Shown piece after piece: positions 1-64,000 of a stretch of DNA of 64,000 nt (position 1 is the first letter of the stretch; each line of letters opens with the position of its first letter). Location of the stretch: positions 66,439,787 through 66,503,786 of the forward strand of contig NC_091121.1 of NCBI RefSeq assembly GCF_040183065.1, given 5' to 3'. The notes under the pieces were generated by a model. The model was given only the letters and a program-made list of their open reading frames with translations, ran no database searches and was not told where the DNA came from. The stretch is from Periplaneta americana. Lineage: Eukaryota; Arthropoda; Insecta; Blattodea; Blattidae. The position numbers were made by a program, and so were the translations under genes.

Positions 1-397
1 GCTAAGGATTTTTGTTGCCTTCAGCCGGATTTGAACTTGCTGAGGACGACTAATAAAAGTAGAAATCCTTTAGTTCAGTTTAATATAGTATGTTGCAGCC
101 TTTTGCTGGTGATTCAGCTACATTACATGACCGTGAGTTTTCCAGTTTTATTGTGTAAGATCTGATCTTAGAAGTTAAGTCTACTATACAGTAGCACACT
201 CATAATGTTTCTAAATTCAAGTTACTATTCAGATTATTGTTACGTGTCAGAAATAGTCACTGTTCTAGATTGGATTCTATTGAATAGTCATGTCTTTAAG
301 TTAAGGTCATCATGATTTGAAGCTGAGGTTTTGGTTCACTCACTAAGATTTGTAATGCTGTCTGAGGTTTTTTGTGGTTCCTTCGTGATCATATTGT
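1..397. other. Unassigned sequence
   Basis: AT-rich sequence with no convincing ORF, repeat boundary or tRNA-like motif that I can see. It ends at the left copy of the target-site duplication of the composite retroposon that starts at 412. Confidence 0.5.
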
Positions 398-959
398 AAG
401 CATCTAATGATGTCCACTGCTGTGGAGTAATGGTTAACCTTCTTGACCATGAAATGAGCGGGCCTGGGTTCAAAGCCTGATCGGAACAAATTACCAGGTT
501 GGGTTTTTTCTGAGGTTTTCCCTCAACTACTCGAACCAGAATTGCTGGGTAACTTTCGGCGTTGGACCTCGGACTCATTTCACCTTCATTAGTATCATTT
601 CATTAATCATCTTAATAGTTTACAGGTCGATCAGGAGAACAAGGCAGACGTGGTTCCAGGATCTGCCTATAGGCGACATCTGTCTGCGGGAGCTTCACAT
701 GTTTAGCGAAGCTGCAGGAACTTTAATAAGTGGACTGTGGGTGATCAGGGGATTGTAGCTCCCTTGGATAGATGGCGCCTTAGTGAGTCGTGGAATCGAT
801 GCCGACATGTTCTTCTGGTTGAGGATGCAGCAAGATTCAGGCACATGAATTGCGAACAGATGCCATTTATCTGAGGAGGACAGGTTGCACAATAAGCCTA
901 AGGCTGCGGTGCTTGCCTGTGGGCCCTCCTCCGAAGGAAAAGAAAAAGCATCTAATGAT
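398..959 (+). mobile_element. Composite SINE: family A head fused to a second 3' module
   Basis: A diverged family A tRNA-derived head begins at 412 (GTCCACTGCTGTGGAGTAA) and carries the B-box-like GGGTTCAAAGCC and the family-specific CTGGGTAACTTTCGGCG core. Family A similarity stops near 585-610 before the usual tail. A different 330-base module follows, ending near 940 with GGTGCTTGCCTGTGGGCCC, and it recurs at 3307-3712. A perfect 14-base direct repeat, AAGCATCTAATGAT, stands at 398-411 and 946-959. The whole 534 bases therefore appear to have moved as one retroposed unit. The open frame across it on the minus strand is a by-product of the SINE and not a gene. Confidence 0.75.
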
Positions 960-1156
960 ACTCATTTCACTAAGACAAATAATCTTTGTAGGTGAATGCA
1001 GAGTTACTAAACACTAAATAATAAATGTCATTACCGCAATTAATGAAATAAAAGAAAGAGATGATGGTGGTGGTGAGGAGGAGGACGGGAGAAAGAGAGA
1101 GAGAGATTAAGAAAAGTTGAAATTAGAATACTGATATGTGCGCATTGTATTACAAT

Positions 1157-1162
1157 TTTATT
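1157..1162 (-). promoter_or_regulatory. Candidate poly(A) signal of the C15orf61 homologue
   Basis: AATAAA on the minus strand about 165 bases past the stop codon at 1326. The placement is normal for an insect 3' UTR. No transcript evidence is available here, so cleavage at this site is inferred. Confidence 0.45.
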
Positions 1163-1325
1163 TGACTGTCAAATTACATTATTTCTTTTACTTGCAGGAG
1201 AAACTCTGAGAGGAAAGTTACTATAACGGACTCAGCTACAAGGCACATCAACTTAGTTATACCAAAGCGTTCATTCCATACAATAATATACTGGAAAGAA
1301 TCCAGTCCAGCGACGTAACTGTAAC

Positions 1326-4774
<3,449 letters not shown>

Positions 4775-4865
4775 AGGAGTCATTCGATATCTGCATTTTG
4801 TAGAGTAATGATAGAGTGCTCGCTTAATGATTTAAAGGTTGTGACTTCGAGCCTTGTTCAAGTTA
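4775..4865 (+). repeat. Degenerate tRNA-like SINE head
   Basis: Contains GAGTGCTCGCTTAATGATTT followed by AAGGTTGTGACTTCGAGCC, which has the spacing and look of a decayed A box and B box. A similar head occurs at 12655. The tail is not identified. Confidence 0.35.
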
Positions 4866-4874
4866 TTTTACTTT

Positions 4875-5266
4875 GTTATCGTTCATTAGCGATATAAAGA
4901 ATATTCATGTTATCATTCTTTAACAATATAAATAATATTTAAGTTATCATTTATATTCTGGTCCACACCTGTGGAGTAACGGTCAGCGCGTCTGGCCGCG
5001 AAACCAGGTGGCCCAGGTTCGAATCCCAGTCGGGGCAAGTCACTTGGTTGAGGTTTTTTCCGGGGTTTTCCCTCAACCCAATACGGGCAAATGCTGGGTA
5101 ACTTTCCGTGCTGGACCCCGGACTCATTTCACTGGCATTATCACCTTCATATCATTCAGACGCTAAATAACCTAGATGTTGATACAGCGTCGTAAAATAA
5201 CCCAAGAAAATAAAAAAAAAAATTAATATTCTGTTATCATTCTTTAGCGATATAAATAATATAAAT
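4875..5266 (+). repeat. 34-base tandem repeat, about four units, split by a SINE
   Basis: Units begin GTTATCATTC...GATATAAA at 4875, 4909, 4943 and 5233. The third is interrupted at 4961 by a family A SINE. The unit after the SINE continues the array, so the array predates the insertion. Confidence 0.6.
4961..5224 (+). mobile_element. SINE family A, full length
   Basis: tRNA-derived head GTCCACACCTGTGGAGTAAC with B box GGTTCGAATCCCAG, then the central GAGGTTTTTTCCGGGG block, then a tail GACGCTAAATAACC...CAGCGTCGTAAAATAACC and an A-rich end. An imperfect target-site duplication, TTATATTCTG against TTAATATTCTG, flanks it. No protein is encoded; mobility would depend on a LINE. Confidence 0.85.
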
Positions 5267-5361
5267 TTAATGTTAGGTTTGGAACAGTACAGCTGCATAA
5301 TACTACTGTTAGTTTTTTCTTATATTATTACATTATACTATCCTGCTAACACAATAAAATG

Positions 5362-5440
5362 AAAAGGAGTGACGAGGATTTGAACCTGAGATGTTGACAT
5401 CTAAATTTCGATGTTCTTCCGACTGAGCTACGGAATTTAC
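5362..5440 (-). repeat. tRNA-like sequence (SINE head or tRNA pseudogene)
   Basis: Read on the minus strand: TCCGTAGCTCAGTCGGAAGA (A-box type) and CAGGTTCAAATCCTCGTC (B-box type), 35-40 bases apart. The acceptor ends do not pair, so it is not a working tRNA gene. Confidence 0.5.
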
Positions 5441-5844
5441 TCTTATTGATGTAATGCAAAGCATTTTCCGAAACCCTACAACTTTACTTTAATTTAGATT
5501 ATATTCTGAATATTTAATAATGATATAAAAAGGCTACATTTATGACAATAATATTTGTAGTTGTAGTAGCAGTTGCAGCAGCAATGATTAAGGATGTTTT
5601 GTGTGGTTACAGTTCAATGCAGGTCTTTTGAAAACAAATTACGACTCTGAGGTCGAGATTATGAATTATATTTTTTTAACTGTGGAATTTATGTCTGCAA
5701 ATGATATAGTTATTAATAAGACTCTAACATGTACTTATATTATTATTTTCTAATTGAAAAATATATATTTTTTATCAAAGTGAATGCTTTGCCATTATTT
5801 TAAGACCTAGGCTCCACAAATAGGTGCAGGAACGAAAGGAAGTA
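5441..5844. other. Unassigned sequence
   Basis: AT-rich with short T runs. No repeat boundaries or coding frame recognised. Confidence 0.4.
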
Positions 5845-6654
5845 TAATACGGGCTGTGATTCATCTTAGTTTTTCGGCATCCGAGGCAGGTAGATGTTTC
5901 CACATTTCAGAAAGGACAGCTCGAAGATGGGTGCAAAATTATCGAAGTTCGGCAATTTTTTACCAAAAAGCTGAGAGTGGTAGAAGGAAAATTTCAACAC
6001 CATAACAGGATGCCAGATTAGTATTAGAGGTTGAAAAGAATACCTTTCATACCGCTGCTACTTTGAAGGCAGTTGTTAATTTTCCTGGCCACGACCAGAC
6101 CATGAGAAATCATTTAAGAGCCGCCAATTTGAGATCTCGACGTGCCATTCCTAGGGAAATTCATAAGGAGGAGCATATAGAAGGATGTTTAGTCTTTGCA
6201 GTGGGAAATGTGATCGGGATTGGAAAAGGATAATCTTGTCTGTTGAAGTCACCTTTTCTACTACAAAGAAAGGATTGTATATCATCCTTCTGACACAGAT
6301 ATGCTGCCATTCGTTTCTGCAGTGGTAGTGTCGTGTTGGGGATGGATTTCTCGTCGTGGAGTGGGCACAATCCATCATATTTGCTGGAAATTGAATCAGC
6401 AGAAATATCAATGGTTGCTGGAACGCTATATGGTTCTTTATGCTAAGTTATATTTTGCTGGAATTCTTCAATGTGAAAAAATTGTCCCAATCCCCCTCCA
6501 AGATGTCCTGATAATTTGTGGAAGCTCGTCCAGGATGTCGGGATGCCATGGCTGAGAACACTTGCTATTTGAAAAGACTAGTCGATTCCATGCCCACTCG
6601 ACTGCAAGATGTGATCGAGATGGGAGGAAGATGGACTAAATATTGAATAGTGAC
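5845..6654 (+). pseudogene. Tc1-like transposase pseudogene
   Basis: Relic of a Tc1/mariner-superfamily DDE transposase, which cuts and pastes its own element at TA sites. Read in pieces across several frames, it shows an N-terminal helix-turn-helix region (SERTARRWVQNYR near 5915), a second DNA-binding block (NHLRAANLRSRRA near 6110), the core VVVSCWGWISRRGVGTIHH around 6325-6385, and a terminal GGRWTKY-stop near 6650. At least three frameshifts and several stops separate these pieces, so it cannot encode an active enzyme. I did not find convincing terminal inverted repeats. Only the superfamily is secure. Confidence 0.75.
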
Positions 6655-6901
6655 TTTTTGTTTTGTATTTTTTTTTTTGTGACTTTCTGTTTTATTTTTT
6701 TTATTTTATTTTTTTTTTAAATTTTGTTTGAATTTTCTAAAGCAGACACCAGTAAATTTGTTTTGTTTATGCCACGAAAGATATTTTTGTTGAGAATAAA
6801 ATCTTTCTTTCTTTCCATTTGCAGCCATAATGTCATAATAAATATGTAATGATAAAATCATAGCATAATACATTCATGAACCTGATGTTAATTACTAAAA
6901 C

Positions 6902-7181
6902 ATTTATAAAAGAGTCCACACCTGTGGAGTAACGGTCAGCGTATCTGGCCGCGAAACCAGGTGGCCCGGGTTCGAATCCCAGTCGGGGCAAGTTACCTGG
7001 TTGAGGTTTTTTCCGGGGTTTTTCCTCAACCCAATACGAGCAAATGCTGGGTAACTTTCGGTGCTGGACCCCAGACTCATTTCACCAGCATTATCACCTT
7101 CATAACATTCAGACGCTAAATAACCTAGATGTTGATACAGCGTCGTAAAATAACCCAATAAAAACAAAATTTATAAAAGAG
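6902..7181 (+). mobile_element. SINE family A with 13-base target-site duplication
   Basis: Full-length family A element at 6915-7168, with B box GGGTTCGAATCCCAG and the GACGCTAAATAACC tail. ATTTATAAAAGAG is present at 6902-6914 and again at 7169-7181, a perfect duplication. The insertion looks fairly young. Confidence 0.9.
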
Positions 7182-8340
7182 ACAGGAGCAATTATATATT
7201 CTCTCTCTCTTAAAAACAGAAAAACATAAAAAGCACTAGGTTGTGTTTGAATGCACGACCTCATGAATCCCGGAATGCTATAGCTACGCTACAATATTAA
7301 CATGCAGAATACTAATTTCAATTATAACTGTAGATATCAGGCCACGTGGTCCAAGAACATGTAACATCACCTGTCTCTGAATTGTAGCGAAGATACACGA
7401 AGGGAACTTATGTTCTAGAGAGCAATGACTTTGGGGGGGGGGGGGGGGAGACAGTCAATTTTTTTTCAGTCCTGTTAATCAGATCTGTGTAAATTGTGAG
7501 AACGTACATATCATTTGTTTTCGTTTAACTACTTACGAAATTTAAAATGCCACAGAGTACCTATTACACTTTTATACTTAAAATAAACATATTGTATGTA
7601 GAGTGTCAGTAATAATTTCCTGTTCGATTTTAAGAGCAGTGAAATGACGCCTCTTCATAAAAAAATGTAACATTATCTGTATTATTTTAACATGCTAATA
7701 TTTTAATGTTAGATTATAACAGAAGTATAGCCAATTGATAGGCCTAACGAGGGAGGAATAGAGAAAGGTAATATTTAGATGATCATTATCGATCATTAGC
7801 AAATACCTTTCAGACCCACCCTAACTTCCGAAAAACCACCACAATCTTCCAATTTGGCAACAAAACGTATGCTGAATGACATTTACCAGGGTCGTAGCAA
7901 TGGTTGGACGTGAGCAATTCCTACCGATACAAAACATTCAATTATGAAGTAATAGGCCTACTGAAAGCTGTTAATATCAAATTAATAAATTAAGAATTGG
8001 AGAAGATTATAATCACTAATTATTTCGTGAATTGATTAGTTTTTATTAAAATCGAATGTTCCACATAACCTCAATTTAAATTATAACTACTGCAAGCAGC
8101 CATTTATAAATGGAAATACTATTAGTCAAAGAGTACATTACGTCGTTCATTTATTTACAAATAGGTACTGTCAGAAGGCTCTGGTACTGTACATAAATTT
8201 AAATTGCCACAATTCTGACGAACGTGCATGTTTCATCCCTGATCACCATATGATCAGGGGTTTTATTCAATCCCAAATTCGAATATGGACCATAATAGTC
8301 TTTATTAAACACACTGTGTAAAACTTTTTTAGTCATTTTT
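7182..8340. other. Mostly unassigned; weak tRNA-like piece and a poly-G run
   Basis: At 7236-7300 the minus strand reads like a decayed tRNA head (GCGTAGCTATAGCATTC ... GTCGTGCATTCAAACAC). A 16-base G run lies at about 7433-7448. Nothing else was recognised. Confidence 0.35.
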
Positions 8341-8344
8341 ATTT

Positions 8345-8584
8345 GTTCTGGAGGCCTGGAGCAGAGTGAGGTTGATTGCGGAATGATGATAATTGTGAGA
8401 GGAAACGGGAGGACCCAGAGAAAAATCCCTTACACCCGCTTTGTCCACCACAAATTCCTTTGTGATTCAGAAGGGGATCGAACCACTGTTATAGTAATGA
8501 TGTACTTTACGATGGCAATGATCGAACCCGGATCGCCAAGGAGGAAGGCAGAGATGCTAACCACTCCACCACGGGCGAGGAATG
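8345..8584 (-). mobile_element. tRNA-derived SINE, family G
   Basis: The minus-strand head reads GTGGTGGAGTGGTTAGCATC (A box) with GGGTTCGATCATTGCC (B box). It is followed by a body with GTGGACAAAGCGGGTGTAAG and TCTGGGTCCTCCCGTTTCC. Single copy in this window. No clear duplication flanks it. Confidence 0.55.
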
Positions 8585-8649
8585 TAGACCATAATGAAAC
8601 CTAGTGCAATTTCAGAATAGACCCACTGACAGGAGACTGCCAGGAATAC

Positions 8650-9700
8650 AGGGTCGGAGTCGTTCAATGACTCCCGCTCCGTTTGTGGAATCGTTTACTG
8701 AGAGTCGTTCAAAAGAGCGGAACAGTACCCTTCATTTTTCTCACACAGTGAATACTGGAGGGAGGCATTGTTGTATGTTGTACAGCTGATAGAGTTGTGG
8801 AGTGGAGTGTTGTGAGAGAGTCATGAACTCATGAGCAACGAACGTTGCCTTGCCCTCCCAAGAGTGGGGAGAGAGATGTGATAAACGACTCGCTCTCTTG
8901 TAAGGAGCGAGTGGAGAGCTGCTCCAGAGGGGGAGTCGTTCATTCGAAACGACTCGTTCATGAGCGACCCATCACTCCCAGGAAATGCAGCCATTTGTTT
9001 ATAAACTGTGGTAAATTCACTGGAATTTGAGTGTGACATCATGTCCGATTTCCATAATGGTAGATGTGTAACAAGTGTTTCGAAGGAAATAACCAAAATT
9101 TCGTGATTGCCGGTGTATTATGATAGTGGCGTGTTTGCTGCGTTTCCAGGAAGAGGCTTGTATTGTTTAAGAACTTTTTCTGTCAAGACTCTGGTCTTAC
9201 ACGTAAGTTGCAATGCTTTCTTATTCAATGTAGGGTAAAACCAACGAATAATGGTTTCTCCAGGATGACGTTTATCTTCCACATGCCCTGATTATAGGCC
9301 TATTTAAGTTTCTGTTTGTGCACATTTATTGCCTGTTGAAGTTAATAATAATAATGTGCTAAACAGAATTATGCTGTATTTATACTTGTCAAAAAGGTAA
9401 ACAAGACTTTTACCGTCTTTTCCCATATTGCTGTAGTGGTGGTTTATGCTAGACCCTCAAAGTAAGATGTTTATGTTAGACTGTCAAACGTAGGATGGTT
9501 TGTGTTATACGCTCAAACGTAAGAATGCATTCCATTTCATGATATAGGCTAGGTAAGTATGGACTTCATAGGTATAAGCTCTCTCTCTCTATATATATGT
9601 GTGTGCAAAATTCACTTAATTGTAGGCTATATATTTCACACTAAATTCTACTAACCAACAATGCGCAGCACGCTATATACCCTCCAGTATTCACTGTGTG
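8650..9700. other. Cluster of GAGTCGTTC palindromes and an inverted pair
   Basis: GAGTCGTTC or its complement recurs at 8657, 8702, 8933 and 8948, including a small palindrome at 8933-8955. A 27-base block CACACAGTGAATACTGGAGG near 8741 returns inverted near 9680. This may be a decayed DNA transposon about 1 kb long, possibly hAT. A GTAAGT donor-like site lies at about 9200. No transposase frame was found. Confidence 0.3.
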
Positions 9701-9999
9701 GGAAAAAGGGAAGGTAGGGCAACAAGGCAATTCTCGGTTGAGAGTCAAATGCCTCAATGATGTCTTTCATGTCTAGCCCCTTGTATATCATGTTGGTAAA
9801 GTGGAAGAAGGTAGCGTGCTCAAACTAAATTGGGTATATTATTGTGCAAAGTAAAGCAGAACTTTTGAAAGGTTGAGACCAGCAGTTTAAAATTAAAAAT
9901 TGTAGGTGGGTCAGACGATGGTTATGACAGCATTAATGGTGATAATTGTGAATTGGGGATGATATGATAGTGACAATGGTAAAGCTAGTGGCGTTGTCA

Positions 10000-10000
<1 letters not shown>

Positions 10001-10038
<38 letters not shown>
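10001..10038 (+). repeat. (TAA)n microsatellite
   Basis: About 12 perfect TAA units. Confidence 0.95.
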
Positions 10039-10041
<3 letters not shown>

Positions 10042-10178
10042 TTTGGTGATTTGGTAATGTTAGTTATTGACTTTCACTTGTATTGCAAACTCTCAAAATG
10101 GCACTAAATAGAAAACAGTGAATAGCAATATCTTGACTCATGGTTCGATCACCTTAAAACGATAGAAAAAAAAAATTT

Positions 10179-10381
10179 GGGCGCGCTTCCATACAGGGGC
10201 AGTGGCATTTCTCTAAGGTTAGGGCCCAGTTTAGGTGTGTGTATTAATCGAAAAAAAATGTCATATAAACATGCGTCCTATTCTCAATATTTTTAGCCCC
10301 TAATTTTCGATTAATACACACACATCTAAACTGGGCTCTAACCTTAGAGAAATGCCGCTGCCCCTGTACGGAGGCGCGCCC
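10179..10381. mobile_element. Hairpin MITE with about 78-base terminal inverted repeats
   Basis: GGGCGCGCTTCCATACAGGG at the left pairs with CCCTGTACGGAGGCGCGCCC at the right. Pairing continues through the AGTGGCATTTCTCTAAGG and TGTGTATTAATCGAAAA blocks, leaving a 45-base loop. It is non-coding. The target duplication is unclear, so the superfamily is not assigned. Confidence 0.75.
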
Positions 10382-10561
10382 GAAAGGGGCAAGTATTCCT
10401 ATGATATGGAAAATGTGTCACTAACGAGAAACTTGAGCTTTGTCAGCTGTGCAGAGGAGGGTACAGTGGTTTAGAAAGGTTCATTAACAATTTTCAGTAT
10501 TTTTGCGTTTATTGCATTTGAAGTACATTGTGACATTGAAATTTTTTTCTCTTTTCCAAAG

Positions 10562-10641
10562 GTTGGATATTGAGATGACTGTAACATGAACAAAAATGGA
10601 TAAACACATAGAAGAAACAAGATTGGCACCCTTCTCATCAG
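10562..10641 (+). CDS. Candidate first coding exon, unidentified gene
   Basis: A pyrimidine-rich tract ending TCTTTTCCAAAG precedes an 80-base segment that ends TCATCAG and is followed by GTAGGA, a good donor. An ATG at 10596 opens 15 codons (MDKHIEETRLAPFSS plus one base, phase 1), and short upstream frames precede it. Splicing this phase to an acceptor at 11946 would continue in the open frame described at 11897-12299. Both exons are unidentified and the model rests on splice-site appearance alone. Confidence 0.3.
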
Positions 10642-11194
10642 GTAGGATAATGGCTACATTTTTGAAATGTTATCATTGTTACTTCTATTTGATAATGGTG
10701 ACAGTGGAAATGGTGTTGGTTATGGTTTCTTTTTTTATAGTTATTATCATTTATTATTGTTGGTATTATATGGTGACAGCAGCAGCAAAACTTCCGTCAA
10801 AAATGTTCTCACAAATAAAGATAAAATGTCGTTGTGCTTTCTGCACCTTTGTAGCAAGCATCATGCTTTGACTGCCTCTTGCCACTGGGAAAGATATTTT
10901 ACTCAATTTTATAGGAGGCTGAGTGAACCTGGACCTGTTCTGGGATTAAGAGATAAAATATCCCTCTTCAGTCTGAGCTCGAATCCAGGCTTTTGTATTT
11001 TGTAGTCAATAAAGTGGACAGAATCAACTCGGTTGTCCCTTGTTCTCACCAGGCAAAGGCTGTTCATCATTCTTTGAAGGTGTGGTATTATACTCTGTAG
11101 AATATTATAGTAAAATGTTTACCGAAGACTGCTATTACAAAAGTCCTTCTCGTTATTGTCTTATTATGCCTTTTCAGTTTTGAGTTATAAATTG

Positions 11195-11275
11195 TTTTGA
11201 AGGCACCGGGATTTGAACCCGAGTTTTCAGCTCTGTGTGCTGACGCTCTATCCATTAAGCCACACTGGATTCCCA
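11195..11275 (-). repeat. tRNA-like SINE head
   Basis: Minus strand: GTGTGGCTTAATGGATAGAG (A box) and ACTCGGGTTCAAATCCCGG (B box, well-paired T arm). The acceptor arm does not pair, so this is a tRNA-derived retroposon head and not a tRNA gene. Confidence 0.6.
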
Positions 11276-11580
11276 TCTCGATGTCGGATCGAATCCTCTC
11301 AGTTTAAATTCCACCTCTTGGATTCCCTCTAGTAGCCTACCCTCATGCACTTCATCATAGATGTATGACAGTGGCACAATGTCCACACGTGCAGAGATGC
11401 ACTCGTTATGAGTGACTAAGTGGCCGGGATCCAATGGAATAAGCGCCGTCTTAAATCACTAAGTGATTATTTTTCGCATAGCATATCTCCATTCCACTCA
11501 TCCTTAATCATATGATGACGCAGAATTTCTGCACGGAAATATCATATGTACTTCGGTACATCGTAATAATATATAAATTA
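11276..11580. repeat. Probable interspersed repeat, unclassified
   Basis: Moderately GC-rich compared with its surroundings, and it ends with the small hairpin GTACTTCGGTAC near 11550. It looks like sequence I associate with repeats in cockroach or termite DNA, but no second copy exists in this window to prove it. Confidence 0.3.
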
Positions 11581-11896
11581 TTTTGTTTGATCTGATAATG
11601 AGAGAGATGTTAAAGAATAAACTTTATAAATCCTTGCTGGGCAAAGCCCATTAATTCTTCAAATATGCTATCACAATCCATCCTTATTTGTATGGCTGAT
11701 ATACACATTTATAAATTCAGTGCAACTATAGACAGGAGTCAGATACTGTCATCTTAAGCAATTTAGTCACTTTTAGTCATCTTACCATTAGATCCAAAAT
11801 TCGTGGTTGAAACTGAGGATGATAAAAAGATTTAGAAGTAAAGGTGGGGATAGGTGTCGTAGATTTAGGGCATATAAAATAATCGTATCCCTGATT

Positions 11897-12299
11897 GAGA
11901 GGGCTTCAACCAAAATTACTGGCTCTTCATTTCACGCCTTACTGAGACACAAATGTTTCGATTGATAGGCTACTGCAAATTTGCCTCCAGAACATCTCGT
12001 GTGAGGGCTCCAGGCAGAATTACTGGCTATTTGTTTCTCGCCACCCACAGAATGGACAAATGTTTCAAATTATTGATACTGCAGATTATTTTGTAGAACG
12101 TCTTGTAAGTTCTTCGAGACTTCTAACAGACGAAGAAGAAAAAATGTGGGGCGAGCAAATAAGCCCAAGAGCTGCAGTTTATTCATGGTTGTATAGCAGA
12201 TTAAGTCTTCGAAATAAAAATGGTCTAGTTTTGAAATTATTTCGTGATGATACACTGTCTATGTCGCAGTCCTTAAATGTTAAGGGGAATTATTGTATT
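11897..12299 (+). CDS. Coding-like exon with a diverged upstream partial duplicate
   Basis: I do not recognise the protein. A frame open from 11946 reads RQNYWLFVSRHPQNGQMF, then a 60-residue stretch including LLTDEEEKMWGEQIS and NGLVLKLFRDDTLS, and runs into a TA microsatellite after 12299. Directly upstream, 11897-12003 encodes a related block in another frame (NQNYWLFISRLTETQMF), so a roughly 107-base segment has been tandemly duplicated and has diverged at the amino-acid level. An acceptor after CTTACTGAG at 11946 would be in phase with the candidate exon ending at 10641. The composition looks like real protein. It could be a gene exon or a piece of a domesticated or decayed element. Confidence 0.35.
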
Positions 12300-12301
12300 A
12301 T

Positions 12302-12302
<1 letters not shown>

Positions 12303-12337
<35 letters not shown>
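12303..12337 (+). repeat. (TA)n microsatellite
   Basis: Uninterrupted TA run of about 17 units at the end of the coding-like exon. Confidence 0.95.
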
Positions 12338-12654
12338 TTGTAGGCTATATGATATTATTTTAATAATATTGAATATGTCTTATGTTAGACTAATTTTTTA
12401 CACAAATATCTATTATTATAGGCCGTACAAGGACAATTTTTGGGTATAATAACTAAAGTTTCTGTAAACGTATATATTCAGAGCCTTATGTAACAAGTTG
12501 TAGCCATTTACATTTGAACTACAATAGGAAGCCTTTTAGTAAATACTGTTGCTTTATATGAAGAAGACGAACACTGGGATAACGTGGTAAACCTTTTATT
12601 TTTCTAGTTCTCCCATATGGGAGGTGCTCAAAATTGCCTCCATGTCCATCACAC

Positions 12655-12919
12655 AGCCGGTTTGGCTTGGAAAGGAACTGTTCATTCATTTAAAGGTTGT
12701 AAGTTCAGCTCTTAGGACACGTGCAAAGGTTTAATTTGACTGTACAGACTCTCTCTGTATTAGTTGTAGTTGCATAGAACTCGCGTGAAACATGGAGAAG
12801 AGTTGTCTGTAGTGAGGCGGAGAGTTTTGGGAAATCCTGGAGTGAAGTGAAAGCTGTTGTATGGAATTGTATCCTTTGGAAGGCTCTTACAGATGCCCTG
12901 TGCTCCTGAATGGAACTAC

Positions 12920-12958
<39 letters not shown>

Positions 12959-12962
12959 GTGA
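12655..12962 (+). mobile_element. Old tRNA-derived SINE ending in (GAT)n
   Basis: A decayed tRNA-like head (ATTTAAAGGTTGTAAGTTC, related to 4775-4865) is followed by a body and the 3' sequence GATGCCCTGTGCTCCTGAAT and then a GAT repeat (12922-12961). The 3' part can be read as the end of a LINE reverse transcriptase (WKALTDALCS-stop), which would suit a SINE that borrowed a LINE tail. That reading is inference. Confidence 0.45.
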
Positions 12963-13112
12963 TGGTGTGATGATGCATAGAACGTATTAATCTTGAAATA
13001 TACCCAAAAATTATTTTATTATACTTTTTCAGAGAAACTAAACAAAAACTTTGTTTCTTCTTGTTATTCAAAAACATTTCTTCTTGTAAATGTATGCAGT
13101 TCTGACAGTGTA

Positions 13113-13390
13113 GCAGTGTCTTGTAGTTACGTGGTCTAAGGCGTCATGTCTTGGACTAGTGTTATGGAATGAGCACTGGTTCGAGTCTTTATTGGGGAAG
13201 AAATTTTCTCATGAAATTTCGGCCATTGTGTGGGATCAGCATCGACTCAGCATTGTGCTGAATTTGAGGAGCTACAGTAGATAGCAATGTCTTAGGGAAT
13301 CGTACATTACCCCTGTACTGGTTGGACGATCATTCACCTCTGCTGAGGCATGTGAATGTGAGGCCAACAGCCAGCTGGTCGGCCTTGTCT
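13113..13390 (+). mobile_element. SINE family B, old copy
   Basis: Recognisable against the copies at 24597 and 61875: GTGGTCTAAGGCGTCATG, GCACTGGTTCGAGTC, the conserved TTTTCTCATGAAATTTCGGC, and the later CTCTGCTGAGGCATGTGAAT and GTGAGGCCAACAGCC. It is heavily diverged, with internal deletions. The terminal GGCTGTAGCGCC is lost. Confidence 0.7.
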
Positions 13391-13642
13391 CTCTGAGCGA
13401 TGTTGCTCACAGGATTATTATTTATTGTAATTCTGGCAGTACTGATGAGCAGTTTGGTTTCGAAGATCATCATGGGAACATCAACATAATCTTGGTTCTG
13501 TACGGCAGTCACACAATATAAAACAACATTCCTCAATGTTGGTGGATCAAATGTGACAACAGGACCTGACAGGACCTAAATTATTATTATAACTATTGCA
13601 ATATACATCTTGATTACACAACTTTTAACACTATATCACTTT

Positions 13643-14140
13643 GGAATATGTATTATATGTCTTGCTCGTGTTAAATTTTACCGTACCTGGTTAACATGTT
13701 TCGGCCCGTTATTGGCCTTCTTCAGAACTGGTTGTTGCTGGTCTTGGTGCCTTTTGTTTTGTTTCCTGTGGGGGTGTGTTTGTGTAGTGTAATGTGGAGT
13801 CAAAGGGTGTGTGTGTTCTGAAATTGAGTTGTGTGTTGAGAATTTCATTTGGATGTGTTTTTATGTGTCTGTATATTTCCAGAAACTAAACACACTAAAA
13901 CTGTACGAAATATACAGACACACAAAAACACATCCAAATGAAATTCTCAACACACAGCTCAATTTCAGAACACACACACACACACTCTTTGACTCCACAT
14001 TACATTACACAAACACACCCCCACAGGAAACAAAACAAAAGGCGCCAAGACCAGCAACAACCAGTTCTGAAGAAGGCCAATAACAGGCCGAAACATATGG
14101 TAAAAAATTTAACACGAGCAAGACATATAATACATATTCC
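13643..14140. mobile_element. 500-base palindrome of inverted Penelope-like 3' ends
   Basis: The left arm (13643-13879) and right arm (13917-14140) are inverted copies around a 37-base loop, with few mismatches. The right arm encodes KLYEIYRHTKTHPNEILNTQ and then FRTHTHTLFDSTL. This resembles the region after the GIY-YIG endonuclease in Penelope-like retroelements. Each arm carries CTGAAGAAGGCC...GGCCGAAAC, a hammerhead-ribozyme-like core (14067-14095 plus; 13695-13735 minus). Penelope-like elements are known for inverted or tandem copies and for hammerhead motifs. The family assignment is by pattern only. Confidence 0.6.
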
Positions 14141-14689
14141 ATATTGTAATATGTTAAATAAAGTTCATGTTCATAGGTTACATATTTGTCTCAACTTATT
14201 TGTTTAGTATTATACCTAGAAACTGCTCTATAAAATATGACTAGTAATGAACATTCTGTAGATGAAGGCAGCATATTTTGAGGTAATAAGATGTAGAGAC
14301 AGTTGGTGAACCATAGATTTGATTTCAGGATTTCTTTGGAAATTGAAAGAATTGGTTAGCTTTAGAAGGTTTTATTAAGTAATTAGTCAAAGAATTATAA
14401 TTGAACGTGTGGTCAGTCATTGATGGTAACTGTTGTTTCCTTTCCAGAACATATGGCTCAGTAATTTCCACAGGCAGTAAGTTTTTAAGGTTTCTTGACT
14501 TGTGTTTTATGCTATTTGCATTGCATGGAATATATGCTGATTTGCTTTCTTACTTTTAAGCCTACATCAAATATCGCGTGTGTTTGCATGACAAGAGGAT
14601 TTGTTTGTAGTGTCTTTCAGTATTAGAGTACAATCTGAATGGTTTTCATAGTAATTGAATATACAATGCGACCAATTTAAAACATTACC
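14141..14689. other. Unassigned sequence
   Basis: No repeat boundary or coding frame recognised. Confidence 0.4.
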
Positions 14690-14806
14690 TCTGAACAATA
14701 CTTTTATTTGCCGACAACTGCACTACCAGCTTCAGTCATGCAGAATGCATTTGGTTGTAAAAGAATCTCTTGGACAGTCGCTCATCAGTACCACTATTTG
14801 TTAGTT
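14690..14806 (-). repeat. Unclassified repeat R1, copy 1
   Basis: On the minus strand it reads GAGCGACTGTCCAAGAGATT and TTCTTTTAC, then GGTAGTGCAGTTG and GTTTTAAATTGG. These are shared in order with 16484-16615, and more weakly with 52187-52285. No tRNA-like boxes or terminal inverted repeats are evident. Confidence 0.5.
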
Positions 14807-15296
14807 GTTAGTACAGTAAAAATAAAAATTAAATATCGGTACATAATTTTATTTAGAAGCACTCACCATCCTCGAAGATGAAGAATGTTTACTCCTGACA
14901 TTCACACATTTTTTATATCTGCAAAATAAATTCATTATTACCTGGTGCAATTTCTCTTTTATGAAGTAGATTTCTTAGGATACTGTATGTAATACTTCAA
15001 CTGTTCCAGGCTATATGGAAATTTGTCTTACGCACTGTCTTTAGTACTCTCCCAAAGGTAAAAATCACAACTTTTCTTTGTGTGTTTTACACTATATACC
15101 CTGACTAAGATCAAGGCCTATTATGACATTAAAATTACACAGGATTGAGGTATGACAATTATTGAACTTACCCAATACCTATGGGACGGAGTTGTTAAGT
15201 TTTGTATTGGACCAGCAATCTTTACAAGATAGAATTTCACTCACTAACTCTATCCAAGAAGTGCAAAGAAGGTTTACAGACCAGTGTCAAAAGTTA
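14807..15296. other. Unassigned sequence
   Basis: AT-rich, nothing recognised. It ends at the left TTATTCGTCTT target copy used by the next two insertions. Confidence 0.4.
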
Positions 15297-15571
15297 TTAT
15301 TCGTCTTTTTTTTAGTGGGTTATTTTACTACGCTTTGTCAATATCTTAGGTTGTTTAGCATCTGAATGAGATGAAGGTGATAATGCCGGTGAAATGAGTC
15401 TGGGGTTCAGCACCGATAGTTATCCAGCATTTGCTCATATTGGGTTGAGGGAAAACCGTGGAAAAAACCTCAACCAGGAAACTTGCCCCGACCGGGAATC
15501 GAACCCGGGCCACCTGGTTTCGCGGCCAGATGCGCTAACCGTTACTCCACAGGTGTGGATTTATTCGTCTT
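15297..15571 (-). mobile_element. SINE family A, flanked by TTATTCGTCTT
   Basis: Minus-strand family A element at 15308-15560: head at the right (TCCACACCTGTGGAGTAACG in reverse), tail at the left with TAGTGGGTTATTTTAC. An 11-base direct repeat TTATTCGTCTT flanks it (15297-15307, 15561-15571). The right copy is shared with the LINE-1 insertion that follows. Confidence 0.85.
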
Positions 15572-16329
15572 ACTTACTTACTGGCTTTTAAGGAACCCGG
15601 AGGTTCATTGCCGCCCTCACATAAGCCTGCCATTGGTCCCTATCCTGAGCAAGATTAATCCATTCTCTATCATCATATCCCACCTCCCTCAAATCCATTT
15701 TAATATTATCTTCCCATCTACGTCTCGGCCTCCCTAAAGGTCTTTTTCCCTCCGGCCTCCCAACTAACACTCTATATGCATTTCTGGATTCGCCCATACA
15801 TGCTACATGCCCAGCCCATCTCAAACGTCTGGATTTAATGTTCCTAATTATGTCAGGTGAAGAATATAATACGTGCAGTTCTGTGTTGTGTAACTTTCTC
15901 CATTCTCCTGTAACTTCATCCCTCTTAGCCCCAAATATTTTCCTGAGAACCTTATTCTCAAACACCCTTAACCTATGTTCCTCTCTCAACATGAGAGTCC
16001 AAGTTTCACAACCATAAAGAACAACCGGTAATATAATTGTTTTATAAATTCTAACTTTCAGATTTTTTGACAGCAGACTGGATGATAAAAGCTTCTCAAC
16101 CGAATAATAACAGGCATTTCCCATATTTATTCTGTGTTTAATTTCCTCCCGAGTATCATTTATATTTGTTACTGTTGCTCCAAGATATTTGAACTTCTCC
16201 ACCTCTTCGAAAGATAAATTTCCAATGTTTATATTGCCATTTCGCACAATATTCCCGTCATGAGACATAATCATATACTTTGTCTTTTCAGGATTTATTT
16301 CCAAACCTATTTCTTTACTTGCTTCCAGT
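15572..16329 (-). mobile_element. 5'-truncated non-LTR retrotransposon (LINE-1 here), RT C-terminus open
   Basis: Carries the end of a reverse transcriptase, which copies the element's own RNA into a nicked genomic site. About 245 codons are open from the right edge to a stop at 15588. Motifs in order: EIGLEINPEKTKYMIMS, FKYLGATVTN, a thumb-like LYGCETWTL block, RLRWAGHVACMGE, GKRPLGRPRRRWED and WINLAQDRDQWQ. The catalytic YADD region lies upstream and is missing, so the copy is dead on arrival. After the stop comes a (TAAG)n tail at 15572-15585. The flanking repeats are TTATTCGTCTT at 15561-15571 and 16330-16340. The lack of stops points to a recent insertion. The style is RTE- or CR1-like; the clade is not settled. 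A decayed relative is at 48577-48800. Confidence 0.85.
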
Positions 16330-16483
16330 TTATTCGTCTTACAGTGCATAATATTGTTAGGAAGTTTGGAGAGACTGGAACATGTTTTGATCCAGAAAAC
16401 CGTTTATGGTATTATAATGTAGAACGTTTTTTAAATAAAGCTGTATACTGTATATTATTTTCAATATTAATGTAATAACAACT

Positions 16484-16615
16484 ACCAATAATGACGAGTG
16501 ACTGCCCAAGAGATTCTTTTTCAACTATCTTGCAGGCTCCATAACAGAAGGCGGTAGTACAACTGCAGGTACAGTAGTTAAAAGTGCCACTTACTGGTAA
16601 GGTTTTAAATTGGAA
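16484..16615 (+). repeat. Unclassified repeat R1, copy 2
   Basis: GAGTGACTGCCCAAGAGATT, TATCTTGCAGGCTCC, GGCGGTAGTAC and GGTTTTAAATTGG are shared with 14690-14806 (inverted) and 52187-52285. The element limits are uncertain. Confidence 0.5.
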
Positions 16616-18295
16616 ACATTCTAGAAAGGCTATATAAAGTTGTGTGGATATTAGTCAATAAGTATATTTTTATTGTAGTGTATATTACTTTTGTGCGAGA
16701 TCGTGCGTATTTGCTTAGTTTCCGCACAAAACCAATCTGCGGAAAGTCTAAAATTCCACATTCAGTATTCCCAACCTAACACACACAACAATTTCCCTCT
16801 TCTTACCGCTGAAGTGACATATTGATTTTACTGCTTTAGGCTTTTAACATATCATTTTTAGAGACGTTCAATATAGTAATAATTATGAACTGGAAACTTA
16901 CAACTGCAATTTCACCTAAATTGCACTGTTAACTATTGTTTTTAAATATTTGCAAAAATTAAGTAAACTCTACAATTCCACTAAAGGTGCTGCATTCGTG
17001 ATGCAAGTAACATTAAGGAAGCCGTGAAAAAATCAACAAGATTCCAGACTCATCATAGACTGGGAGAAAAAAAAGACAGACTTATATCACGGCCTGGTGG
17101 AGTATAGTAAACACAGAAAACATTTTAAAGCAACAATGTTGAAGATAGATATTTTTGTTTTGCAAATTTGCCGTCATTGAACAGAAACCAAGATGGAGAT
17201 TTCATTGCAACTAATTAGAAATTCCTCTTTCAGGTATGTTTCGCTTTTTCAAACTTTTCCTCGAACATGAAAACTTCAACATACCGCTCTTGTAACGCAT
17301 ATTACTATTACATTCACATTTGACACAGATTGCAGACAGGAATATTTTGTGTAAGCAGATTTTTTAAACGTAATGCAAATTCTTGATGGTGGTGTGGTAG
17401 GCCTATATTTTTTTTTCAGCCTTTCTGGTATGTTGCTGTTCTGCTATATTTGTTCTTTTTTTGTTTTTTTTTTTTGTTTTTTTTGTTTTTTTTTTTTCTT
17501 ATTGAACTGTCGAATTTTATTGAATTTTATCCATGGAGGTCATATCATATCAGGGAAAAATAATTACCATTATCTAGAAAATAAAATGACAGCTGGTATT
17601 GAATAGCGTACACTTTCGCAGTACCAGAGCCGTGGTTTTTTGTTTGTTTGTATTAACGATAAACGCAGAAAATGATTTTTAGTTGTTGTTAGAAATAAGT
17701 ACACTTTTAAGTTAGTGTTAAATGTAGTTCATCTATGACAATATTTTTTTACGTACGTTTTAATTTGCGTGATAAGCACGAAACACAGTGTATATATTTT
17801 AATATTCTTCATTTTAAAAGCAAAATATACCAAATTTTCCACGATAATACTTGGAACATACTTAAACCTTCTGACTTTTTTATTTATTAGCTATGTTGAA
17901 AGTCACAGTCATTGAAAGAAATTATTTTTGCCTGACATTAGTTTGACCACCCCTTGGGAACATTGCTTTCGGCCTGTATGAACATAAAAGAGGGAATTTA
18001 ACAGCATTTGAAGCAATGAGTGTTTATTAAACACTCCGCATATTTCAAGACAAAGAGGGAATTTAACTTTTCGTACTCGAGGTAGCCTAAATGAATCTTT
18101 GCAAACTACATACAGCACCTTCAACTTAAGACGCAACCCAGGCACCAGAAGGCAGACAGTACTCTCAAGCAGTAACACCCAGTGGCGTTGTGGGGTAATT
18201 GGATTGCTAAGTGGCCCGGCATGCATTCTTTCTGCCCATATTTAGTCTTAGTTTTTTTTTCTGTAAAATTAATTTAATGGTGTTTATTTCCTTAT
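16616..18295. other. Unassigned AT-rich sequence
   Basis: Includes a T-rich tract at 17455-17500. A 13-base GAGGGAATTTAAC occurs twice (17992 and 18056). At 18180 a CAGTGGCG string resembles a hAT end without a partner. No coding frame is convincing. Confidence 0.35.
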
Positions 18296-18356
18296 CTTAA
18301 GACATAAGATGTTCAAAATGACCTCCTCCAGCTTCACTACAACGCTCACACTGGCA
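18296..18356 (-). pseudogene. C-terminal scrap of a mariner-like transposase
   Basis: The minus strand reads CERCSEAGGGHFEHLMS, ending in a stop. GGHFEHLL-stop is the terminus of the DDE transposases found more completely at 50482-51343 and 53572-54446. Only the last 20 or so residues remain. A truncated SINE abuts it. Confidence 0.55.
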
Positions 18357-18482
18357 AAAGCTGGGAAACTATCGGTGTTGGACCCCGGACTCATTTCACC
18401 GGCATTATCACCTCATCTCATTCAGATGCCATATAACCTAAGATGTTGATACAGCATCATAAAATAACCTACTAAAAACAGT
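18357..18482 (+). mobile_element. SINE family A, 5'-truncated
   Basis: Only the 3' half remains: AAACTATCGGTGTTGGACCC, CCGGCATTATCACC, and the tail ATGTTGATACAGCATCATAA with AATAACCTACTAAAA. The truncation is typical of incomplete target-primed reverse transcription. Confidence 0.8.
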
Positions 18483-19865
18483 CCGTCCAATAGGTCAGCA
18501 AAAAAGACTATACATAGGATACAGTATGCCAGAAATGACTTCGATATCAAGGATAGTGGAAACGTGTATTTTCATGAAAAATGTACCTCAGCAATCTGCC
18601 TGAATTTGTGTAATGGAGAAGGAATTAGGAAATTAATTTTTTACAAAACTCATTTATGTTGTTCCCCTACTTAATCCGCGTACTCTACAATGTTATGTGA
18701 ATTGCATGTAAAATACAGATATTAGTGAAATAGTTTAGACGTAGATAATTTTGTATGTAATAGATAAGATTATATCTATAGATAAAATGGAACGTTAATT
18801 GAATTGAGAGTATGTATTGTATTAAACGAAGTCCATATTGCTGTGAATGTGAGTAACTGACGATTGTCAGTCTCAAATTGTAGAATTCATATAACATTTC
18901 ACAAGTTTTGCGAAAATTCAGTTCTGTATTATGCTACTAAAGGTATTACTAAACGTTCTGTATTTTCTTGAACTATCGTTCAAACGCACATATAATTTTG
19001 TAATTGTTTGCTGGTAACCTAAATAGAATCAGACTTTAGTTGTTCGCATTGCACACAAAATTAATTTTTATAATCCCAAAAAAGTAAGATGTCTATTAAT
19101 TGTACTGTTGAATTATGCACGCAATAAAAGTTTACATAGACTAGCTGTTCGTAATTCGATATTCGAAAATTATAGAAACATTAAATAAAAAGTATTAATG
19201 ATTTTGGAGAGAGATTATTTTGCTTACGACTTGGCAAATTCCTAACAGTAGGCTCTTAAGAGAGTTACGAAGCTCATGTTTTCTCATTTCAAACAATAGT
19301 AGGTCTATATTATGGACATCGACCCAGTGAGATACGATATCTTAACAGCCATCTACAAATCCTCTTAAAGACGTTAGACTAGAAAGAAATGCATGTTTTG
19401 AGAGTACACACATTTCCACCATAGTAAAGCAATTGGAACCTTAATTCTGTAGCTAATTATTTATTTTTCCAATATAAGTGGGTTGTCTAAACCATTTCAC
19501 TTGTCACTTTATCATAAAACATCATTAAAGCCGATTTTGAGTAAGCTTAAATCACATTTTTTTCCCCGAATAAAAGTCCATTAGATTTGTTAGAAAAATT
19601 ATATTTCAGGTGCATTATTTACATTTGAATTGAGTCATACTGAATATGAACAAAATCAGTGTGTTATTTAAAAATATACGGTACATAAGTAGTATGTCAA
19701 AAATTTATTTTTTGCGTCATAATACTGTAGCAATGGTACACAATAAGAATACTGTATCTCCTGGGTATGAGGAAATTTGGCAACCATACTGATTGTTAGT
19801 GGTAATAAAATGTTTATGAAAGAATTGCAATAGTATAAGATATTCCCATATCAAAATCATTAACC
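18483..19865. other. Unassigned AT-rich sequence
   Basis: Short open frames only. No repeat edge recognised. Confidence 0.4.
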
Positions 19866-20107
19866 ACCGGCGTAGCTCAGGTGGCATGCGCGTTTGTCTG
19901 CTGATCTGGAGTTGCACACTGTCTTGGGTTCGATCTCTGCTTGGACTGATTATTACCTAATTGGTTTTCCCGAGGCTTTGTGTAAAGCGAATGTGAGGTA
20001 ATCCTATGGCGAATCCTCAGCCTCTTCTTGTGAGATACCATTTATCTCGATATTATGAATTCCATCGACGCTAAATTACTTTGTAGTTGATACAACTAAT
20101 AAAAACA
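19866..20107 (+). mobile_element. SINE family C
   Basis: The tRNA-like head GGCGTAGCTCAGGTGGCATG with B box GGGTTCGATCTCTGC is followed by ATTACCTAATTGGTTTTCCC, TATGGCGAATCCTCAGCC, and a tail ATCGACGCTAAATTACTTTG with GTTGATACAACTAATAAAA. This is the most complete family C head in the window. Confidence 0.8.
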
Positions 20108-21090
20108 GAGATAATGGTAGTCTGACATATTTGTTTGTAATGAATCTTATGACCTGTAACTGAGTCATGTGTAATATTACTTCACTGTTCTACAGTTCCC
20201 ATGACTAAGCCTAATTAAATGTACTTCACTAGTATATCTATTAAAATATTACATTGTTTCGTTAATTTACATGTATTTCTACTGGAAAATGTAGGCCTAT
20301 TTAAAACAGACATGTCAAACTCAAGCTTTTGAATTTGGGTACCAACTCTTTGGTAATGAACGACCCATATGTCTGGCTGTGTAGATAGTTGAAGAGAGTG
20401 AAGCGTGAGAGTGAGTTGAAGATATGGTATGTAAACCTGGGCATCAGCATAGAGAGTATAATAATTCCACAAAGTCAATGGTACACTGCAATAGACGTCA
20501 GGAAATGTGAAGAACAAGTTAAAATTCAATATAAATGTGAATGAAGAAAGAAATACACTTTTTATTGAAAGTTAGTGATAGTATCGAGCCTATTTGTTAT
20601 GCAGCACGTTAGTAATTTGCAGAACATATAATATTCGCATGCCCCCAGGCCCCTGCCATATAAAGCAGTGGTGTTATCTTGAATAAGTTAATTACTGATG
20701 ATTATTAGTTATATGTAATCACTACTATAGGTTTACATTTATTTGTGACGTAAACAAATTTAAATAACATTTAAGTTTCGTAACAAAAGTACATTTAATT
20801 TTCGTGTAATAAGCTTGTCTTATGTTGTTAAATTAAAATAACACGTTGCACATTATAATAATTATTTGATTGTTGTCGCAGAGAATATAATTTTATTTTA
20901 ATTATACTATTTATTTTTCATATTTTATAATTTATTTAGTTGCACATTTTATTAACCTGTATTTTAATGTGACTATTACACTTTTACTACGTCATACTAC
21001 TTTTGTTCAATAAAACGGTACGGAAGGACGTCTTTCAACCAATCATGGCTGCTTATCGCACAGTTTTATCACTTTCCTAGCATTTGTTTA
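20108..21090. other. Unassigned AT-rich sequence
   Basis: No recognised feature. Confidence 0.4.
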
Positions 21091-21091
21091 A

Positions 21092-21784
21092 TTTTATCAC
21101 TTCCCTAGCATTTGTTTCTTTGTTTGCCAACATTTAAAATTGCAAATTCTTTACGGTACTATAAAACATGCTTTGCGATCGTCATTTGTTTCCTGCATAG
21201 ATAGTCGACTGAAAATGGCGACTCCGTTCAAACATTTTGATGAAGGAAAATTAGTGAAATATAATTTTTGTAAGTCAAATAGGGCCATATTCATAGATAT
21301 TCTTAGCGCGGGCTTCCGGTGGATGATCAGCGAACGTTTTTCGTATTCATAAACCAGTGTTAGCAATGTGATATGATATGAATCCTGTACGTAAGTAATC
21401 AGTCAATAGCCGGGGCTAGTTTAGCACGCTCGTAGCGCGGGCTAGCGAAATGTCTATGCATAGCACCCTTAATATCTATTTTATAGTATTAGAGTACTTT
21501 ATTTCTTCTAATCTTTATATAATTTCTTTTGCTTTATCACCTCCCTACCATTTGTTTCTTTGTTTGCCAACATTTCAAACTTCAAATTTCTTACGGTACT
21601 ATAAAACATGCTTTGCGATCGTCATTTGTTTACCGCATAGACAGTCAACTGAAAATAGCGGCTCCGTTCAAATATTTTAGTGAAGCTAACATTAGTGAAA
21701 TAGAATTTTAGTTAGTCAATTAATATTTATTTTATTGTGTTAGAGTACTTTATTTCTTCTAATCTTTATATACTTTCTTCTTAT
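21092..21784 (+). repeat. Tandem segmental duplication, one copy interrupted
   Basis: Unit 1 (21092-21530) and unit 2 (21531-21784) share TTATCACTTCCCTAGCATTT-type starts, GGTACTATAAAACATGCTTT, GCGATCGTCATTTGTTT and GAGTACTTTATTTCTTC. Unit 1 is longer because of an insertion at 21282-21470, and unit 2 preserves the empty site. Confidence 0.7.
21282..21470. mobile_element. Small insertion in the duplicated unit (MITE-like)
   Basis: About 189 bases absent from unit 2. The ends GGGCCATATTCATAGATATT and, inverted, GGGTGCTATGCATAGACATT are partly complementary, and GCGCGGGC occurs near both ends. The likely target is AATA or TA. Confidence 0.5.
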
Positions 21785-22364
21785 CGTGTAATAGTCAATT
21801 AAATCCCACTCGAGTTTTGACTTTCTCTAGATATATCAAAACCTCTAGTGAGATTACTGTTGATAAAAATGTTTAAGAACAAATGTAATTTTTTTGTCAG
21901 AATTGTTATTAATTGTGAATTTCATATGTTTATTTTAATAAACTTATTGTTTTTTCAACATTAACTTACAGAGCTGCATTTATGCGTAATTAATTAAAAG
22001 TACTAAACTGAGATCATAGAAAGTTTTAAATAAATAAAACGTAAATTTATTTAACGTATTTAGCTGAACTTTTCTACTTGAGATTAGCACCCACAGTCTG
22101 TCATTATTTTCCATAGGAAATTAATGTACGTGTTATAATTCCTCGTAGAATAAATGCTTTTCTTGCATCACGTTTTTCTCCTTGTCAATCATGACGTAAA
22201 ACTACCCGCTCGTAACCCACTTTCAAGGACGACCCAAAGCAACCCATTTCCGCAATCTAGTTTAAAAGTTTGTGCCTATAATGAACCTACAAAAATTATT
22301 GTAGGTTTGTTATGTTTCATTCTCTTCCTTATTCGTATAAAGATGGTTTAAAAATAAACTAATA
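21785..22364. other. Unassigned sequence
   Basis: AT-rich, nothing recognised. Confidence 0.4.
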
Positions 22365-22835
22365 TTGACCTTTGGAAAATGAACTAAGAAAGATACTAGT
22401 GAAATGCTTAGTGTGGAATATGGTATTGTATGAGACAATTATGGAATTGCGACGAAATGAAGAGGAACAACTAAAATCATTTGAAGTGTGGTTATGGAGA
22501 AGAATGGAGCTTGTGAAATGGAGAGATAAAATAAGAAATGAAGCTGTGTTAGGAAGAGTGGGTGAAGAAATAATGGTGCTGAAACTGATCAGAAATAGAA
22601 AAAGGAATTGGCTGGGTCACTTGCCAAGAAGAAACTGCCTACTGAAGGATGCACTGGAGTGAATAGTGAACGAAAAAAAGTTGTGGGCAAAAGAAGATAT
22701 CAGATGCTAGACAATATTGAGATAATATGGATCATATGTGGAGACTAAGAGGAAGGCAAAAAAGAGAGAAGATTGGAGAATACTGGGTTTAGGACCTGTT
22801 CTTGAGCAGAAAATAGTGAATTGACCTATCTTTCA
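22365..22835 (+). mobile_element. Non-LTR retrotransposon fragment (LINE-2 here), RT C-terminus
   Basis: The first 96 codons stay open and include ELRKILVKCLVW, ELRRNEEEQLKSFEVWLWRR, VGEEIMVLKLIRN, NWLGHLPRRNCLLKDALE. This C-terminal arrangement is common in insect non-LTR elements. A stop and frameshifts follow, and the 3' end (GACTAAGAGGAAGGC) matches copies at 24055-24536 and 34872-34965. 5'-truncated and inactive. Confidence 0.75.
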
Positions 22836-24005
22836 ATACAATAAATGACAATTTAATAAATGATAGAAAATCAAAATAATATTACTGTACAGAGGTGTGT
22901 TTCTCATATTATGGAGAAAAAGAAATTAAATAGCTAGGCGGAAAGATAAAAGTACAGTAAATAATAAATCACAAGTAACGCGTATCGGTCAGCACTTCAG
23001 AATGAGAACTGATTGTGACTGATAACCATACTTAGGTTTAACTACTAAACACGATGTTAATTAATACGATTGTGATGACAGTAAAAGTGAAGTTGCTCCA
23101 CATTAAAGTTAATGCTAGTAATAAAACTTAAGATTTGGTTTCGAAATAATGTGTTATACATCATCCATTATTCTGAAATACCCAGAAAAATTTAATTAAA
23201 TCTACTTCACGAGTTCAGATAGTATACGATTTCATTAGACATTTCCCCGTATTTCTACTGGATATTGTAGAACTCTGACATTTAAACTGTTTGAAGCTTC
23301 GTACGTAATGTTATGTAGATCGATTCTAAAAAGAAATAATTGTCGGTTTCGTATAATTTATTTTTTAAATTACGACGGTGATTTAAAAAAATAAAAAATA
23401 AACTAACATTTCGATACAAGTATTAAATGACAATTTCAAGAATGAAGATTGATAGGAAATTGTGCAACGTCGTATGGAAGATATATAATTAAACAGTGAC
23501 ACAATTTGTATATATAGTGAAATATACTGGTTAGTCGCGGAACAAATGTGTTAAAAATTGCGTACTGTCCCGTCAAACCCGGGACTTTTGTATGAAGTTA
23601 GCCGCCTTCTTAGCATTGGAATAAAATATTGATTGCTTTAAAGTCAGGAATTTTAATACATTTGCAGGAAACTCTGGGTACTAATCAACTTAAGAATCAG
23701 TACATACGAAACTTTCTTTCTGCTTTACCTTCTTGAGAAATGTTGAGAAAGTGCTGTTCCCATCATTGTGTGCAAACAAACATTTCATTCTTCGCCAAAC
23801 TGGTATCATACTTGTACTACATTATACGCTGTTCCCATTTACAATACAGCGGACCATTTATCTGCCATTCATGCGTCGCTTATGCAATCCCCATCAGGTG
23901 CATCCTATTGTCACGTTTATTAACATTTTTAGATGATTATCTGCCTATATATATTGCGTTCGCAAGTTCAAGACTGTGACCTGGCAAAGAAATTCAATCT
24001 CGAAT
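22836..24005. other. Unassigned sequence between two LINE-2 fragments
   Basis: No recognised feature. The flanking LINE-2 fragments are in opposite orientation. Confidence 0.4.
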
Positions 24006-24009
24006 TCGT

Positions 24010-24054
24010 TCATTCATTCATTCATTCATTCATTCATTCATTCATTCATTCATT
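24010..24054 (+). repeat. (CATT)n microsatellite, the 3' tail of LINE-2
   Basis: About 11 units. It sits exactly at the 3' end of the minus-strand LINE-2 copy, where it reads (AATG)n. Confidence 0.9.
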
Positions 24055-24536
24055 GTTCTACCCAAGGGCAGGTCTTTCACTGCAAACCCAGCTTTCTCAA
24101 ATTTTTCCTATTTTCTACCTTCCTCTGTCTCATATGATCCATATATCTTAATGTCTATCATCTGATATATCTTCTTCCCCGAACTCTTCTCCCGTTCACC
24201 ATTCGTTCCAGTGCATCCTTCAGTAGGCAGTTTCTTCTCAGCCAGTGACCCAACCAATTCCTTTTTCTCTTCCTAATCAGTTTCAGCATCATTCTTTTTT
24301 AACCACTCTTTCCAACATAGCTCCATTTCTTATTCTGTCTGTCCACTTCACACGTTCCATTCTTCTCCATATCCACATCCACATATTAGCTCTATTAGCT
24401 TCTCTTCACTTCGTCGTAATATCCATGTTTCTGCTCCATACAATGCCACATTTCATACAAAGCACTTCTCTAGTCTTCCTTAGCTCTGTTTTCCAGAGGT
24501 CCGCAGAAGATGCTCCTTTTTCTGTTAAAAGCTTCC
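24055..24536 (-). mobile_element. LINE-2 fragment, minus strand
   Basis: Aligns with 22365-22835 over the NWLGH and RNCLLKDALE blocks. It also extends further 5', where KEAFNRKRSIFC can be read near 24525. Several frameshifts. The left end passes straight into the tail microsatellite. Confidence 0.75.
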
Positions 24537-24537
24537 T

Positions 24538-24551
24538 TAATAATAGTAATA

Positions 24552-24595
<44 letters not shown>

Positions 24596-24596
24596 C
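24538..24596 (+). repeat. (AAT)n microsatellite
   Basis: Imperfect then perfect AAT units. It forms the (ATT)n tail of the minus-strand SINE B next to it. Confidence 0.9.
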
Positions 24597-24940
24597 CGTG
24601 GCGCTACAGCCCGTGAAGGGCCTAGGCCCTAGACCGACCAGCCGGCTGCTGGCCTCACGCCCACATGCCGAAGCAGAGGTGGACGATCATCCAACCAGAA
24701 TGAAGGTATCGTATGGTTAGCACGATGATCCCCCCAGCCGTTATAGCTGGCATTCGCAACCGGATTTCGTTACCTATCGTAGCTCCCCAAGTGCATCACG
24801 ATGCTGGGTGGGTACCGGTCCCATACACTGGCCGAAATTTCATGAGAAAATTTCTTCTCACATGAGGATTCGAACCAGCGCGCATTTCGTAACGCGAGTC
24901 CTAGGCAGATGCCTTAGACCACGACGCCACGGCGCGGGAC
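24597..24940 (-). mobile_element. SINE family B, nearly complete
   Basis: The minus-strand head GCGCCGTGGCGTCGTGGTCT has B box GCTGGTTCGAATCCTC. The body has TTTCTCATGAAATTTCGGCC and GCCAGCTATAACGGCTGG, and the 3' end is GGGCTGTAGCGCCACGG followed by ATT repeats. The 3' end resembles that of LINE-3 at the right of the window. Confidence 0.85.
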
Positions 24941-24960
24941 AATATACAATAATATATAAA

Positions 24961-25201
24961 GAGTCCATTGCAAGAATGATGGATGTCACTTTCTTGTCGA
25001 AAATGAACCAAGACTGTCACTGCATAGCTTAAGACATATAGAATGTACATAGAGAGTTATATGGCATTAGCACTGATAATCATTGTCCAGTAATGATCGG
25101 AAAATTACAGTTAAGCTTTGAGCGCTAAGCATTTCAAACTTTCAATTGCTTCTCCTGCAAAATGTATTCCAAATGACATCCATCATTCTTGCAGTGGACT
25201 C
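24961..25201. mobile_element. MITE with 28-base terminal inverted repeats
   Basis: GAGTCCATTGCAAGAATGAT at 24961 is matched inverted at 25174-25201 (ATCATTCTTGCAGTGGACTC), and the match runs to GGATGTCA. It is non-coding, about 241 bases. The target duplication is not clear. Confidence 0.75.
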
Positions 25202-25311
25202 TTCATATACAAGTACTCCTCCAGACATTTAGAGTCCCCCATCCTTAATTGAAAATCCTTTCTACATCTAGCATTGCTTATAGATAATAGATACTTAACT
25301 AATAAATAAGT

Positions 25312-25312
<1 letters not shown>

Positions 25313-25362
<50 letters not shown>
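25313..25362 (+). repeat. (AAT)n microsatellite
   Basis: About 16 units. Confidence 0.95.
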
Positions 25363-25363
<1 letters not shown>

Positions 25364-26830
25364 GTTTCCTTACGGTCTGTAGTAACTCGAACTCGATTAT
25401 AGATGCCGCCTACACTTTATCGATGATAAAACCTGATAACAGAAATTGTTTAAAAATTGAGAGTTATGTTTGAAATTATGTTCCAGGAAATTATTTTTTT
25501 TTATTTTACTTAGACTACACCACCAACAGAAGCAAGCTTCCAATTAGTGCACTAATATTTGCGTAGCTTGGATCGGGGATTGAAATTTGCGGTTGTCCTA
25601 TGCACAAAATTAAAAAAAAATAGTAGTAATAAATAAATAAAAACAAGTTAATTTTTGTTGTATATGAGCCAAGAAGGACTAAATGACCTATCAATACTGT
25701 CAATAAACAAAACTTTCAATGTAGATTTCAATACCTTAACATTATTGAAATATTTACACAAATTAAAATCAGGTGATTTTAAATAGGCCAGCATTTCAGT
25801 ATACTACTATTAAATGCGTTTTACTTTAATTATAATTAGATCAGTATTTTCTTAAAATAGAATACATGTACTTGAGTGTAGAAGGGTTCAGTAGGCTACT
25901 GGAATAGTGGAAGTGACTCTCGAGTGCTAACGATCCGCGGGTTAAGGGGCGCAATAAGTTACATGTTTTGCCCCGGACGCTGGCCACCCACGCTACGCCA
26001 CTGTTCGTAATGGTTAATAATGAAACAAAACTGCAGAAAGGCTCTAACAAATTCAACTGAAGAGATATGAAATGTACCCAGATGACGTGGAAATACTGTG
26101 AACTCAGATTTCAGTCCGTGCTATTCCGAGGTTATTTACGTCACCCAATTAGCGTATCACTTTTTGATTTTCGCTGTGAAAGTCTAGAAATTATGTCGAA
26201 AAAATGGGGTATCGAGGGTTATGTTGGATAAATCTGACAACTGGATAATTGAAATTACTATTTTGCTTTCGCAATTTGATCCATAAAGTACGAGAGAAGA
26301 TATCTAATTACAGCACTTGAAGAATGAATTCACAGTTTAGTTCTAAGTCGTTTGCGCCTTTTATTAACATCTAAGTGATAAGAAAATATGTAGATAATTG
26401 ATAAAATACACGTTCCCATGTATCATTATCATTCAGTAGGCGTTAACTGCGATTGTATTAGCAATCAGTTTTGTCCAATGTTTTATTATATAGCGCGCAA
26501 CAGTTCGTTGTCGGCTGTTGACCTACAGTAAGTACAATTCTGCAATATATTAAGATCTCGTACGATTTCGTACGAATATATGGCGGAACTCTCGTGATAG
26601 GAATGGATATGTGCGACGACATGGGACACAACATTGTCAATGGTCACAGCAATCAGGCCTTGTGCGAGGTTCGAGCCATGATCATGGCTTCCACGCACTA
26701 TTAATTTCCACCCTACACGTTGCGTACACCACAGCCGGTTTTGTCTGTTGTGCTCAACAAATATTGTGTGTGACACATGCAAATATAGAGGTTACGGACC
26801 CCAAACTATTTTAGCGATACCCATGTCAAG
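25363..26830. other. Mostly unassigned; one hAT-like terminus
   Basis: The minus strand at 26003 starts CAGTGGCGTAGCGTGGGTGG, a typical hAT end, but no partner end was found. The rest shows short frames only. Confidence 0.35.
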
Positions 26831-26831
26831 T

Positions 26832-27245
26832 TGTGTCGCCCTCTGTGCTCTAGGGAAGCGTTCTCACCTAACCCAAAGATCGCGGGTTCAAATTCTGCTG
26901 GAGTCTATGGATTTTTCAGGACGTAAAAATCCAGAGCGCAAGTCTTCCGGGAGGAACTTAAGCCATGTGTTCCGTGTCGTAGTTTTCCTGCAAGTTAAAT
27001 ACCTCCAAGCCTAAATTAGAGACTCCGGACCAAATTGCTCCTCTATCGCATACTACTAGTAATAGGCCAACCTTAGTTGCATACTAGGTGGCGTTTGAGG
27101 CGATGAGATTACCACTTGTCCTCTGCCTCCTATTGGCAAATAAGTGTAACTAAATTCCTTGTAGGCATTGAAACCTCTGTCAGGAGTTACCTATGTTCCG
27201 ACTTCGGAATGGTGGGTTAAAAAGAATGAATTAATTAATTAATTA
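26832..27245 (+). mobile_element. tRNA-derived SINE, family D, (ATTA)n tail
   Basis: The tRNA-like head carries GATCGCGGGTTCAAATTCTG as B box. A roughly 300-base body is followed by GAATGGTGGGTTAAAAAG and ATTA repeats. Single copy here, so the limits are approximate. Confidence 0.55.
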
Positions 27246-27557
27246 AAGAATAACTATGAAGTATTAGAATTTTAAGATTGAACTCCAAAACTCATAGTTT
27301 GTGAGCGTAAAAGGTTGACAGTTTATTTTCTTGTAACACTTTTCAAATCATACTGTTGTCAAATCTCTCGGCTAATCAACGGTTGTAGCCAGTGATGATT
27401 TCAGAGAGTGCCCGGAAGAGGTGTCTCATCCCCTTATCGGAGATGAGTACATTCAAATTATTTAGTGTACCGGTAATTTAAAGCTATCTACAGGTTGAAA
27501 ACTAAATTAAAAATTACTGAATGGCTTGTTTTCAGTCATATGTAGATCCGCCTAAAT

Positions 27558-27721
27558 CAGGGCTAGACACCGGGAGCGAATCCAAACTCTTAACGGAGAC
27601 GCTTAATATTCATCCGTACGGCTTCAACGCTGCGCGGTGTTCGGCGAGGAAGAAAGAGGTTGAAGAGAAGTCATATGGCTCCCCGTGAAAGAGTAGAATT
27701 CGCTGTTGGAGCCCAGCCCTG
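27558..27721 (+). mobile_element. hAT-type MITE, uninterrupted copy
   Basis: 164 bases. The ends CAGGGCTAGACACCGGGAGC and (inverted) CAGGGCTGGGCTCCAACAGC form 33-base terminal inverted repeats. It is the same element as 37077-37512, here without the SINE. The 8-base flanks do not match, suggesting age or flank decay. Confidence 0.75.
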
Positions 27722-28330
27722 GATTCATTTTTAACCTATAATCGTATTATTGCTGTTTATTAAAATATAATAAAAAATACTTCGTTCCATCCTTTGATTT
27801 AAAGAATGTTAATACAGTGACACTTATTTAAATTAAATATCAAATTTATTTAACCCTAATCTATCCCGTTTGTATTGATTGTTGTTAAAAATTAGACAGT
27901 ACCTTTTCTAAATTATTGAAATCTTTGGATATAAGACCACATATGTAGATTTTGCTCCTGTTACAGAATTAGAAACTTTCTCTGGATCCTTGGTTTCTCA
28001 TCTACTGTTATTGTAAAAATTAATGATTAACTTGAATATTAACATTATTGAAACTAAACAGTTAAAGATCTTTACTGCTTTGTTTGGTTTTCAACATAGG
28101 CTATTGTTTTCCTGCGATAGAAGTTTCTCGTGTTTTATGTACAAATTGACATTTAATCAGTCTGCAGAATCTTGGTGAAGAAGTACATGGATTATGCCAA
28201 AGCTATTGATTTACTAGTTGTAACTTCAATAGGTATTAGTGAAGTTAAATATATTAACTTTTGTTTATATTCACTTTGTCCAGAGGATCCTTTTAATCCC
28301 CACTTCGAAATAGGGTTATTTACTTTGTCC
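27722..28330. other. Unassigned AT-rich sequence
   Basis: No recognised feature. Confidence 0.4.
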
Positions 28331-28690
28331 TTATGTAGTTGTTATTACGTTGTACTGATTTCTGATGAACTTGGCTTCTACAATCATGGAAAGAGCTTCT
28401 TCCCCAGAAAGTTGTTTTATTTTATCTCCATGTTTTCTGAAAGCAGTTCGGTATTTTGACGCTCGCGTGGGCGTGATTGATGTTATTTTCTTTACCATTT
28501 TAGAAGCATCTATTTGTCTCGACGTACTTAAACTCATTTGTGTGGCATATGATAATTCGTCAAAAAAATAATGAGCTCTCTAATCCTGTGGTTTTTTCCA
28601 TTTTTTCTTTCGCAACTATCAGCGAATCTGGGGCAATTTTTCGTAATTTGGAAATTAGATTGAGGTTGCCAGGTGATGATAGAAAATAAA
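28331..28690 (-). pseudogene. Fragment of a multi-copy arthropod ORF, probably element-derived
   Basis: Two pieces join across a one-base shift near 28570. The first ends LIVAKEKMEKTTGLESSLFF. The second reads DELSYATQMSLSTSRQ, ITPTRASKYRTAFRKH, KQLSGEEALSMIVEAKFIRN and then a stop. The EEAL...QYNVI pattern is one I associate with proteins repeated many times in arthropod genomes, likely from a DNA transposon. No name is secure. Confidence 0.45.
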
Positions 28691-28961
28691 AGATGTGAAA
28701 ACAAATGAATGAGATGTATAAACAATTGAATACTCTTTCATATTTTAAGTATCTTAATATAGGAGAGTTATTTGAAATTTCAAAAGTAGTAGGGAAGAGG
28801 GGGTCACACCTAGAATGCAATTAACACTGGTTTTAAACTTACCCCTCAATATCTAAATTGACTTTTTTTTTTGTTTAAATTAATATTAATTGAAATAAAT
28901 AGTTAGACTGAAAAATGTTGAAATGAAAGCCCTGTAATGTAATTGATCTTAAAATGTTGTT

Positions 28962-29058
28962 TTAGTTGGTTATTTAACGACGCTGTATCAACTACTAGGT
29001 TATTTAGCGTAGATGAGATTTGTGATAGCGAGATGGTATTTGACGAGATGAGGCCGTG
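28962..29058 (-). mobile_element. SINE family C, 5'-truncated
   Basis: Starts TTTTAGTTGGTTATTTAACG, then the tail hairpin ACGACGCTG...TAGCGT in reverse, and stops in the GATGAGGCCG block. Only the 3' 100 bases remain. Confidence 0.75.
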
Positions 29059-29744
29059 GACTTTCAAAATGCAGTTTGTCCAAAACTAAAAATTGTTTGA
29101 GTATATTTTTTTGTGTAAGACTCCATATTATATGTCTGTATATAATTTTAGCTTCAAAATGCAGTAATTTCCACAGTTATTGTAGTTATACAGGCATCTA
29201 GCGGCGAAACTGATAACTGCATGCTCCAAGACAGTCGACCATATTTTCATGGCGAAACCACAGGATTATACAGATCTAGTGATATAAATGTATGCCAATA
29301 TCGATTTGTTATGTTGGATTTGACGGTTTAGACTATTGAATGATAGATTTATGAACGTTCTGCACCCAGTTGGATATTTATGGTATTGCATCGCTCGTGG
29401 GATTTGCAAGTGACTGTAGTCGGCGAAGTTGGTTCGCTCGCAATTCTGAGATGAATAGGGTACGGAACGGTAACTATCAGTCACTTAAGAAATGCTCTTA
29501 ATTTAGAGGCCCAGTAACTTGATAGTTATTAGTGGTTTCTTTGCTTGTAACCAAGTATGATTCTGATAAATCTGATAGCCTCTCGTTATTGTTTGATTTG
29601 TGGATAAATATTTCTTCGGATCAACATCTCGATTGAAGCTTTCTATGTATCAGCAGGACAGCGTTTCGTGGTCTCTGACCGACGTAGTGGATTTTTCTAA
29701 CCTTTTGTGATTAGTGTAATGTGTAACTAGTCAACGATATATAC
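29059..29744. other. Unassigned sequence
   Basis: CTTCAAAATGCAGT recurs at about 29063 and 29152. Nothing else recognised. Confidence 0.35.
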
Positions 29745-29870
29745 AACGTGGGGGGAAAGGAACTGGCCACCCTACCCCTTATCTCCTGGCTTAGTTGCCT
29801 CATGAGTGATGCCTTGTTGGGTCACTTATGGGGTTCAGACCTGTCTTCAGACAGTTGACTGAACAACAAC
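29745..29870 (+). repeat. Probable retroposon 3' end
   Basis: A compact GC-richer block, GGAACTGGCCACCCTACCCC ... GACAGTTGACTGAACAACAAC, ending in a CAA-type tail. It looks like the 3' end of a dispersed retroelement. No second copy in this window. Confidence 0.4.
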
Positions 29871-30542
29871 TATGTTTAAGGGACTTAAAAATGAGACTCC
29901 TTCGATAAAAATTACTATGCTCCACATTTTTTCCTTCAAAAGTAATGTGTATAATGTAGCGTACACTATTTTGAAAACAGCACACAATTATATTGCATTT
30001 AAGTAGAGAAAAAGAAGAGAAAAGATACAATAGAAGCTTTGTTTATATTTTCATTGGCATCTTTTCTTGTAGTGCTTCTGCATCCTATTACAATACCTTT
30101 CTTGTATGATTATGATTTCGTCAAGTATGTGGAATTTTTATCGCTGTTAGGATCACTGTAACCTTCTCCTCGTAAACTGTAAATATTTGTTAACTTCGTT
30201 GGTGTATTTCTTCTGAAGGCCGCATGCCAGTGGCGCAGCGATGTCAATCAAGAATGTAGCCTTTCTTTGTCTGTTTATACTGTCAGTTTTGTTACGTGAA
30301 ATAGTTCTACTAGGAATGATGCTAGTGTTCAAACGTATTTTGCATGTGTCGTTGTCAGTTAGTTTCCGTTTATAAACGTAGTAAATACTGTGATTATGTA
30401 TGGTAATTTTGTCTTATTGTCTGAAGTATAAAAAGAGCGTTCTCTAACGGTACAACATTTCGATCTAAATATTTTCAGAACTCGAAACACATACTTTTAC
30501 CGGGAATATTGTATGAGAAATATAGTCATTTATAATAAAATA
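29871..30542. other. Unassigned sequence
   Basis: One CAGTGGCGCAGC string at 30228 resembles a hAT end without a partner. Confidence 0.35.
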
Positions 30543-30708
30543 ATGGGTGTATCAACTAGTCTACTAGTTTATTTAGCGTGGACGGTATTGGTGATAGCGA
30601 TAGGGTATTTGGCAAGATGAGGCCGAGGATTCGCCGCACCTGATATTTGCCTTACAGTTGGTGAAACCTCAGAAAAAATCCAACCAAATAATCTGGCCAA
30701 GAGAGAAA
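30543..30708 (-). mobile_element. SINE family C, partial
   Basis: Minus-strand copy with TTTATTTAGCGTGG, GGTGATAGCGATAGG, AGATGAGGCCGAGG and AAAAAATCCAACCA. The 5' head is lost and the 3' tail is partly deleted. Confidence 0.7.
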
Positions 30709-32171
30709 CTCAGGAACAGCTATTTATTAAGACACATTAAATAGCGATTTACTGAGAAAATTGTTATTTGCCTGAGGTGAAGTGAGAAATGAAATTGTAT
30801 AGTCAATATGTACTTAAAAACCACTACTGGAGAAATTTATAATTTTTCTATAATTTATACATTCAGTCGAAGACATCTTGAATTGAAAGAGAAAAAATTC
30901 TTAAAAGATACTCGTACGAATTTCTTAGGAGAATTCCTGTGTACGGAAATAATACCAAGATGATACTTTAATTTTCCATAGAAATGTAATATCTATTCTA
31001 AAAATGTGTTCCTGTCTAAATAGAACAATTCTTCTCACATACGAGTACTTCAGGAATTGAGGAGTGTTTGTGGAAAGTACCAGATAATAAAACTTATGGA
31101 TGTGTACAGTTTCAGAAAAAATAAATAGGCCGCCTGATTTTACCAAGTTCCAGGTACAACGCATTGCGCATGTGCAGTAAACAAGAACTCCTATATGTAC
31201 GGTACTTGTGAACGGTCTTGAGAAACTTGTTGCCTATATTCAGGAGGACTGCTACCAAGACTCGGTCGATTTTTTTCTACTACTAGGCTATACCAAGCGG
31301 ACTTTTTGGGCAGATGTTTAAACTAAATACGAATACTTGGCACTTGTTTTTTCTACAATATTAGGAACTATACAGAGCATGTTTTCAATTAAAAAACCTA
31401 AATAGCCTATAGCTTTCTGGCTGGCACCTATAACGTTTTCAACAAACATTTCTCAATTAAAAATGTGTAGACTATATAATTTATTATGTATTAAATTAAT
31501 GTAACACTAACCTTTACGGAAATGTAGAGAAAAAGACTCATTTTTGGATGAAGAAGTTACTTTCCTATATAAGTCGTAAAGTGGACATTAGAAATAAGCC
31601 TTCCTTGTCACAAATATTAAAAAATCAGGAAAGATTGGAATAGGCAACTCTTTCAATAAATGATTACCTATTTTTTTTTAATCAGTTGTGAAGACTACTT
31701 TCGTGTTTGAGGGCGAATGTCTTCGAATTATTTTTTCTTCCGAACTAATTTCTTTCATAGCACTCATGGTTCCTCAACGAATAAAAAAATCTAGTTACAG
31801 TCTCATTGTAAGGAGTAAAACCTTTCAGGTTTCCGTTAGATTTAAATAACGACGTCCGTAAATAGCAGACTAATATTACAAATGACTACAGTACACGAAG
31901 AGCTCTATAATGGGGATTTGTGCAAAATTAATTACAGAATCCACTTAAACCGTTGTCGGATATCTTACTTTTTGAAATACGGGAGGCGAAGATTTCTCTC
32001 TTTATTTCGATGCATATTAATTCATTCCAATTGTGTGTGTATGAGTATTTTCTTAATTTTACATATAATGTAAATGGATGCGGTATAAAATTAGTTAAAA
32101 AACATGCGATCAGTGATAACATGATAAAGAATTGTTGCGGAACGTGTGAAAGTTTGAGAAGTGTCTTCAAG
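30709..32171. other. Unassigned AT-rich sequence
   Basis: No recognised feature. Short frames here lack support. Confidence 0.4.
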
Positions 32172-32206
32172 ATATTATTATTATCATTATTATTATTATT
32201 ATTATT

Positions 32207-32456
32207 ATTATTGACTTGCACTCGTGCGTGGGTTCGATTCCCGCTTGAGTTGATTACCTGGTTGGGATCTTTCCGAGATTTTCCCCAGTCGGTGAGGCGA
32301 ATGTCAAGGTAATCTATGTCGAATCCTCGGCCTCTTCTCGCCAAATACCATCTCGCTATCATCAGTATCTCGTCAAATACCATCTCGCTATCATCAGTTC
32401 CATCGACGCTAAATAATCTAGTAGTTGATACAGCGTCGTTAAATAACCAACTAAAA
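32207..32456 (+). mobile_element. SINE family C in an (ATT)n tract, with an internal 32-base duplication
   Basis: 5'-truncated: it begins at the B box (GGGTTCGATTCCCGC) and runs to the tail TTGATACAGCGTCGTTAAAT. The block TCTCGCCAAATACCATCTCG...CAGTA occurs twice in tandem. ATT repeats lie on both sides (32172-32212 and 32457-32564). Confidence 0.8.
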
Positions 32457-32501
32457 TTATTATTATTGTTATTGTTATTATTATTATTATTATTATTAAT
32501 C

Positions 32502-32564
<63 letters not shown>
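32457..32564 (+). repeat. (ATT)n microsatellite, about 108 bases
   Basis: Nearly perfect. The long poly-Asn and poly-Leu frames here are products of the repeat. Confidence 0.95.
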
Positions 32565-32565
<1 letters not shown>

Positions 32566-33987
32566 GCAAGTGGCCGTTAATGTTCTGTGTCGTAAGCTCT
32601 GGTACATATTAAACAGCTCTGCGACCTTCTTGTCATCAGAGAGCTTTACATGCCTGTCAATAATTTGTCAATTAGCATACTGGCATTTAAATGAGGAAAG
32701 CTATCCCTCAGCATTGTCTCCCGTCTGACCCTCGCACTTCTCGGTGACTGGCGAGCAGAATGCTATATGAGTTTCTCGGCACATGACTAGGGATTTGCCG
32801 TAAAGTCGGGATTTCACAGTATTCTCCTTGGATCTACTTTCAAGTATTATCATGGATTTTGCAATGACATTTGTATGTGTATTTGCATTGTACGTAAATT
32901 GTTGGTTGTTTCCCTTCATTCCCCTTAATATATTTTGTCTTAATTGCGTAGTTCTGTAAATTGTAGATATTGTGATTGTATAACAAATTTACTTCGAGAT
33001 TTTACAGGAAATGAACGTTTTCGGCATATCTGATACGAACATAGTGACACTTGGCATGCCGTCAGCGTACATCAGAGTATATTTTCGTGTTCGGTGCTTG
33101 CAGATCAATTCATCTGGAAAGATACGCGAGGAATGTAATGTATTACTTTTTTAAAAAGGATTTTTCTGCTGTACTATAAGTTATTCTTTACCCAAAGACA
33201 TTTTGCTCCTCCACAAATCTGTCCTTAGTATCCTCTTCAGTAAGATCTCTTCTGTACCCAGGCCGTTGTAACTTTGCACCTGGCAGCTTTGGGTAATATT
33301 GGTAGAGATGCGACGTTGCTACAATGACCACTACACAACAGCTGACTTAACTTACACGGAGTTTGCTATTGTGTTCTGTTAATTCAAGTAACGTATATTG
33401 ATTTCGTATTTAGACAGATACGTTCAACTGGCCTTAAAAATATATTAAGGAAAGACTCATTGAAATATGTACGTACTGATAGAAGTTTTCTTTTTTTCTT
33501 TTTCTTCTTTTTTTCGCAGAGCGTAGACCAATTTTGAATCAAAGTAATGAAAGAATATCTTGAGCTTGCAAAAGAAGCTCTTAAATTTTTTATAGCATTT
33601 GCAAACTCATATTTATGCAAAATAAGTTTCTCGTTTATCTTATGAGAAATCTCCATGAAATTATGGGCCTATTCAGTGGAAGTTGAACTATGACAAAATA
33701 TTTTAAAAACATTTATGAACAGTTTAATTGACCGAGAACAATCTGTAAAGAAATTGCCATTATGGCCCTAAGTCGTCTGTTATGATTTTGAAATATTTAT
33801 GTAAGAACAGCACATAATTTCAATTATTTATATTATTTATACTTTTTGTATGTTACATGCACTCTAAATTTATATTTATGTTCTCATGTTGTATTATTTA
33901 AAATTATTATATTTTGTTAGGTACACTGTACTTTGTCATGTTAGATAGTCCGCTCCGGTGATGTTTCGTAAATTAAAATTATATGTA

Positions 33988-34025
<38 letters not shown>

Positions 34026-34871
34026 CACTCTACAATTACTGCAATACATATTACGTATTTAGGCCTACATAAGGGACATGGGTAAGAAATGTACCGGTAG
34101 GCCTACCATAAGAGAAGAAATAGTAAAAAGGCATAGAAAAAGTAGGGAAGAAATAGTAAGTAAAAGACATAGAAGAAGTAGGCCTATACACATTTGCGCA
34201 ATAAATTAATATAGAGTACGTAAAATGAATGACGTAAAGAAAATACTAATTAAACCAATAGGAAGAAGTGAAGCTGGACGACCAAAGTAAAGAGGGCGAG
34301 AAATGAATCCTATAGATTCAAAATCCCTTGTATCCACTTTCACAAATTAAAGAATTTTTGACAGTAACTGGTGGAAAATAGAGGGAATTTTCAACCTAAC
34401 AGTGACTTTTAACAAACCCTTTGCTTTAGTGGCTTTTTGAATTCGAACTATATAAATCATTAGTATTCATTCTTAGCAAGCAATATGTGAGCATTACTCA
34501 GTTCTGAACAAAATGGTCTTTAGGGGGCTTTTAATCTAGAGGAATCAAATACAGTGAAAACGGGACAAGCACGTGAGTAAACTGTGAAGTTAGAAAGAGA
34601 ACATATTGTGACACTGCTGTCAGGTAGCCGGTTGAAGTATTTAGTGGAGAGTAGCGCATTCACTTATATTCTCATTTTGCAATAATTTCTTGGAATTGAT
34701 AGTTGCATAACTCAGGTTCAAGGAAAAAGAGCAGCGCAGGAATTATAGAACTAGCGTTTCCAGTTCGATTACATTTCGGTGTTGAAGTTTAAATTTTCTT
34801 TAATATAATACGTGTTCTTAAAATATAATTAAAACACAATAAATAATTAGAACAGTTGCATGAACACATTT
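32565..34871. other. Mostly unassigned; a compound TG/TA microsatellite
   Basis: A (TG)n(TA)n microsatellite occupies 33984-34026. No coding or repeat structure was recognised elsewhere. Confidence 0.4.
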
Positions 34872-34965
34872 CACGAATGAATGAATTAATTCATAGTGTT
34901 CTGTCCAATGACAGCAATCTCCAGTCTTTCCTGTTTTCAGTCTTCCTCTTTGTCTCCTCATATGA
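34872..34965 (-). mobile_element. LINE-2 3' end fragment
   Basis: The minus strand reads GAGGAGACAAAGAGGAAGAC, GGAGATTGCTGTCATTGGAC and then GAAT/GAATT repeats, matching the last 90 bases and tail of LINE-2. Confidence 0.6.
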
Positions 34966-34990
34966 CGAATGAATTATTTTTCTTTAATTA

Positions 34991-35025
34991 GACATGTTTC
35001 GGGGTTACTGCTTCCCCATCATTAG
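34991..35025 (-). ncRNA. Hammerhead-like motif (degenerate)
   Basis: Minus strand: CTAATGA, stem TGGGG/CCCC with a 9-base loop, GAAAC, then ATGTC. The hammerhead core is CUGAUGA-stem II-GAAA; here one core G is A. It resembles the motifs in the palindrome at 13643-14140. Activity is unlikely as written. Confidence 0.35.
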
Positions 35026-35810
35026 TAATTAACAGTGACTATAATAGAAGTACTTAAATTAATGATTGCAAAAATGTCTTTAACACGAATATCTTATTTG
35101 TTACAATTACACGTGATAAAAATTACAATGTTGTTTTCAGTTAAAATTGTTAAAAAATGCTATTAGAATAATTTAAAATTTCTCACCTTATTAACACATT
35201 CTCATTTTATTATAATTCGTGTCAAAATGAACCTCTTTGAAATGAGAAAACTATTTTCGTGTCGTACTTTCCAAGATGGCATTCTCCCCGTAAACGGCGC
35301 AAATGCTTCTAGCGGTCTCCGATGCCTTCACTCCTCGGTTAAACTGAAAAGGATGTCAAAAATGTTTTTTTTTACTTGACACTCCATTTTCCTTAGCCCA
35401 AAATTAATACAAACTTTCTTAAGAATTGAAAAATTGAAGACGTATACAGTAACTCAATACTGTGACATTAAAATTACAAATAATGATAAATTCCAAACAA
35501 ATGTCTTGTAAAAGCTCTTGTCATGGAAAACAAAAACGCTACAAACTTATGAATGGACCTGGACCTGTTATGTATGTATTTCGATTATTTTTAAGAGAAT
35601 AAACTATAAACAATATATTTTTCAGCATGACAAAAGGAAATTAATTTCTGTGAAATATATAGAACTTATCGTGAGAAATTGTTATCTTCGCGACACTCGG
35701 TTTCTTCAGGAATATATCTGTGCGTTAAAAAATATAGCGAGATAATAAGGAAAACTGGAGTATTCAGAGTATAGATGCCTCGTGTTATCTTCGTCTTCCA
35801 CTAATCCCTC
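35026..35810. other. Unassigned sequence
   Basis: AT-rich, no recognised feature. Confidence 0.4.
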
Positions 35811-36045
35811 AAAACATGCTGGAGAGTTGCGCTCGGGCGCGGTTTGGGTTGATTATCTGGTTGGATTTTTTCTGAGGTTTTCCCCAATCGTAAGACGATT
35901 CTCAGGTAATCTATGGCGAATCCTCGGACTCATCTCGCCAAATACATCTCGCTATCACCAATCCCTTCGACGCTAAATAACCTAGTAGTTGAAACAGCAT
36001 CGTTAAACAACCAAGTAAAAAAGAAACAAAAAAACATGCTGGAGA
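35811..36045 (+). mobile_element. SINE family C with 15-base target-site duplication
   Basis: A 5'-truncated copy at 35826-36030 starts just before the B-box region and has the tail TCGACGCTAAATAACCTAG...CAGCATCGTTAAACAACC. AAAACATGCTGGAGA at 35811-35825 repeats exactly at 36031-36045. Confidence 0.9.
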
Positions 36046-37068
36046 TGGAACTAGAGTTTCTTTATCTGAAAGTCGGCAGCTGAGGCAACGTCGACTAGGT
36101 AAGCATTTTCTTGCTTGTTTATCATTCCAAAATATCGAGGCGTCTGCGCCAAACTTCAGGGATTCCAGTGGTCCGTAAAACGATCTCCGTAAAGAATCTT
36201 TGAAGTAGGGCCCATTATTATAATGCAAATATAAATGCAAACATAGGCTTAACGTTCAAATGAAAACTAAGAATTATTTCATCTATAATACGACCATTTA
36301 TGATTCATTCACTTAGCGGAAACACTAACGTAAAATTAGAAGCTTGATAACCACAGGCTTTAAAGTTTACATCAAAGGAAATAATTCAACCGATCACAAG
36401 ACAGGAGTGATATGGTAATGGAAGATCTATAATGGAATCGGAGCGCAGGATAAACCTATAATCGTATCTTTAGACGCGCTTCTGCTGTTAGTAGTACAAG
36501 AAACTGAGAAGCATTGCAAAACGTGTTTTCACTTGAGCTCGTTTTTTGCTCTTTTAATTTTTTCAGAAAAACGTGAATTTTCCTTAATTTTTTATGAAAT
36601 ATAATTAATAGTAGATATGTTTGTGTGTGTGTTTTTTTTTAGAAAGAAACAGAACAAAGTAAGTTATATGACATTTTGTTTTAAAGCTTAAAGATAACTT
36701 TTCAATTTGGCCGTAGTCCAATGATACAGCATTGCTTTCTTCATAGAGACTTCCTCAGTTACCACTTTTCCTAAACTCTGATTCTAAGAACGCCGATCTT
36801 ACTAGAATTTCTGTATTATACAGAAATGCTGTGGAAAAAATTCCCTATGAAGAACATGTGTCATTGGCATTTTCAGTATTAAGTCTGCATATTAAAATTT
36901 CTTATATACGGTACGTGTTTTTAGTCAGTCAAAATGAAGAAAATGGGTGATGAAACAAACATTAAATGCCATTTTGTTTGTACGTTTTGGTCTGAAAACC
37001 AATAACTGCTGCTATTCACATAAACTTCCCCAAGTGTGATTAAAGTGGTAGGTACCACAGCGGCAATA
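36046..37068. other. Unassigned sequence
   Basis: No recognised feature. Confidence 0.4.
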
Positions 37069-37520
37069 CTATAACTCAGGGCTTGGCACCAAGAGCGGAT
37101 TCTACTCTCTCACGGGGAGCCATATGACTTCTCTTTCAACCCCCTTCAGTCCAGACCTGTGGAGTAACGGTTAGCGCGTCTGCCCGCGAAACCAGGTGGA
37201 CCGGGTTCGATTCCCGGTCGGGGAAAGTTACCTGGTTGAGGTTTTTTCCCGGGGTTTTCCCTCAACCCAATACGAGTAAATGCTGGGTAACTTTCGGTGC
37301 TGGACCCCGGATTTATTTCATCGGCATTATCACCTTCACCTCATTCAGACGCTAAATAACCTAAGCTATTGATAAAGCGTCGTAAAATAACCTACTTAAA
37401 AAAACTCAAGCCCTTTCTTCCCCGCCGAACACCGCGCAGAGTTGATGCCGTGGCGGATGTATATTAAGCGTCTTCGTTTAGAGTCTGGATTCGCTCCCAG
37501 TGCCCAGCCCTGCTATAACT
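37069..37520 (-). mobile_element. hAT-type MITE with 8-base target duplication, carrying a nested SINE
   Basis: The MITE spans 37077-37512, inverted relative to 27558-27721. Its ends are CAGGGCTTGGCACC and GGGCACTGGGAGCG...(both inverted-repeat type), and it is flanked by CTATAACT at 37069-37076 and 37513-37520. An 8-base duplication and CAGGG ends are the hAT signature. Subtracting the SINE and its duplication leaves 163 bases, against 164 in the uninterrupted copy. Confidence 0.85.
37148..37408 (+). mobile_element. SINE family A nested in the hAT MITE
   Basis: Full-length family A (TCCAGACCTGTGGAGTAACG, GGGTTCGATTCCCGG, tail GACGCTAAATAACC). The target duplication is TCAACCCCCTTC against TCAAGCCCTTTC at 37136-37147 and 37409-37420. 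The paralogue at 27.6 kb shows the unoccupied site. Confidence 0.85.
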
Positions 37521-37680
37521 CATCCTATAGTATAGTGCTGTTGGAGTTCGAGGGTGGGGGATGAAGAGATTATATTTTCCATTGATTGAATTCATTTAGC
37601 TTTTCTCTGCAACTATTTTAGTTTGCAATTTTAGCTACTTCTAGCTGTATTTTACGTGCTACGTTTATAAGTTGACAGCA

Positions 37681-37934
37681 TTGAGCCTGACGTCGACCTG
37701 GTTGGCGAGTTGGTATAGCGCTGGCCTTCTATGCCCAAGGTTGCGGGTTCGATCCCGGGCCAGGTCGATGGCATTTAAGTGTGCTTAAATGCGACAGGCT
37801 CATGTCAGTAGATTTACTGGCATGTAAAAGAACTCCCGCGGGACAAAATTCCGGCACATCCGGCGACGCTGATATAACCTCTGCAGTTGCGAGCGTCGTT
37901 AAATAAAACATAACATTTAACATTTGAGCCTGAC
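37681..37934 (+). mobile_element. SINE family E with 11-base target-site duplication
   Basis: The tRNA head at 37694-37766 has a perfectly paired acceptor, GACCTGG with CCAGGTC, and B box GGGTTCGATCCCGG. The T arm is mispaired, so it is not a functional tRNA. The tail CGACGCTGATATAACC...GAGCGTCGTTAAATAA resembles families A and C. TTGAGCCTGAC flanks it at 37681-37691 and 37924-37934. Confidence 0.85.
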
Positions 37935-38269
37935 AAACATTGATAGAAGCGACTATCTCACGAAGATGGGGCTCTGCGAATTACATCTATGAAATCTCCG
38001 AGAACTGCCAACACTTGATCTTTTGTAGTCAACTACGTATTTCTTGTCACTTGTGAGAACTTCACTTTGCGAATAATTGGACTCGAAAGAATTAGAAATG
38101 CACAAGCCGAACGACGGAGTGAAAATTGCCGTCTACAGCTTCAAAATCTTTAGATGACCGATTTTGGAAGAGCGTTTTTTCACGCAAAAAAAGCCCTTTT
38201 ACGCAATCAGAAAACGAGAAAATTGTGCACTCTGTAACCAATAAACACAACCCATAGTTCGACAATTAT

Positions 38270-38730
38270 GCTGTCATTGGTAAAACTTTGAAGAGCTACT
38301 TCATTTCGAACTTATTCAGGATGGTTGAACTATTAATGGCGAATTGTATTAAAAAAATTGTGGTGTACAACGTAATCGCTACCTTCTTTAGTTAATCGAA
38401 AGCGAGTTCTTTACTATCTTGAGAAATGTTCGGAACATCGATTATGTTTGACACAAACCAAGTCTCCAGGTCTTGAGATTTTACCGCATCCAGCTTATAG
38501 CCCAAACTTTGCACTAGGTTACGGTTTATTTCGGTGGATGACAGATTCTGCGTGAGTGGTATTCCAATCAAATTTTAGTAGGACTGTATAACATTTCGAG
38601 AGTTTCTTGCATGCAATTCCAAAGAATGTTATCTTCGCCGACTTAATCTGCTGGCAGAAGTATGATAGACTGCCATAGAAAAGAAGGCATTTTTAAGATA
38701 CTTTGAATCAATCTATTATTGTTGGGTATT
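38270..38730 (+). pseudogene. mariner transposase relic, C-terminal half
   Basis: Reading across frames gives HFELIQDG-stop-TINGELY near 38300 (mariner YELLKPGETINGERY) and LPHPAYSPNFALGYGLFRWM near 38480-38540 (mariner LPHPAYSPDLAPSDYHLF), the block around the last catalytic Asp. Stops and shifts show it is dead. No terminal repeats found. The preceding 335 bases (37935-38269) are unassigned. Confidence 0.65.
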
Positions 38731-38959
38731 GAAGCGTTTATTTTAATGAAATGTTAAGACAATTGACAAGCAAGAATATGACGAACGTTGATGAAGTGGC
38801 CGTAATTTTCTTTTATTTGTTTATAAACTTCGTAATTATCTCTAAGAAAGCTAACATTCTAAATAATTAAAACAGTTTATTTCTTCTAACGTAAAATAAT
38901 AATTTGATATTAATAAATGACAAAATTATGTATCCCATGTAAATCTGTCATTATTTTTG

Positions 38960-39112
38960 GCTCAGGTTTTATAACCAACCGTAAGCCAAACGTCATATAA
39001 TCAAGACGAGTTCTCGGACGCATCTCGTCCAAAAACCATTTCGCTGTCACCAGTTCCATCGACGCTAGATTATCACGAAATTGATGCAGCGTCGTTAGAT
39101 AAACAGTTAACT
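38960..39112 (+). mobile_element. SINE family C, degenerate 3' part
   Basis: TTCTCGGACGCATCTCGTCC, TTTCGCTGTCACCAGTTCC, ATCGACGCTAGATTATC and TTGATGCAGCGTCGTTAGAT match family C with about 20 percent divergence by eye. Confidence 0.65.
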
Positions 39113-39213
39113 GTAGTGTTCACTGATCAGTCTTTTCCTAAATACATCGTAACTTCATATTAAGGACTCTTCACAAAATCAATGCTTTCTCCCTTATAGA
39201 GAAGCTAATATTG

Positions 39214-39612
39214 TACAGCAGTGGCAAAAAAACCGCACCGACCCTTGTAGCTGATTTCAGAGCCTTGTTCACTACAGAGCACGATAGACTGGTAACTAAA
39301 GACTTTGGTGGTTCGAATCCTGCCTGGGAAGGAAACTTTTTTTGTTCCTTATTCAAATTTATTCCCAATACTTTTCGATTTCTGGTAAAATTCATGTTCT
39401 GGGAATAATAAGTTAAGTAGTAAAATATCGCTGCAATCGAAAAGTATTAGGAATACATTTGAATAAGGAAAAAAAAAAAAAAAAAGGTTTCCTTCCCAGG
39501 CAGGATTCGAACCACGAAAGTCTTAGTTACCAGTCAATCGTACTCTGGAGTGAACAAGGCTCTGAAATCAGCTACAAGGGTCGGTCCGGGTTTTTTTTTT
39601 GCCACTACTGTA
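39214..39612. mobile_element. Palindromic Tc1-type MITE with a tRNA-like promoter in each arm
   Basis: The element at 39216-39610 starts CAGCAGTGGCAAAAAAACCG and ends with its inverse, flanked by TA. The arms are about 170 bases (39216-39385 and 39440-39610) around a 55-base loop. Each arm holds GGTTCGAATCCTGCCTGGG, a B-box-like sequence, preceded by ACTGGTAACTAAAGAC. Both arms are close to identical. Confidence 0.75.
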
Positions 39613-39904
39613 CATCTGTTGCTGCTGTAGCTTACTGCTGATAGAAATAATTATGAATAGGGCTCTGATTTCCAAGATATGTCATATTTTTATTCTGGTC
39701 TCTTTTACAAATTTAAGTTAAATTAAACACATTTCTAGCTTTCCTGAACTCGATGATACGATTTTTATTTATCAGAGACTGGAATGCTTCACCTGCAGAC
39801 TTACTAAAGACTTTACCAATAACCAAAAATGTATTTAAAACAGGTTTAAGGACTTTACTAATAGACGGTAGTATATTATACACACTATTTAAAGGGTGTA
39901 ATTG

Positions 39905-40140
39905 ATATTTTGTTATTGAAGTGTTATATCAGTGAAGAAGTGTGTTGTGTAAGCGAAGTGTGTTTCTGTCAGTGAAACTTTATAGTTTATAGTGGCAGTG
40001 CAAAGTATTTGAACAGTGAAATGTTTTTGAAGTGTTAGTGAAATCAGGATAGAATCAGTGAAATGTGTCGTAGTTCCAGTGCAGTGAGTGAGTGCCAGCG
40101 AAATGAGTGTAGTGCTGAAAGGTACTTGTGTAGGTATGAA
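39905..40140 (+). repeat. GTGAA-rich degenerate repeat
   Basis: CAGTGAA or close variants recur more than ten times (for example ATCAGTGAAGAAGTG, GTCAGTGAAACTT, ATCAGTGAAATGTG). Such sequence is seen in untranslated parts of some retroelements. Simple-sequence decay is an alternative. Confidence 0.45.
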
Positions 40141-40386
40141 CATGTCATACTCGTGGGTTTTAGTTCGAACTTAGGGTTAAGATACAAATTAGATTTATTT
40201 TAAATGTTATTTTAAGTGATTGTGCTTCATTTAATTTAGGATTCTCCCTGTTATTGTTATTATTATTATTATTAATTTATTATTAATTGCATTTTTATTA
40301 ATTGTGTTTATTGTTAATTGTCATTATTGAGTGTAATTAGTTACCATTGCCATCGGGTATATAGGCTACCCATTTGCAGTGTGAAT

Positions 40387-40445
40387 ACGTACGTACATAC
40401 ATACATACATACATACATACATACATACATACATACATACATACA

Positions 40446-40474
<29 letters not shown>
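40387..40474 (+). repeat. (ATAC)n microsatellite
   Basis: About 20 units. Confidence 0.95.
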
Positions 40475-40477
<3 letters not shown>

Positions 40478-41105
40478 AATGTATATTTTACCATGAAGTC
40501 TTTTGATCAAAACGATTGTATAAATGTATATTTTTGATTACACTACAGTTGATTTAATACTTCTCCAATAATTAGTCACACGTTTTATGCCAATAACGGC
40601 AAGAGATTTAGTTTGCGTTTGGTTATTAATTTTGGATTTCCTTTCCTTAGAAATATTTTGTGGTTCATTGAAGTTTAAAGATAACTGAATTCGCCAGCAG
40701 TGAGTTGTAAAAACATAAATGACAAAAGAATATCAGGAATATGGCCAGATTGTTGCTGATCGGTTTCATCTTCATCCCCCTTCAACCCCCCGAAACATGT
40801 GACGCTTAAGAGATTCAAACTTCCCTGTTGACAGGTAGTAATTCATGAACAGACCCTATTAACATAGCTGTGAAAGAATTAGCCACGCAGAGGACAAACT
40901 TTGGACATATTTTTTCACACCTCTTTTCCCCCTTTCTATTTTTATAGGCTGAACAGTCCTCTATGGCCAATACATGGAGTAAATGTTTAAAAAAATGTAG
41001 AATGGTGAATATAAACATTTAAGTAATTTTTGGACGACATTTAATTTATTTTCCGTCATATTTACAAGTTTTTACGACATATTTTGGTATTTTTAAGGCA
41101 TAAGT
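40475..41105. other. Unassigned sequence left of the CysE-like fragment
   Basis: AT-rich. I looked for an upstream continuation of the CysE reading frame and did not find one. Confidence 0.4.
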
Positions 41106-41111
41106 GCATGC

Positions 41112-41285
41112 ATATTTCCAGAGTATGTAGGTCATAGTAAAGCTGGAGTAGACATTCATGCTTCTGCAGAAATAGGAAAAGCTTTTGTGATAGATCATGG
41201 AACAGGAATAGTGATAGGATCTAGTACGAAAATAGGAAATAAAGTAAAAATATATCAAGGAGTAACTTAAGGAGCTGTTTATGTA
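41112..41285 (+). pseudogene. cysE: Bacterial-type serine O-acetyltransferase (CysE) fragment, probable lateral transfer
   Basis: Serine acetyltransferase makes O-acetylserine from serine and acetyl-CoA, the first step of bacterial and plant cysteine synthesis. Animals normally lack it. One frame over about 58 codons reads [49 protein letters not shown], a stop, then GAVYV. This is the left-handed beta-helix hexapeptide core. The Asp at 41151-41153 and the His at 41196-41198 are 15 residues apart, the spacing of the catalytic pair in the family. The only visible break is TAA at 41268-41270 where Leu is expected (VTLGA). Both ends are truncated. The AT-rich codons would fit a reduced Bacteroidota genome such as a cockroach endosymbiont, but the donor is inferred. 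Confidence 0.75.
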
Positions 41286-41324
41286 TGTGGTGGAATGATG
41301 GAAGAAATAGCGGAAGTATCTAGA

Positions 41325-41475
41325 AGCTGCTCCAACGCCGTTTTTCTCCACCAGAAATTCAGAAATTTGCCTTGGACTCCTCGGGATTTAAACTCGTGTC
41401 TCCAGCTTAGAAAGCCAACGCGGCTCCGCGAGTGATCCGAGCCTACCACAAGCGCTTCGCACGTCACGGAGTTTG
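41325..41475 (-). repeat. tRNA-like SINE head next to the CysE fragment
   Basis: Minus strand: ATCACTCGCGGAGCCGCG (A-box region), GGCTTTCTAAGCTGG, then ACGAGTTTAAATCCCGAGG (B box). The body continues toward 41300. The single copy is not classified. Confidence 0.45.
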
Positions 41476-41480
41476 AGCCC

Positions 41481-41945
41481 GTGGCTAGGGCTGGGTTGGG
41501 GTGGGTCTGGACGCACTGTGATCTCGAAATGACGGCAAGATGGCGTTCGGGTGTCGAACCCGGTTACGAGGCGTGGTGCGTGGCTGCGCACCGTGATCGA
41601 TCGCGCGAGGCTCGCCGCGGACGTTCGGGCGGGCCGGCGGCTAGCTCAGTGGGTCCCCGGGTTTTGTAGCGCTCTGGTACGCTGCAGCAGGTAGGTCCCG
41701 TCCGTGTGCTGATGAGCGATGACAGCTTGCTGCGATGTATTGTGTCGTGGTGTATCGGCTGGACCGGTAAGAATTGTTTCGTGACGCCATTTTGTTTCAA
41801 GATGGCGTTTAAATGCGGCTAGCATGTTTACACTTGAAATAAATTTTTACGTGCTCGCCATGTCCAAGGCTTAATTTAAATGCATGTACTCTTATTTGTC
41901 TAAAATTTGATTTGCCGCCATCTTGTTTCAATATGGCGGATGTTT
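41481..41945 (+). promoter_or_regulatory. CpG-rich island with YY1-type motifs and a splice donor
   Basis: Strongly GC- and CpG-rich (for example CGATCGCGCGAGGCTCGCCG) in an AT-rich window. CAAGATGGCG occurs at 41536 and 41798, its complement CGCCATCTTG at 41916, and near-matches at about 41785 and 41930. This is the YY1/pleiohomeotic-type site, often found just downstream of transcription starts. GCTGCAGCAG followed by GTAGGT at 41691 is a good donor. Together these suggest a 5' non-coding exon and promoter of an unidentified plus-strand gene. Confidence 0.4.
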
Positions 41946-42063
41946 GTGCTTTTGTGTGGCGGTGTTGTTTGTCATTCCAGTACAGAAAAATCTTTTTGTA
42001 AAAGGTATTTTGATTTTACATAATTTTTGGTGTTTGGCGTCCGGTACCCAGATGAATGACAAT

Positions 42064-42096
<33 letters not shown>

Positions 42097-42412
42097 GAGG
42101 TCCAGATTTCGACTGTAGACTTGTGTAGTATTTACCTTCGTATCAGTTCTGGATATTCTAATTAAAATTGTAGCGATAGCATTTTTCTTTTACACATTCA
42201 TTATTCGGAACTGCACCGCAGAAGAGAGTATGAATTTCCATTGTAATCGAGCTGTAATGTGTTACAGTACAGTACAGTACGTACAGTATAATTACGTTTT
42301 GCTGTCGACAATTAAAATGATTAATAAGCATTTTCTATTGTCACGAAAGAGGTTATAACGATTAATGAATTGATCGAAGTTTGTACAAACAAAATGATGG
42401 GTTATCGACTTT
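41946..42412. other. Unassigned; poly-T tract
   Basis: A T run of about 29 bases at 42067-42095 and (GTACA)-like short repeats near 42265. Confidence 0.4.
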
Positions 42413-42683
42413 AGAACGTTTACAAGTCCACCGTTGTGGAGCAACGGTTAGCATGTCTGACCATGAAACGAGGGGGCCCATATTCAAATCCTGGTTGGTA
42501 CAAGTTACCTGGTTGAGATTTCCTCTCAACACATTAAGAGAAAATGCTAGGTAACTTTCGGCGCTGGACCCTGGACTCATTTCGCTGGCATTATCGCCTT
42601 CATTTCACTCTGACGCTAGACAACCATTGGTGTTGATAAATCGTCTTAAAATAAACCAATAATAAAAAAAGAACGTTTAAAAG
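42413..42683 (+). mobile_element. SINE family A, old, with target-site duplication
   Basis: Diverged copy at 42427-42669 (TCCACCGTTGTGGAGCAACG, CTAGGTAACTTTCGGCG, GACGCTAGACAACC). AGAACGTTTACAAG at 42413-42426 repeats with one change at 42670-42683. Confidence 0.85.
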
Positions 42684-43594
42684 AAATTGATGATCTTTCG
42701 TCGTTATAAACCATAACACCAGACTTGTGCTTAGCATGATTTGCGTGCGTTATTTTCTCAGAAGCACCTATAATTCTAATGCATTCTGAAATTATGTGAA
42801 GGAGACTACAGATTAACACGCAGACTTTTATGCAGTGGATCAGGCTATTCTGATTAGGTGTTCGTGGTTTTCTTCTAGGCAAATGCTGGAATCGTCCTCA
42901 CTCACTTTCAAATCTTAATAATTTCACAAGAACTGAGTAGACCCTTAAGCGTTCTAATTGAAATGGTCGGAAGTAAAGCACTGAATTAATATGTTAAATA
43001 TTTTCGCAAACAATAGGACGAGAATCAGGTATTTTTGTTTCGTAATGACTTTCAGTTGCATATCGTAGTTGAAATTTATATCAGTTTCGTGTGGGATACA
43101 CGCGGCTATGCACAGCAACTTGGTGCAGACTCTCGTGAATCTGATCCACAGGTAGACTTTTACTTTCTCACTCTACAATGCACAGAGAAAGTACGTTAGG
43201 CCTGTAAATATTTTTCGAAAAGTTTAATGAAAACCTAGCGTACTTTCGCGTCATCTTGTGTCGTGTATTGGCATGTTATAAGCTCTACACAGATTTTCTC
43301 TTCGGCATTAGTGACGTGATTTTGTAATAAATGACACTTGCATGTAATAATGTTGATCATTTATTGAGTGAAGATCACGTGCCGAAATTAGTAGTGAAAT
43401 AGAGTCTTGGAGAAAGGAGAAATTGACAGTCACCGGGTTGTTTGGTGGATTATATGAACATGGTTTATTTCGTGAGGCGAAGGTATAAAATAAAATCTTA
43501 GTCCGTGTAATTATGATAATGTTTGTAACACACCTGGTTTAATTTTTTTTTTCGTACTTATGATTTAAATTTTGCAAAATTATAACCATTCTTA
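42684..43594. other. Unassigned sequence
   Basis: No recognised feature. Confidence 0.4.
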
Positions 43595-43735
43595 CGGTCA
43601 GAGCGTGGTGCCGACCACACCACCTCATTCTAGTGCCGAGGTCATGGAAAGCATAGGGCTCTACCTCCATGCCCCTTAAGTGCCTTCATGGCATGTTACG
43701 GGGATACCTTTTTACCTTTTACCTTATCACCACCA
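43595..43735 (+). repeat. Probable retroposon 3' end with TTTTACC tail
   Basis: GTCAGAGCGTGGTGCCGACC, CTACCTCCATGCCCC and GGCATGTTACGGGGATACC, ending in TTTACCTTTTACCTT. The shape (GC-rich block, then a short tandem tail) suggests a retroposon 3' end. No other copy here. Confidence 0.45.
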
Positions 43736-44495
43736 CCTACATGACTTATATTACGTTAAATCATCATTACCAGCGCCCACATGGTTTAAATTAATCTGAA
43801 TTATAATCATCCATACCACTATCCACAGACGTAAATTTCATTAAATCATCGTCACCATTATCGTTAAAATTCATGTGGTTAAAATTTTGCTGTATCAACA
43901 CCACCACCACTATCGACAATGTTTAAATTTAATTAAATCATCACTATCCCCATTGTTTGAATTGCGCTAAATAATAATAATAATCCACGTGCTTCAAATT
44001 TCTCAGTATGACCACCACCACTATCTACAGTATGTGACGTACATTTGCTGTTACCACTATCATCCTCATGGTTTATATTCCCTCATGATTTAAATTTAGT
44101 TAAATTACCACCAACACCATTCATATGATTTGAATTTCACAATAATCAGTATGTACGTGGTTTAAATTTCGCTAAATCACCACCATGCTAATGACTTAAA
44201 TTTCTCTAAATTATCACCATGTAAATGACTTAAATTTTGCTAAATCATCACCATGACCAACCACAGGATTCGAATTTCGCTAACTCACCACTATGAATAT
44301 GGCTTAAATTTCGTTAAATCGTCACCGTCATCACTATTCATGTGGTTTAAAATTTTCCTACGTCTTATCACTACCACACTCTCCATACCGTCATCATCCA
44401 AATTATTTAAATGTCTTTAAATCATCTTCATACGTATGTATCCCCATTGCCACTCACATGGATTTCTTTTTTAAATCGATTACCACCGTCATGAT
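43736..44495 (+). repeat. Degenerate minisatellite, about 19 units
   Basis: Units of roughly 30-50 bases built on ATGRYTTAAATTTCGCTAAA followed by TCAYCACCAYC. Clear examples start at about 43781, 43918, 44086, 44157, 44192, 44223, 44264 and 44296. Units vary in length, so the array is old. Confidence 0.7.
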
Positions 44496-45855
44496 AAGTT
44501 CGTTGCAACTTCCCCCAATTTGCTTGAACCCCTCTTAAATGGAACATTTTTCCAGGGGAAAAAATAGGGCGTGGACAGATCTACGCAACAGATTTGAAAT
44601 TAATTTACATTTAGTTAATTTTGGGCAAATAACTGTGGCATAGGCCAACACAATATTTTTAATACGTAGGAATTGTTTTATGAATATTATCTATCCAATG
44701 AGTTTGAAATGTCTGGTAAATTAGATCTTATATTTTAATTATGAAGTTTTTACTTTTAGTTTTATGTTTGACTAGGCCTGTTACAATATTTTGTTTAATG
44801 GCTGCTCTCTCTCTCTCTCTTAAATATCAAGAACCATACTAATGTATCACTACGCCGTGGTAAACAGAAAAGATCAAGTTCACATTAATGTATAGGTACA
44901 TTAGGTTCCTTTTAATCTAGCATAATGGATAATTACATTGCACTGATTTGAATCGACATATGTGTAAAAACGTTAGTTAATTAAATATTTACGGAACTAT
45001 TGTAGCGTATATTGGCTTTCATCGAATCGCGGATCAGCCAGTGACGTTATATTGTTTTGGTCTAACACGGTTCTTAGCTTGGATAGACATGAGTTAGAAT
45101 TGGATTGAATTACTGAAATTATGACTCAACATGAAGCGTAAAGGAAGATTTGATATCTGGTTTGTAGTAAGTGCTCATACATAATAGTGTAGCCTATTTG
45201 ATTTTTGCATTACGGAAGATCATAATGTGAGGGGAGGGGATGAAAGATAAAATGTAACTATTTTGTCGATGTAGGATGAGGAAAAACTGTGAACAGAGTA
45301 TACCTAATCGGAAATAAATGACACCAATTTTTATCTAACCGACCACTTCCGACTGACTTGCGACCCATCTTGACTTCAAGGAAGAAATGTATGGTTTGTG
45401 CTCTTGTTATTCTGCAGATACTTCCCTTCCTAAAATTAAGCATTCGAAACATGAAATTAATATAACTAAACATCTGGTTTTTCTTTGGGGTACTCATGTT
45501 TTCTCTGACATTCTATCAATTCATCGTAATGACGTATCTGTCATCGAAGAAATACCCGGTCCTGTCAGTTCACTATGACCGTTCTCCGGAACATAGTACT
45601 GGTTTCATGACGACCAGCCACCTGAGATTAAAATAGATTAATGCTCGATTTCTGGAAAGACAGTTACCTGTGCATATAGAGTTATCTACGATTTAACGTG
45701 CTGATATGTTTAAAATGAGTTTCCGAAACTACAGTTATCGTCATTTTTATAGTTATCTGTGCCCCGGCCTATAGGTACCTGACTTAGTACTGATTCGAAC
45801 AAATACCGACATGCGGCGCTACTGCATTACTGTTTCGTAAACTATAACTGATATT
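44496..45855. other. Unassigned sequence
   Basis: A short CT run at 44804-44820. Two overlapping frames near 45258-45578 lack any recognised motif. Confidence 0.4.
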
Positions 45856-45856
45856 A

Positions 45857-45905
<49 letters not shown>

Positions 45906-45914
45906 TAATAATAA
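45856..45914 (+). repeat. (AAT)n microsatellite
   Basis: About 18 units with one interruption. Confidence 0.95.
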
Positions 45915-47190
45915 ACACTACAATAAATTAATTTATTATAGGTAGAGTTTTAAAAATTTTGCGTTTTGTTTACTTACAACTTCAAATTCTATATCGTCTG
46001 TCAAGGAATATTTAATTCTGGATGCTCTACCAATGTCAATGGTATTTCGGGCTCCGAAAAGTCATTTGAACACATGAAAGCATTCGTATGAACGAATGTA
46101 AAATATTTTTACCTGTTTATCAATATGGCTACCATAGCCACCACAGCTGACTACGGTTGCAGTTTTGTGGCAGAAGTTACATCTAACTCTCTCTTCACTA
46201 GTATTATTTAGCCTGCCTCGATGATCACGCCAAATACCAACAATTACGGCTTTTTAATCATATTACGATTGAGAAGAAAGTGTACATGTATATTATCATT
46301 TATCACACGGCTCTTTAATTGTAAAGCCTTGCTCCTACTAGTACAGAGCTCACTGTGACCTATCAGCAATATTACTACTGAAAACTTCTGCAAACGAAAG
46401 TAACTATAAGTAACTATAAAAAAAATCACTAACATCTATGGACGACAACAGATACTGAACTTGAAGTTACCTCAACTGTTAGTTACAAGCGCTGATAAAT
46501 CTACATTTAACGTGCCTGAAACTCATGGAAGTTATCAGTGCAGTTAAATTTATAAGAGCAGTTAAGTAACTGAGTGTTAACTGAAGTGTACCAGAAACCG
46601 AGCATAAGAGAATCTTCATTTTCTTCTTCCATAGATGGTTGGCTCTTTTGGTCATCTCTGCCGGCTCTTTTTATCATCTCTATCTCTGCCTTCACGATAG
46701 TATGAACCAACATTGGATATTCGCAAATAAGCGTGATTTCTTAGTCAAGTTGTCAGCATGAGGCAAGGCAGATTAAGAGTAAAAATTAATAACATGACAA
46801 TGACGTATACTTTCTCATTATGTGTTTTTACATGTTTCCCCCGATTCAATTCCTGTGTCACACTGTGAATAATATTACTCTTTCAATAGATATGGGGAAA
46901 AGTTCCTTAATGTGCGCTCTCCCCTCTGTCCTTGTTTTACTTCCCTCCACCCTTGTTTTACTCCCCTCCACCCTTTAGTTAGCTCGCATACCTATACTAC
47001 AAATACGTCCGCATCTGTCTATAGTTCAAAACAATTAGGCTGTTTTGCGTTTGTGACGAATTCGTGTCACACGATAAGCCAGAGAAGTAGGGCAATGTGA
47101 TCGAAACAAATCGAAAGTGAAGTAGGCTACTTTTGTTCCTCTTAGTAGGAAGGCATTTTGTTTGTAATTCTGCTGGTAGCGTTACGAATC
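45915..47190. other. Unassigned sequence
   Basis: A short duplicated pyrimidine block (CCACCCTTGTTTTAC-type) at 46918-46975. Nothing else recognised. Confidence 0.4.
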
Positions 47191-47412
47191 TACGTAAAGT
47201 CTTAGAAAATAGTTTTGTCGCACAGATACTTTATATGTCCCAGAAATGAGGCAGTGCGCATGATCAGACATACAACGAAACAAAACTAATTTTATTACCC
47301 CAATTAGTCCTCTTGTGAACCAGGTCGCTCGTCCTCTGATCATGCGCACTGCCTCCTTTCTGGGTCTTAAAAAGTATCTGTGCGACAAAACGTTTTTCTA
47401 AGACTTTACGTA
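47191..47412. mobile_element. Hairpin MITE with TA target duplication
   Basis: The element at 47193-47410 has about 77-base inverted repeats (CGTAAAGTCTTAGAAAA, TTTTGTCGCACAGATACTTT, GGCAGTGCGCATGATCAGA) around a 65-base loop. TA flanks both sides. Probably Tc1/mariner-type, non-autonomous. Confidence 0.8.
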
Positions 47413-48190
47413 TACAAGATGGAAGTGATATAACTGTGCAGACTGAAGGGGGCGATAAAATGTATTACAATAAATAGAAAACCTATTATGCATTTTATAA
47501 ATAAGTGTATGAATAATTAGAAAATAGACTGAAAGTCTACTTAGTTTGACAACAGGGCATCGCCGGGTCACTTACGAATACACAACGAACTCAGGTTTAA
47601 ATAACAACATTCCGTCCGCTAGTTACTATAGCAATGTTGCGGAACTTCCTGATGACAGGAAATAACATACTATACGTTGGGTAAGGGAAGAATTTCCATA
47701 TTTTTTTGAGAATACTTGAAAGAAAAACTTACTTTAAGATTCTGCAGTGTATTACAAAGTTTTATAACACTTTATTGTGGCCATAAATGCATATCGGTCA
47801 AACTGCACTTTCTTAATCGGTGTGATGTTACTACTGTACACTTGAAAAGCTATGGGCATTCTTCCCTTTTCTATCAGTTACATACAAAAATTTGTCACAT
47901 ATTTCAATAACCTTGTAATAAGAGCACATTTTGTGTCATAGGGAGAATATAATTTATTAATTTGCAATTAAGATTCAGATAATATTTAAGGTACATTAGA
48001 TCGTTAGACCAATTTTATTTCCTTGGACTCTCACCTTTTCCAACTGATGTTAATTACAAAATTAATTTCAGCCGCAGTATAATTATCGGTAAAACTGTAA
48101 CCTATTGGTATTTGCCCTAAAATGCGTGTTTTATGAGACTTCTCTCGAGTATTGAACGACCGCGCTTATTTTTTATTCCGTGTTATCAGT
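47413..48190. other. Unassigned sequence
   Basis: No recognised feature. Confidence 0.4.
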
Positions 48191-48224
48191 TTTATTATGG
48201 AACCAGTCTGTTAGGTTGCTTAGG

Positions 48225-48372
48225 GTGATTATATAAGTGGCGACATGAATATTAATCGATTATTTTGTTGGTTCTTATGTTTGTAATATCAATGATGTTT
48301 TTAATAATTAGACCTAATATAATTATAATTTTATTAGATTGGGATGGTCTAGGTTTGGTTTCTTACTTCAAG
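48225..48372 (+). pseudogene. nad5: NUMT: nuclear copy of mitochondrial nad5
   Basis: ND5 is a proton-pumping membrane subunit of respiratory complex I. The segment reads YISGD near 48230 and INRL, then after a one-base shift VLMFVISMMFLII, RPNIIIILL and DWDGLGLVSY, the family's conserved GWDGLGLVSY region with Gly changed to Asp. Similarity ends abruptly at about 48372. A roughly 150-base AT-rich scrap with a frameshift, embedded in nuclear repeats, is a typical NUMT. Confidence 0.85.
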
Positions 48373-48576
48373 AGTAATTTTGTCTATGAGAATACTAACG
48401 TGTACGCGAATTTCTCTATGTATAGGATGTTAATTTCAGTAAGGTTAATGTAGGACAGCTTATGTACGAATAATTTTATAACGAACAGTTTACTCAAGAA
48501 TGTAAAAGTAATGCACGGACTTCTGCTTTGACAGCGAAGACCATCAGACTACCTGGGTCATTTTCAAAACATATGT

Positions 48577-48800
48577 CACGATGGGCGAATCCAGAAATGT
48601 ATATAGAGTGTTGGTTGGGAGGCCGGAGGGAAAAAATCTTTGGGTAGGCCGAGACCTAGATGGGAGGATAATATTGAAATGAATTTGAGAGAGGTGGGAT
48701 ATGATGATAGAGACTGGATTAATCTTGCACAGGATACAGACCAATGGCATGTTTATGTGAGAGCGGCAATGAACCTCCCGGTTCCTTAAAAGCCATAAGT
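48577..48800 (+). mobile_element. LINE-1 3' end, decayed copy
   Basis: Matches the last 70 codons of the copy at 15572-16329, with frameshifts: MGESRNVYRVLVGRPEGK in one frame, AAMNLPVP-stop at the end, then TTAAAAGCCATAAGTAA. A Harbinger-like element inserted in its tail. Confidence 0.8.
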
Positions 48801-48802
48801 AA

Positions 48803-49693
48803 AGGCTGGTTACAATAAACCGGGAACGAGAACCAGAATGAAAACGAGAAGCAGAGGACGTGAATATGAAAATTTTTGATTCACAATAAACCGAGAACGT
48901 AGACGACTATGCATCGATATGCATGTCATTAACGATATGTAAAGTCGATATTACGCATTCTGATGTTATTTGTGTATAATTGACCAATGTCATTCTCTCA
49001 TGAGTACAAGGGAGCTAACATAAACACAGGTTAACCAACTTCGAAATTTCAACTGAAACATTTCATTATGTACGGTACTATAAATATGCCCATGCATCTT
49101 TATTATCACAACCTATTTAAGTCTACCACAATGTAAAATAATTAATTAGAGAAGAAACATTTGTAATAGAACAAAAATGAACCAAACAGTAGTTGTTGAA
49201 TTGAAGCATGAATATGTAGTGTGTAATACAACCAATACAGTAATAAAATATGATTCACTTACGATCGGTGCTCAAAGATGCAGCTATTGAAAACCACGTA
49301 TTCTCCTTCATTTTCTCATCTTTACACGAGGCGCGCCGCTTGTCGTAAACGTGAGGATTTTCCTCACCACTCAAAATTAGAATCTCATCAAATAAAACTT
49401 GCTCCATGATGCACAGCACAGAACAAAATAATGCATAGGTTATGTCACGATCTTCTTTCTACAAAATATACGACGACAAAATAGCTTTTAGATGGCAATA
49501 GAATGAGTCTAGTGGGCTGTGATCGGAAACGTGAACGCCAAAGTTGAAACTTGGCCAACTCTCCGTTCCCGATCCCGGGCTCCGGCAAGCTTTTCGTTAA
49601 TTGTGAATGCTCACATTTAAATGTACACATTTTAACAATTACCGTTTTCGTTTTCGTTCCGATTCTCGTTTCCGGTTTATTGTGAACCAGCCT
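48803..49693. mobile_element. PIF/Harbinger-like element with TAA target duplication
   Basis: Terminal inverted repeats AGGCTGGTTACAATAAACCG and (inverted) AGGCTGGTTCACAATAAACC extend about 48 bases. TAA stands at 48800-48802 and 49694-49696, the TWA target typical of PIF/Harbinger. It carries a MADF-type exon (next entry) but no DDE transposase, so it is non-autonomous or deleted. Confidence 0.75.
49263..49407 (-). CDS. MADF-domain exon of the Harbinger-like element
   Basis: From ATG at 49407-49405, 48 codons plus one base run to a donor GTAAGT (49262-49257). The sequence has LFDEILILSG, then NPHVYDKRRASCKDEKMKE, then NTWFSIAASL. This matches the MADF fold (a Myb-like DNA-binding domain: acidic start, P-x-[LVI]-YD, KD, W, IA). 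In PIF/Harbinger elements a Myb/MADF protein is the partner of the transposase. The second exon was not found, so it is probably inactive. Confidence 0.6.
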
Positions 49694-49696
49694 TAA

Positions 49697-50481
49697 GTAT
49701 GTCACGATCAAAGAAATACTGAAAGATGATAGACTGATATCGTAACAGGCAGTAAAAGATGCAAACCGAATCGAAAGGAGCAGAAGAACGAAAGGAAATG
49801 GATCCCAGTTATTGGAAATCAGACAAAGGTTGACTATCGCTGCTGTATATTGTGAGGAGTTTAATGAAATTGCAGTGTTATAAGTGACATTCCGTTTTAT
49901 AAAATGGAGGGGAAAGTTACATCCTTCCTTAGATGTGCACCCATGCACGATTCTCTGAAGACGTGTACGGTTATGCAAATATCGTCTGTGACTGTGTTTT
50001 GCGACCCTGAAAATAATCTGAGATGGTGACACTGTGAACTCATCACACTGTTACTGTTATGCGTAAAAGGATGCTATTGCTAACTCTGCTACTAGTAATG
50101 AAATACCTTATTTGCAATTTAGTAAAAGTTGTTTATTTTTAAAAGTCTTTAAATCAAATCTCAATCCGAAAAATTTTGACATATTCTTCAATTAATCACA
50201 TAGGGTGAATATTAGTAGCTATAAATATTGGAGAAAATATATGAATTATTTACTTCTTTAAAGATATCTTATACGACGTAGGTTCTCATTTTAGAATTGA
50301 AAATTGACCCCGGTTACTCCTACTTTCTTTTATCCCGAAAAAATGGAAGTGCCACCAATCAATTCTTTATAGGCTATAGGTTTTGGTAAGGACATATTTT
50401 TTTTCGCGGGCACCCAGTTTCATGTAATATGTTTTTTTTTCTAGAAAAGGGAGTGATACGTGTGCTTTGATGCACTCTGTA
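49697..50481. other. Unassigned sequence
   Basis: A 195-codon minus-strand frame crosses the Harbinger end into this region, but it starts and ends without motifs and I regard it as chance. Confidence 0.4.
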
Positions 50482-51343
50482 TATACAGGATGTTTAAAAA
50501 TATACTGCAAAATTTGAGGGTTGGATTCCACACACTTAGAGAATCAGAAAATGTTATATAGACACGCATCCAGAAATGATAATTATTGAGATATCAGACA
50601 GTCAAATATTTTATGTCAGTACGTTACTAGCTCCAGTTTAGTTTTAAAATAATGCACCGTGTTCAGTACCTTACAAGAGGTGTTCGAAATGTCCACCCTA
50701 TACCACACTGCAGGCTTCTGTTCGTCGTCTCATTGAGGTACGAGCACGCTTAAAACTGTCTGGTGTTGTACGTATTGTTTGACAATCCCGCACAATTCTT
50801 GCATGAAGTGTTACTTCATCATTCACAGCAGTTGAGTATAGTAACGACATTGAATTCCTCCCCTCTACATACAAAAAAGTCCAACGGGTTTAGATCAGGT
50901 GAGCGTGGAGGCCAAGCAATTGGTCCACCTCTACCTACCCAGTGATCAGGATAATGTTTATCCAGGTGTACACGGAGATTAAGATAAAAAAGTGCAGTGG
51001 CACCATCGTGCATGAAGTACATCTGTTGCCAGATTGCTAGTGGAACCTTGTCCACAGTACAGTAATGGTGAGCCTATGCCTACCTATTATTGTTTAAACT
51101 ACTACAATCCATCTACAAGTGCTAACAGATTCCTTTAGCAATGCTCTATTATCAACCACGATTAGCTAGCTATATGTTAATTTTGTACTATTAATTTGCA
51201 GCACTAACATACTTGAATATCTGATATCTCAATAATTTGTTATCAATTTCCGGATCCATGTTTGTATAGCATTTTTTTTACCACGTACATGTGTGGGATC
51301 CAACCCTGAAATTTTGCCGTGTATTTTTGAAAAACTCTGTGTA
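50482..51343 (-). mobile_element. mariner-like element with long inverted repeats and transposase pseudogene
   Basis: About 110-base imperfect inverted repeats: TATACAGGATGTTTAAAAA with AAATTTGAGGGTTGGATTCC at left, and the matching inverse ending near 51343. On the minus strand the transposase relic shows MHDGATALFYLNLR, WVGRGGPIAWPPRSPDLNPL, DFFVCRG, and after frameshifts RRRTEACSVV with GGHFEHLL-stop (about 50680). The DDE D of the SPDLNP block is kept. Same family as 53572-54446 and the scrap at 18296. Confidence 0.8.
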
Positions 51344-51558
51344 CTACTTTGGTCAGTAAGCCCACTATCTGTAAAAATATGTAACTCTTTTTCAAACTTT
51401 TACATCTTCTGGCTGGTAGTGTTTTATTATCTGTTAAAAGCTGCAAATGTTCATTCCATTTAATTGTACGAATAGCTTATGCATTCTGTATGACGATTAG
51501 CATGAAATAATATTTATACACATACATATGTATACACATACAATACCATACATACATA

Positions 51559-51643
51559 ATACATACATACATACATACATACATACATACATACATACAT
51601 ACATACATACATACATACATACATACATACATACATACATACT
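51559..51643 (+). repeat. (ATAC)n microsatellite
   Basis: About 21 units. Confidence 0.95.
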
Positions 51644-52186
51644 AGTGAGTAATGTAATAGAGCTCCTGTTTTATAACTTTACCGTTAAGCGGTACTTTAC
51701 TGCCCTCGGCTGTGTTATGAGTTTCCCTCACGTACCTCGCGCTATGTACACTAGCTTAAATCAAGGCCTGGTATGGCAATAAGATAACACAATACAAACA
51801 CAAGACAGTTTCACTGATTCAGTCGCTATGGAAAGAGTTGTTTATTGCTGGGTCTGTCAGTCAATACGAGCTAGAATGAAATTTATTTCTTTCGCGATAC
51901 TCACATGTTTCGGTTTACTATAAAGCAGAGTTTATTTGTTTATGGTTCTTACATTTTCACTAACTCTGCCCGGTAAGTACAAAGAAAGGTAAGGCCTACA
52001 GAGAATTTTCCAGATGCCGAAGTTTCCAGTCGTACAAAGCATCATGCTAGAAAAACTTATGTATTTTAAGTACAGAATAGGAATTTCAATCTCGGAAACC
52101 CTAAATGATATTACACTTAATGTGAAACGGTTTTTAAAATAAATATATTTCTTAAAATGCAATAAAAATAATTAGTGGTAATGATG
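51644..52186. other. Unassigned sequence
   Basis: No recognised feature. Confidence 0.4.
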
Positions 52187-52285
52187 GGTAACTGTCGAAG
52201 GCATTCTTTTACTATCTTGCGGGTCTCATGATGGAAGCCGGTAGCGCATGTGCAGGCAGTAGAAATGCTTGTAAAGTATAAATCT
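52187..52285 (+). repeat. Unclassified repeat R1, copy 3
   Basis: GGTAACTGTCGAAGGCATTC, ACTATCTTGCGGGTCTC, GATGGAAGCCGGTAGCGC and TGTGCAGGCAGTAG align with 16484-16615. Confidence 0.5.
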
Positions 52286-53249
52286 GGCGCACATTGTACA
52301 CTTTGAGTAGAGACGTCATGTACTAGGATACTTTGGCTTGAGTGCGAACAGTGTAGGGTGTAAATTTCGCGAGATTGCAGTTTACAAATTGAGGAAGAGA
52401 TAAAAATGAAATAAAGGTCAGATTGCGCACATTTTTATACATTTATAGGTATGGTAGTAGGCCTGCTTGAAATGTGAGGTTGTGGTGGTGATAAATTTAT
52501 GTCTCAGAATTGTGATTCAAATGCTATTATATCATTCAGAAACTTAAAACCAATTATGAAAAAATTACAGTAACAAATTGATTTTTAGGTTAGGGTGGAT
52601 AAGGACATTTTCTTCGCAGCTGTACATCGTCTGGACAACATTTTGTACAGTTTCTCGGCTTTTATTCATTCAAGGTTAAGCACGGTGAGCATATCAGTAC
52701 ACACCATACAAGCGAAGTATTTCCATATGAAAATGGAAGACAAACAGGAAGGCATTACATTCCGTCGTGACGCTTTCAAGATACATAAACTGTCTCACTT
52801 ATTTAGGAGGTAGAATTATCAGAGAAATATTGCAGTGAGCGCAGTCATATGTTTCATTATTAATTTTGAATTGTCACTTTTCTGGATATTTCTGTAACAG
52901 TGCTCTGCGGACTTTTAAATATATCCCGGATCGATCGGCCGGAGACACTTCGTCTGGGCTGTGAATAATTTAGCCTGTCCACTCGTAATCAGTCCTCTGG
53001 AAATTTTTGTTCGGTGCTTATGAAGGTTATTACGTTTTCGTGATCTGGTGCAGCAATTAATTTCAGATTCCGTGGGTATAAAATTTACTCTTGAGCTTGC
53101 GTAAAACATTAAATAAAAAGTAGGTACTATTAGAAATGTTTTGTTATTAGAAAATAAGAAAATGTAATTAACCCAGATATAATTAATGTCGAGTGTTTTT
53201 CCTCTAATACCTTAAAAATTATTTTTTTAAGGCTTACGTTTGTTAAGTG
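52286..53249. other. Unassigned sequence
   Basis: A short frame at 52595-52813 has no recognised motif. Confidence 0.35.
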
Positions 53250-55640
53250 GAGTAGAAAACACCTCTGATTCATATAAACAAAATCCAGTTTTAGCTCTAT
53301 ATCTGAAACACTTATCTTAAAAAAAATTAATCATTTCATATATAATGGCAGTATCTATTTTTTCTCTCTATATCTGAAATGTTCTTTCCTAAAAATTTGT
53401 CTTCTGAAATACTTTCTTCCCCAAAAGTTTCCATCTCATATCTTACGGTAATATCCAATTAGCTCTACGTCTGAATGATCCCTTCCTAAATAATCTTATT
53501 TCTTATAGAAATGTCCAGTTTATCTGTACATCTGAAATATTCCCCTCTCTCCGTAAACAAATTTGCTGTATTATACAGGGTGATTTGTAATTATGTACTA
53601 TAAAGTACCGGTATTGCAGAATGCTCTGTATTACAAAATAAACCGATTTTGTCATATAAACTAATGGCCATGAGCCGTGACGGCTTTGTTATCGAGATAT
53701 GGCAACATTGCGGGACGCGCGAACTGCCGTTACGTCGAAGCTATTCGTGCATCAGTCACTCAGATGACACTATACAGTGCACATTGAGTACAAATGAAAC
53801 GAGAGAAACGCTACAGTCATTCAACAGGTGTTGCGTATTTGCGCTTTTTGCAGACTGAAGTACCACAACAAATGAACGATGTACCACTGGCAACACGGTT
53901 GAACATGTGGCTACTTCAGGATGGAGAACCTGCGCAGTATCATCGTGCAGTGAACGTAATTTGAATTAACTGTATCCAGGCAGATGGATTGGACGCAACG
54001 GTCCTATTGCATGGCCGGCGCGATCGCCTGATCTGACTCCCTACGACTTCAGGTTGTGGGATCACATGAAGGGACTAGTTTACTCTCAACGACACGCCAC
54101 GAGAGAACTTATATTGAATGCAATTATTGTGGCTGCAGGAAGTACATTTTGGGACATGCCTAATATCGTTCAACGAGCAAGACATTCATGGCGGAGGAGG
54201 GCGAAATTGTGTTGTGAAGTTGAATGGTGGACATTTCGAGCATCTTCTGTGAACTTGCAATGTAAATAACTTGTCAATAAACAGAACACTCAGAAAATTA
54301 CGTGTTGTCTTTTTCTAACTGTTCCAATCATTATCTCCATAACGAAATGGGCATGACCATAAGTTTATATAACAACATATGTTTCATTTTTAGTATAGAA
54401 TGCTCTGTACTACTATATACTACACAGTTACGAATCACTCTGTATATCCCTCTTAATTAACGTTTAAAAATTTTTCCCCTCTTCTATGTAGTAAATAACA
54501 TTTTGATTAGACCGTTTCTTAGAGAATTTTGTCGTTAATCAGTTGTAGAAAATATTTCTGATCCATATTGGTAATATTTTTACATTACAGAATACTCATT
54601 TCTAAAAAATTCACCGTCTTAAGTCTTACGATTGTATCGAAATTATCTTTATGTTTTAAATATATTTTATTTCACACATTTCCATATTATATTTCCTCAC
54701 ATAGGTTTACCATTTAAAAAAGTATTCACCTTCTACCTATAAAAATTGTTTGGTCAGACCGTTATTTTTTCATGCATTTCTTCGTTGTAGCAAACGCTTT
54801 TGATTCATATTAACAGTTTTCTGTTCTTATTCATATTTTGAACAGTTTTGTCCGAAAATTCGCTATGTTATGGTAATATCCAAATTGACTCTACTTCTGA
54901 AATAGATACGTAGCCTACTTCTTCTTCTAAAATTCGACGTCTTGTATTCCTGACCGATTCATTATTCGTCGTCTTCTATCTAGAATTATTATTAACAATT
55001 TTTAAAGATATTTTCGTTCAGTAATCGTTGAAAACACGTCTGATTCATATTGGCAATACTTAATCTCTACACATTAAAAATGTTCTGCTACAAAAAAATA
55101 TTCTACGTACTAGACGATATAATATTTTGAGTTTGAACAGTTACTTTTCTTCTTTAAAACGTGTTGTTAATTGAGTAAAGGGAAAAATCCAAGTTTATTT
55201 CTAAATCTGAAATACTCTTATTTATTTTGTTTGTTTAATACTCTGATACTTGACTGAAAATCATTCATTCTTGTAACTTCGCAGTAGAAATCACCCATTG
55301 ATTTATATTCTATGTCTTTTAATGCTCTACAGTTTGAACATGGTTCCAATCCACAACACTGTCACTTTCTCTAAATTAATGATGGCAGAATGAAAATCCG
55401 CTACGGATGACCAGCCAGAAGATAATGATTAGATTAGCCTAGGTATGAAAAGTTGTAACTATTTCTCTGCGTGATAGGTTTAGTATAGCATTTTTGGAAG
55501 TGTATTTTCTATTAATACAAAGTTTGGCTGCTTCATTTCCATTAATTCCGCAGTAAGAGAGAACTTTATCTGCTTTGTTCATTTTGGAGTTGACACAATG
55601 AGAAATCTGAAATATTTCCTCCCCAAAAATCCACTATCTT
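53250..55640 (+). repeat. Very degenerate array with a period near 240 bases
   Basis: A GTAGAAAAYAC...TGATTCATATT core recurs at 53267, 54560, 54802, 55042 and 55300. The last three intervals are 242, 240 and 258 bases. TCTGAAATATTC and CCTAAAAATTCG-type blocks recur between. A mariner-like element at 53572-54446 interrupts it. Confidence 0.5.
53572..54446 (+). mobile_element. mariner-like element with transposase pseudogene, 875 bases
   Basis: Terminal inverted repeats of about 95 bases start TATACAGGGTGATTTGTAA, with the inverse ending at 54446. The relic reads NMWLLQDGEPAQYHRAVN near 53905, a shift, GRWIGRNGPIAWPARSPDLT, PYDFRLWDHMKGLVYSQ, then a shift before GGHFEHLL-stop near 54240. Two catalytic-Asp blocks are visible. 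The N-terminal DNA-binding half is deleted. Confidence 0.85.
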
Positions 55641-56540
55641 ACATTCTTCTCGATGATTACAGTCTGGGGATTTGGAAGTTAACGAGACATCAACCGAGAA
55701 GAACCGAAGTAATTAATTGAAGTTTGTAAGGCAGAACACACTAAACACAGCCAGAATATTCGAACTGAGCTTCAGAAGCAAATGGAAGGAGCACGTTTTA
55801 AGGAGAGTCGCATGTCTTTACAAAGTGTTGTTTAATTACAGGGAAAGGACAAAGTAGGTCGTCCAAGAAAACGCTGATAATACACAAAGTCTTCCTAACC
55901 GGTACACGTCTTATATACTCAGTGTCTTTTATGATTACGATTATAAAATTCTATTATTTGTCTTATATACAGTGAAAAAGTTCCCGCCATGGATGTTAAG
56001 TCTTTCGTAGGCAGCTGTTTAACACGCACAAGATTTTTTTTAATTCATCGAAGCCGACTACACAATGTATTTTACCTACTCACTATTGTATGTCAGCCTC
56101 CGATACTAGGCCTAGTTGGTGTCAGTGACTGATACTGTGTCCGTATCGTCTCAGCGTTTGCAAACTCATTGTGTGCAGTTAAAATGTTGCGAGGAAATTA
56201 ATGCTGAGTTGCAAAAGTTGTTTAGTAATAATTGGTAATTCATTAATCTTATCAACAATATCTCAGATCCATTAATCATATTATGGTAATGATGATATCG
56301 GTGTTTGTGATAACTGCACGACCAAGATTGTCTTGGAACTACGTCGTCTGATATCGCTTAATATAAAGTTAAGATACCAGGTATTTTAAAAACATAATAG
56401 GCGTACTATTGAGTTGATGCGTAAGTTCGTAGCATTTTTGTTCGTCATCACAATATTGCGTTGTTGGATTGTGTATTGTTTGTCATTTGTCATGTTGTGC
56501 TTGTAAATACGCCTTCAATTTTGCGGATTTGAAGAAAAGC
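55641..56540. other. Unassigned sequence
   Basis: No recognised feature. Confidence 0.4.
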
Positions 56541-56548
56541 TGTGCTGT

Positions 56549-56960
56549 TTGTGGGTTAGAGAAGATGGAGTGTCAAGTGGAAAAAAGAACACTTCCGACA
56601 TATTTGAGTTTAATAGAGGAGCAAAGGCATCGGAGGCTGCTCGAAACATTTGTGTCGTGTACGGGGAGAATGCCATCGGAGGAAGCACTGCAAAAAAAAT
56701 GGTTCTGTCGTTTCAAAGACGGCCACTTTGACGTGAGTGATTCGCCATATTTAGGAAGACCATCGGACTTTGATGAAGATCTTCTGAACGCTTTAATCCT
56801 TGTCAGTCAAGCCGAGAATTGGCAGAAGTGATGAATTGAGACCAGTTAATCTTCGTGCGACATTTTACATTCCATGGGCAAGGTTAAAAAATGGGGTGTA
56901 TTATACCGCACGCTTTAAGTGAAAACGACAGAATTCAGCGGATGGCCATTTTGGGATATC
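56549..56960 (+). pseudogene. mariner transposase relic, N-terminal half
   Basis: Frame 1: FEFNRGAKASEAARNICVVY, GENAIGGSTAKK (first helix-turn-helix). After a shift in an A run near 56695: KWFCRFKDGHFDVSDSPYLG, RPSDFDEDLLNAL (linker with the mariner SGRP-like motif). Later pieces read RELAEVMN, HSMGKVKKWGV and PHALSENDRIQRMAI near 56910-56955. Ends abruptly. At least three shifts and stops. It is not the same copy as 38270-38730, which holds the C-terminal half. Confidence 0.8.
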
Positions 56961-58476
56961 CGAAATTTCGTACATACCCTCTAAACCACACTCGGAGAAG
57001 GACATAGTTCTACGTCAAGAAATCAGATTGCAATATATGATTGATTGAACTGTAACCTCTTAAAAGTATTTAAATCTTAACGTATTTTGAGGTGTGTAAA
57101 TTACCTTTATTTGTTACGGCTTATTTATAAGAACCAATTAAACATTAGCTACTTTCGTGAAATAACTGAGGTTACTGGACTTGTGGTACGAGAAATTGTG
57201 AGCTAGTGGTATTATTTGTCTTTCGCAGTGTATGAAGTATAATGGGAAGGTGCATCATCATGCTTTGCCATGTTGGGCCTAGTGACCCATTGCGGTCTGC
57301 TTCCATCTATTGAGTGGTATTCCCCAAGATCGTGTTCCTTGAGGGAAGTAACGGAGAATTTGTCGTAGTATGTCCAGGTATTCATTCTGTTTACACGATG
57401 AAACTATTTGTGTCTATATTGCTGCAAGTATCACTGTTGGAGTAACTTGGAGCTTTTGTAAGACTTTCCTGATTTTGTCTTGTGGTCCAATAAACTATAA
57501 CCTGCATGCCAAGTAGACTTTTCATTTCAGCTTGATAGTTTGATGTTCATCTTGTTTGCTGATGGCACATGTCTCACTTCAGTAAACGAGTAATTGTGAA
57601 AGTGAGGCATGGATATTGTGACGCTGAAAAGTATATGTTTTGAGATTTTTCGTACTCATTCTGAAAAAAGTGGTTTTGGGTCATGTGAATGTCTGTCTGC
57701 AGTGATTTCTTTTGGATGATTGGTCTTGTTCATAATATTCATTAAATACGAATCAGCTTGTCTGGAAATAGTACACATCAAATATAATAATTTTAATAAA
57801 AGTTGTTTCAAATAAAAAACATACGATGATGAACCACTTCAGTTCTTCGCTATTTTTTTTTTTTCTTAGAATGAACGGACAAACGAAATGGTACTGAAGG
57901 AAAAATGATTCGGTAAGGAAAATTATATTATAGACCTATGTAGAATTACTTTTACTTTTCGTTGCTGTTTCACTCCTTTAGTTTTTATCTCTTCCTGCCA
58001 GACAACTACACAGAGTGCTCTTAAAATGTTAAAGGTTACTAGTCGCAAACCCTCTATTTATGCGTCGATGAATTTCCACATAATTAATTTACAAAAGATT
58101 TGGTTCAGTGATAGGCATAGTATTACTCATATAATCTCATTGATTCCTACAAGTTATGTAATATGAAGTAAAACTACAAAACATAATTTGTTATACTAGA
58201 GTAATTAGAATTGAAGGTAGAACCTATAATGGGAGATAATTATAATTCTTATAAAAAAATGGAAATACAGAACGAATGAACAATAAATCTCTTAACATTG
58301 GAATTCTATTGCCGACCATAGACATGGGAAATTAATCCAGTGAAGGAATGAAGGCAGATGAAACTATTCTTCATGCAACACAAATCCACGTTTTACCCCT
58401 CGTTAATCTTCAGAGTGTATTGGTAGTGTTGTATTGAAAACAATTTAAGGAAAAATGTTTTTTGAATATGTACCTT
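56961..58476. other. Unassigned; possible decayed LINE near 57240-57600
   Basis: 57240-57600 is more balanced in composition than its flanks and may be an old retroelement, but I could not place any motif. Confidence 0.25.
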
Positions 58477-58711
58477 CATTTTCCATAACTATGGTCCTGG
58501 AACACAACTATGGTCCACGATACAACTATTCAAAGAACATTGTAGAAGTATTATAGACCGTTCGTAGATAGCTGCAATGACTTTACTTCAAACTATAGTA
58601 CAGAAAAAAATATAGATAAACGAGGTCCTACGTTATGTAGGCCTAGTACAAAATTACAATGGTTGTATCGTGGACCATAGTTGTGTTCCAGGACCATAGT
58701 TATGGAAAATG
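58477..58711. mobile_element. MITE with about 51-base terminal inverted repeats
   Basis: CATTTTCCATAACTATGGTC with CTGGAACACAACTATGGTCC at left is matched inverted at 58660-58711. ACTATGGTCC is repeated inside each arm. The target duplication is unclear. Confidence 0.8.
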
Positions 58712-59996
58712 GCGGTGCTTTTACCTGTATGAAAATTCTTCTGATTTCGGTATACAGCTAGCCATTTAAGTTTGTGTAAGGCTATGGTCATAGTACTTAG
58801 ATGAGTATCTAACGTACAAATACTTGAAGATGATAACGTTTTCCGCGAACATCTCATTGTCGTGTGTCAAACATTTCAGAGTTGTTCCTAGTCATCTTAT
58901 CTGTTTGAATATTAATTTGTGGTGAGAAATGTTTGGGCTTTTACGTCTTAGTAGATGCAGACACATTAAACTTCCTAGAAAACATTCCTTGATAGGGATA
59001 CAACAGATAACTTCACCTTTTCTTGCCTTCCCTGTTAATCTAACTCATGCGTAATTCCGAACGTTGCAAATTTCTGCAGCCATGGCAATGTTTTAAAGCC
59101 TCAAAATCACTTACGACTTTGAACCTTGTTGTATTCTTTAGGGTAACTTAATCATCATTTTGTGCCTTGAAAGAAAAAGTGTACTTTCCGTGCCAAATTT
59201 CCAGCGGTACGGATATCAGCCCAGTGGTGGGATGTTACGTTAAAGTTTTTTGGACGGCTTTGAAATATCATTTGCTCTATTTTGATTGTGAGAGTTGTGA
59301 GTTATCCCGCTGCGACTCTGGGAATTACTGCCTCGTTAGTTGAAAACAGTTTGCATCACGGAAAGGCGAGGCTGCGAGTTGAATACGTGGGTTTGAGGCG
59401 TATTACCTCCTCTTACTTTCCTTAATACAGTAATTGTTTTACCGTGTAATTTAACGATACTTTCATATTTATGGCTAAACAATTATTACTATTATGCACG
59501 TTATATGCCACTAATGATATGGGTTGCGGCAGAAGCTTTTGCTAGAGTGTTCTTTGGGGGATGTTCGAATTACTAGTAGGAGGAACACGTCCCTTGGTAA
59601 CACTATGCTCTTGTGAGAGGAGCGCTCGATAAAACGCGAGCTTGGAAATAAGCGCTCCTGGAGTCGTTATTTGCGACGTTCAGTCTTTTATTACATTTCT
59701 TCGAAGCTACGAAATACACTACTTGAAATATATAGGCCTGAGACTACAAGCAGGCAATAACAGCAAGTAGTAGTGGTAGTGGGAGACTATTGGTTTGATA
59801 ACACTCTTTCAACTCTTGTGTATCACTTATCAGTGCTGAAGTTGAAAAAATATTTCAGTTGAAACTATGCAGTTTCAAACCCATAAATTTATATAAAAAA
59901 AACTGTATGAAGAGAACTGACTTAATCGTTAGACTCCGCATTAGGAAAATGCCATTGGCATTAGGAAATTAAATTTGCTAATTAATGCACACAGGG

Positions 59997-59999
<3 letters not shown>
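58712..59999. other. Unassigned sequence
   Basis: No recognised feature. Confidence 0.4.

Positions 60000-60000
<1 letters not shown>

Positions 60001-60045
<45 letters not shown>
60001..60045 (+). repeat. (ATT)n microsatellite
   Basis: About 15 units. Confidence 0.95.
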
Positions 60046-60185
60046 TATTTATTTTTTTTCTTTTTATTCAGTATGCTCCATTGCAGTAATGCAATACTAC
60101 ACACATTTGTTGCTACACTATTTTTACATTCTGTATGAACTTTAAAACTAATAGTAAACTATTTGTAACAGTAGTAGTGCTTTGA

Positions 60186-60548
60186 CTATTTACAATATTT
60201 ACAAGGATGTAACGTCAGCTGACTGAATAGAGTTTATGAATTACTTATAATTATATTAACATATGTGACTTGAATACTAATACTAATCTTAACCAGAGTA
60301 GTATTTTCACTATTTACAATAATCACCCTGCTGTAAAGTCTATTGACTGAATAAAGTTAATGAATTCCTTATAATTATTTTATCAGATCTGACTTGAATA
60401 CTAATATTAGTAGAATACTAATACTAATTTTAACTAGAGCAGTATTTTCACTATTTACAATAATTACAGTGTTGTGAAGCCTATTGAGTGAATAAAGTTT
60501 ATGAATTGCTTATAATTATTATTTTAACATGTCTGACTTGAATACTGA
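60186..60548 (+). repeat. Three tandem units of 124-141 bases
   Basis: Units start CTATTTACAAT at 60186, 60310 and 60451. Shared blocks: GACTGAATARAGTTTATGAA, TTATAATTAT, GACTTGAATACTAATA, AGCAGTATTTTCA. The array is bracketed by ATT microsatellites. Confidence 0.75.
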
Positions 60549-60574
60549 CATTATTATTATTATTATTATTATTA

Positions 60575-60664
<90 letters not shown>
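60549..60664 (+). repeat. (ATT)n microsatellite, about 116 bases
   Basis: Nearly perfect, two GTT interruptions. Confidence 0.95.
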
Positions 60665-61325
60665 GCTTTATATAAGTGTATTCCATAACCTTTATTTCCT
60701 TTGCAGAGCCTTTCATATTATATTAACAGTCTACATATTTTTTAAAAGACAGTTTCATCAATACGCCAATCTTAACTTTGCACATTTATTTAGAAGTAGG
60801 CAAATACGATTAAATTTCACATTTTTAAGTTTAAGATCGTGGAAGAAACGCCCAGTGAGGTAATTGTGGTATCATGCTGGTGAAGGTAGATAGGGGTCTC
60901 GACACACCAGGCCGGATATAACGACCGTTGACGGGGTGCACAAAGTCAACTCGTCAAGAATGCTTAGATAACTGACGGTATAAGCGTCTCAATATTACAT
61001 GTCATACTTTGCAGGGCAGTTTGTGAGCTCTATACTAAGTCAATACGAAATAGGCCTATAACAATTGGGTTGCATTAAAAATATTGATTATTCAATTATC
61101 TTAAATAAGAAGCAAATAATTGTAATAGTTTCAATCGGAAGTAATTGCTTATTTACTATAAATTGTTTTAAGAAACCATTACTTGCTTTCTGTCATCTGA
61201 TGATTCGTTTTAGGCCTATCGTAGATATATACTCAACAACTAGACTTACAGCGCTATTGTATAGTTTGTGGAAAGCAAACTCTTGAAGCTTTTCCATTGT
61301 CAAAACATCTCAGTTCGGCGTCAAA
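60665..61325. other. Unassigned sequence
   Basis: Possible upstream region of the ORF at 61326; no promoter motif recognised. Confidence 0.35.
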
Positions 61326-61499
61326 ATGAGCTCACGCTTTAATAGATTCCGTATTCAGCCTTTAGGGCGCGTGCAAAATTTCCAGTCCGATGGCACCTCT
61401 CCACTTGCTAATGGTAGTGGCAAACATCCTACCAAGGAAATCGGTGTCACAAAAATTACATACATAGGGGAGAGTCGGGTAGTATCGGACATCGGGTAG
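61326..61499 (+). CDS. Candidate first coding exon, truncated by a MITE
   Basis: ATG in good context (GTCAAAATGAG) opens 47 codons, MSSRFNRFRIQPLGRV and then a Ser/Gly/Asn-rich stretch, up to the MITE edge at 61467. The frame stops inside the MITE (TAG, 61497-61499). Codon use is balanced, unlike the surroundings. RFRI fits RFx[V/I], the SPAK/OSR1 docking motif of cation-chloride cotransporter N-termini; that link is speculative. A donor could be GGTAGT near 61419 or GGTGTC near 61442. Confidence 0.3.
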   Translation: MSSRFNRFRIQPLGRVQNFQSDGTSPLANGSGKHPTKEIGVTKITYIGESRVVSDIG

Positions 61500-61799
61500 T
61501 ATCGGACAGTGCGTTTCTTTCATCTACCACCATATGGTAATACCTGAATGACATGGTTACGTTTCTCTATGCGACATCACAGAAACGTAACCATGTCAAT
61601 CAGGTACTATCATCGTGTGGTAGATGAAAGAAACTCACTGGACAGTGCGTTTCTTTCATCTACCACCATATGGTAATACCTGAATGACATGGTTACGTTT
61701 CTCTATGCGACATCACAGAAACGTAACCATGTCAATCAGGTACTATCATCGTGTGGTAGATGAAAGAAACTCACTGTCCGATACTACCCGACTCTCCCC
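61467..61799. mobile_element. Hairpin MITE with an exact 136-base internal tandem duplication
   Basis: Ends GGGGAGAGTCGGGTAGTATC and its inverse, with TA at 61465-61466 and 61800-61801. Inside, 61504-61639 and 61640-61775 are identical as far as I can compare. Each copy is itself a hairpin (TTTCTTTCATCTACCACC pairing with its inverse). GGGTAGTATCGGAC is also doubled at the left end. Confidence 0.9.
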
Positions 61800-61860
61800 T
61801 ATAGGCATTATTATTTTTATTATGTTGTTATATTCCCATTTTTAGTTAATTTTCTTGACT

Positions 61861-62203
61861 ATTATTCAAAAGACGTCCCGCGCACTGGCGTCGTGGTCTA
61901 AGACATCCTGCCTAGGACTCGCGTTACGGAATGCGCGCTGGTTCGAGTCCTCATGGGAAAGAAATATTCTCATGAAATTTCGACCAATGTATGGGACCTG
62001 TGCACACCCAGCACTTGGGGAGCTATGATAGGTAGCGAAATTCGGTTGCGAAAGCCAGCTATAACGGCTGGGGGAATCATCGTGTTAACCACACGATACC
62101 TCCATTCTGGTTGGATAATCGTCCACCTCTGCTTCGGCATGTGAACGTGAGGCCAGCAGCCCTTCAAGGGCTGTGGCGCCACGGATAATATTATCCAAAA
62201 TAC
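61861..62203 (+). mobile_element. SINE family B with probable target-site duplication
   Basis: Element at 61875-62189: GGCGTCGTGGTCTAAGACAT, CGCTGGTTCGAGTCCTC, GCCAGCTATAACGGCTGG, and a 3' end AAGGGCTGTGGCGCCACGG. ATTATTCAAAAGAC at 61861-61874 matches ATTATCCAAAATAC at 62190-62203 at 12 of 14 positions. Confidence 0.85.
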
Positions 62204-62435
62204 ATTGTATAATGAAATTGTTTGCTATGCGTCCATGAAGACGATCGACTTTCGTTTCCTTGACTGCACACAAAAGGTATACCCTAAGATCTCAAAAAGT
62301 AAGATACAGAGCATTCGCTTATATAATTTAGGTCGACCGGGCGGCGTGCGACCGGCACGAAGGCATTGCAACACGCGGCAAACCGTCTCCCGCACGTTCA
62401 ACAGTCCAGTCCAGTCTCTCTGTAGGAATGCTTGT

Positions 62436-62528
62436 ATGGACGTTGAATTGCGTGTTATTCTTCTGATTGTGTTAGTTATGTGTTTAGATTTAGTAGTGGT
62501 CTTTTGCTGCTGCTATGTGGAATGGTAA
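62436..62528 (+). CDS. 30-codon ORF with a hydrophobic segment, doubtful
   Basis: ATG at 62436 opens MDVELRVILLIVLVMCLDLV and a Val/Cys-rich rest. The stop overlaps a possible donor (GGAATG, GTAACA). It sits in a locally GC-rich stretch (62330-62430). It could be a signal-anchor first exon or chance; no family recognised. Confidence 0.2.
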   Translation: MDVELRVILLIVLVMCLDLVVVFCCCYVEW

Positions 62529-63496
62529 CATACGCAATGTTCTTACAAATCGTCTTTTTACTTTTCCACAATCACTCTTTTTCAGATAAGTCTGTACCAT
62601 GAAAATCCTTTGCTCTAATATAAATTTCTGTGGTGCCAAAAGTGCAAGCTAATTTAAACATTTCAGAAGAATAACATGCAGTATAACGTCAACACAACCA
62701 CTCCTAAATCTAAACCACTTCAGGAAATGCTCCTTTAGTGGCGGTAAAACTTTCTGAATCATCGTGTATATTAATCTCAAATGTTCACTTGTTTAATTGA
62801 AAGAAGGTGAGGTCTTTATTTTCTCAAATATTTATCAACGAATTTCATATTCCATAATGTTTAAGCTCTGCTTTCACAGAAAAATAAATGCACTCATGTT
62901 ATAAAATTAATTTTTTACGTGGGAATTAACTACCCGAATACCACTGGTGGTGATAATTTTCTGTGATAATTCCATTTTGCTGTAAACTTATGTTTATTGT
63001 CATGAGGTAATTATTTCGAGACCTAAGCTCAGTGACATTAGAAAACTATTAGAACTTGTATTACTGCTGCTAGTTTCATTCATTAAAGAAATTATTTTTT
63101 CTTTGATAGAAACTATGCCATTCCCTTTGTCAATTTTTTCTTCTTAATACAATAATTAATGAAGAAAGTATTCATCTTTGATTTAGAGAGTTATTGTATT
63201 TTTTTATTTAAAATAAAGACCCGTTAATTTCATCCTAAAAGTAGATATATATTATTTTCATGTGCATCATCCCCTAATAAATTGATTCGTAGATAGGCTT
63301 ACTATAGTAATACGAACAAAACCATCCAATAGTTCGGGAGAATTTGCTGTAGATACAGGTGTGCTCTATATCATTTCGATTATTTTTTAATTCTTGTTCT
63401 CCTGTTCAGGAGCATAGGACCTTGACCACTTATTGCCGTCTCACTATTTTGGACAACATTTTAATGGAAATTCCAATCGCATCTCATGGTAGCAGT
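62529..63496. other. Unassigned AT-rich sequence
   Basis: No recognised feature. Confidence 0.4.
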
Positions 63497-63507
63497 ATCA
63501 TCATCAC

Positions 63508-63559
<52 letters not shown>
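63497..63559 (+). repeat. (CAT)n microsatellite, the 3' tail of LINE-3
   Basis: About 20 units. On the minus strand this is (GAT)n directly after GGGCTGTAGCGCC. Confidence 0.95.
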
Positions 63560-64000
63560 GGCGCTACAGCCCTTGGTGGGCCTGGGCCTCCCTTAGTAAT
63601 TGTCGCCATCTGTCTCTATGTTGTGTAGCGGCCTTCCAATTCTTGCATCCCAACTTTCTGGCATTCTCTTCCACTCCAGCTTTATGTCATGTTTACTCTT
63701 CGTCCTTGTGCGTGAGCCATGTTCGTTTGCCATTTTCCGTTGCCATAAGATCCGTCCGGCTTCTTTCACTTTGGGTTTCATGACGGTGGGATTTTTACTG
63801 GGCGGGGTTGTCAACCCCACGCCAAACCCCCAACCTGGAGGGCCGGTTCAGTGTATTTATATCCCCCACTGACAGGGTGGCCCAGTTATACCCCCAGGCA
63901 CCGGGTGTTCGTTCATTCGTTCGCCTTTTACGAACCATATGAACTCATGGTGGGACTATTCTTGTCCGGTCATCACACGGACCATGGTAGCAGTATAGTA
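63560..64000 (-). mobile_element. Non-LTR retrotransposon 3' region (LINE-3 here), runs off the window
   Basis: The minus strand ends in a reverse-transcriptase-type C-terminus: KLGCKNWKAATQHRDRWRQL, LREAQAHQGL-stop, then GGGCTGTAGCGCC and (GAT)n. Upstream are GC-rich pieces with CCAGGTTGGGGGTTTGGCGT and GTTGACAACCCCGCCC, which I associate with non-LTR elements of this type. Frameshifts are present. The 5' part lies beyond 64000. Confidence 0.65.

What the first reader, a model, noticed from the sequence alone, without database searches (positions are those of the whole stretch)
41112..41285. Bacterial serine acetyltransferase (CysE) fragment in insect DNA
About 58 codons in one frame match the hexapeptide core of CysE, with the catalytic Asp and His at the family's 15-residue spacing and a single in-frame stop. 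Animals lack this enzyme. The AT-rich codons suit an AT-rich donor, and cockroaches carry the Bacteroidota symbiont Blattabacterium. It lies between an unassigned stretch and a tRNA-derived repeat, so it is not simply contaminating bacterial sequence.
Basis: partly seen in the sequence, partly recalled or inferred. Interest (0 to 1): 0.85.

Follow-up and report, generated by a model that had tools for sequence, protein, structure and literature searches.

The report
Symbiont gene scrap in cockroach chromosome
A 154-base broken piece of a cysteine-making gene from the cockroach's own inherited bacterium, Blattabacterium, sits in a chromosome of what is very probably the American cockroach; it is dead DNA, but it suggests that symbiont DNA can reach the host germ line.

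Summary
Window 41132-41285 (154 bases, no gaps) is 96.1% identical (148 of 154) to cysE of a Blattabacterium record, G046, whose length equals the published Blatta orientalis symbiont chromosome. The match stops on both sides. On a cysE tree with 48 Blattabacterium strains it falls in a clade with three of them, support 100/99. The host assembly has 3,231,669,367 bases in 91 pieces, as reported for Periplaneta americana PAMFEO1_priV1. The piece covers codons 151-201 of about 277 and carries TTA>TAA: a dead fragment. Two of 71 sites that never vary in 46 strains have changed, which argues against fresh contamination. Most likely a scrap of symbiont DNA was captured during break repair in the germ line; that step is inferred. 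It resembles the two Buchnera pseudogene scraps of the pea aphid. Passages of two papers report finding no such transfer. Copy number and further Blattabacterium pieces in the 3.2 Gb genome stay open: the own-genome search did not complete.

The parts
41132..41285 (+). 154-base nuclear pseudogene fragment of Blattabacterium cysE (codons 151-201 of 277 in strain EUPOLsin numbering), gapless, with sharp ends
   Evidence: 148 of 154 identical to L029/G046; tree clade 100/99; numbering
41268..41270 (+). in-frame TAA where Blattabacterium G046 has TTA (T>A at 41269)
   Evidence: T at 41269 in all 46 Blattabacterium strains compared
41142..41142 (+). A>G change (Thr to Ala) at a base that is invariant in the symbionts compared
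   Evidence: A in all 46 strains compared
41118..41131 (+). doubtful left extension or junction patch resembling the symbiont's next upstream bases with a small length difference
   Evidence: 3.2% of 5000 random window positions do as well; weak and strain-dependent (P 0.01 to 0.32 over five strains)
41286..41372 (.). right flank; no similarity to the symbiont's next codons
   Evidence: RF00005 21.0 bits, below the gathering score of 29, E 0.15

Best explanation
A short piece of the resident Blattabacterium's cysE gene was captured in a nuclear chromosome of the germ line of the Periplaneta lineage, and has since decayed as neutral non-coding DNA. Shown: donor clade, limits, in-frame stop, location inside a gap-free stretch of the assembly. 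Inferred: the route. Blattabacterium lives in fat-body bacteriocytes and is passed through the egg (recalled), so symbiont DNA released near oocyte nuclei could fill a double-strand break through end joining. No direct repeat of 12 bases or more flanks the fragment (shorter target-site duplications were not tested) and no mobile element was seen to carry it, which fits end joining better than transposition. It makes no enzyme: it lacks about 150 codons before and 76 after, and is interrupted.
For: Identity 148 of 154 to G046, next best 92.8% (L030) and 91.6% (L028). The tree of 51 cysE rows groups it with exactly these three strains at 100/99. G046's contig length of 634,449 equals the published Blatta orientalis symbiont chromosome, and that paper's abstract groups this symbiont with those of Periplaneta species, so the donor fits the host lineage. 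Host assembly: 3.23 Gb, 91 scaffolds. The match ends abruptly on both sides. Two of 71 symbiont-invariant sites are changed, one of them to a stop.
Against: No reads, PCR or second assembly were seen. No record of the length of the P. americana symbiont (636,994) is among those held, so the stop is known to be absent from 46 other strains, not from that one. With 153 bases the order inside the four-row clade is weak: the tree sets the fragment beside the pair L029+L030 (bootstrap 93 and 96, but SH-aLRT 46 and 47), not beside L029 alone. Three of the six differences to G046 are third-position changes that occur in other strains and could be symbiont variation, and so could the one at 41277. The own-genome search did not complete (17 tries), so copy number is unknown.
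Confidence: 0.92

Rival explanations
1. Assembly or library chimera: symbiont DNA joined to host DNA during sequencing or assembly, with no such locus in the insect.
For: Symbiont DNA was present in the preparation: the P. americana paper removed 61 high-coverage contigs matching Blattabacterium and 19 more derived from it (passages). The piece is short and single in this window.
Against: Two changes at sites invariant in 46 strains, one a stop in an enzyme gene; this would not count if the P. americana symbiont itself carried them. No N in the window. The assembly was made from HiFi long reads; a chimera would need a 154-base piece with host DNA on both sides in the reads.
Confidence: 0.06
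2. Transfer from another bacterium, such as a gut Bacteroidota or another symbiont.
For: CysE is widespread; the 14 non-Blattabacterium loci match at 61-74% protein identity.
Against: The best-scoring non-Blattabacterium DNA match is 73.1% over 145 bases, against 96.1% over 154; the fragment nests inside one Blattabacterium clade.
Confidence: 0.01
3. The fragment has been taken into use by the host, as a short coding exon or regulatory piece.
For: The frame is open for 57 codons before the stop; only 6 of 154 bases differ from the nearest symbiont.
Against: 51 codons of an enzyme's core interrupted by a stop; one change is Thr to Ala and one creates the stop. High identity is explained by youth.
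Confidence: 0.01

Closest known systems
Buchnera-derived pseudogenes psiDnaE and psiAtpH of the pea aphid (Nikoh et al. 2010, PMC2829048; abstract and passages seen)
   Same: Truncated fragments of genes that the resident obligate symbiont still has; nearest kin is the host's own symbiont lineage; both judged relatively recent by tree; psiAtpH also carries stops.
   Different: Other host order and symbiont phylum (Bacteroidota). 154 bases against about 325 and 300 (from their table coordinates). The aphid cases were checked by quantitative PCR and RT-PCR; this one is sequence only.
Nuclear inserts of Wolbachia DNA (for example PMC3998919 and PMC3849323; titles and abstract starts in a search listing only)
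   Same: Endosymbiont DNA in a host chromosome.
   Different: Wolbachia lives in the germ line and its inserts can be large and many (recalled); Blattabacterium is confined to bacteriocytes and passed on through the egg (recalled), and here one small piece is seen in 64 kb.
Bacterial serine O-acetyltransferase CysE, TIGR01172
   Same: Hexapeptide core with Asp and His 15 residues apart.
   Different: Only codons 151-201 of about 277, with a stop; cannot be a working enzyme.

Membership tests
Nuclear pseudogene of endosymbiont origin | Closest relative is a gene of the host's own symbiont lineage, by tree | tested here: met
   Clade of 4 rows, 100/99, with G046 (Blatta orientalis symbiont by length), L028 and L030 (unnamed); the P. 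americana symbiont itself was not available
Nuclear pseudogene of endosymbiont origin | Host DNA on both sides within one contig | tested here: met
   No firm symbiont match on either side; rest of the window gives only two simple-repeat matches to G046; no N. Contig boundaries of the assembly were not seen
Nuclear pseudogene of endosymbiont origin | Truncated or interrupted relative to the symbiont gene | tested here: met
   51 of 277 codons, TAA inside
Nuclear pseudogene of endosymbiont origin | Junctions confirmed by reads, PCR or copy-number ratio | not testable with these tools
   No reads held
Nuclear pseudogene of endosymbiont origin | Not transcribed | not testable with these tools
   No RNA data held
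CysE, serine O-acetyltransferase (TIGR01172) | Curated whole-protein score of 210.65 bits | tested here: not met
   61.9 bits over profile positions 55-107 of 162: a fragment, not a member enzyme
CysE, serine O-acetyltransferase (TIGR01172) | Asp and His of the active site 15 residues apart | tested here: met
   VDIH to DHGTG in the translation; the role of the residues is recalled

The most novel reading that the evidence does not exclude
This scrap is one of many: the P. americana genome holds a population of young and old Blattabacterium inserts, a running record of DNA leaking from a bacteriocyte-bound symbiont into the germ line over the history of cockroaches, missed because contamination filters and protein-based searches skip short non-coding pieces.
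Probability: 0.35. Interest if true: 0.65.

Novelty: new member of a known kind. Interest (0 to 1): 0.45.

Why it matters
Whether obligate nutritional symbionts pass DNA to host nuclei, as organelles did, is an open question. [quoted passage not shown] americana and Zootermopsis nevadensis (PMC9603385, passage). A dead fragment contradicts neither in letter, but if real it shows that DNA does arrive, so what is missing is use and not delivery. It is also a warning that a short hit of this sort in a cockroach assembly need not be contamination.

Tried and rejected
Chance or an ordinary insect hexapeptide protein: rejected (251 bits against at most 42.8 in 20 simulated windows). Symbiont DNA further out: extension tests against five strains gave at most one base on the right and weak, strain-dependent scores on the left (P 0.01 to 0.32 from 100 shuffles each; five strains tried, so the 0.01 is not strong). 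Other Blattabacterium pieces in the window: four searches cover the whole window against G046; besides cysE there are two matches, E 6.9e-5 at 32450-32514 and E 5.4e-4 at 60557-60620, both in ATT repeats. In each of these calls only 40 of 78 to 103 first-look candidates were scored, and searches were empty with the tool's note that this shows little without a positive control; the cysE hit is such a control for only. The whole window against 274,449 bases of G046 (not holding cysE) gave nothing at E<=0.01. Plasmids as a source: 445 records matched the EUPOLsin protein, all under 60% identity. Host genes: 10 of the 66 open frames of 85 codons or more listed were scanned against Pfam; one gave a weak reverse-transcriptase match (and a weaker Erp_C one), nine gave none; the other 56 were not scanned. 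Repeats: at E<=0.01 nothing in 40600-42400 recurs in the window except a 26-base pair inside that region, so the right flank could not be shown to be a repeat here. Papers: eight searches listed no title or abstract start that reports Blattabacterium DNA in a host nucleus; the listings were capped (for example 20 of 73, 20 of 425), the library is open-licence only, and I opened passages of five papers only (PMC9603385, PMC12774602, PMC6039017, PMC2768785, PMC2829048).

Age (my arithmetic, no call): 2 of 71 invariant sites is 2.8% (Poisson range about 0.3-10%); with a recalled insect neutral rate near 3e-9 per site and year this would be roughly 9 million years, uncertain by a factor of ten.

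Full report
What is there. The + strand frame of the finding encodes the hexapeptide core of CysE, with a TAA 57 codons after the previous stop and the same frame continuing for a few codons after it. The peptide is recognised by the NCBI cysE model at E 7.1e-17 and by serine acetyltransferases in the PDB, the best being 3f1x. A first scan of genome contigs found 19 loci, five of them Blattabacterium cuenoti, with the best DNA identity among them 88.8% over 152 bases (strain EUPOLsin).

Which donor. Searching 49 genomes of the genus with the intact 277-residue CysE of strain EUPOLsin gave a match in 49, a long one in 48; the remaining one, G042, gave only short matches, the best of them with stops. 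Its contig length, 605,745, is that of the published Cryptocercus punctulatus symbiont. I held cysE of all 48 and compared DNA: the best is L029 from G046, 96.1% over 154 bases, then L030 at 92.8% and L028 at 91.6%. The best-scoring other bacterium is Flavobacterium, 73.1% over 145 bases; shorter pieces reach 78.9% over 95 bases (L017) and 83.3% over 36 (L016). The symbiont of P. americana, 636,994 bp in that table, is not among the lengths listed. A maximum-likelihood tree of 50 cysE genes (48 Blattabacterium, 2 outgroups) plus the fragment puts the fragment in a clade with L028, L029 and L030 at 100/99. Within it the fragment is drawn beside the pair L029+L030, with bootstrap 93 and 96 but SH-aLRT only 46 and 47, so the order is not resolved. 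L028 and L030 are unnamed.

Which host. The tool places the window at G000:C5:66439787-66503786 in a genome of 3,231,669,367 bases in 91 contigs. PMC12774602 reports P. americana PAMFEO1_priV1 with 3.23 Gb and 91 scaffolds (passages). I take this as the host; it is an identification by numbers, not by name. The fit of a Blatta-like donor to a Periplaneta host is what co-inheritance of symbiont and cockroach predicts (PMC6039017 abstract passage).

Anatomy. The match is gapless from 41132 to 41285 and then stops. In EUPOLsin numbering it begins at codon 151 of 277. On the right, none of five strains extends by more than one base. On the left, a short patch at 41118-41131 resembles the symbiont's upstream bases with a three-base difference in length; 3.2% of 5000 random window positions score as well, so it may be a junction trace or nothing. 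The G+C of 41133-41284 is 0.336, that of five symbiont cysE segments 0.30-0.35. A tRNA-like stretch lies 87 bases beyond the right edge on the other strand, below Rfam's threshold. No direct repeat of 12 bases or more flanks the fragment. The window has no N.

Decay. Against G046 there are six differences in 153 bases (two first, one second, three third codon positions). Among 46 strains, 71 of the 153 sites never vary; two of these are changed in the window: 41142 A>G (Thr to Ala) and 41269 T>A (Leu to stop). The change at 41277 is shared with two strains and may be inherited. So few changes came after the transfer, but they are of the sort an enzyme gene would not be expected to keep.

How it most likely got there. 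Shown: symbiont sequence, non-symbiont flanks, truncation, decay. Inferred: a short DNA scrap from lysed symbionts was joined into a chromosomal break in the germ line. The absence of any mobile element seen to carry it, the arbitrary ends inside a gene, and the small size fit end joining. The nearest precedent is the pea aphid, with two truncated Buchnera pseudogenes and no working gene transferred from Buchnera (PMC2829048, abstract and passages).

What weakens this. No reads were seen, the P. americana symbiont's own gene was not available, and the search of the host genome for further copies or other symbiont pieces did not complete. The rest of the window holds no other symbiont piece by the searches made, apart from two weak simple-repeat matches. 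The rival to keep in mind is a chimera with contaminating symbiont DNA, which was present in that project before filtering; the two changes at invariant sites speak against it but would not if the P. americana symbiont carried them.

Verdict. Very probably real, well explained, of a known kind. It appears new for Blattabacterium within the eight literature searches made, whose listings were capped and which cover an open-licence library only. Interest is moderate by itself and higher if a genome-wide search finds more.

Noticed in passing
61504-61776: Two tandem copies of a 136-base unit with 100% match; a very recent duplication or an assembly duplicate.
   Followed up: no
60173-60436: About two copies of a 124-base unit at roughly 80% identity.
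   Followed up: no
11203-11265: tRNA-like sequence on the minus strand at 34.2 bits in Rfam but not called by ARAGORN; probably a tRNA-derived SINE.
   Followed up: no
15591-16403: Long minus-strand open frame with a weak reverse-transcriptase match (E 0.0092, below the curated cut-off); probably a non-LTR retroelement remnant.
   Followed up: partly
41782-41938: Two 26-base motifs (88% alike) containing CGCCAT and ATGGCG, 131 bases apart, also readable as an inverted repeat.
   Followed up: no
L070 (G042:C2:254900-256400): The genome whose length equals the Cryptocercus punctulatus symbiont has only short cysE-like matches with stops here, so cysE has probably been lost in that symbiont.
   Followed up: no
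L054 (G006:C1:262163-262987): Blattabacterium cysE match with one TAA inside the aligned range; the cause was not looked into.
   Followed up: no
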